In this document: in pieces, positions 1 through 56,741 of the stretch
Layout of the letters: every line of letters starts with the position of its first letter
How positions within the stretch are numbered: the stretch's first letter is position 1
Source of the DNA: SAR324 cluster bacterium SAR324-CTD7B
GTDB taxonomy: Bacteria; SAR324; NAC60-12
Reading direction: 5' to 3'
Assembly: GCA_002082305.1 (NCBI GenBank)
Contig: LSNO01000039.1
Location: forward strand, 1 to 56,741
DNA: 56,741 nt
Notes under the pieces: model-generated
What the model was told of the DNA's origin: nothing
The model's database searches: none
The model's input: the letters and a program-made list of their open reading frames with translations, nothing else
Program-made: the position numbers and the translations under genes

Positions 1-353
1 TCATGTTTATCCAGTTGACGCCAACTTGTTAACAAAAGCGGTATATCTGACGCGTCACCAAGCATACCGATCAACATCGCAATTTGCCAGGAATGATTAT
101 CAGATTCCGGAGTCTTAATTGAGTTTCTTAGAACAGGCAGACCCCATTCCGGATATGTTAAAAATGCCTGCATTGCTTGAAATCGTTTTTCTGGAGCAGT
201 ATCAACCAACATCGGTAACCAGCGATGCTCAAAGCCATACTTAACCTGTTCTTCAAAAAAAGCATGAGCCGGCGGTATTCTTAAGAATCCAGCGGAAAAT
301 AACATAATCATGTAGATCTGGATTATCAGAAGTAATTTTATATACTTTTTCAA
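1..353 (-). CDS. exported protein of unknown function, N-terminal fragment
   Basis: The gene is cut by the left edge, so only its first ~117 codons are seen. A TTG start overlaps the TGA stop of the upstream glycosyltransferase (TTGA), which suggests translational coupling. The N-terminus begins LKKYIKLLLIIQIYMIMLF and ends its hydrophobic core at an AHA-type signal peptidase site. The mature part is helical, with phrases such as MLIGMLGDASDIPLLLTSW, which resemble HEAT/armadillo-like repeats. That resemblance is an impression only. Function unknown. Confidence 0.6.
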   Translation of the reverse strand, partial: MKKYIKLLLIIQIYMIMLFSAGFLRIPPAHAFFEEQVKYGFEHRWLPMLVDTAPEKRFQAMQAFLTYPEWGLPVLRNSIKTPESDNHSWQIAMLIGMLGDASDIPLLLTSWRQLDKH

Positions 354-1480
354 ATTCCGTCCTTCCATTGTTTGTATCCGTACTCAATGGCATGAGCCAT
401 CTGATTTTTGTAAATTTTCCTGCCAAAGCGTTCCGTTTGCTGCTGAAATGCTTCCGGAGTAAAATTCATCCAGATTCGTTCCATTTCCTCCACTGCCCCG
501 CAGAGTGCGTCAACTTTTTGTTCTGAGAAAAACAGTCCTGTTTGCTCAGTTACGGTTTCCATAGCACCTCCGGAAGCAAAAGCAATCACCGGAGTATTGC
601 ATGCCTGTGCTTCCAGCGGGGTAATGCCAAAATCGTCTTCGCCCGGAAACAAGAAGGCACGCGCCTGCTGGTATAATTCTACCAGTTTTTCACTCGAAAG
701 ATCACCAAGAAATTCAATGTTTTCTCCAGCAATTGACCTGCAATATTCTTCGTCTTGACCGCTACCCACTATTTTAAGCGGTAACTTTAGTCGGTTAAAA
801 GCTTCCACTGCCAAATCCACCCTTTTATTTGGTGCAAAAGCTCCTACCATTAGATAGTAACTTTTTTTTGTGTCTCCTGGTCTAAACCGGGAAAGATCAA
901 CTGGTGGGTAAATAACTTGTGACTCACGGCTGTAATAATCAAGAATTTTTCGGCGAATGTTGTGGCTGATGCAAAGAAAAGTATCTACACGTTTCGACGA
1001 ATTTCGATCCCAATGTCGTAAATAGGGACGCATTAATTCTGCACCAATTCTGACAGGCCAGGAAGTTCGAGGCTGACGAAAATAAGTTTCAAACTGATCC
1101 CATACATAACGCATTGGAGTGTAAATGTATGAAATATGATAGACCGAGTCATCGTGTTTCACTCCTTTTGCAACACAATGGCTGGAACTGATTATAAGAT
1201 CATATCCGCTGAAATCAAACTGCTCTATCGCCAGTGGGAAAAGAGGAAGATAATGTCGGTATTTTTTTAAACCAAAGGGCATATTCTGAATGAAAGATGT
1301 ACGGATGCGCATGGACTCAATCGTCCGTGAAAGCTTGCCCTTATCATGAATTAAAGTAAAAAGATCTGCTTCAGGAAACAGTTCACATAGTACCTCCAAA
1401 CATTTTTCACCGCCACGCATTCCATTCAGCCAATCGTGTACCAGCGCCACTTTACGCCCCTCCAGTAGCGATACTGTCAT
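350..1480 (-). CDS. GT4-family glycosyltransferase
   Basis: 376 residues. It likely transfers a sugar (mannosyl-type by family likeness) from a nucleotide sugar to a glycan or lipid acceptor at the cytoplasmic face of the membrane. Residues 14-26 (VHDWLNGMRGGEK) form the N-terminal GT4 acceptor-side motif. The C-terminal Rossmann domain starts near YLMVGAFAPNKRVDLAVEAF and holds the donor-binding segment EDDFGITPLE, where the usual EX7E first acid is Asp. Its ATG overlaps the stop of the HAD gene (ATGA) and its stop overlaps the next start, so three genes are translationally coupled. The exact substrate cannot be read from sequence. Confidence 0.88.
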   Translation of the reverse strand: MTVSLLEGRKVALVHDWLNGMRGGEKCLEVLCELFPEADLFTLIHDKGKLSRTIESMRIRTSFIQNMPFGLKKYRHYLPLFPLAIEQFDFSGYDLIISSSHCVAKGVKHDDSVYHISYIYTPMRYVWDQFETYFRQPRTSWPVRIGAELMRPYLRHWDRNSSKRVDTFLCISHNIRRKILDYYSRESQVIYPPVDLSRFRPGDTKKSYYLMVGAFAPNKRVDLAVEAFNRLKLPLKIVGSGQDEEYCRSIAGENIEFLGDLSSEKLVELYQQARAFLFPGEDDFGITPLEAQACNTPVIAFASGGAMETVTEQTGLFFSEQKVDALCGAVEEMERIWMNFTPEAFQQQTERFGRKIYKNQMAHAIEYGYKQWKDGI

Positions 1481-2166
1481 TTTTTTTCTTTGATCAGTTT
1501 TGGAAGCATACCCATGTGTTTCAATTCCGAATAGTGATTTATATCAACGGATGGATGATCCTGCTCATGCTCCCAGGTAGAAGAGTAAGGAATGTGTACT
1601 GCGTGCCCTCCAATTTGTACAATTGGTACAATGTCTGAGCGCATTGAATTTCCAATCATCATGAAACGCGATACATCAATTTTGTGTTGAGTTAATATTT
1701 TTTTATACGTCTCTGCGGTTTTATCACTGACAATTTCCACAGCAGCAAAATAGTCAGCCAATCCGGAGCGTGCAATTTTTATTTCCTGATCAATCAAATC
1801 GCCCTTGGTGATAAGCAGCAAGTGAAAATTTTTGGATAATTCTTCAACTACTTCATGAACATGCGGCAGCAATTCAATGGGGGCAGCTAACATTTCGCGT
1901 CCAAAATCCAAAACCTGCTGTATCTCTTTACCGCTTACACTGCCACCTGTCAGTTCAATCGATGTCTCAATCATAGAAAGAATAAAACCTTTGATTCCAT
2001 AACCGAAGTGCTTGAGATTCTTTAACTGAGTTGAAGATAAAGTTTGATCTACTACTTCAGGTCCATGGGACGAAAGCATTTCACGAAACTTTTGCTGAGT
2101 CATAGTAAAGATAGACTCATTATGCCAGAGGGTATCATCGGCATCAAAGGCAATTACATCAAACAT
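1477..2166 (-). CDS. HAD-superfamily hydrolase
   Basis: 229 residues, a haloacid-dehalogenase-type phosphatase. Motif I is FDADDTLW, with nucleophile D8 and acid/base D10. Motif II is LLITKG, motif III includes K in VSDKTAETYKK, and motif IV is GNSMRSD. A helical cap of roughly 100 residues between motifs I and II fits subfamily I. Substrate unknown. The 4-base overlap with the GT4 gene downstream hints at a shared carbohydrate-phosphate role, which is inference. Confidence 0.88.
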   Translation of the reverse strand: MFDVIAFDADDTLWHNESIFTMTQQKFREMLSSHGPEVVDQTLSSTQLKNLKHFGYGIKGFILSMIETSIELTGGSVSGKEIQQVLDFGREMLAAPIELLPHVHEVVEELSKNFHLLLITKGDLIDQEIKIARSGLADYFAAVEIVSDKTAETYKKILTQHKIDVSRFMMIGNSMRSDIVPIVQIGGHAVHIPYSSTWEHEQDHPSVDINHYSELKHMGMLPKLIKEKK

Positions 2167-2297
2167 CGTTTAGTTTGTTGTAATCAGAGAGCGGGTAAAA
2201 GCAGAAGAGAAAAACAGTTGGCAGGAAGCCAATTCAGAAGTAACCGTAAAAATCAGGAAGGAAAAACATAGCTTCAGCTGTTTTTGAAGACAGCTCC

Positions 2298-2320
2298 GGG
2301 TGAGATAAACAATCTCACCC
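2298..2320 (-). terminator. hairpin after small gene
   Basis: Perfect 9-bp arms (GGGTGAGAT / ATCTCACCC) around a 5-base loop, 9 bases beyond the stop of the 62-residue minus-strand gene and before the HAD gene. No T-run follows directly, so termination is only probable. Confidence 0.4.
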
Positions 2321-2328
2321 AAGAGGCT

Positions 2329-2517
2329 TCAAAAAGATTGGCACTGGCGCTCCTCAACTAACATTTCTGTAAAGGAATCACGCATTACGTTGATCATTAT
2401 AACGTCCTTGCGTGTCTTTGCCGATGCCTCCAATAGATCCAATCCCAGACCAATTGAAATGTCCTGCTGAGTTAAGTCTTCCAACTGCAAAACAATATGT
2501 TTTAGCGAAGAATTCAT
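2329..2517 (-). CDS. small protein of unknown function (62 aa)
   Basis: I do not recognise this protein. It begins MNSSLKHIVLQLEDLTQQD and has no signal peptide, membrane segment or metal motif. Support for it being real: a very strong Shine-Dalgarno (AAGGAGGAAG directly before the ATG) and a separate hairpin after the stop. It lies between ribH (upstream) and the HAD gene. Confidence 0.6.
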   Translation of the reverse strand: MNSSLKHIVLQLEDLTQQDISIGLGLDLLEASAKTRKDVIMINVMRDSFTEMLVEERQCQSF

Positions 2518-2621
2518 CTTCCTCCTTACGGCTTCAAATTAACCGGAATCATTGGCCAGATTTCAAAAAAACCCGTGCCTAAACAACTATCTTCCGGTAT
2601 ACCGCTTATTCGATGCAGTTA

Positions 2622-3092
2622 CTATGCCTCCGATATTTGTTTTAAAAGACGTGCCATTTCAATTGCGCAATCCGTTGCATCACGACCCTGGTTACCAGCT
2701 TTAGCACCGGAACGCTCTATGGCCTGTTCAATGGTATCCGTCGTCAGGAGACCAAAACTAACCGGTACTCCGGTTTCCAATGAGGCTGAAGCAATTCCAC
2801 TGGACGCATTTGCACAAACGTAATCATAATGCGATGTTTCACCACGAATTACAGCGCCCAAACAAACAACAGCATCATTTTTTCCATTCATGGCTATTCT
2901 TTTTGCTGCTAAAGGAAGTTCAAATGCTCCTGGGACACGTATCACGGTAACATTATCTTTATTTCCACCGTGACGCACAAAAGAGTCCAGGGCACCTTCC
3001 AGCAAATGTTCACAGATAAATTCATTAAATCTTGCCACCACAAATGCTATTTTCAGATTAGCGGCCTGTAAGTCACCTTCAATTTGAACCAT
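2622..3092 (-). CDS. ribH: 6,7-dimethyl-8-ribityllumazine synthase
   Basis: 156 residues, standard length. It condenses 5-amino-6-ribitylaminouracil with dihydroxybutanone phosphate in riboflavin synthesis. Motifs include RFNE (21-24) for substrate stacking, PGAFELP (54-60), the phosphate-binding GAVIRGET (79-86) and catalytic H88. The start is supported by AAGGAGAAAC before the ATG. No other rib genes and no FMN riboswitch are adjacent, so the gene stands apart from a riboflavin operon here. Confidence 0.96.
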
Positions 3093-3129
3093 GTTTCTCC
3101 TTAAATTATAAATTTAAGCTTAATCAGTC

Positions 3130-3447
3130 TTATGTAAAATCTCTAGATTTCGCAAAATCACGGAGCATCTTGAAATGGAAAATACCTGTGTCATGACTAT
3201 CGCTCCAGTAAATACGAAGAGCATAGTTACCCACGTACTCACTTCTCAGGGAGTGTATATCTTTGGGGATACTTTCGGTGTCCAAAGTCTTCTTACCGCT
3301 GAGTTCGTCAATACAACTTGCACAGGGACATGCGTCCCGCAAATCAAAAAAACTGATATGGCTTTCTTCACCGTCTTGCCAGAGGATATATACTTCATCT
3401 CCTAAAAGAATTTTTTCCGGTTTGGCTTTTTTCTTTATTTTAAGCAT
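3130..3447 (-). CDS. DUF971 domain protein
   Basis: 105 residues, matching the DUF971 / gamma-butyrobetaine-hydroxylase-N-like fold: a small beta-rich domain with the Cys cluster CPCASCIDELSG near residues 40-51 and the ending YALRIYWSDSHDTGIF. In other bacteria such genes lie beside Fe-S or Mrp/ApbC genes, but none is present here. Molecular role unknown. It is 37 bases upstream of ribH on the same strand, so the two may be co-transcribed. Confidence 0.82.
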   Translation of the reverse strand: MLKIKKKAKPEKILLGDEVYILWQDGEESHISFFDLRDACPCASCIDELSGKKTLDTESIPKDIHSLRSEYVGNYALRIYWSDSHDTGIFHFKMLRDFAKSRDFT

Positions 3448-3622
3448 AATAAGCAGAACGTTTCAACTAAGTTACTCTTTTTACAAGGTGGTAGAGTTAG
3501 AAAAATAGAATTGCATGTTAATTTACAGTAATTGAAAGAACAACTCAAGCATTCCTTAGGCATAACAATGTATGCTATCGTGAGGAACATTGTAATTTTT
3601 ACATAACAATTTGAGAAAAACC

Positions 3623-4024
3623 ATGGCTGAAACCAAAGAAACAGGAGAAAAAGCTGTAAAATTCGGCAAAACACAGGATGTATCACTAAAGACTATTGAA
3701 AAGGCTCCAAAGGATACGCAGCAAAAATATCATGCTATCTCATCAAAAGGAGAATCCCTGAAAATAGTGGAAGCCGATGTTCTCAGCAGCAGTACCAAAG
3801 ATGATATAAAAACACAATTGCCTAAAGCAATTGTGGTAAAGAAAAATCTCAAAAAAGACGTAGAAATTCTGTATGCCAGCTTCAAAAAATTTAAGGAAAC
3901 TCACAGTAATGCTGAAGAAATAAAAGAATTCAAGATGGCATGCGACAAGGTGATCCTGGCCGCACAAAAATCTCATACTGAAATAAAAGAAAAAGTCTAC
4001 ACAATTTACGATAAAAAGAAATAA
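3623..4024 (+). CDS. lysine-rich hypothetical protein
   Basis: 133 residues from the ATG at 3623. An upstream in-frame TTG at 3611 would add four residues but has no better ribosome site. Over a fifth of the residues are Lys. The C-terminal half (FKKFKETHSNAEEIKEFKM and on) is predicted helical, possibly coiled coil. No signal peptide or known motif. It sits 34 bases ahead of tmk on the same strand. The high charge would fit a nucleic-acid-associated or cytoskeletal role, but nothing proves it. Confidence 0.65.
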   Translation: MAETKETGEKAVKFGKTQDVSLKTIEKAPKDTQQKYHAISSKGESLKIVEADVLSSSTKDDIKTQLPKAIVVKKNLKKDVEILYASFKKFKETHSNAEEIKEFKMACDKVILAAQKSHTEIKEKVYTIYDKKK

Positions 4025-4057
4025 ATCCCTTCCTTTCTATTTTGATACCCCAAATCC

Positions 4058-4705
4058 ATGAATTCCGGAAAACTTATCACTTTTGAGGGACTTGATGGCT
4101 GCGGAAAGAGTACCCAGTTAGAAAAAGTACATGACTGGCTGACCAGTCGTGGTTATACTGTCCTCAAAACCAGAGAGCCCGGCGGCACAAAAATTGGCCG
4201 GCAAATCCGTAGTATTCTTCTCAATCCGGAACATAAAGAACTACAGCCTGAAAGTGAATTGCTGCTCTATTTGTCAGATCGGATCCAGCACCTTCAAGAA
4301 ACAATAATTCCGGCAAAAAAGGCTGGAAAGATTGTCCTGTGTGACCGCTTTCATGATTCAACAGTAGCCTATCAGGGCTATGGCAGAGGCTTGAATTTGA
4401 GCAGCATTGAGTCTATTGTAGAGCATTGCATAAATCCTTATGCTCCGGATTTGACTATTTTCCTGAATATTTCTCCTGAGACCGTTGCTGTACGTTTGGA
4501 GCAGCGTCAAAAACAAACAAAAAAGAATCGACTTGACCTGGAATCATTGAACTTTTTCAAACGTACTGCACAAGGATTTAAAGCTTTATCTGCAGCTGAA
4601 CCTGAACGCTATGTTTGCCTCGACGGCGAACAGAAAATTGAAGTTATCCATCATGAAATCGTTGCTGTCTTACAGAAACGATTCCATTTCCAGGATCTCA
4701 GTTAG
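4058..4705 (+). CDS. tmk: thymidylate kinase
   Basis: 215 residues. It phosphorylates dTMP to dTDP. P-loop GLDGCGKST at 11-19, the TREPGG segment binding dTMP, the family signature DRFHDSTVAYQGYGRG, and a LID region EQRQKQTKKNR that carries basic residues as in bacterial type II enzymes. No holB follows, unlike the common tmk-holB arrangement. Confidence 0.96.
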   Translation: MNSGKLITFEGLDGCGKSTQLEKVHDWLTSRGYTVLKTREPGGTKIGRQIRSILLNPEHKELQPESELLLYLSDRIQHLQETIIPAKKAGKIVLCDRFHDSTVAYQGYGRGLNLSSIESIVEHCINPYAPDLTIFLNISPETVAVRLEQRQKQTKKNRLDLESLNFFKRTAQGFKALSAAEPERYVCLDGEQKIEVIHHEIVAVLQKRFHFQDLS

Positions 4706-4819
4706 GAATTTTGGCTGCTAATTTCGTTTAGGGACCTAAGGTAAGGGAAAGTTGTTTAAAGGAACAAACGTCCCAGTGTTGTAACTCTATCCATTTTAAA
4801 TAACTCCTAATAAAATTAC

Positions 4820-5545
4820 ATGGAATTCTCAGGTTCGATAGTTATGACGCTTGTTTTTGTGTCACTGTTATTTGCTGTTTGTAGTGGTATCCTTGCATCA
4901 AAAAAAAATAGAAACTTTATTGGCTGGTTCTTTACAGGACTATTATTTGGTCCCTTTGCTTTATTTGTAGTATTACTTCCTTTACTCCCGGAAAAAACCA
5001 AAGATAATTCTAAGCTCTGGACATCTTGGAAATTCTGGACAGTTTGGGTTTCTTTATTTGGATTGATTGCTCTGTTGGCCTTTGGGTTTACTACCGACCC
5101 CAAAAATGTGCCTTCTCCTCTGGTTGGGCGACCTGCTCCGGATTTTGAGTTGACGGCTTTGAAAGGCGAGGAAACAATCCATTTAAGTGAACTTAGAGGT
5201 ACGCCTGTGCTACTGAATTTTTGGGCTTCATGGTGTCAAGAATGTAAGGTGGAAGCCCATATTCTGGAAGAATTTCACAAAAAATATGGTTCGGAGACAG
5301 AACAAATTCGAGTAATAGGTATTGCCATTCAGGATACTCTGCAAAACGCACAAGCATTTGCACGCCGTTTTGGTAAAAGCTATTATCTGGGCTTGGATGA
5401 TGATGCCGGTAATATTGCCTTGGATTATGGAATTTATGGAGTGCCGGAATCTTTTTTCATCGATCCGGATGGTATGATTTTCTATAAACAAATTGGGGGA
5501 GTGACTCCAGAATTACTGGCAAATAAATTTGAGCCATTTCTGTGA
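4820..5545 (+). CDS. membrane-anchored thioredoxin-like protein (TlpA/CcmG type)
   Basis: 241 residues. Three hydrophobic segments (about 7-25, 35-53, 70-90) precede a TlpA/ResA/CcmG thioredoxin domain starting at GRPAPDFELTALKG. The redox site is WCQEC (C139, C142), and the cis-Pro loop reads GVPESFFIDPDG as in CcmG-type reductases of apocytochrome c. Typical CcmG has one membrane helix and about 180 residues, so the front two-helix unit is extra. No ccm genes are adjacent, though a c-type cytochrome lies at 23.6 kb. It probably faces the periplasm and keeps thiols reduced. Confidence 0.82.
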   Translation: MEFSGSIVMTLVFVSLLFAVCSGILASKKNRNFIGWFFTGLLFGPFALFVVLLPLLPEKTKDNSKLWTSWKFWTVWVSLFGLIALLAFGFTTDPKNVPSPLVGRPAPDFELTALKGEETIHLSELRGTPVLLNFWASWCQECKVEAHILEEFHKKYGSETEQIRVIGIAIQDTLQNAQAFARRFGKSYYLGLDDDAGNIALDYGIYGVPESFFIDPDGMIFYKQIGGVTPELLANKFEPFL

Positions 5546-5566
5546 AAGAGGCTGCAAATCATGTTT

Positions 5567-7168
5567 TCAGGGTATAACTCTTAACCGCACACTATAGGGA
5601 GCTTCAGAACGTAAGGATTTAGGCAAGTCGCCAAAACGTGCTTGACTCAGTCCATTCAGCACGGCAAGCTGAAATTTTACTGATTTTCCCGGCTGGGTCA
5701 GTTTTTGTTCCACCACTTTACCGAAACGGTCTATACTTAACTCTATTTTCAGTTCCAAACTAGGATCAAATCGTTGATGCGGTCGAAAATGTGAGGAAAA
5801 TTCCTGCCGTAATTCTTCGTGAAAAGATGACCTGCTCAATTCGAGACGAAGTTTTTTTATAAGTTTCTTTGCCATTTTTGATGTGATACGATGTTTTTTT
5901 ATGAGTTTCTTTGCCATTTTTGAAAGACTATCGTTTCCTTCTACTGAATTGTTATCTTGAAGAAGCGAAACTTCTTTCACCTGATTTGTATTTGATTCAG
6001 CCAGATGATGCATTGGAGGGTGGTCAAAGCGGAACTCAACTTTTAACTCTTCATCAGGAAACGCCTCTGGAAGAGGAGGCAGTGGGACCAGGATGGTTGC
6101 TTCTTTTGCTGCTTCACGCATGATGTCTGAAATTTCACCCCTGCTATTGACCTGATAACTGCTCACAATACCACTTCTTTCAACGGTAGCCTGGACGAAA
6201 ACCTCTCCGCCTTCAGGTTTGGAACCTGATAAATAATCTTGCGGTGGGTGATTGCGCCAATGGTAATATACTAATTGGCTCCAACGTTCAATGTAACTTT
6301 TATAATTCCAATCGTAATTGCTGAGCCGGTAATCCTGATAAAAACGAATTGTCAATTCCGGACGAAACAATATGCTGAGTTTTTTAGTCTTTGAGAAATT
6401 GGAACTTTTTGATTTTGAAATTTTTGATTTTGAAACTGGTAAATCCTGAGATTTGGCAATTGTGTCTGTAACCGGCGTCTCTGGTTTTGGCAAACTCTCT
6501 ATTAATTGGAGGTCTGATTCAGGAAAATCAACACTGTCCAGCAATTCAAATTTGAGAATAAATTGAGGTGAGAGCATGGCTTCAGTTTCAGTAGGACTTG
6601 CCTCTTTGAGATAATCTTCGTCTCCAGCAAAACTATTACCGGAAAAAAATACCCACTGACCTTCATTAAAATTAGCCAGCCAGCTATGCAGTGATGTTCC
6701 GGGAAGGATCAGAGTGTCGTAATCCAAATCTGTGTAGGCATTGTTCCAGGTTCCCATTGTGACCCTGAATTCCGGAGCAGTTTTATTTTCAGTAGCATTT
6801 TCCGGAGGAACCATTGCGAGTTCAATTTCCAAATAAGCTTTACCATTACCAGTAGTATGCAGTGTCCGAATACGACCGATCCACTTTGTTAAGACCCTGT
6901 CCTTTAGTTGCTCAGCCAAAAATTGTTGTCGTTTTTGTCGCAGTAAAAATTTTTGAACAGCATTGGGTGAGGCTTGGTATTTGGCAGCATATTCTGCTAA
7001 ACCATTCATGAATTGTTGCTGAATTTCCGGAATCATTGCTCCAAGTATTTCCGGAGATGGATTAATGTTTTTGACAGTATTTTTCGGTTGCTCACTCCAA
7101 ACTGCAGTCGCAAAAACAACACAGCATATCAGCAAACATATTCCAAAATATTCTCTATGATTCAGCAT
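5567..7168 (-). CDS. exported protein with two TonB-C-like domains
   Basis: 533 residues with an N-terminal signal peptide (hydrophobic 10-23, AVWS-type site). Two regions resemble TonB/TolA C-terminal domains. The first has VQATVERSGIVSSYQV followed by MREAAKEATILVPLPPLP. The second, at the extreme C-terminus, has IELSIDRFGKVVEQ and AVLNGLSQARFGDLP. Between them is a basic linker with a 14-residue tandem repeat built on SKMAKKLIKK. A Ser/Lys stretch (SKSKISKSKSSNFSKTKK) lies before the first domain. There is no ExbB/ExbD nearby and no TonB transmembrane anchor motif, so it may be a periplasmic scaffold rather than an energy transducer. Confidence 0.65.
   Translation of the reverse strand: MLNHREYFGICLLICCVVFATAVWSEQPKNTVKNINPSPEILGAMIPEIQQQFMNGLAEYAAKYQASPNAVQKFLLRQKRQQFLAEQLKDRVLTKWIGRIRTLHTTGNGKAYLEIELAMVPPENATENKTAPEFRVTMGTWNNAYTDLDYDTLILPGTSLHSWLANFNEGQWVFFSGNSFAGDEDYLKEASPTETEAMLSPQFILKFELLDSVDFPESDLQLIESLPKPETPVTDTIAKSQDLPVSKSKISKSKSSNFSKTKKLSILFRPELTIRFYQDYRLSNYDWNYKSYIERWSQLVYYHWRNHPPQDYLSGSKPEGGEVFVQATVERSGIVSSYQVNSRGEISDIMREAAKEATILVPLPPLPEAFPDEELKVEFRFDHPPMHHLAESNTNQVKEVSLLQDNNSVEGNDSLSKMAKKLIKKHRITSKMAKKLIKKLRLELSRSSFHEELRQEFSSHFRPHQRFDPSLELKIELSIDRFGKVVEQKLTQPGKSVKFQLAVLNGLSQARFGDLPKSLRSEAPYSVRLRVIP
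5851..5923 (-). repeat. 42-base tandem repeat inside the TonB-like gene
   Basis: Two 31-base copies (5851-5881 and 5893-5923) lie 42 bases apart and differ at one base. They encode two copies of SKMAKKLIKK. The near identity points to a recent duplication or an active slippage locus. Confidence 0.85.
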
Positions 7169-7265
7169 TGTCTCTTTTTTTCGATCTAATGTAATCCGGA
7201 TCCTTCATTAACTATCAAACAACATAGCAGTGTCTGAAAACACAACTTCAATCTTGAGTTCATAC

Positions 7266-8903
7266 TCACTGTTTTTCTCCCTTTTTGTTAAACTGGACAA
7301 GAAAGATGTCTTTCCCACCACTGTATTTTGCTCCATCCATTCGACCTTCTGTAAAACCTGTAACGTATATTTGTCCTTCCGTTCCAATAGCTAAACCTAA
7401 GGGGCGTTCGTTTTCCGGTGTACCAAATTGCCGAAGCCAGAGCAATTCGCCTCCCGAATCCAGCATTGCTAAAAAAGCATCCTCCTTTCCGAAATGAGAT
7501 TGCTTTTCCATACTACTTTCAGTATAGCCTCCCACCAGCAAGTTCCCTTCTGGAGTCCACAAAGTAACCGTACATTGTTCAGATTTCGTGCCTTTGAAAA
7601 TATATGTCCATAATTTTGTACCTTCGGAATTATATTTTGCGACAAATGCATCATAATTTTCTTGCATATCAGTACCATTACTTTCAGTTTGAGTAGTGTA
7701 CCCAACCAACGCAACTGCTTCATCAGATAGAATTGCCAGTGAAGTCCCCGAGTCATCGAGCTTTGTTCCAAATGTTTTGCTCCAGCGTTTAGGCCCCATC
7801 TTATACATTTTCAGCAGAAAAACATCTATACCTCCTGTTGATTTATTCCCGTCAAGAGACCGCATCATACTTCCGGTAAGATACAGACCAGTTCCTGAAT
7901 CAGCGGCAATTGCCTGAAGACTGATCCCTGGATTTAATTCAGTCGCCCACATTTTTTCGCCGGTTTTGCGGATCTTCATTAAATTGAAAGGAGATGCGGC
8001 AGAAACGTAAATATGTCCTTCCGAATCCAATGCCATTCCATTTCCTGATACTGTTCCAGAAATTCCGATTACTTTTGAAGATAATTTTTTGCCATTTACA
8101 TCATAAGTCAACTTAATAACAGCAGAATTGTTTTTTCCCTGCGAAAGACCACTCAAACTAAGTTGACCTGATTTTTTCATTCGCAAAACTGCAGCCTTAA
8201 CTGAGCGTCCAAAACCAGGTTGATGAATCCAATTCAAGAAACCGCTTGGGGCATATTTTGCCAGAAATAAATCTGATTCTTCTCCACTTTCACTTACACT
8301 GGTGTTTCCTGCAAGATAGACATTACCATCCTTATCAACAGTAATTGCAAAACCGGTATCGTCACCTTGCGTCCCAATTTGCTGGCTCCATGTCGTGCGA
8401 AATCCAAGTTTAGTTGTAAGATTTTTTTTCAATGAAGCACCATTTATAGCTTTTATTTCAGTACTCAAACGTATTTGATGAAACTCTTGTGCAGCATAAA
8501 CTCCTTTGGGAGACAGCACGATTCTTTTATTACCGTCCTCTAATTCCGGTAGATTCATGCGCACACAATTTCTGAAATTATAGGAGCTAATTTGTATGGT
8601 ACCGGAACATTGCGTATCTTCAGTGTTGACAGTAAGCGTCAGAGGATCAATTGGAACACTAAATTTCAAAACAATTTTTTCATTTCGTTTAACAGTGATT
8701 GCATTGTCTCTCGGTTCTATCGAAACAAGTTTTGGAGTTATAAGTGAAGTGTTTTTTGGTTTTTTCACAACAACATTTGCTGTTCCGCCGCACCCTCCCA
8801 ATAATACATTCATTAGAAAGCTTACAAATACAACTGAACAAGTAATTTTGGTTGTTAAATTCAATTTATTAATTTTATTCTTCATCTGTGAAAACCATGA
8901 CAT
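7266..8903 (-). CDS. SBBP beta-propeller repeat lipoprotein
   Basis: 545 residues. Lipobox LGGC with C38 follows a hydrophobic stretch, so the protein is likely lipidated in the envelope. Next comes an Ig-like/Big_5-type domain (EPRDNAITVKRNEKIVLKFS). The rest is a series of SBBP-type repeats with phrases such as TQGDDTGFAITVDKDGNVYL and FGTPENERPLGLAIGTEGQ, predicted to form a beta-propeller. The second Met (M7) is an alternative start that would give a more usual lipoprotein signal length. Ligand unknown. It belongs to the cell-envelope block. Confidence 0.78.
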   Translation of the reverse strand: MSWFSQMKNKINKLNLTTKITCSVVFVSFLMNVLLGGCGGTANVVVKKPKNTSLITPKLVSIEPRDNAITVKRNEKIVLKFSVPIDPLTLTVNTEDTQCSGTIQISSYNFRNCVRMNLPELEDGNKRIVLSPKGVYAAQEFHQIRLSTEIKAINGASLKKNLTTKLGFRTTWSQQIGTQGDDTGFAITVDKDGNVYLAGNTSVSESGEESDLFLAKYAPSGFLNWIHQPGFGRSVKAAVLRMKKSGQLSLSGLSQGKNNSAVIKLTYDVNGKKLSSKVIGISGTVSGNGMALDSEGHIYVSAASPFNLMKIRKTGEKMWATELNPGISLQAIAADSGTGLYLTGSMMRSLDGNKSTGGIDVFLLKMYKMGPKRWSKTFGTKLDDSGTSLAILSDEAVALVGYTTQTESNGTDMQENYDAFVAKYNSEGTKLWTYIFKGTKSEQCTVTLWTPEGNLLVGGYTESSMEKQSHFGKEDAFLAMLDSGGELLWLRQFGTPENERPLGLAIGTEGQIYVTGFTEGRMDGAKYSGGKDIFLVQFNKKGEKQ

Positions 8904-9004
8904 TTATCTGGTTCCTACTATGCGATTTTACAGCAAGCATGTCAATGTCTGAGGCACTTGAATTAATTGTAGAATTACAAAGATACAGAATTAAATGAGA
9001 AAAT

Positions 9005-11020
9005 ATGTTAGAAATAAATGCTACACAGAATGACACTTTATCAAAAATCCGCGTGTTTATTTCTCATACATTTCGCTGGAGGCGATGGCTGTTACTTTGG
9101 CTAATGTTCTCTGCGTCCAGCATACAAGCTCAGCTTATAACACAGAGTTCAGGACATGAGCTTGCTGATGAAAAAACTGTTTTTTTGTCACTCTGGAAAC
9201 AGGCTGACGAGCGCCAACTTACTCTTCATCCTTATTGGCTGAAACTTTTACACTTTTATTCATTTGGTGAATCAGTCGGCCAATGGAGTTTTAAAAGTGA
9301 TATAGTCAGTAGCGGCTTTTTTCTTTCACAAGAAGGAAAAATCGATCCGACAGCCGAACTTAAAGCAACATTAAAAGCATTGCTTTCACCGCTCAGTGGG
9401 GACCCCAATCTACATGCACGGTGTAAGTTTATTGCCCGCTACAACTGGCTCCGCAGTAATCTTGATTTTCCGGAATTACCAAAACTGTCCTGCCCTCTAT
9501 TTGAACGTTGGTCGAATCTAGAAGAAGCAACTGGAATCAGCATAGTATTTGTCTCATCTTATTTAAAAAATCCGGCTTCAACATTTGGACATCTACTCCT
9601 CAAATTCAATTCGCAAAACCGTTATTTTGGACATTCTCTCCTCAGGCCCACATTGAATTTTGGGGCAATGATTAATCCTGATGACAACCCTTTAATCTAT
9701 GCTTTACGAGGACTATTTGGGGGGTACGACGGAAGATTTACTGATGAACGATTTTATAATTTTAATCATGTTTATGGAGAAAATGAATTGCGTGATTTGT
9801 GGGAGTACCCACTATATTTTACAGTTGAACAGCAGCATCGTGTGGCCTATCATGCATGGGAATTGCTACAAAACGTAAACTTTACTTATTATTTTTTCCT
9901 CGATAATTGTGCATATCGAATGGCAGAATTATTGGAAATGGCGTGGACCGACACAACTCGAATCAATACTTCCGGAGCAATTTGGGCTATTCCGGTCGAT
10001 GTAGTGTTTAAACTAAAAAATATCAAAAAAGAATCAGGAGAACAATCTCTACTAGGGGATCCAAAGCTGATTCCGTCAAGACAAAGAAAATTGCAGAACC
10101 GCACAGCTCAATTAAGTGAAATGGAGCAAAAACAATTGACGAAATTGATTGAATCTGAAAATTATTTGGATTCAGAAGAATTTCGCAGCTTTCCGGAACA
10201 GTCACGAGCAAGAATTATTGATACTTTGCTGGACTACAGGCAGTATGTGAAAAGGGACAAACCCACACTGAATCAGCAAAAAGAGCGTTCTGTACTGCTC
10301 CGTGTCCGTAGTGAACTGCCAATTCTGGAAAACAACGTTTCAGCAGAAATTCCTGAAGCCCCCACTGACGGTACACCACCTATGCGTTTTCGATTTGGTG
10401 CAGTTTCCAACTCGCTATTGGGACCTGCACTGGAAGTTGGTACCTGGGCAAATTATCATGATTTACTTGGAGATGAATCAGGACACCTGCAAAATGCAGA
10501 AGTTGTAACGCTGGATTTGCATCTGCAGTTACGCAAAAACTCTTTTGAAGTAACACAATTCCAATTATTTAATATTCAAAAATTTGCCCTCAATCCAACA
10601 GGGATATCCGGAGATTATGAATGGTCATGGCGTGCGCGTGGAGGTTGGGAACGTGAACATCTTGGTTGCTTACCCTGCAGAAAATTTAGCATAGCTGGAG
10701 GTTTTGGCAGGTCAGTTTCAATTGGTGGTAAAGACTTGGAGTACCTTTTTTTAGATCTCTTTGGAGAAACAAAAAATCATTCGTGGCCGGCAACAACTTG
10801 GGGTTATGCACCACATCTTGGTATGTTGTGGAGTGTATTGGATATTTGGAAAATAAGGTTCGACGGAGGTTGGTTTAAAAGCATTTACGGTCCAAAAAAA
10901 GAATATTTCCACATTCGATTTGATCAACGTCTGACCATTGCTCAAGACTGGGATATCCGGATGGAAATAGAACAGCTTGGAAGTCTGGAAGGAACATTAG
11001 CTTTACATTATTTCTGGTGA
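9005..11020 (+). CDS. DUF4105 (Lnb-type periplasmic) protein with barrel-like C-terminus
   Basis: 671 residues with a signal peptide (hydrophobic 27-40, SIQAQ cleavage region). The central DUF4105 domain, about residues 175-310, has SSYLKNPASTFGHLLLKFN, YDGRFTDERFYNFNHVYGE and FFLDNCAYRMAELLE. It contains conserved His and Cys residues, consistent with a cysteine-peptidase-like or acyltransferase fold. The last ~220 residues are rich in alternating hydrophobic strands and end in ALHYFW, typical of an outer-membrane beta-barrel. It is divergent from the SBBP lipoprotein, with 101 bases between the two starts. Enzymatic activity unproven. Confidence 0.78.
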   Translation: MLEINATQNDTLSKIRVFISHTFRWRRWLLLWLMFSASSIQAQLITQSSGHELADEKTVFLSLWKQADERQLTLHPYWLKLLHFYSFGESVGQWSFKSDIVSSGFFLSQEGKIDPTAELKATLKALLSPLSGDPNLHARCKFIARYNWLRSNLDFPELPKLSCPLFERWSNLEEATGISIVFVSSYLKNPASTFGHLLLKFNSQNRYFGHSLLRPTLNFGAMINPDDNPLIYALRGLFGGYDGRFTDERFYNFNHVYGENELRDLWEYPLYFTVEQQHRVAYHAWELLQNVNFTYYFFLDNCAYRMAELLEMAWTDTTRINTSGAIWAIPVDVVFKLKNIKKESGEQSLLGDPKLIPSRQRKLQNRTAQLSEMEQKQLTKLIESENYLDSEEFRSFPEQSRARIIDTLLDYRQYVKRDKPTLNQQKERSVLLRVRSELPILENNVSAEIPEAPTDGTPPMRFRFGAVSNSLLGPALEVGTWANYHDLLGDESGHLQNAEVVTLDLHLQLRKNSFEVTQFQLFNIQKFALNPTGISGDYEWSWRARGGWEREHLGCLPCRKFSIAGGFGRSVSIGGKDLEYLFLDLFGETKNHSWPATTWGYAPHLGMLWSVLDIWKIRFDGGWFKSIYGPKKEYFHIRFDQRLTIAQDWDIRMEIEQLGSLEGTLALHYFW

Positions 11021-11153
11021 GTTATAAAAACAAATGTTGAATTTTGACATTTTAAGGGCACACCAAAAATGAATAAAATACGAGAGTGTTTATTTACTTT
11101 TTACAAGTTCATCATAAATGAACGGCTGCCGCTCATTCATCTCTCTGCACTTC

Positions 11154-11783
11154 TCATTCATGCCGTAACAACACGGGCTGTTTAAGATTTAATTCCCCTT
11201 TTGAAACATTGTATATGAGGCCGCTTCCATGCAAAGTGTGTCCTTCCCGTAATACCCTCACCGGTTTGGGGATAGTAAGAATCTCTTGTTTTGCATTATA
11301 GATTGCAGTTTCTGTGTGAACTTCAGAGCCGTCATTCCGCAAAAGCACTACATTCCCAGTAAGTGTTACCCTGTTATCGTCCCACTCTATCAAGCCCTGC
11401 TCTGCAGTAATAAAAAGATCAACCTCCTGAGTAGGAAGGTTGGTTGATAGAGGCAAATTTGGTGTAGGTTTGACAGAAGAATTGTCTGAAACAAATACCC
11501 AGATCGTTACCTGCTCAATACGCATACGACTGGATTTTTCCGAAATAACGGCCCTTTTGCCTTTGAGCTTCCAACTTCTCCGCTCCAATTGGTAATCATT
11601 TACTGTGATCTGCTCCAGATCCAACACACCTCTTTCTTCAAAAGGAATATTTTCAGGTGGTTCGCTGAAGGAAAATAAATAATAGGCAGCTCCGGCTAGT
11701 GCTCCCAACAAAAGAAGAATCGTGAGTTCTTTGCGATTTTCATGTAGAAAGGACGAATAGGTCTGAAGTCCCTGAGATTCCAT
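11154..11783 (-). CDS. lptC: LPS export protein LptC-like
   Basis: 209 residues. One transmembrane helix (about 20-38) is followed by an OstA/LptC-type beta-jellyroll: EQGLIEWDDNRVTLTGNVVLLRNDGSEV and ETAIYNAKQEILTIPKPVR are typical of the fold. It would link LptBFG to LptA in lipopolysaccharide transport across the periplasm. It is the last gene of a three-gene unit with two small exported proteins (21 bases after the second). lptA and lptB are not in the window. It could be an LptC-domain protein of another lipid pathway. Confidence 0.82.
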   Translation of the reverse strand: MESQGLQTYSSFLHENRKELTILLLLGALAGAAYYLFSFSEPPENIPFEERGVLDLEQITVNDYQLERRSWKLKGKRAVISEKSSRMRIEQVTIWVFVSDNSSVKPTPNLPLSTNLPTQEVDLFITAEQGLIEWDDNRVTLTGNVVLLRNDGSEVHTETAIYNAKQEILTIPKPVRVLREGHTLHGSGLIYNVSKGELNLKQPVLLRHE

Positions 11784-11804
11784 GATAAGTTGAAGAAATA
11801 TTAT

Positions 11805-12254
11805 TCAGAAACGGAATGCGAAAATTGGAACCTCCCACTTTAAAGGAGCAGGTTTTACTGCACGAGAATATAGCGGCATCATCTCAGATTCAATGAAAGC
11901 TGTATTTGGTTGTTGTGTACTAGATTGCGGAGAGGGCAGTTCAAGAAGATAGGATTTGTCAAAACTTAAGCCTCCTACAACCAGGTATATCCCCAGTCCG
12001 TAGCCAAGTACTCCACCAATTGTTGTAGAAGTAATCAATGACTCTCTGAGCTGAATTCCTGAAACTAAATGATAAGAAAAACCCATAGTGGCTCCCCATG
12101 CTGAGCCCCAAAGTGTGTTCCAAAAAACAGAGTACATTACCGGTTTTTTGGGGCCACCAAGTGGAATGACCTCTTCCTGTGCTGAAATCACAGGAAGATT
12201 TATGCACCCCAGTAAAACAATAATAACAAATATTCTTTTCAGCCTTTGTCTCAT
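11805..12254 (-). CDS. small exported hairpin protein, family member B
   Basis: 149 residues. Signal peptide ending VISAQE, then two Gly-rich hydrophobic segments (WNTLWGSAWGATMGFSYHL and TTIGGVLGYGLGIYLVVGG) joined by a short polar turn with the conserved pattern LRESLITS. A polar Ser/Pro/Gln linker follows and then the C-terminal tail VPIFAFRF. The same layout is seen in the genes at 12286-12723 and 12972-13622. It lies between member A and lptC on the same strand. Function unknown; an envelope location is inferred. Confidence 0.68.
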   Translation of the reverse strand: MRQRLKRIFVIIVLLGCINLPVISAQEEVIPLGGPKKPVMYSVFWNTLWGSAWGATMGFSYHLVSGIQLRESLITSTTIGGVLGYGLGIYLVVGGLSFDKSYLLELPSPQSSTQQPNTAFIESEMMPLYSRAVKPAPLKWEVPIFAFRF

Positions 12255-12285
12255 GTACCTGGTAAAAATAAATATTTACAGTATC

Positions 12286-12723
12286 CTAAAATCGGAATCC
12301 AAAAATAGGGAGCCTGAAATTTTGAACAGATTTGATTTCATTTTGAGAAATAATTGAACTTTGAATCGGCCGTAAAAGGTCGTCTTTTCCCAGGAGTTGA
12401 TCCAAATTTTCCGGCAAGGTTGATTCTGAGGGTACTATGATTGCGTTCTGCAGCATATAAAATCCAAATAATGCACCCAATGCTGTTCCGGCAATGAAAC
12501 CGTTTTTAACCGTACTTTTCAAGGTGACGTTTGGATTCAGGGGATCCATGAACCAGACAACAACACCTAAACCTGCTCCGAAGACACCTCCGCCAAGGGT
12601 GTACCCCAACTCCTGCTTCATCATTAAAGGTCCTGTTTCCTGTGCCTGCAAAGAAGCAGTGATCATCAATAGAAAAAAGAAAGGTAAAATCCATTTTATT
12701 TTCCAGAGTCTGAGTTTTTTCAT
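12286..12723 (-). CDS. small exported hairpin protein, family member A
   Basis: 145 residues. Signal peptide ending SLQAQE, then LGYTLGGGVFGAGLGVVVWF and NGFIAGTALGALFGFYML as a glycine-zipper-like pair of hydrophobic segments. A polar linker precedes the C-terminal LPIFGFRF, nearly the same tail as member B. It is the first gene of an A-B-lptC unit. The alternating aromatic tail ending in F resembles the C-terminal beta-signal of outer-membrane proteins. Function unknown. Confidence 0.68.
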   Translation of the reverse strand: MKKLRLWKIKWILPFFFLLMITASLQAQETGPLMMKQELGYTLGGGVFGAGLGVVVWFMDPLNPNVTLKSTVKNGFIAGTALGALFGFYMLQNAIIVPSESTLPENLDQLLGKDDLLRPIQSSIISQNEIKSVQNFRLPIFGFRF

Positions 12724-12971
12724 TATTGAAAAGCAGTCAGGATTTATATTTTGAGTAATGTCCGTTACAGGTCATTCCATCGAGTGCTTGGTCGGTTTTT
12801 TTAACAACAAATGCAGGAATATGAATATAATAACCTACTAACTAAAAAAAGAGTTAAAGACGGTTTTTCTGAGTTTGAATGAGAATTGCATTTAGGCTAC
12901 TGTGAAATTAGCTGAAAAGTCTAAGTCTATTTCAAATTTTAATCTTTTTCAAAATTATTAGTCTCTTTTTC

Positions 12972-13622
12972 ATGTTCTTCTTTACCGCCATTCGACGGTT
13001 TGTTTTAGTTTTAACAGTCCTTTTTTGTGTAGTATCGCCTGTAGTTGATCTAGCAGCACAGGAGTTTGACGATGATCCTCTCATGTTAGATGGAGGCGAT
13101 GAATTCGGTTTTGGGCAGTTCGGCGACAATGACTTCCAAAGCGGTGATTTTGGTTCCGGAGGGTTTCAAGATTTTGGAACCCAGCAGACACAAGACCCTC
13201 AAGATCCTTTCGACTCTCAGTTTGATTCAACTGATCAATATCTTGATGAAGGTGCGTTTTCTGATGAAAGTGAATCAACTTTGAAAGACGATCTGATTGT
13301 CCGTCGCGAATTATTATCACAAGAAGGAAAAGCTGTCCCCTCTAACTTAGGTTATGGTGCAGGAACCGGGTTGATGATTGGCACCTGGTTCGCGTTTATT
13401 CGAAAAGAAACCAACACTCGTCAGCAATTCCGCACTATAGGCACCAGTACTGTTGTAGGAGCATTGATAGGGATTATGCTAGGTACACGTAGTGTATGGG
13501 ATCCCGGTGCCCCTCGTCCAGAGGATGATGCTTCCCCCACGGGTTTTTCGCAATCTCCTGCAGGTTGGTTATTTGCCCAGAATAAAGAATCGTTAAAAAT
13601 TGCCTACCGCTGGAAGTTTTAG
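12972..13622 (+). CDS. exported hairpin protein with acidic Phe/Gly linker, family member C
   Basis: 216 residues. Signal peptide with DLAAQE cleavage region, then an ~85-residue acidic low-complexity stretch rich in D, F, G and Q (for example DEFGFGQFGDNDFQSGDFG). The shared module follows: LGYGAGTGLMIGTWFAF, a polar turn RQQFRTIGTST, and VVGALIGIMLGTR. The tail LKIAYRWKF has the alternating hydrophobic pattern and terminal F of members A and B. It is transcribed divergently from A across 248 bases. The acidic linker is unique to this member. Confidence 0.65.
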   Translation: MFFFTAIRRFVLVLTVLFCVVSPVVDLAAQEFDDDPLMLDGGDEFGFGQFGDNDFQSGDFGSGGFQDFGTQQTQDPQDPFDSQFDSTDQYLDEGAFSDESESTLKDDLIVRRELLSQEGKAVPSNLGYGAGTGLMIGTWFAFIRKETNTRQQFRTIGTSTVVGALIGIMLGTRSVWDPGAPRPEDDASPTGFSQSPAGWLFAQNKESLKIAYRWKF

Positions 13623-13710
13623 CAACACTTACGCCAAATCAAGGTAACACGTTTCAGTTTACAGGGTATAGAAAACAATATTTGAACTTGAAACCTGAAA
13701 ACTTATTACT

Positions 13711-14643
13711 TCACCTGCTGCGAATTATTTTGTGCAACTGACGCATATTTTCTCGAAAACGGTAACTTATAGTGTTCAGCAAAATTCCAATCCCCATACT
13801 GCCAAACCCTAACAACATAAATCCAGTTGCCAAAATTGCAGTTGGGACCTTGTTTACATATTCATCTTCCAGATAGTCCAGAATAACCCAGATTCCTGAG
13901 ATTCCTCCAGCCAATATAAAAGCCAGTCCAATACCCCCAAAAAAAGTAAAAGGTTTGTAAGCTTTCGCAATTCTGGCAATTTCTGCAAGCACCCTAAAAC
14001 CGTCATGGAAAGTTCGCAATTTTGAAACAGATCCCTCCGGACGCTCCCGGTATGGTAATGGAACTTCTTTAATCCGGAATCCATAATCCAGTATCCGAAT
14101 TGTCATTTCTGTTTCCACTTCAAATCCGGAGGAAAGAATCGGAATGGATTGAACCAGTTCCCGACTATATGCACGATAGCCGGACATAATATCGGAGAGG
14201 TTGCTTTTAAAAATCCAGTTGACCAGTCTGCGTACCAGATTGTTGCCAAAAACATGGAGCGGCCGGAAAGACGTTGCGGTGTATTCTGCTAAACGCACAG
14301 CAACTGCCATATCTGCTTGTTCTTTCATCACCGGTTCCAGCAGTTTCCGGACATGCTCTGCAGAATATGTGTCATCACCGTCAACTATCACATAATAATC
14401 CGCATCCACTTTCCGGAACATACTTGCAACCACATGCCCTTTGCCGGGACGCGATTCCGGGATCACTTCTGCTCCACACTCTCGTGCGATTGCTGCGGTG
14501 CGGTCTGTACTGTTGTTATCAAAAACAATGATTTTTGCTTCAGGAATTGCATCCTGAAAATCATGGATCACTTTGCCAATAGTTATTTCTTCATTAAGGC
14601 AAGGAATCAGAATGACAATCTTTGCTTTATTGTTAATATCCAT
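13711..14643 (-). CDS. GT2-family glycosyltransferase, DPM1/GtrB-like
   Basis: 310 residues. GT-A catalytic domain with IPCLNEEITIGKVI at the start, DNNSTDRT, and the metal-binding DGDDTYS near residue 90. The acceptor-side signature is SNLSDIMSGYRAYSRELV. Two C-terminal transmembrane helices (about 236-256 and 268-292) match polyprenyl-phosphate glycosyltransferases that load a sugar onto undecaprenyl phosphate. The gene follows the J-domain gene 24 bases downstream on the same strand. Sugar identity unknown. Confidence 0.86.
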   Translation of the reverse strand: MDINNKAKIVILIPCLNEEITIGKVIHDFQDAIPEAKIIVFDNNSTDRTAAIARECGAEVIPESRPGKGHVVASMFRKVDADYYVIVDGDDTYSAEHVRKLLEPVMKEQADMAVAVRLAEYTATSFRPLHVFGNNLVRRLVNWIFKSNLSDIMSGYRAYSRELVQSIPILSSGFEVETEMTIRILDYGFRIKEVPLPYRERPEGSVSKLRTFHDGFRVLAEIARIAKAYKPFTFFGGIGLAFILAGGISGIWVILDYLEDEYVNKVPTAILATGFMLLGFGSMGIGILLNTISYRFRENMRQLHKIIRSR

Positions 14644-14667
14644 AAATTTCAGAAAAAAAGTAGTTGC

Positions 14668-15384
14668 TCAAAGTTTATATTTTTTTTTGATACTTCGCAA
14701 CTCTTGTTCAATATCAGTGTCTTTAATATTTGAACGAACAGAAAATGCAGATTTTGAAGTTGCCTTAACTTGTTGTTTTTTCAAACGCCCCAATTCTGCT
14801 TCAATGTTGTCTAACGGATCTTTATCTGTATACGATTTTGTCTGCGTTTTATGGTTTGAACTTTCTGTACTTGTTCTATAATCTGCGTTATCTTCAAAGG
14901 ACTCAGTCACTTCCTGAAAAATCTGCCGTGCCCAGTCCACAAATATTTCCAGCGGATCCCTAAAACTTAATCCGAATTGTCCCAGCATTTCTCCAGCGTC
15001 CCGTAGTAAATCTTCTAAAGTGTCATCCGGTTCCAAAGTAGCAGATTCATGAGAATTGCCACGAAACTCTGGTTTTTGTTTGTAACCTCTTCTACTTGAA
15101 GAAGAACTTGAGCTTGTTCTATTTTTCTGGTCATGTGGTTGTGAAGCTTTTGCACCAGACTTTCCAAGTTGTCGGTCCAGAATATTACGTTTTTCCGGAT
15201 CTGCAAGAACTTCATAGGCTTGAGAAAGACGTACGAAGATCTTTTGTTGGCGTTTACGTTCTTCTTCGGACACTTGCTGAAATAAGTCCGGATGACATGA
15301 TTTAGCTTTTCTGCGGAATGCTCTGCGAATCAGAGAAATATCTGCGTCCGGAGGCACTTCAAACAAGGTGTAGTAATTTTCCAA
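14668..15384 (-). CDS. J-domain (DnaJ-like) co-chaperone
   Basis: 238 residues. The N-terminal J domain (about 3-72) carries H31-P32-D33 within KSCHPDLF and should stimulate a DnaK-type ATPase. There is no Gly/Phe region, no Zn-finger and no DnaJ C-terminal domain. The rest is polar and Ser-rich (RTSSSSSSSRRG) with two predicted helices at the C-terminus, so it is a specialised type III J protein. Client unknown. Confidence 0.85.
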   Translation of the reverse strand: MENYYTLFEVPPDADISLIRRAFRRKAKSCHPDLFQQVSEEERKRQQKIFVRLSQAYEVLADPEKRNILDRQLGKSGAKASQPHDQKNRTSSSSSSSRRGYKQKPEFRGNSHESATLEPDDTLEDLLRDAGEMLGQFGLSFRDPLEIFVDWARQIFQEVTESFEDNADYRTSTESSNHKTQTKSYTDKDPLDNIEAELGRLKKQQVKATSKSAFSVRSNIKDTDIEQELRSIKKKYKL

Positions 15385-15414
15385 TTTTCAACAAACAACT
15401 AATGATTTTGAGCT

Positions 15415-16020
15415 ATGAATAGAATCCTTTATTTTGACTTGGAAACCAAGTATTCTGCCGATGAAGTTGGCGGCTGGGGTAACATAGAAGACATGGGAAT
15501 GTCTATAGGTGTGATTTGGGACACACTCGATGAAAAATTCCATGTCTATATTGAACACCAAATTAAGGAAATGGTCGATCATTTTTATCGTGCAGATCAA
15601 ATTGTAGGATTCAACCATGTTGGTTTTGACTATCGAGTAGTGGCCGGAGTCCGCTATGCAGACTCCCATGAACGTTCCCGTCTTCACACAGAGTTGGCCG
15701 GACTGAAAAATTTTGACATGCTGCTTGAATTGAAAAAACTTCTCGGTCACCGTCTCAAACTTGAATCCATTGCACGCCCAACACTTGGAACCGGAAAATC
15801 TGCAGATGGCCTGCAGGCCCTGAAGTGGTACAAAGAGGGCAAACTGGATAAAATCATTGCGTATTGTAAAGTAGATGTCGAAGTAACTCGTGATGTGCAT
15901 CTTTATGCCCTTGAAAACGGTAAACTGCATTATGATTCACGAAGCGGCATTAAAACGGTAAGTGTTGACTGGAACAGCCAACCCAAAAAACAGGAGCCAC
16001 AGCAAATGTCATTGTTTTAG
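15415..16020 (+). CDS. DEDDy 3'-5' exonuclease (YprB/RNase H-like) with C-terminal clamp-type motif
   Basis: 201 residues. Exo I motif D8-x-E10 (YFDLET), Exo II D72 (GFNHVGFDYRVV), Exo III Y150xxxD154 (YCKVDVEVTRD), which together define a DEDDy nuclease of the ribonuclease-H-like superfamily. The substrate could be DNA or RNA. The last five residues QMSLF (197-201), after a Pro/Gln/Lys linker, fit the bacterial beta-clamp pentapeptide QL[S/D]LF. Only 30 bases separate its start from the divergent J-domain gene start. Confidence 0.82.
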   Translation: MNRILYFDLETKYSADEVGGWGNIEDMGMSIGVIWDTLDEKFHVYIEHQIKEMVDHFYRADQIVGFNHVGFDYRVVAGVRYADSHERSRLHTELAGLKNFDMLLELKKLLGHRLKLESIARPTLGTGKSADGLQALKWYKEGKLDKIIAYCKVDVEVTRDVHLYALENGKLHYDSRSGIKTVSVDWNSQPKKQEPQQMSLF

Positions 16021-16107
16021 TAGTTCAAATTTGCTGTTGTCAGTACTATGGTCTCCAAAACAAACTTAGAGCATCTTAATGAAATTTATGCTTTTGTTTA
16101 CTAAATC

Positions 16108-16908
16108 ATGACTTTTTTTAAAAAACTGGAAAAACGAGTTAGTGCCAGACAGACCTATCTTTGTGTTGGCCTTGATCCAGTCTGGGGGAAAATCCCAGAG
16201 CATCTGCCTCATTCTCAGGAAGGTTTACTAGAATTTTTGTTGCAAATTGTAAATGAAACGAAAGATCATGTTGCAGTTTTTAAACCTAATTTTGCCTATT
16301 TTGAAGCTTTAGGGCCTTCCGGAATGGAAGTATTGCAGGAATTAATTCAGAAAATTCCTCCTGAAATTCCTGTTATAGGTGACGCAAAAAGGGGGGATGT
16401 AGGGCACTCTTCACGGATGTACGCAAAGGCAGTATTTGAAACTTTTGGTTGTGATGCGGTAACAGTAACACCGTATCTGGGACATGATGCATTGGAACCG
16501 TTTTTAGATAATCCGGATCGTGGTGTTTTCGTTCTGTGCTTAACATCTAATTCTGGAGCCAACGACTTTCAGCTTCCGGATTTACATTTAAAGGTTGCAA
16601 AAAAAGTACGGGAATGGAATATTTACGGTAATGCAGGCTTAGTTGTGGGAGCCACCCGACCGGAAAACATAGCTGCAATACGAGAGATTTCCGGACGGAT
16701 GCCATACCTAATTCCCGGAATTGGAACACAGGGAGGGGATTTAAGAAATACGCTTTTTTACGCTGATGATGGTTCGAAAATTCCATATTTGATCAGTACC
16801 TCTCGCAGCATACTGTATGCTTCCTCAAAAGAGGATTTTGCACAGCAGGCAGGGACTACAGCCCGGAAACTGCAGGATCAAATCAATTTGTGTCGCTCAA
16901 GTTTGTGA
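16108..16908 (+). CDS. pyrF: orotidine 5'-phosphate decarboxylase (type 2)
   Basis: 266 residues, the longer PyrF subfamily. It decarboxylates OMP to UMP. The catalytic K/D array is seen in FKPNFAYFE and IGDAKRGDVGHSS; the phosphate site is PGIGTQGGD. Its 3' end overlaps the convergent carboxypeptidase gene by 26 bases. pyrB lies elsewhere in the window (47.9 kb), so the pyrimidine genes are scattered. Confidence 0.95.
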   Translation: MTFFKKLEKRVSARQTYLCVGLDPVWGKIPEHLPHSQEGLLEFLLQIVNETKDHVAVFKPNFAYFEALGPSGMEVLQELIQKIPPEIPVIGDAKRGDVGHSSRMYAKAVFETFGCDAVTVTPYLGHDALEPFLDNPDRGVFVLCLTSNSGANDFQLPDLHLKVAKKVREWNIYGNAGLVVGATRPENIAAIREISGRMPYLIPGIGTQGGDLRNTLFYADDGSKIPYLISTSRSILYASSKEDFAQQAGTTARKLQDQINLCRSSL

Positions 16909-18112
16909 GCATGCTGGTAAGCCCGGATAAGAAACTCTGAACTGGAACAGCATTTTCGGTTTGCAGTTTAACTTGTCCCAACAATTTGCCATCCAGCCGA
17001 TATTCGAGGCTGCCTAGTTGCTGTTCAACTTTAACAGGTGCCGTGATTTGTTGGGGGATCTGAGGCCAGATTTCCAGTCGTTTGTGTTCTTCCTGACTCA
17101 GTAAAATGGTGACCGCATCAGTTGTCTGTAAAGAAACACCTTCCGCTTCTCCATTTTCTACACTTACTGAAAATGGAACAGTATCACCTTTCTTGTTCAA
17201 CTCATATTTTAAATAATTTTCGAAACCATAATCGAGCAGGTTTTTGGTAGCCTTGCTCCTCAATCTTGAATTTTTTGCTCCTAAAACTACTGTAATATAG
17301 CGTTGTCCTTTCCGCTTTGCAGTGGAAACCAGATTAAAACCGGCTCGCCGATGATATCCTGTTTTCATTCCATCCATGCCGCGATAATTGCGGATCATCC
17401 GATGATTGGTATTCAATAATTGGAACGTCCCGTTTCTGAAAGTATCCAGACGGATTGAGGACCAACTAAGGTACAGTGGATGCTTTAAGAGTTCCAATGC
17501 CAGCAAATACAAATCATATGCGCTGCTCACATCAATTTTTTGGCCGCGTCCTGGTGGTAGACCGTGTACTGAATAGAAACGTGTTTTCTTCATGCCAAGT
17601 TCATCGGCACGTTCGTTCATTTTTTTGAGAAAAAACTTTACTTGCCCGGAAACATGCTCAGCCACAGCTACAGCTGCATCATTTGCCGATGAAATGACTG
17701 TGGCTTTCATCAACTCTCTGAACTTAAAAACTTCACCTTGCTTTAAATAAACCTGGTGTCCGCCAATTTTGCTGGTCCAGCGAGAAATATTTACCTTGTC
17801 CTGCAAACTGATTCGTCCGGATTCAATTTCCTCAAGCGCGATCAGCGCAACCATCATTTTTACCAGTGACGCAGGATAATTTTTTTGATGCATCCGGTCG
17901 TGCAGTAAAATACGTCCGGATTCGGCATCAGCCAGTATAGCTGCCTTGTAGTGGGAACGGTATCGGTTTACGCTCTCTGCAGAAAACGCCTGGTTTGTAG
18001 TTGCCAGAGCGAAAATAAGTAATGCTCCGTGAATAATGGAATAACGTTTTAAAATAGTTAAATTTCGCAAGGCCTTATCCTTCCAATGGAATTTGGTGTT
18101 GTGTATGAACAA
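16883..18112 (-). CDS. D-alanyl-D-alanine carboxypeptidase (PBP5/6 type)
   Basis: 409 residues. Peptidoglycan-trimming serine peptidase (S11). A signal anchor is followed by the catalytic motifs SxxK (S82-LV-K85), SxN (S142-A-N144) and KTG (K250-T-G). A C-terminal beta domain (about 300-395) matches PBP5_C. The end lacks an obvious amphipathic membrane helix. The N-terminus is long (about 45 residues to the cleavage region QAFSAE), so a later start is possible. It overlaps pyrF tail to tail. Confidence 0.92.
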   Translation of the reverse strand: MFIHNTKFHWKDKALRNLTILKRYSIIHGALLIFALATTNQAFSAESVNRYRSHYKAAILADAESGRILLHDRMHQKNYPASLVKMMVALIALEEIESGRISLQDKVNISRWTSKIGGHQVYLKQGEVFKFRELMKATVISSANDAAVAVAEHVSGQVKFFLKKMNERADELGMKKTRFYSVHGLPPGRGQKIDVSSAYDLYLLALELLKHPLYLSWSSIRLDTFRNGTFQLLNTNHRMIRNYRGMDGMKTGYHRRAGFNLVSTAKRKGQRYITVVLGAKNSRLRSKATKNLLDYGFENYLKYELNKKGDTVPFSVSVENGEAEGVSLQTTDAVTILLSQEEHKRLEIWPQIPQQITAPVKVEQQLGSLEYRLDGKLLGQVKLQTENAVPVQSFLSGLTSMLTNLSDTN

Positions 18113-18284
18113 TGATTGTCTGGCCTCTATCTCTTCAAGGATCGTACCTTTCTTTTTGTGTTAGTCAGTTCTGGTTTCTTTAACTTCAAAATAAGCAGAA
18201 ATAGCTTTGACAGTTTCACATCAAACTATCATTCCCAGTAAGCATATCCAGTAGTTTGAAAACAACTAAAATGATAAATTTTAC

Positions 18285-18313
18285 TTGACATTTTTTACGA
18301 ATTTTCTTAGCCT
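18285..18313 (+). promoter_or_regulatory. probable sigma-70 promoter of thiBP
   Basis: TTGACA, 17 bases, then TAGCCT, starting 39 bases upstream of the TPP aptamer. The -10 is weak but position and spacing fit. Confidence 0.5.
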
Positions 18314-18323
18314 GAAACTATCT

Positions 18324-18410
18324 TCGTTAGGGGTGGCGGTTTCCGATAAAGGAACCACCTGAGAAAGTCCCTTGGAACCTGATCCAGATCATGCTGGCGC
18401 AGGAAAACGA
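18324..18410 (+). promoter_or_regulatory. TPP riboswitch (THI element)
   Basis: Conserved pieces in order: AGGGGTG, CTGAGAAA, the CCCTTGGAACCTGATC block and the GGCGCAGGAAAA end, closed by TCGTT/AACGA pairing. It senses thiamine pyrophosphate and should repress the downstream thiamine-uptake genes. The 130 bases to thiB can hold the expression platform, including an inverted pair of TCCGGA sites near 18491-18508. Confidence 0.93.
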
Positions 18411-18543
18411 CACTTCTGTTTGGCGGTTTCTGCAACCGTCTTTCCAATACCCCCTCTTTGTCATCCCTGCGAAAATTTTATTAAGTGAGTTTCCGGAGTG
18501 TCCGGAGCCTTTCCTTTCAAAAATTATTGTTCCGGAGATTGTT

Positions 18544-19557
18544 ATGAAATCTATAAAATTGTCCGTTTTACCCATGTTGCTCATTGTTGTGGGAATTTTC
18601 ATTAATCCAACATGGGGAGCGGAATTAACCATTTACACTTACGACTCTTTCAACAGCGAATGGGGACCGGGTCCTGTCGTTTTTAAACGTTTTGAGAAAC
18701 AATGTGCCTGCAAACTAAAAGTTGTTTCTCCGGGCGACTCCGGAACTGTGCTCAATCGTGTGATTTTGGAAAAAGCAAATCCGAAAGCCGATATTCTGCT
18801 GGGCTTGAATAACAGCGAACTCGAAAAATCATTTAGCTATGATTTGTGGGAACCGTACCGTTCGCCACTTTTGGAGCAAGTTCCAGCAGATTTACGTGTT
18901 GACAAAAAACACCGTGTGACCCCGTTTGATTATGGTTTCATTGCCTTTGTTTACAATAGTCAAAAGATAAAAAATCCTCCAAACAGTCTGCAGGATTTAC
19001 TTGATCCAAAATACAGAAGAAAAATTGTGATTGAAAATCCGAAAACTTCTTCTCCGGGCTTGTCGATGCTGCACTGGACGATAGCAGTATTTGGTGAAGA
19101 AGATTACCTTGATTACTGGAAGAAGTTAGAGCCAAATTTACTCTCTGTGACCAATGGCTGGTCTGCGGCTTATGGTATGTTCACCAAGGGCGAGGTACCG
19201 ATTGTGTTGAGCTACGTAACCAGTCCCGCATATCACTTGGAGTATGAAAAAACTGAACGTTACAGGGCTGCTGTTTTTCAGGATGGACATTACCGACAAA
19301 TAGAATTTGCGGGAATTCTCAAAGGGACAAAACGGATCAAACGGGCACGTGAGTTTATTGATTTCATGCTTTCCGAAAAATTTCAAAACGCGATCCCTTT
19401 GACAAACTGGATGTTCCCGGTGATCCAGCACCAGCCGCTTCCGGATTCTTTCCGAATTGCACCGCAACCAAAAAGAGCTCCGGAATTGAATCCAGCGCGA
19501 GTCAACCAGCAAAACTCAAAATGGTTGAAAGAATGGTCCCGGACAATGTCGCAGTAA
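18544..19557 (+). CDS. thiB: thiamine ABC transporter, substrate-binding protein
   Basis: 337 residues from the ATG at 18544, preferred over an in-frame start at 18391 that lies inside the riboswitch. GGAG sits 6 bases upstream. Signal peptide to PTWGAE, then LTIYTYDSFNSEWGPGP, the hallmark of periplasmic thiamine-binding proteins. PKTSSPGLSMLHWTI and NGWSAAYGMFTKGE line the ligand site by family. It delivers thiamine or its phosphates to ThiP. Confidence 0.93.
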   Translation: MKSIKLSVLPMLLIVVGIFINPTWGAELTIYTYDSFNSEWGPGPVVFKRFEKQCACKLKVVSPGDSGTVLNRVILEKANPKADILLGLNNSELEKSFSYDLWEPYRSPLLEQVPADLRVDKKHRVTPFDYGFIAFVYNSQKIKNPPNSLQDLLDPKYRRKIVIENPKTSSPGLSMLHWTIAVFGEEDYLDYWKKLEPNLLSVTNGWSAAYGMFTKGEVPIVLSYVTSPAYHLEYEKTERYRAAVFQDGHYRQIEFAGILKGTKRIKRAREFIDFMLSEKFQNAIPLTNWMFPVIQHQPLPDSFRIAPQPKRAPELNPARVNQQNSKWLKEWSRTMSQ

Positions 19558-19570
19558 CCCATATCCAATC

Positions 19571-21238
19571 GTGAAACCACATCCTCTTAGGCTTCTGCAA
19601 ATATCCGCACTGCTCTTGCTTGGAGCAGGTTTTTATTGGCCCCTTTTGAGCTTTCTTTCCGGTAACAATCCTTTGCATCCGGAAGAAAGTTTTTTGCAGT
19701 GGAAATTTTTTAAGGAGTTTTTGAGTGATCCATGGAATTTGCGGGTCATTGGCTTTTCCCTCTATCAGGCTTTTTTAAGCGCGCTACTTTCGATTCTTGT
19801 CGGACTTCCCGGAGCATGGCTGCTAACATACTATAACTTTCCGGGGAAGCGCTGGTTTCGTCTGCTGACTTACCTGCCCTTCATTCTGCCTTCGATTTTG
19901 GTGGTTTTGGCAATGGTGCTGTTTTATGGCAACAACGGCTGGATCAATCGCGGACTGATGACCATACTCGGAACGGATGAACCTCAGGTACATTTTCTCT
20001 ATTCGTTAACAGGAATTTTGATTGCACATGTTTTTTATAATTTTCCGTTGGCTATGAAAATCATTGGAGATCAATGGGAGCGAATATCATTGAAATACCA
20101 TCATGCCGCAAGTTCACTTGGTGTCGGGAATATGCGGCGTTTTTTCGGCATTACTTTACCCTTGCTGATGCCTTCAATCGGCTCTGCCTTTGTGCTTATT
20201 TTTTTACTTTGTATGAATAGTTTTGCAATTATTCTAGTACTCGGAGGTGGTATCCGTTACACGACAATTGAGGTTTTGATTTATCAACTGGCACGTATTG
20301 AACTTGATTTCTCAGGTGCAGCAAGTTTAGCTTTTTTACAGGGAGGATTGAGTTTAATCGGCATGGCAATTATGCTCAAAGGCAGGGATCGCAGAGTTGA
20401 CCAGGAATCTGCAAGCAAGAGCTGGCTTCCGGAAAAACTGAGGAACCGATCCATGAAAGCATGGTTTGGTTTGTGCTGGATTTTGTTAGTATTGATCTTT
20501 GCGCTGGGACCTTTGTTTGCCATCCTGATGGATTCATTCCGCAAGTTTGAACATGGTGAATGGATTTACACCTGGTATTGGTACAGCGAGCTTTTTACCT
20601 GGCGAGAAAATAATTATTTTCTTTCATCTCTTTGGAACTCTTTGCGAATCGGACTCGGAAGCGCACTTATTTCTTCCATATCTGGTCTTGGGTTGGTAAG
20701 TATAATTGCCTACCGAAAAGGTGTAAAGAGGCGTTTTTGGGAAATGCTGACTCTCTTCCCGATTGCGCTGTCAACAGTCGTTTTTGGTGTGGCATGGTTC
20801 CATTTTTATCAGGGGCATCTGGCTGGGACTGTTCCGTTAATTTTTGTGGTGATGGCAATGCACGCCCTGCTGACCTGTCCATACTGGATACGAATTGTAC
20901 TTCCAACTCTGGAAAGCATTCCGCTGCAGTGGCACACAGAATCAAAAATGCTGGGCAAGCAACCTCTTGAATATGGTGTCAGAATTTTGTGGCCCTGGCT
21001 GAGCAAAACTTTTCTGATCGCCTTTTTCTTCAGTTTCTCACTGTCTCTGGGTGAACTAAATTCCACCATGATGATTGCCGATGAAACCGTACGTACGCTT
21101 CCACTTGAAATTTATGGAGCGATTTCAGGATATCGCTTTTCTTATGCATCTGCAGTAGCAGTCATTTTGCTTATCCTATCAGTATCTACATTTCTTCTGG
21201 TGGAGCGGAGTATTGGCTTTTTTGGCCGGCTAAAATAA
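19571..21238 (+). CDS. thiP: thiamine ABC transporter, permease
   Basis: 555 residues from a GTG start 14 bases after thiB. About twelve transmembrane helices in two homologous halves, each with an EAA-type loop (HHAASSLGVGNMRRFFGITLP in the first half; TESKMLGKQPLEYGVRILWP in the second). No ATPase gene (thiQ) follows, so the transporter must use an ATPase encoded elsewhere. It shares the TPP riboswitch with thiB. Confidence 0.92.
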   Translation: MKPHPLRLLQISALLLLGAGFYWPLLSFLSGNNPLHPEESFLQWKFFKEFLSDPWNLRVIGFSLYQAFLSALLSILVGLPGAWLLTYYNFPGKRWFRLLTYLPFILPSILVVLAMVLFYGNNGWINRGLMTILGTDEPQVHFLYSLTGILIAHVFYNFPLAMKIIGDQWERISLKYHHAASSLGVGNMRRFFGITLPLLMPSIGSAFVLIFLLCMNSFAIILVLGGGIRYTTIEVLIYQLARIELDFSGAASLAFLQGGLSLIGMAIMLKGRDRRVDQESASKSWLPEKLRNRSMKAWFGLCWILLVLIFALGPLFAILMDSFRKFEHGEWIYTWYWYSELFTWRENNYFLSSLWNSLRIGLGSALISSISGLGLVSIIAYRKGVKRRFWEMLTLFPIALSTVVFGVAWFHFYQGHLAGTVPLIFVVMAMHALLTCPYWIRIVLPTLESIPLQWHTESKMLGKQPLEYGVRILWPWLSKTFLIAFFFSFSLSLGELNSTMMIADETVRTLPLEIYGAISGYRFSYASAVAVILLILSVSTFLLVERSIGFFGRLK

Positions 21239-21349
21239 ATAAATTTGGGCTTTCAAGGAAAAAACTTTAAATTGCCGAAAGAACAGAATAGCATAAAAGA
21301 ATCGCAGGTCTCGGTTTAGAAACTAAAAAGTCGTTCAGTGAAGGGATGT

Positions 21350-21757
21350 ATGGAGGTTGGAGGTATAAGAGAAGAAACATGTACTGCAGAAGAAACTGCT
21401 TGCGAAAAAATTAATGCTTCTGTTGTGGAACAGGAATTGGAGACTGCAATACTTGAATATGCAATCAGTACATTCCCTTTCTCAAGTGCCTTTGAGAACG
21501 TTCCTGGTTATCGCGAAGAAGAGCTTCCGGATTTGATAGAAGGTCTTATTTCTGAAGGAATCGTCAAGGTCGGTTTCTACTACGAAGAAATGCAGGAAAA
21601 CCTGACAATCTTATATTTTCTTCGACTGGATGAAGAAAAACACGTTGTTCTGGGACTTGATCCAAACGAAGTCTGTGTCAGTATTTCAAATGTTGATGGT
21701 ATTTTTCGTTTGAACGATGACCAATACATGAATTTACTGAAAATCCCACTCTGCTGA
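21350..21757 (+). CDS. hypothetical acidic protein
   Basis: 135 residues from the ATG at 21350. A GTG at 21338 would add four residues; the ATG has GAAGGG upstream at useful spacing. Acidic and cytoplasmic, with phrases EELPDLIEGLISEGIVKVGF that look like a small helix-turn region and EKHVVLGLDPNEV. I do not recognise a family. It lies between thiP and a kinase-like gene. Confidence 0.6.
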   Translation: MEVGGIREETCTAEETACEKINASVVEQELETAILEYAISTFPFSSAFENVPGYREEELPDLIEGLISEGIVKVGFYYEEMQENLTILYFLRLDEEKHVVLGLDPNEVCVSISNVDGIFRLNDDQYMNLLKIPLC

Positions 21758-21806
21758 ATCATTCTGATTTTGCTAAATTCCCGAAAAAATTACAGTTTTA
21801 AGTTCC

Positions 21807-22493
21807 ATGTCTGAATTATCGGATCCTCCAACACTTCTTAAAACAGAAGCTGTTCAACTCTCTCTAATTGGCATGTCCGGCGCAGGAAAATCGCACTGGT
21901 CCAAGAGAATGGAAAGCCTGGGATTCCAAATGTATAGTTGTGACGATCTAATTGCTGAACGTCTTGGACAGAAACTTGAAGAGAAAGGGAAGTCCACAAT
22001 AAATCTTGCTAAGTGGATGGGGCATCCATTTTCAGAAGGATATCCGGAGGCAGAAGCTTTTTATCTTGAACTTGAAGGTGCCGTTATCTCTCAGATCTGC
22101 GATGAGTTGGAAAACAGCAGTCAAAAAGATAAGCAAGTTGTTGTTGACACAACCGGAAGTCTGATTTATCTGGAAAAAAAATTACTCAACCGTCTGCGTA
22201 ATTTGACCTTGACTGTTCAACTAAAACTGCCGGAAGAAAAACATGAGCAGCTTTTTGAGGCATACCTCTTGGATCCTAAACCAGTCATCTGGGGAGGGGA
22301 ATACCTCCCCCGTGAAGGAGAAAGTCCCCAAAACGCCTTGGGGAGATGCTACAGGGAGTTGCTTTCTTTCCGCAATGAAAGGTACGGTTTGCTGGCAGAC
22401 TGTGTGCTGGATTATTCATTTCACCACTGTGCCAAGACAGGAGTTGAAGAACTGCTTGAGTTAGTTACAAACAACTACAAGATGAAGCCCTGA
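21807..22493 (+). CDS. shikimate-kinase-like P-loop protein
   Basis: 228 residues. Walker A GMSGAGKS at 22-29, then YSCDDLIAERLG where shikimate kinases bind substrate (the D in CDD). Walker-B-like VVVDTTGSLIYL. The protein is longer than AroK (about 175) and has an insertion around LAKWMGHPFSEGYPEAEAF. The C-terminal part FRNERYGLLADCVLDYS resembles the shikimate kinase LID and end. It may phosphorylate a different small molecule. No aro genes are near. Confidence 0.7.
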   Translation: MSELSDPPTLLKTEAVQLSLIGMSGAGKSHWSKRMESLGFQMYSCDDLIAERLGQKLEEKGKSTINLAKWMGHPFSEGYPEAEAFYLELEGAVISQICDELENSSQKDKQVVVDTTGSLIYLEKKLLNRLRNLTLTVQLKLPEEKHEQLFEAYLLDPKPVIWGGEYLPREGESPQNALGRCYRELLSFRNERYGLLADCVLDYSFHHCAKTGVEELLELVTNNYKMKP

Positions 22494-22692
22494 ATCTTCC
22501 AACAGACCGCTTATCTCTTTTTCAACATTAAGAAACAACAATGCTCCAACCATATCTTTGATTGTGTTTCAGACTGTCTCAAAAAGATTTTACTGCCTGC
22601 AAAAAACTTAGCCTCAGATGCAGTTTTTTCTGAAGGAAATACTTTAATCAACTCTTGCCGATTCATTATTTTTCAAAGTCGATAATTATTAC

Positions 22693-22721
22693 TTGAAATT
22701 AGTTTGGCAACAATCTATAAT
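22693..22721 (+). promoter_or_regulatory. strong sigma-70-type promoter
   Basis: TTGAAA, 17 bases, TATAAT, ending 31 bases before the PuuD-like start. The rest of 22494-22692 shows no gene or clear RNA. Confidence 0.75.
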
Positions 22722-22752
22722 GCAATTTTCAATCTAATAATAAGGAGGCACT

Positions 22753-23445
22753 ATGGAAATCATCTCGGTTGATGGTTGGTATTTATTGTTACGCTGGATA
22801 CATCTGCTCGCAGGCATAACCTGGATTGGGCTCTTGTATTATTTTAATTTTGTGCAGGGTGAATGGTTTAAAGAAACAGATGCGTCCGCCAAAACCGCGG
22901 CAGTCCAAAAACTTGTCCCACGCGCCCTTTGGTGGTTTAGATGGTCCGCCATGTTCACTTTCCTTGCAGGTGCACTGATCTTGATTTCCAAAGGTATGAA
23001 GGGATGGGAAATTTATGCAACATCCTGGGGCGTTGTAATTCTTACCGGTGCCGCTCTTGGAACATTTATGTTTTTAAATGTGTGGTTGATCATCTGGCCG
23101 AAACAGCAAGTTGTAATCGCTTCTACAAATCAGGTAGCAGAAGGCGGAGAGGCTTTGCCTGATGCTGCAGGATGTGCGGCAAAAGCAGCATTGGCATCCA
23201 GAACAAATACATTGTTTTCAATTCCGATGCTTTTAATGATGGGTGCGGCAAGTCATTTCCCCGTTGGTGTGACAGAGAGTACAAGTTTCTCTGGACTGTT
23301 TTGGGTCCTCGCTATAATTATCGGGGTGCTAGAAATTAATGCAGTAATCGGTAAACCCGGACCAATGGCCTCCGTAAAAGGGGTAATTACTTCCGGTTTT
23401 GTCCTGACAGTAGTACTCTTTGGAGTTATAGGATTATTGGTCTAA
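22753..23445 (+). CDS. PuuD-like (urate oxidase N-terminal domain) membrane protein
   Basis: 230 residues with about six transmembrane helices. RWIHLLAGITWIGLLYYFNF gives the paired His/Trp pattern seen in the membrane part of PuuD urate oxidases and related heme-binding proteins. The cytochrome c domain of full-length PuuD is absent, but a separate c-type cytochrome gene follows at 23616. Strong AAGGAGG Shine-Dalgarno. Without purine-catabolism genes nearby, urate oxidation is uncertain; the family is often misannotated. Confidence 0.75.
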   Translation: MEIISVDGWYLLLRWIHLLAGITWIGLLYYFNFVQGEWFKETDASAKTAAVQKLVPRALWWFRWSAMFTFLAGALILISKGMKGWEIYATSWGVVILTGAALGTFMFLNVWLIIWPKQQVVIASTNQVAEGGEALPDAAGCAAKAALASRTNTLFSIPMLLMMGAASHFPVGVTESTSFSGLFWVLAIIIGVLEINAVIGKPGPMASVKGVITSGFVLTVVLFGVIGLLV

Positions 23446-23534
23446 GCACTTTAGATCATGCTTATTTTTTAACTTTGTTTTCGAACGCAATAGTTCGGAG
23501 TTAGAAATAATTAAAGATAAGCCACTCCCACCGC

Positions 23535-23574
23535 TTTACATCTCCCCATATTTTTAAATATGGGGAGATGTAAA
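23535..23574. repeat. perfect 19-bp inverted repeat
   Basis: Arms TTTACATCTCCCCATATTT and its exact complement surround a 2-base centre, 90 bases after the PuuD-like gene. It could end transcription, but no T-run flanks either side. It forms a long symmetric hairpin in both strands. Confidence 0.85.
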
Positions 23575-23615
23575 CTGATTTCATTCCACCGGCAATCTCA
23601 ATTCCATTTCCAGTA

Positions 23616-23993
23616 ATGCCCCGCTTTTGTTCTATACTCATTTTGTTTTTATTGCTCACAAGTTGTGACCTAAACATTTTCAAAGAAACTGATACAGATG
23701 TGGAAGTGGTTTCTGAGAAAAATAATGAGACCCTGACTTTAGGCAGTGATCCTGAAAAAGGTAAGATCGTTTATTATGCCAACTGCATTTCCTGCCATAA
23801 TTATAATCCAAAAAAACCTGGAAGTATCGGCCCACAAATATACAGGTCTTCAAAAGAACTTCTCTCAAAAAAAATTAATTTCGGAATATATCCAAAAAAT
23901 TACAAACCAAAAAGGTCAACCAAAATAATGCCTTTACAGCCTCATTTAGATAAGGAGATTGCAAATTTACATGCATTTTTAAATGCTCCTTAA
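23616..23993 (+). CDS. c-type cytochrome lipoprotein
   Basis: 125 residues. Lipobox LTSC with C17, heme-binding C57-x-x-C60-H61 (CISCH) and an axial Met in STKIMPLQP (M105). A monoheme electron carrier tethered to the envelope. Directly downstream of the PuuD-like gene, it may supply the cytochrome domain that full-length PuuD has at its C-terminus; this pairing is inference. Confidence 0.87.
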   Translation: MPRFCSILILFLLLTSCDLNIFKETDTDVEVVSEKNNETLTLGSDPEKGKIVYYANCISCHNYNPKKPGSIGPQIYRSSKELLSKKINFGIYPKNYKPKRSTKIMPLQPHLDKEIANLHAFLNAP

Positions 23994-24139
23994 TGAGCAA
24001 GAACAGAGACGCAGATAAAGCTTCTATATTTAATAGGAAAAATTTTGCGAATTTAGAAAGATAACTTGGTGAAGCGTTGATGGAAACAAATAACGCAACT
24101 TTTACATATATTTTCATTTCCTTCAAATCCCCCTTTTTA

Positions 24140-24154
24140 TGGCATGAGAATTGC
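24140..24154 (+). promoter_or_regulatory. candidate sigma-54 (-24/-12) promoter
   Basis: TGGCATG-AGAA-TTGC keeps GG and GC exactly 10 bases apart, one mismatch from TGGCACG-N4-TTGC. It sits 102 bases before aat, in a 262-base gap that otherwise shows only the short direct repeat CGTGAGTAA (24172 and 24182). Confidence 0.4.
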
Positions 24155-24255
24155 CTTTTTCTACTGATACGCGTGAGTAACCGTGAGTAAGCCTGTGCTT
24201 AATTTTAGTTTAACTGAAGCCCTAGAAAATAAGCAAAGATCTCCATAATGTTGCC

Positions 24256-24975
24256 ATGCCGGTTTATCAGCTGATTCCTGAAATACCCCTGTTTCCACCA
24301 ATAGAAGAGGCGGAAGATGACGGTTTATTAGCTGTTGGCGGAGATCTGACTAAAGAGCGTTTGCTTGGTGCATACCGGAGAGGAATTTTCCCTTGGTATG
24401 AAGTAGGTCAACCAATATTGTGGTGGAGCCCTGATCCGCGTTTAGTTTTATTTCCGGATGAATTAAAAATTTCACGCAGTCTGCGCAAAGTCCTGCGCAA
24501 GGAACAGTTTGAAATTCGTTTCGATACTGCATTTCAGGAAGTAATAAAATCTTGTGCTGATGTCAGGACAAAGCAGGGAGAAGGAACTTGGATAATTCCG
24601 GAAATGCAGCAAGCCTATACTGAGTTGCATCAGGAGGGTTTTGCACATTCTGTTGAAAGCTGGCTTGATGGGAAATTGGTCGGAGGTCTTTATGGAATTT
24701 CAATGGGACAATGTTTTTTTGGTGAATCTATGTTCAGTACAATGAACGATTCCTCCAAAGTGGCTTTAGTTGCCTTGGCAGATTTTTCTCAACGAGTAGG
24801 TATTAAACTGATTGATTGTCAAATGACAACACCACATCTGTTGAGTTTGGGTGCGAGAGAAATAAAACGGGAGGTTTTTCTTAAAATGTTGAAAAAACAT
24901 CTTGAAACCACCTCTATCAAGGGTCTGTGGAATAACGGTCCTGTTTCAATGAAAGTAAACTTGTTACAAAATTGA
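24256..24975 (+). CDS. aat: leucyl/phenylalanyl-tRNA--protein transferase
   Basis: 239 residues. It adds Leu or Phe from tRNA to N-terminal Arg/Lys of proteins for N-end-rule degradation. Family motifs: LLAVGGDLTKERLLGAYRRG, FPWYEVGQPILWWSPDPR, and GLYGISMGQCFFGESMFS. One base separates its stop from the SPOR gene, so they are co-transcribed. No clpS or clpA in the window. Confidence 0.95.
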   Translation: MPVYQLIPEIPLFPPIEEAEDDGLLAVGGDLTKERLLGAYRRGIFPWYEVGQPILWWSPDPRLVLFPDELKISRSLRKVLRKEQFEIRFDTAFQEVIKSCADVRTKQGEGTWIIPEMQQAYTELHQEGFAHSVESWLDGKLVGGLYGISMGQCFFGESMFSTMNDSSKVALVALADFSQRVGIKLIDCQMTTPHLLSLGAREIKREVFLKMLKKHLETTSIKGLWNNGPVSMKVNLLQN

Positions 24976-24976
24976 A

Positions 24977-25696
24977 ATGCCAGAATCAAAAGGGAAAAAA
25001 GTTTTTCGAATTCAACTGACGCTTTCAGTTGTTGTGCTTTTGTTGACTCTGAGTGCCTTCAGCCTGGTTGCAGCTTTTTATTTAGGAATGACAACCGGCA
25101 TTAGCATGCAGCGTCCCCCAGAAGGTTCTGTTGCAGACACAGATATTTCTGCAGATAAGCCTTTGTCAGAGGAAGAACTGAAGTTTTTTGGACTCAGTGA
25201 GCGAAAAAAAGACCAAGATTCGTTCGACATGGAAGAGTTACGTGACTTGAAAAAGAAAACAACTGAACTAACTAAAGCTACAAAAACACCAGATTCAGCC
25301 TCACCGAAAGTACCAAAAACAGAAACTCCAACAGTTAAAGCACCGGATAGTCCTGCTTCTGAACAAAAGACTGTGGTTAAAAAATCTGTTCCTGTTCCCA
25401 AAACTGTCGTTCCTAAAAAACCGGATAATGTTAAAATTCCTGTAGTCAAATCAAAGAAAGATGCAACTTACACTATCCAGGTTTTTGCTTCACGAAAGCA
25501 TGCAAATGCTAAAAATCTGCTTGAAAAACTTAAGCAAAACGGTTTTAAAGATGCTTTTATTTTTAAACATACTGCAGGAAATAAAACTCTTTATCGAGTT
25601 CGTGTTGGTAAAATAAAGCGTTCAGAGACTAATAATTTAGCCAACAAACTCAAAGAACTAAAATTTATTGATTCCGTCCAAGTTACACGCTTCTGA
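24977..25696 (+). CDS. SPOR-domain membrane protein
   Basis: 239 residues. A single transmembrane helix (about 12-36), a Pro/Lys/Thr-rich periplasmic linker (60-155), and a C-terminal SPOR domain (about 163-239: ATYTIQVFASRKHANAKNL, LYRVRVGKIKRSE). SPOR binds denuded glycans at the division septum, so a cell-division or envelope role is likely. Confidence 0.88.
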   Translation: MPESKGKKVFRIQLTLSVVVLLLTLSAFSLVAAFYLGMTTGISMQRPPEGSVADTDISADKPLSEEELKFFGLSERKKDQDSFDMEELRDLKKKTTELTKATKTPDSASPKVPKTETPTVKAPDSPASEQKTVVKKSVPVPKTVVPKKPDNVKIPVVKSKKDATYTIQVFASRKHANAKNLLEKLKQNGFKDAFIFKHTAGNKTLYRVRVGKIKRSETNNLANKLKELKFIDSVQVTRF

Positions 25697-25807
25697 AGTG
25701 TGTCCAAAATTGATAAACTCGTTAAAAGTCTAAATATCACACTTGTTTATTAATATTCAGCTTAAAGCTTTCAATTACATACATCTTGATATCCAGAACA
25801 GGAATCC

Positions 25808-26503
25808 ATGAGTAATTATTGGCGTTTTTCACGCTCAGCTTATTATTCTGTTGTTGCAGCGCTGCCGTTACTGGTGGCATACGAAATACTGGTTATTCTG
25901 ACACAATCCCGTTATTGGAGTCTCAGGAATGCCGCAGATATGTGGATCCGGACTTTTCTAATGGCCTTCGATCTTCAAGCGCAACACCTGACTTTTGTGA
26001 TGATCGGCATCTTATTCGCTTTGATTCCGTTAGCAAAATCTTATTCTACCGGAGTTCGGCTTAAGGTTAATTATTTTGCACTGATGCTCGCAGAGGCTTT
26101 TGTTTATAGCCTCCTTCTTGGAGGCCTGCTGCAGTCAATTTTACGGGTGAGTGGGCTGTCTTCCGGAGGACCTGGAAATGGTCCGCTTCAGAACTTTGCA
26201 CTTTCCTTGGGAGCAGGTTTATTTGAAGAGATCATTTTTCGAGTACTATTGCTCAACCTGCTTTTTTTACTCTTGAAACCTTTCTTGAAAAGCAAGATCG
26301 GTGTAGCCGTTGCTTCTGTTTTAGTTGCCTCATTCCTTTTCTCAATTAGTCACTATATTGGAACTATGGCTGATCAATGGCAGTGGTACAGTTTCATGTT
26401 TCGCTGGGTTGCAGGATTATTGTTCACTGTCCTTTATTTCATGCGCGGCTTTGCCATAACAGCCTATACTCATGCACTATATGATATTTGGGTTCTTGTT
26501 TGA
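25808..26503 (+). CDS. CPBP-family intramembrane metalloprotease
   Basis: 231 residues with about seven transmembrane helices. Abi/CAAX motif E140-E141-xxx-R145 (FEEIIFRVL), the second motif with H in FSISHYIG, and the third in ITAYTHALYD. Predicted membrane protease of the Rce1/Abi type; substrate unknown. Confidence 0.87.
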   Translation: MSNYWRFSRSAYYSVVAALPLLVAYEILVILTQSRYWSLRNAADMWIRTFLMAFDLQAQHLTFVMIGILFALIPLAKSYSTGVRLKVNYFALMLAEAFVYSLLLGGLLQSILRVSGLSSGGPGNGPLQNFALSLGAGLFEEIIFRVLLLNLLFLLLKPFLKSKIGVAVASVLVASFLFSISHYIGTMADQWQWYSFMFRWVAGLLFTVLYFMRGFAITAYTHALYDIWVLV

Positions 26504-26596
26504 TTTTGATTTTTCAGATTTATTTTGATAAATTTACAATCAAATTTTTTCCAGTTCAATCCAATTCGATAATTGCCAAAAGCCCATCAAAAAATT

Positions 26597-27757
26597 ATGA
26601 AAGTACCATTGCTCGATCTGCGTCCTCCTTTGGAGGAGTTACGTGATGAAATTATTGAAGCTGTTACTCAAGTCATTGATTCAACCCGCTACATTATGGG
26701 ACCTGAAATTGACAGCCTGGAAAAAAAAATTGCTGAATATTGCGGTACTGCGGACGCAGTAGGAGTATCGTCCGGAACTGATGCCCTTTTGCTTTCACTG
26801 ATGGTTTTAGACGTTGGGCCTGGAGATCTTGTGTTGACTAGTAATTTTTCTTTCTTTGCTACTGCCGGCGTTGTCGCCCGTCTGAATGCGACTCCGGTAT
26901 TTGTAGACATTGATCCGGAAACATATAACATTGATCCGGAATGTGTGAGAATGACTTTGGCAGAAATGGATAAGGAAACCCGGAAACGAGTAAAGGCCAT
27001 TATTCCGGTTCATCTCTACGGCCAATGTGCAGACATGAAAGCAATATTAAATATTGCTGCTGAATTTGAAATTCCTGTTATTGAAGATGGTGCACAGGCA
27101 ATTGGTGCAGAGTGCGAGATTGATGGGAAAAAGAGGCCTGCAGGCAGTTTGGGTGATTTTGGCTGTTTTTCCTTCTTTCCTTCAAAAAATTTAGGTGGTG
27201 TTGGAGATGGTGGGATTGTCACAGTCAATGAACCTGAACTAGCAGAAAAGTTGCGTCTCAAACGAGTTCATGGAGGCGAGCGAAAATATTACCATCGTGT
27301 GATTGGAGGAAACTTTCGCCTTGACCCCATTCAGGCAACCGTAATACGTGTTAAACTACCACACCTGAACCACTGGCACAACCAGCGTCAGGATAATGCT
27401 GAGTACTACAACAAGTTGTTTGCTGAAACAAGTTTAGGTGGGAGTATAAGTATACCTCAGGTCATGCATTCCAAAAGGCTGCAAAATCCTCACATCTACA
27501 ATCAGTATGTAATCAGAGCTGAACAGCGTGATCAATTGCAATCATTTTTGGCAGAAAACGAAATTTCAGCAGAGGTATATTACCCACTTCCTTTTCACCT
27601 GCAAGAATGTTTTCTGGATTTAGGCGGTAAAGCAGGAGACTTCCCGGTTTCTGAGACGGCAGCAGAGGAGGTACTTGCTTTGCCTGTTTATCCCGGATTA
27701 AGTCGGCAAATGCAGGAATCGGTTGTGGAGAAAATTGAAGAATTCTATCAGGCTTAA
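26597..27757 (+). CDS. DegT/DnrJ/EryC1-type PLP aminotransferase
   Basis: 386 residues from the ATG at 26597; a TTG eight codons earlier is less likely. The PLP lysine lies in [29 protein letters not shown] binds the PLP phosphate and [10 protein letters not shown] is the usual C-terminal family motif. Such enzymes make amino-sugars for surface glycans or LPS. It is not next to the glycosyltransferases of the window. Its 3' end overlaps fusA by four bases, tail to tail. Confidence 0.9.
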
Positions 27758-29862
27758 CCTTCTTTTTCCTTGAGTTTTTCCTGCCGCTCCTTGATTACTT
27801 TTTCCTGCACAAAGGAAGGACATTCTGCATACTTCTCAAATTCCATTGTGTAATTTGCTTTTCCTGCAGACATGGAGCGAAGAGTTGTTGCATAACCAAA
27901 CATTTCCGCTAAAGGCACACCAGAATTAATCACGGTGTCGTCACCTTTTACATCTGAGCCATAAATCACACCTCGCCTGGAACTCAAGTCTCCTATCACT
28001 GAACCTTGATACTCACTTGGAGTTTCCACTTCAACTTTCATGACTGGTTCCAGCAGTACCGGATTTGCCTTTGCAACAGCCTGGCGCATGGCGTAACGTG
28101 CTGCTAATTGGTAAGCTAAATCACTTGAATCAACATCGTGGTATCTTCCCTCATTTAGTGTAACCTTAATATTAACCATTGGGAATGCGGCCAGGGGACC
28201 TTTTTCCATCACATCCTTGAAACCTTTTTCACATGCACCAATGTGTTCTGACGGGATTGAACCACCAAAAATTTTGTTCTCAAATTCAAAACCTTCTTCA
28301 TGATCCAAAGGCAACGGTTCAATTGATCCTGTGACTCCTGCAAATTGTCCGGAACCACCAGTTTGTTTTTTATGCAAATAATCGTAATCCGCTGCTGTCG
28401 TGATTGCTTCTCTATAGTTCACTTGCGGAGCACCAACAATAACATCCACTTCAAATTCCCGACGCATTCTTTCAATGTAAATATCAAGGTGCAGTTCACC
28501 CATTCCCGAGATAATCGTATCTCCGGATTCTTCATCAGAGGAAACGTGAAAAGTAGGATCTTCTCGCATGAAACGCCCAAGCGCTTTACTCAATTTCATG
28601 TGCTGTTCATTATCTTTACCTTTTACTGCAAGAGAAATAACGGCATCCGGAACAAAAATAGATTCACAGGAAACACGGATTCCCTCACCACAAAAAGTAT
28701 CTCCAGAAGCACAATCAACTCCAACCATTGCAATTATATCTCCGGCTTCTGCAACATCAATGTTTTCACGGTCATTGGAGTGCATTCTTACCATACGGCC
28801 AACACGCATCTTGTTGACGGTTCTGGAATTAGTAACCTGGTCACCTTTTGATAGTTTGCCCTGGTAAACCCTGGTATATGTCAACTGTCCAAATTGTTCT
28901 TCTGTTAGCTTAAAAGCCATTGCTACAGTCGGTTTATCCGGGTCGCAACTCAAAAGAACTTCTTCTTGTGTCTTAATGTCAGTTGCTTTAGTTGAAGCAG
29001 CTTCGAGTGGCGATGGGAGGTAGCTGATCACAGCATCAAGAAGTGATTGAACACCTTTATTTTTGAAAGCACTTCCCATATAAACCGGGCATAGCTCCAA
29101 AGACTGTACACCTTTTTTTACTGCAGCATGGATGCTTTCTTCTGCAATTTCTTTTTCTTCCAGTAAATCCTCCATCATTTGATCATCAAACATGGAAACG
29201 GCTTCCAGCATTTCTGCCCGGTAACTTTCGGCATCTGATTTCATCTCATCCGGAATTTCCTCAAACCTCAGATCATCACCATGCTCACCGTCAAAATAAA
29301 TAGCTTTCATTGTGATCAGGTCAACCACTCCTTTGTGATTTTCCTCAAGTCCGATTGGCAGTTGCATGGCTACTGCGTTCAAATCAAGAATGTCTCGAAT
29401 ACCCTTAATACCATTATGGGGATTTGCACCCATTCGATCCAATTTATTAATAAATGCAAGTCGCGGAACCCGATAACGTTTCATCTGACGATCTACTGTG
29501 ATCGACTGAGATTGAATACCGGCCACACCACAAAGGATCATAATCGCTCCATCAAGAACACGTAGTGATCGCTCAACTTCAACTGTAAAATCAACATGTC
29601 CGGGAGTATCAATAATGTTAATTTTTGTATCATTCCATTCCACAGTTGTTGCAGCAGAAGTAATCGTGATACCTTTTTCTTTTTCCAGTTCCATGTAGTC
29701 CATGGTTGCTCCGGCACCTCCTCCACGAACCTCTTCAATTTTGTGAATTTTGCCGGCGTAGAATAAAACACGCTCTGTGAGAGTTGTTTTTCCGCTGTCG
29801 ATATGAGCGGAAATACCGATGTTTCTTGTATTTTCAAGAACTTTTTGAGATGCAGGATTCAT
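27754..29862 (-). CDS. fusA: elongation factor G
   Basis: 702 residues. GTPase motifs [14 protein letters not shown] and NKLDRMG, followed by domains II-V as in EF-G. It starts [25 protein letters not shown]; Ser replaces the usual Ala in the P-loop (IDSGKT). The gene stands alone rather than with rpsLG or tuf, and it may be one of two EF-G copies in the genome. No good Shine-Dalgarno precedes the ATG. Confidence 0.95.
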
Positions 29863-29921
29863 TAGCTAATCTGTTTTTTTATGGGATTTGTATAGAAATA
29901 ATAAAAAAAATATAATCTTAT

Positions 29922-29950
29922 ATAATAAGTCTATAATAAGATTTTATCAA
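29922..29950 (-). promoter_or_regulatory. probable promoter of fusA
   Basis: On the minus strand TTGATA, 17 bases, TATTAT, 60 bases before the fusA start in a very AT-rich leader. Confidence 0.6.
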
Positions 29951-30004
29951 GCACTATTCTTAAACTATATACAAGGAGAATTTATTAGCCTGTCAGCGGA
30001 AGTG

Positions 30005-31063
30005 TTATGTAAAAATGAGTTTTGCTTCACTAAAATTGCTGACGTAACCGATACAAGCAGAGGGAAACACTCCGACATTATGCAGGTCTTTTAGAATTGG
30101 GGTAGTTTCGTCTTCCGGAACTGCGACCAAAAGGCCGCCGCTGGTTTGTGGATCCAGCATTAATTCTTGCAGTATCGGTGCACTTCCTTCAGGAAATTTC
30201 CAGTATTTTTCAACCAAACTGCGATTGGTTTCATTTACACCGGTACTTACACCACGCTCGTACATTTCCCTGGCTTCACTCAAAATAGGGATATCATCAA
30301 GTGTGATGTTCAATGTTAAGTCAGAACCGGGCACCATTTCCATGCAATGACCAGCAAAACCGAATCCAGTGATATCAGTTGCTGCGTGTATCTCGTAGTT
30401 CGCCAATACTTCAGCCGCAGCTTTGTTTAGTTCAATTAAGGAGTCCAGACAATCCTGAAGCGCTTCTTTTGAAACTAAATTTTTTAGATTAGCATTGAAT
30501 AAAACGCCACTGCCAATTGCCTTCGTCAAAATCAACTGATCTCCAGGCTGAGCACCGATATTTCTCCAAATTTTTTCAGGATGCACCAACCCTGTTACAG
30601 TCAGTCCAAATTTTGGTTCATCGTCATCAGTGGTATGTCCTCCTAATAGAACTGCACCTGCTTCTGTGATTTTTTGCAGAGCACCTGCAACAATCCTTTC
30701 CAGCACCTCATCTTCAAGTTTTCCGGAAGGAAAGCCTACAAGATTTAGACAGGACAAAGGTTTGCCGCCCATAGCATAAACATCACTTAGAGAGTTGGCT
30801 GCGGCAATTTGTCCAAATAAATAAGGATCATCAACCGGTGGTGTGATAAAATCAGCTGTGAAAACAAGAGCCTGTTCATCATTCAAAAGATACACTCCTG
30901 CATCATCACTGGTGTCAAAACCAACGAGCACATTAGGGTCATTATTTTGAGGTAAAGAAGCCAGCATTTTTTTCAATCCGACCGGATTGAATTTTGATGC
31001 TCAACCACAGGTTTTTGCCAAACTTGTGAGACTGGGCTTTTGAAAAATTTGTTTCAATTTCAT
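30005..31063 (-). CDS. selD: selenide, water dikinase with selenocysteine (UGA) at the active site
   Basis: Makes selenophosphate from selenide and ATP. Read straight, the open frame begins only at a TTG at 30976. Extending upstream in frame gives ATG at 31063, then MKLKQIFQKPSLTSLAKTCG, a TGA at 31003-31001, then ASKFNPVG and the known core (VGFDTSDDAGVY, GGHTTDDDEPKFGLTVTG). The TGA falls exactly where E. coli SelD has C17, with the essential Lys three residues on (U21-A-S-K24; GCGCK in E. coli, GGUAAK in many selenoprotein SelDs). Total 352 residues, a normal length. A hairpin with GGUC loop follows the TGA. No selA, selB or selC is in the window. Confidence 0.92.
30972..30991 (-). promoter_or_regulatory. 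bacterial SECIS-like hairpin in selD
   Basis: In the selD mRNA, 10 bases after UGA, TTCAATCC pairs perfectly with GGATTGAA around a GGTC loop. The loop lies at +18 to +21, within the window used by SelB in bacteria, and contains the loop guanines needed for SelB binding. Confidence 0.82.
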
Positions 31064-31198
31064 AGAATTTATTTTGCTGTACATGCATTGCTTGCAGAGA
31101 AGCAGGCCTGATCAAGAGTTTTTACTCTGCATTCAAGATGCTCCATCTGCAAAATCCAGAAATTTAAGGATTTCAGTAAATCCGTAAATAAACAAGAC

Positions 31199-31615
31199 TT
31201 ATACATCAAAACAGGCTCTGATGGAATCCGGAATGACCTGAGCCTGTAGGCGTTTTGGGTTTGAAGGATGTGGTTTGGCCCACACCCTTACTTCTGTACC
31301 CTTTACGCAAAGTTGTCCGTTGTTATGAATTTCGTGGGATGCAATCATTGTTTTTGCCCGCCACTCACTGATCCAACTGGTAACTTCAATCACATCGCCA
31401 TATTTAGAAGGACAAATAAATTCAGCATGAGCATCTACGATCGGTAGGCCGACAACGCCATATTGTTTCATTAAATCCCCCATATTCGCACCGGCTTTGT
31501 CAAACAAAAGATGGGCACTCTGATCAAACCAAATGAAATAATTTGGATAAAACACAATTTTTGCGGGATCACAATGTCCCCAGCTAATTTGAATTGTGAG
31601 TGTATATTTTAGCAT
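31199..31615 (-). CDS. 4-hydroxybenzoyl-CoA-type hot-dog thioesterase
   Basis: 138 residues. Hot-dog fold thioesterase with the motif GHCDPAKIVFYPNYFIWFD (catalytic Asp in CDPA) near the N-terminus. It likely hydrolyses an acyl- or aryl-CoA. It is 135 bases upstream of selD, same strand, and unrelated in role as far as can be seen. Confidence 0.87.
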   Translation of the reverse strand: MLKYTLTIQISWGHCDPAKIVFYPNYFIWFDQSAHLLFDKAGANMGDLMKQYGVVGLPIVDAHAEFICPSKYGDVIEVTSWISEWRAKTMIASHEIHNNGQLCVKGTEVRVWAKPHPSNPKRLQAQVIPDSIRACFDV

Positions 31616-31881
31616 GAATTTCCGCTCATTATTAGATTATCTTTCGGATGACTCAGCACCTGTGAATCAGCAGACTTAGCAGGGAGAATTAGTAAATTTC
31701 TTTGCCTTCAAAAAAGTGCGATTGTCAACTGTTGAAATACTAAAGCATAAGCAGAAAAGGGAAAGAATGCAACGATCTATATTGACAAACATTCATCACA
31801 GAAGCAGAATGATTGAACCAGTTCCCGGAAATACAGGGAGAGAGAATCAAATATAATTATTACTAATTTAAAGGGTGAGAA

Positions 31882-32567
31882 ATGGGAACCGTTTTCAAGG
31901 TGCAGGAAGCCCCGACTGTGAATGTTACAGGCACGGGAGATAGTTTTCCGGTCCATCGAATTTATTGTGTGGGTCAAAATTATGCGAATCACGTTCGGGA
32001 GATGGGAGCAAATCCGGAACGAGAAGCGCCTTTTTTCTTCAGCAAACCTGCAGATGCAGTTTGTCCGGAAGGTACTCAATTGCCGTATCCTATGGCAACT
32101 GCTAATTTGCACCATGAAGTAGAACTGATCGTGGCTGTTGGGAAAAATGGTACAAACATTCCAGCATCAGAGGCACTGGATTATGTCTTTGCTTATTCAG
32201 TAGGACTGGATTTGACACGTCGTGACCTGCAGAAGTAAGCAAAGAAGAAAGGCAGGCCTGGGCTACAGCCAAAGGTTTTGACCGATCTGCTCCTTGTTCT
32301 GATTTGCATAAGGTGGAGGAAGTTGGTCACATAGAGCGAGGTAAAATTACTCTATCTGTAAACGGAGAGATACGTCAGCAGGGAGATATTTCGGATATGA
32401 TTTGGTCTGTTGCAGAAGTTATTTCAAGCCTTTCAAGTTTTTTTGAACTGTGTCCAGGAGACTTAATTTTTACCGGCACACCCGCCGGAGTTGGCCCCCT
32501 GGAATGTGGTGATATACTGGAAGGTGAGGTGGAAAATTTGGCAAAATTGAACATTACAATCGTGTGA
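31882..32567 (+). pseudogene. fumarylacetoacetate hydrolase family protein, disrupted
   Basis: The N-terminal part ([27 protein letters not shown]) and C-terminal part (TLSVNGEIRQQGDISDMI, LIFTGTPAGVGPLECGD) together make one complete FAH-family protein like E. coli YcgM. Two lesions lie between. A TAA at 32236-32238 stands where family members have a sense codon (RRDLQK*AKKKGRP). A one-base loss near 32257 (CCTGG for CCNTGG) shifts into WATAKGFDRSAP. Metal ligands of the fold are split over both pieces. A single frameshift nearer the TAA would also restore the frame, but it would give a poorer match. Confidence 0.8.
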
Positions 32568-32709
32568 AAAGAAAATTGATTGAATTTTTACTAAAGTTTC
32601 ATGAAAATTTGCCGAGATTAATAGTAGTTCATTTGCTCAGGAATTTTATGTAATAGCATTACTGATTTGTATGCCTTTTGAGCAACACTTTTTTCAACAT
32701 AGTACAAAG

Positions 32710-33150
32710 ATGAAAATGATCAATATTTCACAAAAAACATCTTGGTTAGTTATTTTCTCTGGAATTATATTTTTTGGTTCCGGATGCTCAAAATTGGTCG
32801 GTTTTACCAAAGAAAATACTACTCCTACTTCTTGTGCTGACCGTGCAATTGAACGGGCCTTTAACCTGCACGAGGGTGCCAAGACCGGTTTGGCTTTGTA
32901 TTTTGAGGAACGAAGTGACAATCAACTTTATCTGGCTTTCTATGCAGCAACAGATTCAGTTTATGAATCCAGGAGGGTGAAAAAGTGCTGGGATAGAAGG
33001 GTTTCTCATTACAATGCAATGCAGAATTTATGGGAAATGAACACGGCATTAGCCAGGGTGATTCGACGCAATATGCCGGATGACGACCGTGGTGAACTGA
33101 TCTCAGTTTTCCGCGAACAATACGATTGGGTGATGCCTAATTTTCGCTGA
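32710..33150 (+). CDS. hypothetical lipoprotein
   Basis: 146 residues from the ATG at 32710; an ATG at 32671 would add 13 polar residues in front of the signal peptide. Lipobox GSGC, then a helical mature domain with two conserved-looking Cys (TSCADRA, KKCWDRR) that could pair. I do not recognise the family. It sits alone ahead of greA. Confidence 0.65.
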   Translation: MKMINISQKTSWLVIFSGIIFFGSGCSKLVGFTKENTTPTSCADRAIERAFNLHEGAKTGLALYFEERSDNQLYLAFYAATDSVYESRRVKKCWDRRVSHYNAMQNLWEMNTALARVIRRNMPDDDRGELISVFREQYDWVMPNFR

Positions 33151-33265
33151 ATTTCCTAACTTGCCTTTTTGCTTTCATCAGTCTACCTTATATCTTCTGT
33201 TATTCCCCATCGACTCCGGTCACTTATTTTTTCAGTAATTTTAAATTCTTAAAAAGATATTTCAA

Positions 33266-33745
33266 ATGAGCGAATCTTACCCTATGACCATTCAGGGTTA
33301 CGAAAAATTAAAAAACGAACTCAAAGAATTGACCAGTATAGATCGGCCCGCTGTGGTGAATGCTATTTCTACTGCAAGAGAACACGGCGATCTAAAGGAA
33401 AATGCTGAATACCATGCTGCCAAAGAACAACAGGGCTTTATTGAAGGAAGAATTCAGGAATTGAATGCAAAGCTGGCTCTCGCATATGTGATTGATATTG
33501 CTAAACTTTCTGGTGAAAAGATAGTGTTTGGAGCAACTGTTACTTTTGTGGACGTTGATACAGACAAAGAAAAAATCTATCAGCTGGTAGGTGATGACGA
33601 ATCAGATCTTGAACAAAATAAACTTTCTATTTCCTCACCTATTGCCCGTGCTTTGATCGGAAAGTCTGTTGGTGATACTCTCACCATTCCAATACCCAAA
33701 GGGAAAATTGAGGTCGAAATATTGGAAATCGAATTTATTGTTTGA
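33266..33745 (+). CDS. greA: transcription elongation factor GreA
   Basis: 159 residues, standard length. N-terminal coiled coil with the acidic tip seen in [16 protein letters not shown]-terminal FKBP-like domain ([22 protein letters not shown]). It rescues backtracked RNA polymerase by stimulating transcript cleavage. Two bases separate it from convergent gluQ. Confidence 0.95.
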
Positions 33746-33747
33746 TT

Positions 33748-34680
33748 TCAATTTTTGTGGTCCAATATTGAATTCGGCCCGTCTTTCAGAATCATAATAC
33801 TCCGGAACACTTCTTTCAAATCTTCAAGTGTCTGAATTTCTTCAAACGGAAGATTTAGCGACTTTGCGGTTTCCTGATAAATCCAAGTTGGATTCCGGTG
33901 TTTTTCCCGTAACATTTGTATAGAATGAGCTCCTTTTGATTTTGATAGTTTGTCTCCGGCATCATCTGTTTGTAACACATGGTGTACAAAGCGCGTTTCA
34001 GGAAAGATAGAATCGTTTAAGCATTTCGCAAGATAAAGTTGTGCACCAGTTGAAGACCTCAAATCATATCCTCTGACTACAAGATTTACTCCAAGTTCCA
34101 GATCATCCATGATGGACGCAAGCTGATAAGCTGGAAGTCCATCTCTCCGTTTTATTACAAAATCAGCCATTTCCCTGGAAACGTCGATTTTCTCTATTTT
34201 GTTTGTAAATGTTTTTAAACAGACAAGAGTTTGCACAGGAACAAGGATCCGCCAAGTCTGATTACCTTTCAGTAAATTGAGTTTTTTGTTACGGCAAGTT
34301 CCCGGATAGTTTCCGTTTGAAGATATTTGTCTGATTTCTGAACGGGAGCATTCACAGGCAAACAGGTGTCCGGATTTGCGAAGAAGTTCAAGTGATTCAT
34401 GGTAAAGCTCCAAGCGTAATCGTTGTGAGAATTTTGAGAATAACTCGTCAGGTCCTGAAGGTCCGGAATCGTATTTGATGCCGAGCCATTCCAACTGCAC
34501 AAAAATATCTTCAACAGAAGACTGCATTACTCGTGGTTCGTCGAGGTCATCTATTCGTAGATGAAGATGCCCATCCATAAAATCTACAAGCAAACATGTC
34601 AGCAAAAAATTAAAAGCATTGCCAAGATGAAGATAGCCGCTAGGAGTCGGGGCTAATCGAGAGATGACAGGTGAGTTCAT
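33748..34680 (-). CDS. gluQ: glutamyl-Q tRNA(Asp) synthetase
   Basis: 310 residues from the ATG at 34680, preferred because LAPTPSGYLHLGNA begins nine codons later; a TTG 24 codons earlier is unlikely. A truncated GluRS-like enzyme that glutamylates queuosine in tRNA(Asp). HIGH-type HLGN, KLSKS, and the Zn site C-x-C (FACECSRSEI) with YPGTCR distinguish it from GluRS. No anticodon-binding domain. Confidence 0.93.
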   Translation of the reverse strand: MNSPVISRLAPTPSGYLHLGNAFNFLLTCLLVDFMDGHLHLRIDDLDEPRVMQSSVEDIFVQLEWLGIKYDSGPSGPDELFSKFSQRLRLELYHESLELLRKSGHLFACECSRSEIRQISSNGNYPGTCRNKKLNLLKGNQTWRILVPVQTLVCLKTFTNKIEKIDVSREMADFVIKRRDGLPAYQLASIMDDLELGVNLVVRGYDLRSSTGAQLYLAKCLNDSIFPETRFVHHVLQTDDAGDKLSKSKGAHSIQMLREKHRNPTWIYQETAKSLNLPFEEIQTLEDLKEVFRSIMILKDGPNSILDHKN

Positions 34681-35136
34681 TAATGTTTTTTGTAGCGTTA
34701 GCAAATAATTTACTGGAATTTTTACACTACTCTGCTTGTTTTTAGAGTACAAGTAATTATCATGGACTAACCACTATTCTACCTAAATCAATGTAAATGT
34801 TCGGGATTTGAATACCAAACAGGTCTTGCCACGCTGAAATTCAGTGAACAGATTTAGTGCTGGTTATTTCTGAAGAACAGCATTCGAAAAGAGGCCTGGG
34901 AAGCAGGAAGTTGAGGAGTTTCAGAATTGTACATTGATGAAGTTTTTGCATATTAAGCTCGATTTGTTTTGGTGCCTGTACTAAGATAACACATCAGGAA
35001 TAAGCATATGTGGAAAATGAATCAAACCGATTATTTCAGTCTATCTGCAAAAGTTTTTCTGTAAATGCAGAGCATTTTATGTTTGTTTTAAACAACACAA
35101 AGTTCAGGTTTAAATAATAATCAACGAAAGATTTAA
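34681..35136 (+). other. gene-free stretch before efp
   Basis: 456 bases of AT-rich leader with no credible gene. A short CTGCAAAA...TGCAG inverted pair near 35047-35070 and several AT-rich -10-like boxes are present, but none stands out. It likely holds the promoters of gluQ (left) and efp (right). Confidence 0.5.
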
Positions 35137-35697
35137 ATGTACGAAACATCAGATATCAGGAAAGGTCTCCGAGTTGAACTGGATGGTGGTCCATTTGTGG
35201 TGGTGGACTTTCAGTTTGTAAAACCTGGAAAAGGGACTGCATTTACACGGACAAAAATCCGAAACATGATTAACGGTGCCGTGATAGACCGTACATTTAA
35301 GTCAGGTGAAAAACTAAAACCGGCTGATACAGAAGACCGTGAAATGCAGTTCTTATATAGAGATGGAGAATTTCATTTCATGGATAACAGTAACTACGAA
35401 CAAGTAAGTTTGGAAAGCAGCGTTGTCGGTGATGCTTCGAATTATTTGACAGAAAACATGATGATTGAAGTGAGTTTTTACAAGGGGCGTTCTATTGGCT
35501 TAACTTTGCCGAATTTTGTAGTTTTGGAAGTTACAGAAACTGCACCCGGTGAAAAAGGAAACACAGTCACAGGTGCCTCAAAACCAGCTATGGTTTCCAC
35601 CGGATACACAGTTAATGTACCATTATTTGTTAATGAAGGTGATCAGCTTAGAATTGACACTCGAACAGGTGAATATGTTGAAAGAGTCAAAGCCTAG
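35137..35697 (+). CDS. efp: elongation factor P
   Basis: 186 residues. It relieves ribosome stalling at polyproline. KOW-like N-terminal domain with the modified-residue loop VKPGKGTAFTRTK (Lys32, the site lysylated in EpmA systems), then two OB domains ending LRIDTRTGEYVERVKA. epmA follows 69 bases later, which supports Lys32 as the modification site. Confidence 0.96.
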   Translation: MYETSDIRKGLRVELDGGPFVVVDFQFVKPGKGTAFTRTKIRNMINGAVIDRTFKSGEKLKPADTEDREMQFLYRDGEFHFMDNSNYEQVSLESSVVGDASNYLTENMMIEVSFYKGRSIGLTLPNFVVLEVTETAPGEKGNTVTGASKPAMVSTGYTVNVPLFVNEGDQLRIDTRTGEYVERVKA

Positions 35698-35766
35698 AAC
35701 AACTTCAAATTCGCTCTCAATACTCCAGCCAGAACTCAAATAAAGTTTTTCTTTAGGTATCCGATC

Positions 35767-37062
35767 ATGTCCGGATCTTCAAAAATATTCGGCAATTCGC
35801 TGTTATCCGGGAACTATAATGGCCGAGTCATAGAAGTCTCTTTCGAGACTGAACAATCTCAAGGATCATCTCCCGAGTATTTTTACAGTATCCTGGTTTT
35901 AGTTGAAGATCAGTTGTTGCCTTTGTCGTTTCGAGAGAAAGAAAAAATTAAAAATGGTGCATTAATTTCTTTTGGAGTGACTGAAGAAAGTGAGATCGAA
36001 ATAGTAAAAATAAAAAATCATGCTTTTAATTTTGATGCAGAGAGTGACTTGCTACGCTGGAGACGTCCGGCAAATAATCCTTCAAGAATGGAGTTGCTCC
36101 GGACTCGTCAGCGAATCTTACGCGGTATCAGGGAGTGGTTTGAAGAACAAAATTTTCTAGAAACAGAGACTCCTATTCTGGTTCGTGCACCAAGTCCGGA
36201 AGCACAATTTTTCCCCGAAAAAACCAGCTCCGGTTATTTAATTACCTCTCCGGAATTTCAGATGAAACGTTTGTTGTCAGGTGGTTTTAAGAGAATATTC
36301 CAATTTGCGCGTTGTTTTCGCAAAAACGAATCCGGACCTTTGCATAATCCCGAATTTACAATGCTCGAGTGGTATCGTACAAACGAACCACTGGCAAAGC
36401 TGATGTCGGATATTGAGCAAATGGTTAAGCATCTTACTGAAACGGTTTCAGCACAAAGCTTTCCTGAACAAGTTCCATTACCACCATGGCCTCGTGTAAC
36501 AGTGAGTGAATTATTTAAAAAACATTTGGACATTATTTTGGATGGTTCTGAAAATGCTGATCGCTTAAGAGAAAAAGCAAAACTTGCAGGATTTTATGAA
36601 TCAAAAGCTGAGTTTAATCCTGCATCAAAACTCACAGAATCTCTTGATTATGAGCAAATGTTTTTCAAACTTTGGAATCATTTTGAAGCAGATTTAGGAA
36701 TAGTATCTCCAATTTTTGTATATAGTTGGCCACTTCCACTGGCCAGTCTTGCCCGTCATTGTCCTGAGCACCCAGGATTTGCCGATCGAGTTGAACTATA
36801 TGCCGACGGTATGGAATTGGCCAATGGATTTGGAGAATTGACTGATGCATCCGAACAACGTAGGCGATTTGAACAAGACTTGGAAAACAGGAAAGCAGAG
36901 GGCCGTTCTGGAGTACCACTTGATGAAAATTTACTAAAAAGCCTTGAGCAGGGATTGCCCGAGAGTTCAGGAATGGCCTTGGGAGTTGACCGTTTGATTA
37001 TGTGGCTTTGCGGTGTACAAAATATTCGAGATGTGATCTGTTTTTCTGAGGATGAAATTTAA
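35767..37062 (+). CDS. epmA: EF-P--lysine ligase EpmA with N-terminal extension
   Basis: 431 residues. The class II LysRS-like catalytic core (about 110-431) includes RQRILRGIREWFEEQNFLE, FARCFRKNESG...NPEFTMLEWY (motif 2) and GMALGVDRLIMWLCG (motif 3). It attaches beta-lysine to EF-P. E. coli EpmA is about 325 residues with no front domain. Here an extra ~100 residues with several predicted strands (YNGRVIEVSFE, YFYSILVLVEDQLLPLSFRE) could be an OB-like module. Adjacency to efp separates it from LysRS. epmB is not in the window. Confidence 0.88.
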   Translation: MSGSSKIFGNSLLSGNYNGRVIEVSFETEQSQGSSPEYFYSILVLVEDQLLPLSFREKEKIKNGALISFGVTEESEIEIVKIKNHAFNFDAESDLLRWRRPANNPSRMELLRTRQRILRGIREWFEEQNFLETETPILVRAPSPEAQFFPEKTSSGYLITSPEFQMKRLLSGGFKRIFQFARCFRKNESGPLHNPEFTMLEWYRTNEPLAKLMSDIEQMVKHLTETVSAQSFPEQVPLPPWPRVTVSELFKKHLDIILDGSENADRLREKAKLAGFYESKAEFNPASKLTESLDYEQMFFKLWNHFEADLGIVSPIFVYSWPLPLASLARHCPEHPGFADRVELYADGMELANGFGELTDASEQRRRFEQDLENRKAEGRSGVPLDENLLKSLEQGLPESSGMALGVDRLIMWLCGVQNIRDVICFSEDEI

Positions 37063-37118
37063 GCAGGATTTCGGTTGTACTAATCTGAAATTAATAATCC
37101 ATAATCATAGATAACATA

Positions 37119-37430
37119 ATGGAACGTTCAATCATTCACATTATTCTTCATTTTTTGGTACCGTTCATAGTAGCTAAAACTGCTTGGAGAGAACTATGGC
37201 TACGGCCGTTTATTATAATGGCACTGACTTTCGCAGTAGATTTTGATCACCTTCTAGCTGAACCTGTTTTTGATCCAAACCGTTGCAGTCTAGGTTTTCA
37301 TCCTCTCCATAGTTGGCCTGCCATTGGAATTTATCTTGTGTCACTTTTTTCTCCTCGTTTACGAATTATTGCTATTGGATTGCTCATACACTTGGTATTA
37401 GATGGTACAGACTGCTTTTGGACAGACTGA
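37119..37430 (+). CDS. DUF6122-type small membrane protein
   Basis: 103 residues, three predicted helices. VDFDHLLA, HPLHSW and HLVLDGTDC give a His/Asp pattern like the YdjM/metal-dependent membrane hydrolase group. Role unknown. It is the last gene before the CIRCE promoter region. Confidence 0.72.
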   Translation: MERSIIHIILHFLVPFIVAKTAWRELWLRPFIIMALTFAVDFDHLLAEPVFDPNRCSLGFHPLHSWPAIGIYLVSLFSPRLRIIAIGLLIHLVLDGTDCFWTD

Positions 37431-37506
37431 CTTATCCTGTGATTTCTGCATCAAATAACACCTTAGAAGAAAAAAAGTAAAAAAATGCATTTTTTAAAGA
37501 AAAAGC

Positions 37507-37535
37507 TTGACAAACTACTAGCACTCTTGTAAAGT
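37507..37535 (+). promoter_or_regulatory. sigma-70 promoter overlapped by CIRCE
   Basis: TTGACA, 17 bases, TAAAGT. The -10 box lies inside the 9-base spacer of the CIRCE operator, so HrcA binding would block polymerase. Confidence 0.8.
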
Positions 37536-37544
37536 GAGTGCTAA
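37518..37544 (+). promoter_or_regulatory. CIRCE operator (HrcA site)
   Basis: CTAGCACTC - 9 bases - GAGTGCTAA, one mismatch from the consensus TTAGCACTC-N9-GAGTGCTAA. It implies heat-shock control by HrcA. The only gene downstream before a strand change is the 70-residue unknown at 37673; no groES or groEL is present. Confidence 0.92.
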
Positions 37545-37672
37545 CAAAATGTAAATCGTTACTTCAAATGGTTCAGCAAGGTGCGAAAAGGGTCAAAAGT
37601 TGACGTAAAATTATAGTAATAAACGGACCTGCTGAGTTAATATAGGATAAAACTTTAATTATTGAGGAAAAA

Positions 37673-37885
37673 ATGGCTAAAAAAGCAAAAAATATTTCAC
37701 ATGAAGAAGTAAGTGAAGCGATGGCCCGCTTTCTTAAAAAAGGTGGTGTGATCAAAAAGATAGAATACAATGATAATGGATTTTTACTGAAAAATGATCT
37801 TGCTTTGGATGACTCTTACACTGAAACATCGGACAGTATCATGAGCCAACTGCACATAGACTTTGAAACGGAAACGCGAATCTAA
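37673..37885 (+). CDS. small protein under CIRCE control (70 aa)
   Basis: 70 residues, charged, no signal peptide. It starts MAKKAKNISHEEVSEAMARF, then FLKKGGVIKKIEYND, and ends with an acidic/Thr tail. Good Shine-Dalgarno (TGAGGAAAAA before the ATG). Not GroES, not HrcA, not a recognised chaperone. Its 5' leader is about 130 bases from the CIRCE promoter, followed by a perfect hairpin after the stop, so it is probably a one-gene heat-shock unit. Confidence 0.72.
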   Translation: MAKKAKNISHEEVSEAMARFLKKGGVIKKIEYNDNGFLLKNDLALDDSYTETSDSIMSQLHIDFETETRI

Positions 37886-37910
37886 ACTGCTTCTTTATAA
37901 AGATCTCTAA

Positions 37911-37941
37911 AATGCAGGCGGATATAAAATATCCGCCTGCA
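37911..37941 (+). terminator. perfect 14-bp hairpin after the CIRCE-controlled gene
   Basis: ATGCAGGCGGATAT - AAA - ATATCCGCCTGCAT, 26 bases after the stop codon. No T-run follows (CCCCCC instead), like the hairpin at 23535, so it may be a Rho-independent-like element of unusual form or an mRNA-stabilising stem. Confidence 0.55.
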
Positions 37942-38073
37942 TCCCCCCGTAAATTTCACCTCTTCCGTTATCAATCTCAGGATTCTTTACAAAAGCCCAC
38001 TACTTAGGTATAGTTTGTAAGCATGTATTGAAATACATTCTAAAATTATAATACGCCGTGTATTAGAAATTTT

Positions 38074-38490
38074 TCAGGGCTTGGGTGCTAAAGTTTTTAT
38101 TGAATTCAATATTTTCCCGACATTGGCACGAACTGTAGGAACGTCAAGATTATTATCGTCGAAATATGGATGATCGTCCGCAACTCCAATGCGTTTCATA
38201 ATTTTTTTGATGATAACACGCTCCTCGTCTTCAAATACACCGTCAGATGCTGCCACTAAAGCCATTAATTCAACCAGTGTGTGCTTTGTTTCTACTGACT
38301 GAATGTGTTTTAACATCTCTTCCAGAGAAGTGTTTGATTTCATTTTTTCCTGCTCTTCCTGTGTGATTCCTGCAGCTTTGAAAACAGCAATCAGGACTTT
38401 CTTTTCAGCTACGTGGACATCCCTTTCAGCATGTGCTAAAAAACTTACGACTGAAAAAATATTAACTAGCTCATCACGACTGATTGACAT
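38074..38490 (-). CDS. TerB-like (TerB_N/DUF533-type) helical protein
   Basis: 138 residues, all helical. Repeats of the TerB acid-bearing pattern: AHAERDVHVAEKKVLIAVFK and LVAASDGVFEDEERVIIKKI. Such domains bind metal or associate with envelope and stress complexes. No ter operon is adjacent. Confidence 0.8.
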   Translation of the reverse strand: MSISRDELVNIFSVVSFLAHAERDVHVAEKKVLIAVFKAAGITQEEQEKMKSNTSLEEMLKHIQSVETKHTLVELMALVAASDGVFEDEERVIIKKIMKRIGVADDHPYFDDNNLDVPTVRANVGKILNSIKTLAPKP

Positions 38491-38633
38491 GAAATACCTT
38501 TCTTAAAAAAACACACCGTAGTATACAGCTGTTGTAATTTGCAACATTATAATTTCATTCTTAATAATGTATAACGAAATTCGGAAAGAACGTAAAGAAA
38601 AATTATTATTCTCATTGATTCAGGAAGGAAAAA

Positions 38634-39050
38634 ATGGGCCGTGACACCCGTTATCATCCTGAATGGAGCACAGTTTCACGTTATGTAAGGGAACTGTTTA
38701 ATTATTATTGTTCCAGATGCGGAAAAGATTGCAGAAATACAAAAAATGCAGAAATGGTTTTGCAAGTCCATCATATTGATGAAAATCCTGGAAACAATGA
38801 CCTGGAAAACTTGATCCCCCTTTGTGCGAGCTGTCATCTTAAAATTGAACGGGAAGCCAGATTACACGCACCAAACCATGAAAAACAACTGGAATTGTTT
38901 GAAAACCAATCGTACATGAGTCAGATGAAAATGATGCGGCAGAGTGCATTAGTAAAACATGGTGCTGTGAACAAAGCAGACGTTTCACAGATGGATGCCG
39001 AAACTTACGAAATAAGGGCTCTGGATTGGGAAATTAACGAACCGTCTTAA
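38634..39050 (+). CDS. HNH endonuclease-type protein
   Basis: 138 residues. Zn-binding CSRCGKDC and LPLCASCH-type pair (IPLCASCHLKIE) around the catalytic HHIDENPGNNDLENL. An internal QLELF (in HEKQLELFENQ) resembles a clamp-binding motif. Strong Shine-Dalgarno (AGGAAGGAAA). No partner methyltransferase, terminase or integrase is near, so its role is open. Confidence 0.85.
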   Translation: MGRDTRYHPEWSTVSRYVRELFNYYCSRCGKDCRNTKNAEMVLQVHHIDENPGNNDLENLIPLCASCHLKIEREARLHAPNHEKQLELFENQSYMSQMKMMRQSALVKHGAVNKADVSQMDAETYEIRALDWEINEPS

Positions 39051-39100
39051 ATTCCAAGTAATCAATTGGTGCCCAACTCCTACACAAACACTGAACCAAA

Positions 39101-40204
39101 TCAGCGTCTTCTTCTTCCGAAACCTCCAAAACCAAACCCTCGCATGCGTCGGCTTCCTCCTCCAAATAGCGATCTTCTCCGTGTTGAGGAACGTCTGCGT
39201 TGTGTGGCAACAGGTTTTCTTTGTGTCCGGCTGTTGCCGAAACCTCCTCCGGAAGCTTTACGATTAGCAGAGCGAAACTTAGTACTTTTTATGTTATTCA
39301 GTGATTGTTTTGAAGTAGAACGGAACTTGTTAGACGAAACACTTCTTCCACTGCCAGTTTTTGCAGCAGACTTTGATGGAGAAGCTTTTTTTAGTGAAGA
39401 TGTGGCAGCACCACGACGGTTTTGAACAGAACTAACTGCCATTGGACCACCGCCGTAGCCGTAACCATAACCTCCTCCCCACATGAAAGGTGGACGAAAG
39501 AGCATCGACATCATCATTGAAGTCATAAACAAATTAGTCATGCTGTAGCCGGTGCCGTAATATGGAGGATAAGGTGCCCCGGCTGATTGATACATCTGCG
39601 GGTTCGGTGCGGATTGCATGGTCATTTGATCACCTGAACCGCGGACCACTGAGGCTGTCATAATTTCAATAGACTTGTTTTCTGCAATATCTCTCCAAGC
39701 TCCATTATCTGACCCAGAAGGAAGAACATTAACTTTATCGGGATCCGGAACCAAAATCGAAAATACAAGAAAATCAGAATCACCTGTTTCAGTTTGAGGT
39801 ACAATCAAAACAGGATCTGCAATTCCGTCTTCATTAAGGTCAATCGTGCTTACATCACGAATTTTATTGGATATTTTACTAACCAGAATAGGAAGAAAAC
39901 TGTCCTTGCTAACATTCTCTTGCGTCGTTTCTCTTATTGCCTCTGAAGTGATAGCCGGAATTAGTTTTGGGTCTAGATGTTCTGTAAGATTAATTCCCAG
40001 TTTTTCAAGGGCTTCAGGATTTAGTTGATCACTGACTCCTATCGGAACATTCTGAGTCGTAAAATTGAATCCTCTAGATTCTCGATTATTGTCTTCTCCA
40101 AAAAAAACCCAATAAAATCCTAAAATCAAAATTGCGATCAGGATACCCTGGGTTGAAAATAATTTTTCCATCCCGTCTGACGGTTCATTATCTTTTTTTC
40201 CCAT
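39101..40204 (-). CDS. membrane-anchored protein with Met/Tyr/Gly and Arg/Ser low-complexity tail
   Basis: 367 residues. One transmembrane helix (about 18-35) followed by a conserved-looking domain with DLNEDGIADPVLIVPQTE (calcium-type DxNxDG loop). Then a Met/Tyr/Gly/Pro-rich stretch (MTSMMMSMLFRPPFMWGGG, YGYGYGGG) and a basic tail with RRRSSTRRRSLFGGG and FGFGGFGRRRR. I do not know the family. The tail could bind nucleic acid or envelope polyanions. Confidence 0.65.
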   Translation of the reverse strand: MGKKDNEPSDGMEKLFSTQGILIAILILGFYWVFFGEDNNRESRGFNFTTQNVPIGVSDQLNPEALEKLGINLTEHLDPKLIPAITSEAIRETTQENVSKDSFLPILVSKISNKIRDVSTIDLNEDGIADPVLIVPQTETGDSDFLVFSILVPDPDKVNVLPSGSDNGAWRDIAENKSIEIMTASVVRGSGDQMTMQSAPNPQMYQSAGAPYPPYYGTGYSMTNLFMTSMMMSMLFRPPFMWGGGYGYGYGGGPMAVSSVQNRRGAATSSLKKASPSKSAAKTGSGRSVSSNKFRSTSKQSLNNIKSTKFRSANRKASGGGFGNSRTQRKPVATQRRRSSTRRRSLFGGGSRRMRGFGFGGFGRRRR

Positions 40205-40312
40205 TGCTCGTTTCTTTTGCTTAAGTTGTTAGTCTAAATTGAATTTTATTAATGTCTAGAGACTTTACTGCACTTTAGTGAAGGCGCAAGTTAAAACGAT
40301 GTTAAGTTTCAA

Positions 40313-41245
40313 TCAAGCAGTATTGGAGGCTATCAAATTTTTTCCAACAGCCATATCATGAGTACTTATTTTGAGATAACAATAGCTGACCCACTGTGCA
40401 AAAAAAGTGTTGCGATGTGAACGCCAGCGGTTTATGGGATTGTTAAAATCAAAATTTACGGGCGCTGGTACCTCTGGGTTTCCGTGATCTCGTTTAGCTT
40501 CTTCAGCAAGTCTGGTTGCATTGTATTCAGGATGCCCGGTATGTGCGATAAAACGGTCATCGGTAGTGGAAAAAATCGAATAACCAGCTTCGGGCCCGTA
40601 GGCCAGCAATTTTAAGCGGCCGGATTCTGAAGCTTCTTCCATTGCTTCATCAGGCATACCTGCATGACGGCTTTGTGGACAGAAAAACACATCATCCAAC
40701 TCACCAATGATTGGATGATCGGGAGCCAGATTTTTCAGCTCAAATACTCCAAAAAGTTTGTGATCATAGTTAAGTTTTTTCACACCCTCCAAATAAGCCA
40801 TCACAAATCCCGCCCAGCACAAACCAAGTGTACTGGGAATATTTTTACGTGCATCACTTAAAATTGTTTTGATTTCTTCCCAATAATAAACATCTTCATA
40901 TTCAATCGTTTCCACAGGAGCACCAGTCAAAATCAACCCATCTAAAGGTTGGTCACGCATTGCTTCTTCATAAGTTACGTAAATATCATCAACATGCTTT
41001 GGCTCCCAGGATTTGTAATTATGTGATTCCAAACGAATCCAAATTGGCTCTAACTGTAATACAGAAAGTCCTAATGGATGGAGAATATTAAATTCATATT
41101 TTTCTCCAAGCGGCATTATATTGAGGATCCCAATCCTTAGTGGGCGAATATCCTGTCGCTTTGCCTGAGATGGTGGAATCCAGCGGATGCCATTTCTTTC
41201 CAAAATTGGCACTGCGTGATAATCAGGACGAACAATGAGTGTCAT
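40313..41245 (-). CDS. metA: homoserine O-acyltransferase (MetA family)
   Basis: 310 residues. It acylates homoserine at the start of methionine synthesis. The catalytic triad C143 (LGLCWAG), H238 and E240 (GHPEY) matches E. coli MetA spacing. TGAPVETIEYEDVYYW lies in the acyl-CoA region; whether succinyl- or acetyl-CoA is used cannot be settled by eye. Preceded by a SAM riboswitch, which fits feedback by S-adenosylmethionine. Confidence 0.94.
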   Translation of the reverse strand: MTLIVRPDYHAVPILERNGIRWIPPSQAKRQDIRPLRIGILNIMPLGEKYEFNILHPLGLSVLQLEPIWIRLESHNYKSWEPKHVDDIYVTYEEAMRDQPLDGLILTGAPVETIEYEDVYYWEEIKTILSDARKNIPSTLGLCWAGFVMAYLEGVKKLNYDHKLFGVFELKNLAPDHPIIGELDDVFFCPQSRHAGMPDEAMEEASESGRLKLLAYGPEAGYSIFSTTDDRFIAHTGHPEYNATRLAEEAKRDHGNPEVPAPVNFDFNNPINRWRSHRNTFFAQWVSYCYLKISTHDMAVGKNLIASNTA

Positions 41246-41456
41246 TTGCTTCTTAATCTAAATTTGCAGGTGTCCGGAAGGACAACTGTGTGTTCAACTA
41301 ACAGTTCTACACAAATGAAAAAGTCAGGCAAAGTCTCTTCACTAGCAGAAAACAAGAACCAACAAAGTCATTCTTGCAATAGGTTAATCAGATAGACGTG
41401 AATCAATCAGGTGGGTCACCAAAAGAGCAGGACCGGCACTTTACTCGAATCGAGTC

Positions 41457-41565
41457 GTATCGACTCCCTTCCGAAACTTTCCGGAGGGCTGGCATTAGCA
41501 CCTTGATGCTGAAACAGGATGCTCGACACTTCAAAGGGCCAGATCCCTCAGTGTCATCTGGATAC
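41457..41565 (-). promoter_or_regulatory. SAM-I-type (S-box) riboswitch
   Basis: On the minus strand, 5' of metA: P1 GTATC/GATAC, P2 GACACT/AGTGTC enclosing the S-box core GAGGGATCTGGCCCTTTGA, P3 AGCATC/GGTGCT followed by AAT, and a P4 hairpin (CCCT...AGGG). The core differs by one base from the usual GAGGGA-CTGGCCC spacing and the P3 part is not canonical, so a variant of the SAM-I/IV clan is possible. Downstream ACTCGA-T-TCGAGT hairpin may be part of the switch. Confidence 0.82.
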
Positions 41566-41577
41566 AAAATTACGTAT

Positions 41578-41605
41578 ATTCTATCACAATCAAAGTTAAA
41601 GTCAA
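41578..41605 (-). promoter_or_regulatory. probable promoter of metA riboswitch leader
   Basis: Minus strand TTGACT, 16 bases, TAGAAT, 12 bases before the aptamer P1. The 41246-41639 interval holds only this promoter and the riboswitch. Confidence 0.6.
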
Positions 41606-41639
41606 ACTTTTTCAATCACTTAATAAGAATATAGTGATT

Positions 41640-44600
41640 TCAAATTTCAGAGGGGCTCATCAGAGACTCTTTGAGGGACTCCTCAAAGTTTGACTTTACT
41701 AATTTTTCATGATCCTCAGGAGTAATGTAAAATGTATCAATCACTTGATGTCCAATGGTTGTAATAACTGCCTGCTGAATTGGTACTCCAACCTGATCAA
41801 ATGCACTGACCATTTTGTAATAAACCAAGGGAGCATCATCGGCAGTAATTTTTATGCGAAGATAGTTTTTGTCACGTCTCGAAAAATCTGTTTTTTCCCT
41901 GAACTCTCCATTCCAAACAGGGAAATCCCCCAAAGCCTCACTTTTCTTTTCTTTGACCATGTACCCTTTTTTGTCATCTTTGAGGTACTCCAGTTGAAGC
42001 TTTGTGTTGTAAAGAAAAGTTTGTGTCTTTATTATTAGTGCAGGGAGGGTATTCCTTTTGATGGAAGTTTCCAATTCCCGGGGTAAAATCACATTCTGCT
42101 CTCCTCTTTTTGAAACCTTGAGATAATAGCAAAAGGCAACTTTACCACTCGCAAATTGAATTTGATTTATCTTTGCCGATTCAATATTGAGGTGCTTCAA
42201 ATTTAAAGTATAAGCAATTCTACTGTGAATTTGGGGCTGATCATGTACATAAATCAAAAGACCGTTAAGACGTCCTCGTGCATTGGTGATCACGTTTACG
42301 ATAGCCGGCCGCTCAAGCCTATTGAAAATTGATAAATTTTCTGCCAGCATGCCTGGAGTAGAACTTAGCAGAAAACGATTTGGAAATGCCGCAAAAAACC
42401 AGTTAATCATGGGACTGTAAAGTTCAGTAAGTGTCACCAGACTTTTTTTGCTGATGGATTGCCTGATGGTGCGAATAAATTTATCTGTAGTTTGATCAGT
42501 ACCCTGTTTATCAAGTGAACCCAACTTAAGGTCCCGCCACAGAACTTGTAAATCGTCTTCGGATTTTCCAAGTAATTTACGTTCCTCTTTGTTGATTTTT
42601 TTGAGAGGTGTCAGCAATACAGATTCTATATTTTCCCGGAGACTTCTGTTTATCAAAAGATCAATACGCGTATCTGATTCTAAATCATTCTTTTTAATAT
42701 CCAGGTATGTTTGTATGAAATCCATTGAATCTTCCTGCAACTTAGAAGATCGCATTTCCGCAAACACACGATATGTTTCTTCAAAAAATGTTCTCAATCC
42801 CCGTGTGGAGTGAGCATTGCTTTCACTAACAGATATGTAATCAGAAATATTGCATAGGAAGAGCAAAATGACATTGATCAGGTTGCGGTCCGCAATTTCA
42901 AAAAAACTTTGCAGAGCCTGATCGAAATATGCAGAAGTTCTGCTCAATTGAACAACTGTGGTGTGGTGTACGATGAGCAGAGATACAAGAGTGAATAATT
43001 CCTGGTCATCATAGCCAATACGTTCCAGGGCATTGACAGCAATAGATGTGCCGGAAACTTCATGATCTGTTTGTGGATCAATTTTTCCCACATCGTGAAA
43101 TAGAATGCCCCATTTGAGAGCTAAAATATGTTTTGGTTCCAGATATTGATATAATTCCTGATAATCTTTTTTTAGCCGATCCAGTTCTTTTTGCGTACGA
43201 TCAAGTGCATTGAGGGTATGTACGCAAACGGGATGTTGGTGGTAAGCAAGATTCCTGAGCAAGAAACGCATTTTGTTTGTTTCCGGAATGAAACAACCTA
43301 TTAAAGTACGAGGTTGACTTTCAGCATTGATCGGTTCGCAAATTTCTAACATTATCCGCCAGGCATTTGCTGTAAACGGTGTCAACATCAGTTTCGTGAA
43401 ACTTTTTGCAATCTGTGTCCGGTTTGAAGAAATCACGTCCGGCGTTATAATGCGAATCAAGTCGGCCATCTCATCCTTGAGTTCAAAAGATAAATCGTAT
43501 TCTGATTGACCCACATATTCAAAAAGTTCCAGCAACGCTGTTGGATCGTTGAAAATCAAAGATATTGGAACTTGCGGCAAACCTTCCAGAGCATTTACCT
43601 CAACAATTAGACGCTTCCCCAGATGAACGACAACCTGAAAATTTGAGAAAGTCCGCACTATTGTACGGTCCAGCAGGCGTTGTAAAATAGCTTGTGAGAG
43701 ATCTTGAATGTGATTCACCATTTGCAGACGATAGCGGTCAAAATCGTCAATACTCTGGAAGCGTTTTTTCTTGAGCAGGTAAAGACGTTCGGTAGCATCA
43801 TTGATGATGTTACTTTGGATATCTTTTTCGGATAGTCCACTTTCCCTTGCCTCATCGTCAAAGTGATACTCCTTGGCGCTCGCGGAAAAGTTGCGTAAGT
43901 CGTAAAGGAATTCGAGGGCCTGACAAAGTTTGTAACCCTGACGAGGTGAAATAATACGTTTTTGTATCAGAAGTGCCAGCATTTCTGCAGTTTGACTTGG
44001 AAAAATTCCGAAAGTTGCAGCAGAAAGCCAAAGAGGAATTTGCAGGGAGCGCAAACCACCTCGATCTTCCTTGAGATTCATCTGACTCAGATCAGGAACT
44101 GTACGGTCATTATAATCTCTAATTTGGCTCAGGACAAAAGTTTCATATGGCAAGATCTGAAAAAATCTTCGTTTCAAAGCATTTGCTAAATCTTTGCTGC
44201 CAATTAAAACTCTGCTTTCCAAAATGGATGGAATTGTATGGATAACACTGGGATCTTTGAAACGTGATAAGTCTTCATTTAATTCAAAATATTGATGTGC
44301 CGTTTCAATACCTGCTTCACGCAGTAAATGCTCAATATGAATGATGAACTGTCGGCAAATTTCTGACTCACCAGCACTTAGTTGTTGTGTGTCGAGACAA
44401 TATCCCAAATCTCGATCGGAAGCAAAACTAAGTTCAGCCCTGCCATAACCACCTCTGGCAAAGACAACCAAATGATTAAGTAATAAATTCAGCTTGATCT
44501 CAGATTTCTGTACCTGCGGTAACAACTCCTCCAACTCTTTCAGTCGTTCGCTGAGGTTTTCAATTTCATGTATCAACTCAGCTTCAATACTTTCATAATA

Positions 44601-45098
44601 TTTCAGCATCTGCCTTTGATCCGGATCTTCTGGATTTGATTCAACCTTCTCGATTTGTGTCCGGCTAAGACCGAGTTTTTTCTTTTTTTTCGGTAGAGAT
44701 CGTTTTTTGAATAGAAGCTCTTTTTTGAGATCTTCCTTTATCCTTTCCTTCAGGATTTGAAGATCGGCAAACCCATATTCAAAAGCAGTATGGATAATAC
44801 TGTCCAGTAGGTGAGTATTTTTTGAAAGGGTATCAAACGAATTGTTTGTACAGAGGCTGCTTTCAACAATTTTTTTGTACTGCTCACGATAATATTCCTC
44901 AATTACTCCCGCAAACACTTTTTCACGGGCAGTAAGATATTCCATAGATTGACAGGAGTCAATAGCCAAAGGCCGCCAAACTTCTTCCAGTTGTTTAAGC
45001 AAGGCTTCCTTGTGAACTTCAAGTTCTTCCGGATTCTCGGTGAAGATGAAAGGAGAAAGAAAGGGATAATTCTCAATTGGAGAAAAATTTGTTTCCAT
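41640..45098 (-). CDS. glnD: GlnD-like nucleotidyltransferase/HD/ACT protein, unusually long
   Basis: 1152 residues against about 890 for E. coli GlnD. The nucleotidyltransferase motif GGYGRAELSFASDRD (216-230) begins ~130 residues later than usual, after a helical, Lys-rich coiled-coil region. An HD domain follows (LFHDVGKIDPQTDHEVSG) with LIVHHT; C-terminal ACT domains include DDAPLVYYKMVSAFDQVGV and HQVIDTFYITPED. It would uridylylate and deuridylylate PII in nitrogen sensing. No glnB is beside it, so PII as substrate is by homology only. Confidence 0.82.
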   Translation of the reverse strand: METNFSPIENYPFLSPFIFTENPEELEVHKEALLKQLEEVWRPLAIDSCQSMEYLTAREKVFAGVIEEYYREQYKKIVESSLCTNNSFDTLSKNTHLLDSIIHTAFEYGFADLQILKERIKEDLKKELLFKKRSLPKKKKKLGLSRTQIEKVESNPEDPDQRQMLKYYESIEAELIHEIENLSERLKELEELLPQVQKSEIKLNLLLNHLVVFARGGYGRAELSFASDRDLGYCLDTQQLSAGESEICRQFIIHIEHLLREAGIETAHQYFELNEDLSRFKDPSVIHTIPSILESRVLIGSKDLANALKRRFFQILPYETFVLSQIRDYNDRTVPDLSQMNLKEDRGGLRSLQIPLWLSAATFGIFPSQTAEMLALLIQKRIISPRQGYKLCQALEFLYDLRNFSASAKEYHFDDEARESGLSEKDIQSNIINDATERLYLLKKKRFQSIDDFDRYRLQMVNHIQDLSQAILQRLLDRTIVRTFSNFQVVVHLGKRLIVEVNALEGLPQVPISLIFNDPTALLELFEYVGQSEYDLSFELKDEMADLIRIITPDVISSNRTQIAKSFTKLMLTPFTANAWRIMLEICEPINAESQPRTLIGCFIPETNKMRFLLRNLAYHQHPVCVHTLNALDRTQKELDRLKKDYQELYQYLEPKHILALKWGILFHDVGKIDPQTDHEVSGTSIAVNALERIGYDDQELFTLVSLLIVHHTTVVQLSRTSAYFDQALQSFFEIADRNLINVILLFLCNISDYISVSESNAHSTRGLRTFFEETYRVFAEMRSSKLQEDSMDFIQTYLDIKKNDLESDTRIDLLINRSLRENIESVLLTPLKKINKEERKLLGKSEDDLQVLWRDLKLGSLDKQGTDQTTDKFIRTIRQSISKKSLVTLTELYSPMINWFFAAFPNRFLLSSTPGMLAENLSIFNRLERPAIVNVITNARGRLNGLLIYVHDQPQIHSRIAYTLNLKHLNIESAKINQIQFASGKVAFCYYLKVSKRGEQNVILPRELETSIKRNTLPALIIKTQTFLYNTKLQLEYLKDDKKGYMVKEKKSEALGDFPVWNGEFREKTDFSRRDKNYLRIKITADDAPLVYYKMVSAFDQVGVPIQQAVITTIGHQVIDTFYITPEDHEKLVKSNFEESLKESLMSPSEI

Positions 45099-45251
45099 GA
45101 AATTAAAACAGGTAACTGATAACTGTTAAAGTGTTTTTAAACTGCACGATTTAAATAATCATTAGCCATCAATGATGGTTTAAGTTTACATCTAACCCAG
45201 TTTTCAAAATATCAATCTGTAGCTCCCAGCATAATTTTCCGCAAAATACTT

Positions 45252-46316
45252 TCAAAAAAGATCTACCTGAGATTGAGGAGGGGCTGAAATTTCCAAATGT
45301 TGATAAGCTCGCTCAGTCGCCACTCTGCCTCGCGGAGTACGCTGCAAAAACCCCTTAAGCAACAAAAAAGGTTCATAAACGTCTTCAATCGTGTCTTTTT
45401 CGTCTGAGACTGCCGCAGAAAGAGTGCTAAGACCTACTGGACCACCTCCAAATTTTTTAATGATAGTTTCCAAAATATGACGATCCATTTGATCAAGGCC
45501 CTCCAAATCGATTCTCATTCTTTCCAGACTTCTTTCAACCAAAGGCAAAGTGATCACACCGGACGTCTCCATGTCTGCAAAATCCCGGCAACGCTTCAGT
45601 AAGCGGTTTGCAATTCTGGGAGTACCTCTAGCTCTGCGTGCCAGTTCCAAAGAAGCTTCTTCAACAATTTCAATTCCAAGTAATGATGCTGCGCGCAAAA
45701 TGATAGTTTTCAGATCTTCCGCATCATAAAAATTCAGCCGGAACTGAATTCCAAAACGCTCCCTCAAAGGAGAAGAAAGCAGACCGGCACGGGTTGTAGC
45801 ACCAACTAGAGTAAAGTGCGGCAAATCAATTTTTACTGTGCGTGCTCCAGGTCCTTCCCCAATAATGATGTCGAGAGTAAAATCTTCCATCGCACCGTAA
45901 AGCACTTCTTCAACTACCCTGTTCAATCGATGTATTTCATCAATAAACAAAATACTGCCTGGATCCAGGTTAGTTAAAATAGCAGCTAAATCACCTTGAC
46001 GCTCAATGACAGGCCCGGAAGTAGAGCGTAGTTGCACCTCCATTTCACGCGCAAAGATATTTGCTAGAGTAGTTTTTCCCAATCCTGGTGGACCACTCAA
46101 AAGGACGTGATCCAGAGCATGTCCGCGTTTTATTGCAGCACCAATAAAAACATGAAGATTTTCCTTAATTTCATTCTGGCCAATATAATCCTGTAAACGT
46201 TGCGGACGCAATGATTGATCAAACTGTTCTCCCAGTCGTGATTCTGGAGCAACCAATCGATCTTCAGAGTTTTCCTTAGACTCGGAAGTCTCAGTGTCCA
46301 CAGTTTGATCCTGCAT
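45252..46316 (-). CDS. ruvB: Holliday junction branch-migration ATPase RuvB
   Basis: 354 residues. Walker [10 protein letters not shown], Walker [11 protein letters not shown], sensor I GATTRAG, and the winged-helix C-terminus ([20 protein letters not shown]). The start includes an acidic tail of ~20 residues. The protein ends in QSQVDLF, which resembles the beta-clamp motif. ruvA and ruvC are not adjacent. Confidence 0.96.
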
Positions 46317-46325
46317 GGGTGTTTA

Positions 46326-47819
46326 TTATGAAGTAGAAAGTTTTTCCAGGTGTTCCTGGGAAGCGATGTCCGGACTGATACGCCAGGTATACAAAGGAGA
46401 AAAAACATACAAAATGAGGTATCCAAGTGCAGCATGACCGAAATATGGAGTAAAGACGAAGCCGATGACAAGCACTATAGTAAAAATTAAAAATTTTCGA
46501 CTTCGGCTCATCAAACGACCGATGTGCATATAGCGAATTGGAAAACTTATCATCAGGATTGCCGCAATTATCATCAGAAAGAAACTAAATTTTGACCAAA
46601 ACACTAGATCAGGAGTATTTGATTCAAGTGCGTTTCCAATCATTATGAAAGGTGCTGCAACTAGCAGGGCTGCACCTGGAACAGGTATTCCCTTGAAAAA
46701 TCCCGGAATGCTGTTTTGGTCCAAAATGAAGAAAACTAATCTTGTAATACCTAGAACGACATACAGAATGGCAATCCATCCATAAGGGAGTGACTGGATA
46801 GATTCATCTGTAACCCGCCCCATCAACATATAAAATATTACTGCTGGTGCAATACAGAAACTGACGGTATCTGAAACGTCGTCGAGGACTCCTCCTAAAG
46901 TAATATTATATTTTTTGGGTTTTGCTGATGGTAGCGGAGTAGTGAGTCCCAATTTTCTGGCGACTGCACCATCTATTTTATCAAAAAATCCCGCACCAAG
47001 TAAAATCAGGTAGGCTTCCTGGACCCGTCCTCGATAGGCAAATAAAATTGCTAAAACTCCCATGAGCGCATTCATTACGGTCAGGACATTTGGAAAGACG
47101 GCTAATATACGGCGGCGTAAAACCTCATCGTTCAAACAAAGATCGTCGAGGCAAGCAGTACCGTATTTACGGCAATATCCTGCAATAGAACCAAAATTGA
47201 TGATAAGGAACAGAATTTCCAAAAAGAAAAGTTGCTGAATTGGAATTGCTCCCAGCCAGCTGATCCAGGAATAAAGTGAAGAATCAGGACCACCAGGGAC
47301 ATAAAATGCGTGAATATAGAGCACAACTCCAACCGGTGCGGCAACCATTGTCCGGAGTCGAGTAACTTCCTTCATTTCTTCTTCCTCACCTTTCCGGAGT
47401 GAAAAATTACGCATGAAGTGTGCAAAATTATCCCGCATTAAGACAGTCACGCACAGGACAAATACAAAGACGACATGCAGCATTTCCAATCGAAAATCGG
47501 CACTCTCCGGCAAATACTGATAACGCCACATCATTCCCACTGCAACCATCGGAAACACGATAGCATACACCACTTTGTCCATGATCCTGTCTGCTAAATG
47601 GGCCAGTTTTGCCTGCGGTCGAAATCGGGCTGCAAACCAGCCGTCAATTATATCAAGAATCATTGCGGCAAGCAGAAAAATCACTCCGCTGTAGTAAACG
47701 AGGGGGTTATGGTCAAGCATAACGCCTATGGCGCAGATCATTCCAGCAAACACCATCGGTGGACGCCCGTAAACTAGCAGGGCGGCTACATTTGTAGAAA
47801 GAAATTTGGGTTTGGACAT
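46326..47819 (-). CDS. tandem CDP-alcohol phosphatidyltransferase
   Basis: 497 residues from the ATG at 47819; a TTG eleven codons earlier is possible. Two CDP-alcohol transferase units in one chain with many transmembrane helices. Unit 2 has the full D-x2-DG-x2-AR signature (DKIDGAVARKL) and G-x3-D-x3-D (GGVLDDVSD), with a longer insertion between them. Unit 1 has DIIDGWFAARF and LADRIMDK, with one extra residue in the DG-AR spacing and the Gly lost, so it looks degenerate. Phospholipid head-group transfer is expected; substrate unknown. ruvB follows 9 bases downstream. Confidence 0.85.
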   Translation of the reverse strand: MSKPKFLSTNVAALLVYGRPPMVFAGMICAIGVMLDHNPLVYYSGVIFLLAAMILDIIDGWFAARFRPQAKLAHLADRIMDKVVYAIVFPMVAVGMMWRYQYLPESADFRLEMLHVVFVFVLCVTVLMRDNFAHFMRNFSLRKGEEEEMKEVTRLRTMVAAPVGVVLYIHAFYVPGGPDSSLYSWISWLGAIPIQQLFFLEILFLIINFGSIAGYCRKYGTACLDDLCLNDEVLRRRILAVFPNVLTVMNALMGVLAILFAYRGRVQEAYLILLGAGFFDKIDGAVARKLGLTTPLPSAKPKKYNITLGGVLDDVSDTVSFCIAPAVIFYMLMGRVTDESIQSLPYGWIAILYVVLGITRLVFFILDQNSIPGFFKGIPVPGAALLVAAPFIMIGNALESNTPDLVFWSKFSFFLMIIAAILMISFPIRYMHIGRLMSRSRKFLIFTIVLVIGFVFTPYFGHAALGYLILYVFSPLYTWRISPDIASQEHLEKLSTS

Positions 47820-47890
47820 GTTTTTTGTTAGATAAAACAACTTATTCTGCAAAATCTGTTTCTACCATTTTACCAGCAACAACAATTATT

Positions 47891-48946
47891 TTAATAGTCC
47901 TTTAACCGATGTGCAACATTGAAGACATAAAGCAGAAGTGCGGCCCTTATATATACGCCGTTACGCAATTGCCTCCAGTACATGGCTCGTGGGTCTGCAT
48001 CTACCTCGGTTGAAATTTCGTGCCTCCTGGGTAAAGGGTGCAAAATAATGGCATCTGATTTCATTTGATTTACATTGTCGGTCGTCAAACTAAATTGGGA
48101 ATAATCTATCAGGTTGGATTCACCAGAAAGATCATACTCATCCTGAAGACGGGTCATATAAACACAATCCGCATCTGAAAGAACACTGCCCAAGTCATCA
48201 GTTTTGCGAATTTTGATGTTTTGAGAACGCAAAATATCCTCTAAATCTTCAGCAATCTGAAAAGAGGATGGTGCAACAAAATCCATCTCGACATCTTTAT
48301 ATTGACTCAATAACATCACTGAAGAGCGTACTGCCCTGCCACGCAACAGGTCACCCACAAACGCATAGCGTTTTTTACTGATTCCTCCCTTGTGCTGAAA
48401 TGATCTGTGCATAGTGTAAAGGTCAAGAAGAGCCTGAGTCGGATGTTGATCTTTACCGCTGCCTCCATTCATAATGGGCACGCTGCGTCCAGTATTATCG
48501 AGCAAATAAGCCATATATTCGCAAAATCCCGGTTTCGGATCACGCATGATAATCAAATCAAAATAGCTGCTGAAAACCCTAACTCCGTCTTCCTGACTCT
48601 CGCCTTTGTATTCAGACGACAAAGAGGGATCGCGGACTTCTCCGGTGTCCATTCCAACCATCTGGCATGCAGTCAAAAAAGACAAAAAGGTCCGTGTTGA
48701 GGGTTGGGTAAAATAGAGCATTGCCTTTTTGTGGCTCAATAAGGATTTCAGAAATTCTATCCCGTTTGGTTTGCGAGTCATTCCTTTAACGTGATCCGCA
48801 ATGTCAAATAATTCTTCCATCAACTTAATGGAGAATTGATGCGAGAGCATCACATGCTGGAGACGTCCATCTTTTTCATAATGCTGCATGCGTACTTCCA
48901 CTGACTGTGAAAAGTACTCTTCGAAGGTCTTTAGTGAGGATTCCAT
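47891..48946 (-). CDS. pyrB: aspartate/ornithine carbamoyltransferase family protein, likely PyrB
   Basis: 351 residues. Carbamoyl-phosphate motif STRTFLSF, HPTQALLDLY and HPLPRRHE are clear; MTRLQDEYD is the aspartate-binding-loop position of ATCase. It probably commits carbamoyl phosphate to pyrimidines. The chain is longer than usual (about 310) by an N-terminal ~40-residue segment. No pyrI or pyrC follows. An ornithine-type specificity is less likely since the SMG loop is absent. Confidence 0.85.
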   Translation of the reverse strand: MESSLKTFEEYFSQSVEVRMQHYEKDGRLQHVMLSHQFSIKLMEELFDIADHVKGMTRKPNGIEFLKSLLSHKKAMLYFTQPSTRTFLSFLTACQMVGMDTGEVRDPSLSSEYKGESQEDGVRVFSSYFDLIIMRDPKPGFCEYMAYLLDNTGRSVPIMNGGSGKDQHPTQALLDLYTMHRSFQHKGGISKKRYAFVGDLLRGRAVRSSVMLLSQYKDVEMDFVAPSSFQIAEDLEDILRSQNIKIRKTDDLGSVLSDADCVYMTRLQDEYDLSGESNLIDYSQFSLTTDNVNQMKSDAIILHPLPRRHEISTEVDADPRAMYWRQLRNGVYIRAALLLYVFNVAHRLKDY

Positions 48947-49137
48947 GAGCGTAAAACTGCTAAAATGAAATTAGAAAATAAGCTGTAATCTAGCCTAAAA
49001 TTCTATTCAGAAACAGTCCAGCGGAAAGGGAATGAATCAATTTTTTCAGCAGTAATAAAATTTTTTCTTGGGAGGTATTTTTTGAGAATTATAAGCGGGC
49101 AGGCAGTAATTGCAAAGTATCGTGCAACTAAATAGAG

Positions 49138-49159
49138 CCGTGTCCATTTAAGGACACGG
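49138..49159 (-). terminator. terminator of the rplL operon
   Basis: CCGTGTCC - ATTTAA - GGACACGG, 12 bases after the rplL stop, minus strand, followed by CTCTATTT. It ends the ribosomal protein operon before pyrB. Confidence 0.6.
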
Positions 49160-49171
49160 TGATAAAAAATA

Positions 49172-49555
49172 TTACTTGATTTCTGTGCTTGCTCCGGCTT
49201 CTTCAAGTTTCTTTTTGACTTCTTCTGCTTCTTCCTTGGAAACACCTTCTCTAATAGCTTTAGGAGCAGATTCAACTGCTTCTTTAGCTTCTTTCAATCC
49301 TAATCCAGTAATTGAACGGACTTCCTTAATGACGTTGATTTTCTTCTCACCAAAGCTGGTAAGTATTACATCAAATTCAGTTTTTTCTTCAGCAGCGGCT
49401 TCACTCTCTCCACCACCGGCGACAGGTGCCGCGACTGCAGCTGCAGCTGCACTGACACCGAATTTTTCTTCCATCTCTTTCACCAGTTCAGACATCTCCA
49501 GTACGGACATGTTTGCAATGAAATCAACTACTTGGTCTTTTGTTATATCTGCCAT
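49172..49555 (-). CDS. rplL: ribosomal protein L7/L12
   Basis: 127 residues from the ATG at 49555 ([10 protein letters not shown]); the 12-codon upstream reading is not used. N-terminal dimer helices, Ala-rich hinge [14 protein letters not shown], and C-terminal factor-binding domain ([20 protein letters not shown]). Stalk protein contacting EF-G and EF-Tu. Last gene of the operon. Confidence 0.97.
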
Positions 49556-49628
49556 TTTATATCTCTGATAAAGGTTAAAGTCATCCTCCATTTTAGCTAA
49601 GGGAGGAATGTGGGAAAAACCGGTTTAG

Positions 49629-50153
49629 TTATTTGCTATCCCGGATTGCAGCCAAAGTGCGAACAAATTTCGCAGGGACTGCGTTTAGAGTACGAACAAA
49701 TTGAGTTGCTGGAGCCTGCATAAGGAACAGCAGCTTCACGATGAGCTCTTCTCTTGAAGGTAGTTTGGAAAGTGCTTCCACTTCACCAGTATTGAGGATA
49801 CTTGTTTTGCTGTCTCCAACAAGTATTCCTGCAAGGATTTTTAAATTATCAATATTTTTAGCTGCCTCCGACAATACTTTGGCCTGCACAACCGGATCAC
49901 CGTCACTATATACTAACGCACGAGTTTGTGTGAACTGATCTGCAAGCTCCGAAAACGGAGTGTCTTCGGCTGCAATACGTGCCAGGGAGTTTTTGAGTAC
50001 CTTCATTGTGGAAGATGCATCATTCAACTGCTTGCGCAGTTCCACTACCTGATTGGCTTCAATTCCTCGGTAATCAACCAGCACTCCAGCTGACATATTA
50101 TTAAATATTGATCGAAGCTCGCTGACTTTAGCTTCCTTTTGACTTCGTTCCAT
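49629..50153 (-). CDS. rplJ: ribosomal protein L10
   Basis: 174 residues. Stalk base, binding L7/L12 and 23S rRNA. N-terminal GVLVDYRGIEANQVVELR is typical. Preceded by the L10 leader through which L10 represses its own translation. Confidence 0.97.
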   Translation of the reverse strand: MERSQKEAKVSELRSIFNNMSAGVLVDYRGIEANQVVELRKQLNDASSTMKVLKNSLARIAAEDTPFSELADQFTQTRALVYSDGDPVVQAKVLSEAAKNIDNLKILAGILVGDSKTSILNTGEVEALSKLPSREELIVKLLFLMQAPATQFVRTLNAVPAKFVRTLAAIRDSK

Positions 50154-50340
50154 GGCCCCTTTCCAAATTGATTAAGTTAAAAATTCACTTCTCCGGTGTT
50201 TTACACAAGTGCGAAAATTCACATTATTCTCATAGAAAAGGCTAAAACCCATTTCTAAGAAAACTGAAGATTGTGATGTAAAAAATTTGAATAAGACAGT
50301 GGAAGGAACACAGCAGAAAATTTCTGTGTCACTCGCGGAG

Positions 50341-50395
50341 AGGTGTCTCGGCAGGGTATGAATTAAGCCGTTAGGCCCCTACTGTCTCAGACAAT
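50341..50395 (-). promoter_or_regulatory. L10 leader (ribosomal autoregulatory RNA)
   Basis: In the 260-base space between rplA and rplJ the minus strand has GACAGTAGG..., CGGCTTAATTCATACC and CTGCCGAGACA, the conserved L10-leader core where L10(L12)4 binds. A further ACACAG/CTGTGT stem near 50308-50329 may be part of the leader. Confidence 0.75.
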
Positions 50396-50413
50396 CATAC
50401 TAAAAAAAATCTT

Positions 50414-51103
50414 TTATACTGTTTGTGGATCCACTTTAATTCCTGGACCCATAGTTGAACTCAAACTAAAATTTCTCAGATAAATTCCTTTTGAAGAGGA
50501 TGGTTTCATCCTCTTGACGGTGTCAACCAAAACACTGATATTTTCACAGAGCTTATCTGCATCAAACGAAATTTTCCCAACTGAAGCATGGAGATTGCCC
50601 AGTTTATCTGCACGAAATTCCACTTGACCGGCTTTGATATTTTTTATGACAGATTCAACCTCAAAAGTTACTGTACCAGTCTTTGGATTTGGCATCAACC
50701 CCCTCGGACCAAGAATTTTTCCTATTCGGCCAACTACTGCCATCATATCAGGCGTTGCAACCACACGATCAAACTCGAGCCAGCCATCCTGAATTTTTTT
50801 GGCAAAATCTTCTCCGCCTACATAATCTGCACCTGCTTCTTGCGCTGCAATTGCCTTTTCTCCCTTGGCAAAAACAAGCACGCGTACTTCCTTACCTAGT
50901 CCGTTTGGCATAGAACAGGTCCCGCGCACCATTTGTTCTGCTTTACGGGTATCAACTCCAAGCCTTAAGGCTACATCTACGCTTTCATCAAATTTAGTTG
51001 CTTTGACTTCTTTAAGCAAATTCACTGCTTCAGACAGCGTATACACTTGTTCGGATACTACTTTATCTTGAATAAATTTTGCTCGTTTACTTTGTTTACT
51101 CAT
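50414..51103 (-). CDS. rplA: ribosomal protein L1
   Basis: 229 residues. L1 stalk protein; signature [18 protein letters not shown]. Its ATG overlaps the rplK stop (ATGA). Confidence 0.97.
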
Positions 51104-51525
51104 ATTTCCTCAGTCAATACGCCCATGCTCCGGGCTGTTCCAGCCACAGACTTCACAGCAGCTTCCAAGTTGTAACAATTCAGGTCAGGCATCTTCTGCT
51201 TGGCAATATCCTCTATCTGTGCTTTGCTTAGAGTACCAACTTTTGACTCATGTGGTGTTGCCGAGCCTTTGTTCAGTTTAAGTGCCTTTTTGATCAAAAC
51301 TGGTGCAGGAGGAGTCTTGGTAATAAAGGTAAACGATCGATCATTGTAAACAGTAATCACCACCGGAATAATGGTATCCTGACCTTGTGTTTGGGCATTG
51401 AAGGCTTTACAAAACTCCATGATATTCACTCCATGCTGACCCAATGCAGGACCAATAGGGGGTGATGGATTTGCTTTACCAGCCGGAATCTGAAGTTTGA
51501 TAAAAGAAGAAATGTCCTTTGCCAT
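51100..51525 (-). CDS. rplK: ribosomal protein L11
   Basis: 141 residues. Binds the GTPase centre of 23S r[22 protein letters not shown] is the N-terminal hallmark and [20 protein letters not shown] the C-terminal RNA-binding helix region. Eleven bases after nusG. Confidence 0.97.
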
Positions 51526-51536
51526 AGTTATCTGTC

Positions 51537-52397
51537 TTATTCTACTACATGTTTTACATTTTCGAACTCCACCTCTACCGGTGTGGGACGACCAAAGATA
51601 CTAACTAATACCTTTAATTTCCTGCGTTCGAGATTTACCTCATCGATTGTTCCACTGAAATTCCCGAATGAACCTTCTGTGATTGTAACTTTCTGTCCGA
51701 CTGAGTATTCATCCTCAGTCGCTTTTTGCTGAAAACCTTCATTAACCTGGGATCGAATCTCTTCCAGTTCCTTCTCATCTAAAGGTAGAGGTTTTTGTGG
51801 AGTTCCACCAATAAATCCGGAAACCCGGTTAACGTCCATCAAAAGGTGCCACAATTCAGGTGTTAACTCCATGTGAATTAGTACATATCCGGGAAAATAT
51901 TTTTGGTTGACTTTCCTTTTTTTACCTTCCTTGGTACGAGTTATGTCTTCTGAAGGTATAAAAATCTCATCAACCAAATGTTCTATTCCCTTAATTCTTA
52001 ATTTTTCTCTAATTGTTTGTTCAACACGCCCTTCGTAACCTGAATATGCCTGAAGAATATACCATTTTACGTTCGGATTTTGGTGTTTTACCGGTTCTTG
52101 TAATTCGGTTTCTTCGGTTTTATTTTCAGTTTCCACCGAACTTTCAATATTTTCTACTTTCTCAGTTTCACCAGTATTATCATGCTCTCCAGGATCCGCT
52201 TCATTTATTTCCGGAGCATTTTCCTGTACTTCAGGATCAGCCTCATTTATCCCCGGAGCATTTTCCTGTACTTCAGGATCTAAATTAGACTCTTCCGGAA
52301 GATTCCCCTCTGGATCGCCCAAAATGATTTCCTGTGTTTCCGAATTTTTTTCCTGCTCTTCAAATATCATATCTGTTCCAGTTTGTTCTTCCACCAT
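51537..52397 (-). CDS. nusG: transcription factor NusG with acidic N-terminal extension
   Basis: 286 residues from the ATG at 52397 (a TTG four codons earlier overlaps secE). The NGN core begins at [16 protein letters not shown] and ends in a KOW domain ([19 protein letters not shown]). Before it lie ~109 residues that are very rich in Glu and Asp and contain two copies of a 14-residue unit, [14 protein letters not shown]. Typical NusG is about 180 residues. Core function: antitermination and Rho or S10 coupling. The tail may bind basic partners. Confidence 0.93.
52191..52280 (-). repeat. 42-base tandem repeat in nusG extension
   Basis: Two 42-base copies (52191-52232 and 52233-52274) plus the first 6 bases of a third, differing at a few bases. 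They encode the acidic DPEVQENAP unit. Confidence 0.9.
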
Positions 52398-52398
52398 T

Positions 52399-52587
52399 TT
52401 ATCCGGCAATAATCATTTGCATAATGTCTGAAAGACCCAAATCGGCGATTCCCAAATATAGTGCCACAGCAAAAGAGAGACAAACAACCACTGATGTGGA
52501 CTTTATTGTGGCATCACGTGTCGGCCACTGCACCCGCTTAAATTCTGCAATGACATCTTTAAAAAACTGCCGAATTCTTTTGAACAT
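52399..52587 (-). CDS. secE: preprotein translocase subunit SecE
   Basis: 62 residues, single-helix bacterial form. Amphipathic region IRQFFKDVIAEFKRVQWPTR then one transmembrane helix. Directly upstream of nusG, with stop and start about one base apart. Confidence 0.95.
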   Translation of the reverse strand: MFKRIRQFFKDVIAEFKRVQWPTRDATIKSTSVVVCLSFAVALYLGIADLGLSDIMQMIIAG

Positions 52588-52683
52588 AATCAGGTTCGCG
52601 ATTGAATTAGAAACATTCTAAATTAATATTCTTCTGCTGTTCTGCAGTCCAAACCTTTAAGTCAAAGCAGGTGCTGACAATTT

Positions 52684-52759
52684 TGGCAGGGCAGACAGGG
52701 GTCGAACCTGCGACCTTCGGTTTTGGAGACCGATGCTCTACCAACTGAGCTACTGCCCT
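52684..52759 (-). tRNA. tRNA-Trp (CCA anticodon)
   Basis: Acceptor AGGGCAG / CTGCCCT, anticodon loop CTCCAAA, T-arm GGTTCGACCC region, and an encoded 3' CCA. Between rpmG and secE. Confidence 0.97.
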
Positions 52760-52790
52760 TTTCGGACGTAAAATAAAGGCAGAAAACGAA

Positions 52791-52940
52791 TTATTTCGTT
52801 TCCTTATGTAATGTATGTTTGCGATCCCACCTGCAGTATTTACGTACTTCCATACGCTCTGTTTTTAATTTTTTGTTGCGGGAAGTAGTATAATTCCTGC
52901 GTTTGCACTCAGTGCATTCCAAGTGGATCGTGTCTCTCAT
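52791..52940 (-). CDS. rpmG: ribosomal protein L33
   Basis: 49 residues, too short to be picked by simple length filters. Reads [20 protein letters not shown] and ends HTLHKETK. The first Cys pair (C9, C12) is present, but the second knuckle reads C36-R-W-D39, so one zinc ligand is replaced by Asp. It lies between two tRNA genes. Confidence 0.95.
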
Positions 52941-52974
52941 ATTTTCATTACCTTAAAAAACTACTATAATAAAT

Positions 52975-53049
52975 TGGAGCCTGAGAGCAGGATTGAACTG
53001 CCGACCTCTTCCTTACCAAGGAAACGCTCTACCACTGAGCTACCCAGGC
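52975..53049 (-). tRNA. tRNA-Thr (GGT anticodon)
   Basis: Acceptor GCCTGGG / CTCAGGC, anticodon loop TTGGTAA, encoded CCA. Confidence 0.96.
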
Positions 53050-53083
53050 TTAAAACTCATACTGTTATAAGCTTTTGAAGCTG

Positions 53084-53168
53084 TGGTGGGGAGAGAAGGA
53101 TTCGAACCTTCGAAGGCGTAGCCGTCAGATTTACAGTCTGATCCCGTTGACCGCTTGGGTATCTCCCC
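53084..53168 (-). tRNA. tRNA-Tyr (GTA anticodon)
   Basis: Class II tRNA with long variable arm (ACGGCTACGCCTTCG), anticodon loop CTGTAAA, acceptor GGGGAGA / TCTCCCC, encoded CCA. Confidence 0.97.
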
Positions 53169-53172
53169 ATGC

Positions 53173-53248
53173 TGGAGCTGGCAATAGGACTTGAACCTAC
53201 AACCTGCTGATTACAAATCAGCTGCTCTACCAGTTGAGCTATGCCAGC
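53173..53248 (-). tRNA. tRNA-Thr (TGT anticodon)
   Basis: Acceptor GCTGGCA / TGCCAGC, anticodon loop TTTGTAA, encoded CCA. First RNA of the tRNA-ribosomal operon. Confidence 0.97.
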
Positions 53249-53264
53249 ATGAGTTAAACGGTTA

Positions 53265-53293
53265 ATTATGTAATGCCAGTTGATATTTGTCAA
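53265..53293 (-). promoter_or_regulatory. promoter of the tRNA / secE-nusG-rpl operon
   Basis: Minus strand TTGACA, 17 bases, CATAAT, 17 bases before tRNA-Thr. The downstream genes from tRNA-Thr to rplL all point the same way, so a single long transcript is plausible. Confidence 0.8.
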
Positions 53294-53379
53294 TATAAAA
53301 CATAAATTATCTGTTTCTACCACATTAAAAATGCGGGCAAAATGTAATCAGGATACTTGAAAAATAAACAGTAATTAAA

Positions 53380-54666
53380 TTATGCGGCGGCCAATGAAAT
53401 GTTGGAGCCGGCAGAAATTTTCCGGTCAGGAAGATTAATTGTATGATCTTTGCTGAATTGATAATCTTGAAAAACTTCTTCTGCACTTAGAAGCTGATAC
53501 TTGCCATCCTCAAGTTTATGAGTTGTATCTTTCAGGCGGTAAACATAGTGGCCACATGTCCAGATTTTAAATTTACGAAATTGTGTGCAGAGGCATGTTT
53601 TGTCCTGCACAGAAATATTTTCCGGATTTTTCTCCAGTTCTCGGTTGTAGGCATCCACGTATTGACAGTGCCCTTTGCTGTCCAGAATATAACCGAAAGC
53701 TTCACAATTTGGCCTGATTCCTGAGCCGATACCAGGAGACTGTCGAAGCATCCGCATAGGGTAACCGGTTGGAGAAATAGTGTTAACAACAATATCATCC
53801 TCAACTGCTTCCAGGTAATGATGTTTTGTTTTTTCCGGTAATCCGCATTCATGAGTAACCGTAAAGCGGGTGGCCACCTGAACAGCAGAAGATCCGGATT
53901 CTAAAAATTCCACTGCATCAGTTCCGTTAAAAATGCCGCCGGCAGGAACAACAGGTATATTTAATTCGTTTTCTTTTAAAAATACTAAAACATCATTGAC
54001 AATTGTTTTAAGATCATACTCCTGCCAATCATCTGCACCAAAACCTAGATGTCCTCCGGCCAACGGTCCTTCAACCGTTATATAATCCGGAAGACGCTTG
54101 TATTTTGCTGCTCTCTTGAGAAAAGGACGTAAAGCTCTTGCTGAAGACACAATGATGCCAATCAAAACGTCATGAAAACGGGGGTGGTCCTTCATAAGCT
54201 CCATTGAGCCTAAATGAAGTCCTGCACTCAAGGTTATACCCTCAATACCTGAATCCATTGCTGCAAGCAATCGAGCCTGCAGAGTGTCACGAGGACTGTT
54301 CATCGTGAGCTTTTCCATGCAGTTGATAAAAATCGCTCCGTCTCCTTTTTTTGATTCCATTGTACGGCTCACAAAAAGACGTTGAGCTTCGGCCAGTCTT
54401 TCCAAGTCAAACTTTACAGCAGATTTATCCGTATTACCAATATTGTATTTGTATTTTTTTTGTTTCTCCTGCACAAATTTTGTATTAAAACGCCGGTCTG
54501 AAACTGTGGGAACCATTGCATCGGAGATGTGCCCAATTCCTCCCAAACGTGCTGCTTCCAGAGCAAGTTCTGCAGTAGAGATATCAACTCCCATTCCACC
54601 AACGATTATGGGCACATATTCCCGTCCACCAAGTTTCAAGCGGAAATCATTCATGGCTTTGCTCAT
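53380..54666 (-). CDS. nitronate monooxygenase / NPD-family flavoprotein
   Basis: 428 residues. FMN-binding TIM barrel of the 2-nitropropane dioxygenase family: VPIIVGGMGVDISTAELAL, VEGPLAGGHLGFGADDW and VPAGGIFNGTDAVEFL. A C-terminal segment of ~110 residues has Cys clusters (TCLCTQFRKFKIWTCGH) that might bind metal. Divergent relatives include FabK, but the classical FabI is next door, so a separate flavin-dependent function is likely. Confidence 0.83.
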   Translation of the reverse strand: MSKAMNDFRLKLGGREYVPIIVGGMGVDISTAELALEAARLGGIGHISDAMVPTVSDRRFNTKFVQEKQKKYKYNIGNTDKSAVKFDLERLAEAQRLFVSRTMESKKGDGAIFINCMEKLTMNSPRDTLQARLLAAMDSGIEGITLSAGLHLGSMELMKDHPRFHDVLIGIIVSSARALRPFLKRAAKYKRLPDYITVEGPLAGGHLGFGADDWQEYDLKTIVNDVLVFLKENELNIPVVPAGGIFNGTDAVEFLESGSSAVQVATRFTVTHECGLPEKTKHHYLEAVEDDIVVNTISPTGYPMRMLRQSPGIGSGIRPNCEAFGYILDSKGHCQYVDAYNRELEKNPENISVQDKTCLCTQFRKFKIWTCGHYVYRLKDTTHKLEDGKYQLLSAEEVFQDYQFSKDHTINLPDRKISAGSNISLAAA

Positions 54667-54719
54667 ATCATCCTCACTTTTCTTAGGGTTTGCTTATTAA
54701 AAATATTCTTCAGTATTTA

Positions 54720-55502
54720 TCAATTGGCCATAATCGAATAACCACAATCTACGTAGATCACTTGTCCTGTAATCCCCGATGAGGCCTCACTTGCTAAAAA
54801 TACAGCTGTTTGAGCTACTTCACTTTGTGTAACAGTGCGTTTCATTGCCGAATGCTCACCGGCAACACGCATCAATTCAGGAAAATCTTTGATTCCGGCA
54901 GAAGACAAAGTCCTTATTGCCCCGGGAGATATCACATTCACACGAATATTGTCCGGACCTGCTTCCTTTGCCAGATAGCGGGATGATGCTTCCAAAGAAG
55001 CTTTTGCCGGTCCCATCACATGATAATGCGGAACTGCCAGCATGGAACCAATAAAACTCATGCTGATTATACTGCCCCCACCACGTTTTTTCATCATGGG
55101 GATTATTCCCTCTGCGAGTGGTAGCAAAGAAAATGCACTGATTTCATGTGCTTTAGCAAAACCATTACGGCTGGTACTTGAAAATTCGACTTGAAGGTCT
55201 TTTTGATCTGCAAAAGCTAAACTGTGAATCAAAAAATCAATTTCGCCCCAATGATTGTTTAATGCTCTGATTAACAACTGAATCGAATTATCATCTGCAA
55301 CATCACATTCCTGAATCAGGGTAGCATTTACTTTTTCTCCAAGCTTTTTGACATTTGCTTCAAAACGTCCTTTTGGATCACTAAGAAAAGTCAGTGCCAG
55401 CTCTGCACCTTTTTTATGACACTGTTCGGCAACAGACCATGCAATACTGCGTTGATTACCGACTCCAAGAATTACACCTCTTTTCCCAGATAAACCGCCC
55501 AT
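54720..55502 (-). CDS. fabI: enoyl-ACP reductase (NADH), FabI
   Basis: 260 residues. SDR fold: GVGNQRSIAW nucleotide loop, catalytic Y160 and K167 (VPHYHVMGPAK), and the FabI C-terminus SSGITGQVIYVDCGYSI. The first Tyr of E. coli FabI (Y146) is F150 here. It completes each fatty-acid elongation cycle. Confidence 0.94.
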   Translation of the reverse strand: MGGLSGKRGVILGVGNQRSIAWSVAEQCHKKGAELALTFLSDPKGRFEANVKKLGEKVNATLIQECDVADDNSIQLLIRALNNHWGEIDFLIHSLAFADQKDLQVEFSSTSRNGFAKAHEISAFSLLPLAEGIIPMMKKRGGGSIISMSFIGSMLAVPHYHVMGPAKASLEASSRYLAKEAGPDNIRVNVISPGAIRTLSSAGIKDFPELMRVAGEHSAMKRTVTQSEVAQTAVFLASEASSGITGQVIYVDCGYSIMAN

Positions 55503-55580
55503 GTCTCTTTTCCTTATTTCAATAACATTTTGTAAAGGATTAAATTAAAACAGAATGATGTTATAATTTAACACAATTTA

Positions 55581-56453
55581 TCACTCTTTTGAGTTTTGAC
55601 TAAATCGGCCGATAGCCTGTCCAAAATTAACTGATTGACCTAACTGTAACTCATTTAACTCAATCTGCCCTGGAGGGAAAAGGCAAATAACCGTGGAGCC
55701 CAGTTCAAACAGTCCCACTTCTTCGCCCCGCTCCAACTCAAACGGAGTTTCGAGCACAATTTGTTTAGCTTTAGCACTGTGTAGATTCGATATTTGGTCA
55801 TGGTAGCTAACACGAATACGTCCCACTACAGTTGCACCAACTTTCACGAGGGCGCATTCTCCTTTAGCAGTTTGGAAATAAGTTGTTAATCTCTCATTCC
55901 TGGCAAAAAGGTTTGGAACATGATACACCCCCAGTGGGCCGACTGTCCATAAATCACCGGTAATGTATGAAAATTCACTCACTTCCCCTCCTACCATGCT
56001 GTGAATACGGTGGTAGTTCTGTGGAGCTAAATAAATGGTTATGAATTTCCCACCATCATATTTTCGGGTTCGCTCCGAATCCTCCAACAAGTCTGCTAAT
56101 CGATAATCCAGGCCTTTTGCTTGTATCAAGAGTCCATTGCTGATGTTACCAAATTCACCGACAAATCCATCCACGGGACTGAGGATAGCATTTTGATCCG
56201 GATCAAGCGGACGTGCATCCGGAAGAAGTTCCCTTGTGAAAAATTCGTTAAACGTATGGAAATCTGAAACCTGAAGTTTTGCTTCTGTCAGATCAACACC
56301 AAATATCCGGGAAAACAGCTGGATTAACGGAGTCAGCAAAAGACTGGGCATTCGTACATTTGCCAGGAAACCGCAAAATCTGCTAAAAAGATTGCGGGGC
56401 AAAATCCACACAAAATAATATGCCGGTGGATACCCAAATCCTGGAAGCGACAT
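55581..56453 (-). CDS. psd: phosphatidylserine decarboxylase
   Basis: 290 residues. Makes phosphatidylethanolamine. The self-cleavage motif LGST (251-254) yields the pyruvoyl group on Ser253; D95 (SPVDG) and H148 (YHRIH) complete the triad. Start ATG overlaps the ftsH stop by one base (TAATG). Confidence 0.96.
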   Translation of the reverse strand: MSLPGFGYPPAYYFVWILPRNLFSRFCGFLANVRMPSLLLTPLIQLFSRIFGVDLTEAKLQVSDFHTFNEFFTRELLPDARPLDPDQNAILSPVDGFVGEFGNISNGLLIQAKGLDYRLADLLEDSERTRKYDGGKFITIYLAPQNYHRIHSMVGGEVSEFSYITGDLWTVGPLGVYHVPNLFARNERLTTYFQTAKGECALVKVGATVVGRIRVSYHDQISNLHSAKAKQIVLETPFELERGEEVGLFELGSTVICLFPPGQIELNELQLGQSVNFGQAIGRFSQNSKE

Positions 56454-56741
56454 TAACCTCCGACTGGTTCAACTTTAGATTTGTTTTGTCCAAGCAACTC
56501 CAAAATATATGAACCCTCGATGGTCTCCTCTTTCATCAAAACATCAACTATTTTGTGTAAAACATCAATATTATCACGAAGAAGTTTCTTGGCTTTTTCA
56601 TCATGAAATTTAATGGTTTTACGCATTTCCTTGTCTATTTCTGTAGCAGTTTTCTCACTATATTCACGGCCCACGCCGATACTACGTCCCAAAACGTTTA
56701 GCTGTTTGTCGCTCCCAAAAACAATCGGTCCAAACGATTTA
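56453..56741 (-). CDS. ftsH: FtsH protease, C-terminal fragment
   Basis: Cut by the right edge; the last ~95 residues are seen. The frame reads SFGPIVFGSDKQLNVLGRSI, then GREYSEKTATEIDKEMRKTI and helical ending LHKIVDVLMKEETIEGSYIL, the usual FtsH C-terminus after the Zn-peptidase domain. The HEXXH and AAA parts lie beyond the window. Confidence 0.88.
   Translation of the reverse strand, partial: KSFGPIVFGSDKQLNVLGRSIGVGREYSEKTATEIDKEMRKTIKFHDEKAKKLLRDNIDVLHKIVDVLMKEETIEGSYILELLGQNKSKVEPVGG

Follow-up and report, generated by a model that had tools for sequence, protein, structure and literature searches.

The window (the whole stretch of 56,741 nucleotides that was analysed) carries on its minus strand a gene, selD (30005..31063), for a selenide water dikinase (selenophosphate synthetase). 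The gene starts with an ATG at 31063, ends with a TAA at 30005-30007, and comprises 352 residues when an in-frame TGA at codon 21 (31001..31003, minus strand) is read as selenocysteine (Sec); the frame runs MKLKQIFQKPSLTSLAKTCG-TGA-ASKFNPVGLKK... A preliminary description of this DNA had given the same limits, which are correct, with no mention of the strand. The product scores 364.9 bits against the curated NCBIfam equivalog model TIGR00476 (cut-off 125), and phmmer aligns it over nearly its full length with the SelD proteins of solved structure from Escherichia coli (3u0o, 4.4e-61) and Aquifex (2yye, 3.7e-59). In this alignment the TGA lies opposite the catalytic Cys17 of E. coli SelD and the lysine three residues further on (Lys24) lies opposite Lys20, where the preliminary description had also placed them, and the N-terminal loop accordingly holds both the catalytic Cys/Sec position and the lysine that are expected of a SelD.

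A gene caller that uses translation table 11 would be expected to start the gene at a TTG (30974..30976, minus strand), giving an open reading frame of 323 amino acids (30005..30976). This TTG, beginning at 30976, is codon 30 of selD and sits within the 3′ arm of the hairpin described below, and its use removes residues 1-29, the loss that had been foreseen. The further statement that the whole active site would be lost holds for the Sec/Lys loop but is overstated, since downstream of the TTG the gene still encodes the remaining conserved core, which aligns with the solved SelD structures. Automatic annotation would thus truncate selD, and the Sec reading corrects the gene model. No clear Shine-Dalgarno sequence was seen before the ATG. 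Extra stops noted in the selD of two congeners (L107 and L108) lie upstream of the start codon.

The next gene downstream, on the same strand, is elongation factor G-like (27754..29862, minus strand), with full-length matches to elongation factor-type proteins of ~700 amino acids. The next gene upstream (31199..31615, minus strand) would encode a YbgC/FadM-like acyl-CoA thioesterase, with a match to TIGR00051 of 46.4 bits that is below the cut-off of 68.7. Elsewhere in the window are two riboswitches, one for TPP (18319-18422, plus strand) ahead of a gene for a thiamine ABC transporter binding protein and one for SAM (41454-41568, minus strand) upstream of a gene for a MetA-like homoserine acyltransferase.

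The hairpin downstream of the TGA

A perfect 8-bp hairpin, TTCAATCC-GGTC-GGATTGAA, begins at the 10th base past the TGA, as the preliminary description had it, and occupies 30972..30991 on the minus strand, with arms at 30991-30984 and 30979-30972 and a GGUC loop at 30983-30980. The distance from the UGA to the loop is 17 nt, and the 45 nt that follow the TGA have a folding energy of -12.4 kcal/mol. The general bSECIS model calls for a loop of 3-9 nt with a G in its first two positions, a stem of 4-16 bp, a loop placed 16-37 nt past the UGA, and an energy of -7.5 kcal/mol or lower (PMC13188914), and in each of these respects the hairpin in the window conforms to the model. No other in-frame place in selD gave a stem above 6 bp. 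When the protein was held fixed and its codons were redrawn at random according to the codon usage of the window, 5.7% of the synonymous codings produced an 8-bp stem; the encoded amino acids already favour such a stem, which is therefore not very improbable by itself, and a lone hairpin is modest evidence for a SECIS element.

Strong evidence for the hairpin comes from comparison with related genes. Synonymous conservation was compared along 18 SelD genes of the phylum in 341 seven-codon windows, of which the one spanning codons +4 to +10 past the TGA ranks first, at 0.82 where the mean is 0.48; the CCG GTC within it is invariant in all 18. Covariation was examined in 33 distinct sequences comprising the TGA and the following 45 nt. 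In this set 88.6% of the cells of the stem are paired, with 30 two-sided changes, a level reached by none of 500 shuffles, and pairing drops to 53% or less when the stem is slid by a single column.

In eight members of the phylum (L124-L127 and L133-L136) the stem lies 4 nt further downstream, as in TCCGACA-GGTC-TGTCGGA; positions of these shifted elements include L124:1555-1602, L126:1064-1111, and L134:1956-2003. The eight sequences are paired in 98.2% of cells in the new register versus 53.1% in that of the window, and the group to which the window belongs is only 29% paired in the second register. Seven of the eight shifted loops start with GG and six are GGUC, with GGAC in L124, and for L136, where the loop is either GGAU or GAUU, the register is less clear. 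The shift puts the loop in a different reading frame (..G GTC.. in the window and GGT C.. in the shifted genes), and a constraint on amino acids is therefore hard to invoke for its retention; the comparison suggests that selection preserves the loop and stem themselves and not the residues that they encode. The shifted sequences occupy two separate places in the SelD tree, with several of the forks there open, and L124-L126 are nested among order-mates that have the first register. The shift amounts to a natural experiment on SECIS recognition, in which a loop that starts with GG (and is mostly GGUC) and a stem of 7-8 bp are kept while the distance from the UGA goes from 17 to 21 nt. A search of the literature found nothing relevant on a shift or covariation of the SECIS in selD, and any novelty of the 4-nt shift is to be taken in that sense.

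Codon 21 among relatives and the selenium genes of the genome

The phylum was represented by 52 genomes, including that of the window, and in 44 of them SelD could be read across the site, in 45 copies. All 44 have TGA at codon 21, flanked on either side by conserved protein, and as these genomes are separate assemblies the TGA is not explained by a sequencing error for TGC or TGT, one of the two ways in which the preliminary description had envisaged that its reading might fail. Among 80 named relatives the site holds TGA in 70 and TGT or TGC in 10, and nothing else, so that the in-frame UGA falls where homologs have Sec or Cys. Replacement of Sec by Cys in SelD has been described elsewhere (PMC1794560), and the predicted Sec codon is kept in every readable copy across this uncultured phylum. 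At 59-65% identity, the closest named relatives are those of Planctomycetota (Anammoxibacter), Calditrichota, and Desulfobacterales and of a 'Gemmatimonadetes' MAG. Their sequences are interspersed with the phylum's own SelDs in a part of the tree that has moderate support, which suggests horizontal transfer. One genome of the set (G066) has two different Sec-type selD genes (L137 and L138) on separate branches of the same tree.

The genome of the window (148 contigs, 87.7% complete) contains the components required for Sec insertion. A tRNA-Sec with anticodon TCA scores 52.9 bits (cut-off 47), SelA is matched at 510 bits, and SelB at 400 bits, with winged-helix domains 2 and 3 of SelB; tRNA-Sec, SelA, SelB, and SelD thus occur together, and the absence of the first three, by which the Sec reading could have been overturned, is not observed. 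A match to MnmH/SelU (309 bits) indicates that selenium is probably also used for tRNA selenouridine. SelD does not appear to be the sole selenoprotein, since a SelW-like Rdx protein (L148, MNIKIYYCVV-U-NYKPS..., at G000:C36:12758-12967, minus strand) has an in-frame TGA at CVVU that is followed by an 8-bp hairpin, and the copy in one congener (G010, L256) has the same UGA and hairpin. A formate dehydrogenase-like protein (L143) reads RLCHASS, with a Cys codon rather than UGA at what we take to be the Sec position of FdhF, and no UGA was seen in four AhpC/TSA matches. With its selenoproteome sampled by families in this way, the genome would use selenium for at least two selenoproteins.

The locus of the tRNA-Sec looks unstable in the genus (L153, L155, L156, L178, and L202). 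The tRNA is missing or broken in nine congener drafts (G001, G005, G006, G008, G010-G013, and G015), eight of which have SelD with the UGA, and 8 of the 13 congeners in which SelD was read across the site have no intact tRNA-Sec in their drafts. Neither Rfam search nor BLAST found the tRNA in the drafts of G001, G006, G008, G010, G011, G012, and G013, all with SelD-UGA, and all that was found in G015 is a degenerate 5′ half, whose anticodon is TTA, adjoining lapA. Decayed extra 5′ pieces of tRNA-Sec also lie beside lapA in G003 and G016, with an intact copy further on. In the genome of the window, a gene just beyond the tRNA-Sec encodes a protein whose match to DUF6538 is weak and below threshold; this protein is perhaps integrase-like, and the locus has perhaps been rearranged by integrating elements.

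An apparent loss of tRNA-Sec from genomes in which selD keeps both its UGA and its hairpin is striking at first, and if real it would fit poorly with the Sec reading. Full-length selA, selB, and SelW-UGA were found in G010, from which 1.79 of about 2.3 Mb was taken, and the Sec trait therefore appears to have been kept. Few tRNA genes at all (14) were found in that genome, and together with the decayed pieces in G003 and G016 this leads us to attribute the missing tRNA-Sec to a gap in the draft assemblies where the locus has been rearranged. It is unlikely that no such gap exists and that the congeners either decode their Sec codons by means of a tRNA so divergent that current models miss it or are at present losing the trait.

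Interpretation and comparison with known selenophosphate synthetases

The codon, the hairpin, and its conservation and covariation, together with the machinery in the genome, support the view, already put forward in the preliminary description, that SelD is a selenoprotein with a UGA at its catalytic site and a SECIS of its own. We put the probability that selD encodes a Sec-containing selenophosphate synthetase, with UGA read as Sec at codon 21, at about 97%. This would be ordinary, well-known selenoprotein biology, and as judged from sequence it is very well supported. Translation would begin at the ATG at 31063, and the UGA would be decoded as Sec by SelB-GTP with Sec-tRNA-Sec, the complex being recruited by the GGUC-loop hairpin. 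Sec21 and Lys24 would handle selenide in the N-terminal loop, and SelD would be expected to form selenophosphate from selenide and ATP. The selenophosphate would serve SelA, for the Sec of SelD itself and of the SelW-like protein, and MnmH, for tRNA selenouridine. SelD would thus require its own product for its full synthesis, which should therefore follow selenium supply.

Other readings of the TGA have to be weighed against this one. If translation did end at the TGA, or if the TGA were an assembly error for TGC or TGT, the protein would be made from the downstream TTG, or selD would be a pseudogene. The open reading frame of 323 amino acids and the want of a clear ribosome site ahead of the ATG are compatible with this, but neither a stop nor an error would be expected to leave TGA at this codon in 44 separate genomes, with protein conserved on both sides. 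Moreover, a start at the TTG would drop the catalytic Sec/Cys and the Lys kept by all relatives, and the TTG itself sits in the conserved hairpin, which together make this reading very improbable. Less probable still is a change of the genetic code in the lineage, by which UGA would be a sense codon (Trp, for example) with no involvement of Sec. Beyond the in-frame UGA itself nothing speaks for such a change, and the full Sec machinery in the genome and the occurrence of Cys or Sec at the aligned site in every relative speak against it. Furthermore, TGA ends 22 of the 39 genes checked in the window, where it is the commonest stop; UGA is therefore a normal stop elsewhere in the window, and reassignment was rejected.

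The UGA might also be read through by a near-cognate tRNA, aided by a stem-loop but without Sec. Such stem-loop-aided read-through has been proposed for hymenopteran SPS1, an insect SPS1-UGA (PMC4561486), and the lack of tRNA-Sec in some congener drafts would fit. The genome of the window nevertheless has tRNA-Sec, SelA, and SelB, it has a second selenoprotein gene with UGA at CxxU, and Cys is the sole alternative at the site in the 80 relatives, so read-through of this kind is given very little weight, about as little as a true stop or an error.

Sec-containing SelD is well documented in bacteria. SelD is one of the two most widespread bacterial selenoproteins (PMC1794560), and in a reference set of 223 genomes 19% of SelD genes have Sec, always at the same position (PMC4561486). 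The SelD of the window is like other Sec-SelDs (TIGR00476) in having UGA at the equivalent of Cys17, a Lys three residues on, a hairpin within the gene, and the machinery in the genome. It differs in its motif, which is of the type CGU-A/S-A/S-K with a Cys two residues ahead of the Sec, whereas the Bacillota relatives that were read mostly have GGU-G-C-K or motifs like GGU-A-A-K. The Cys of this motif, at codon 19 (31009-31007, minus strand), occurs as Cys-Gly-Sec in most of the SelD group and is not invariant, since L110 has Tyr and L119 has Gly in its place. The Cys-type SelDs of E. coli (3u0o) and Aquifex aeolicus (2yye, annotated as a Cys-like chain) are full-length homologs with the same core, and their solved chains have Cys where the SelD of the window would have Sec. 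E. coli SelD has a further cysteine, Cys19, at a place where the SelD of the window has Ser, and the Cys at codon 19 could act as partner for the Sec in its stead. The hairpin shows no difference from the general bSECIS model (PMC13188914); it is with some of its own phylum-mates, whose hairpin is displaced by 4 nt with the GG-start loop kept, that the SECIS of the window differs in position.
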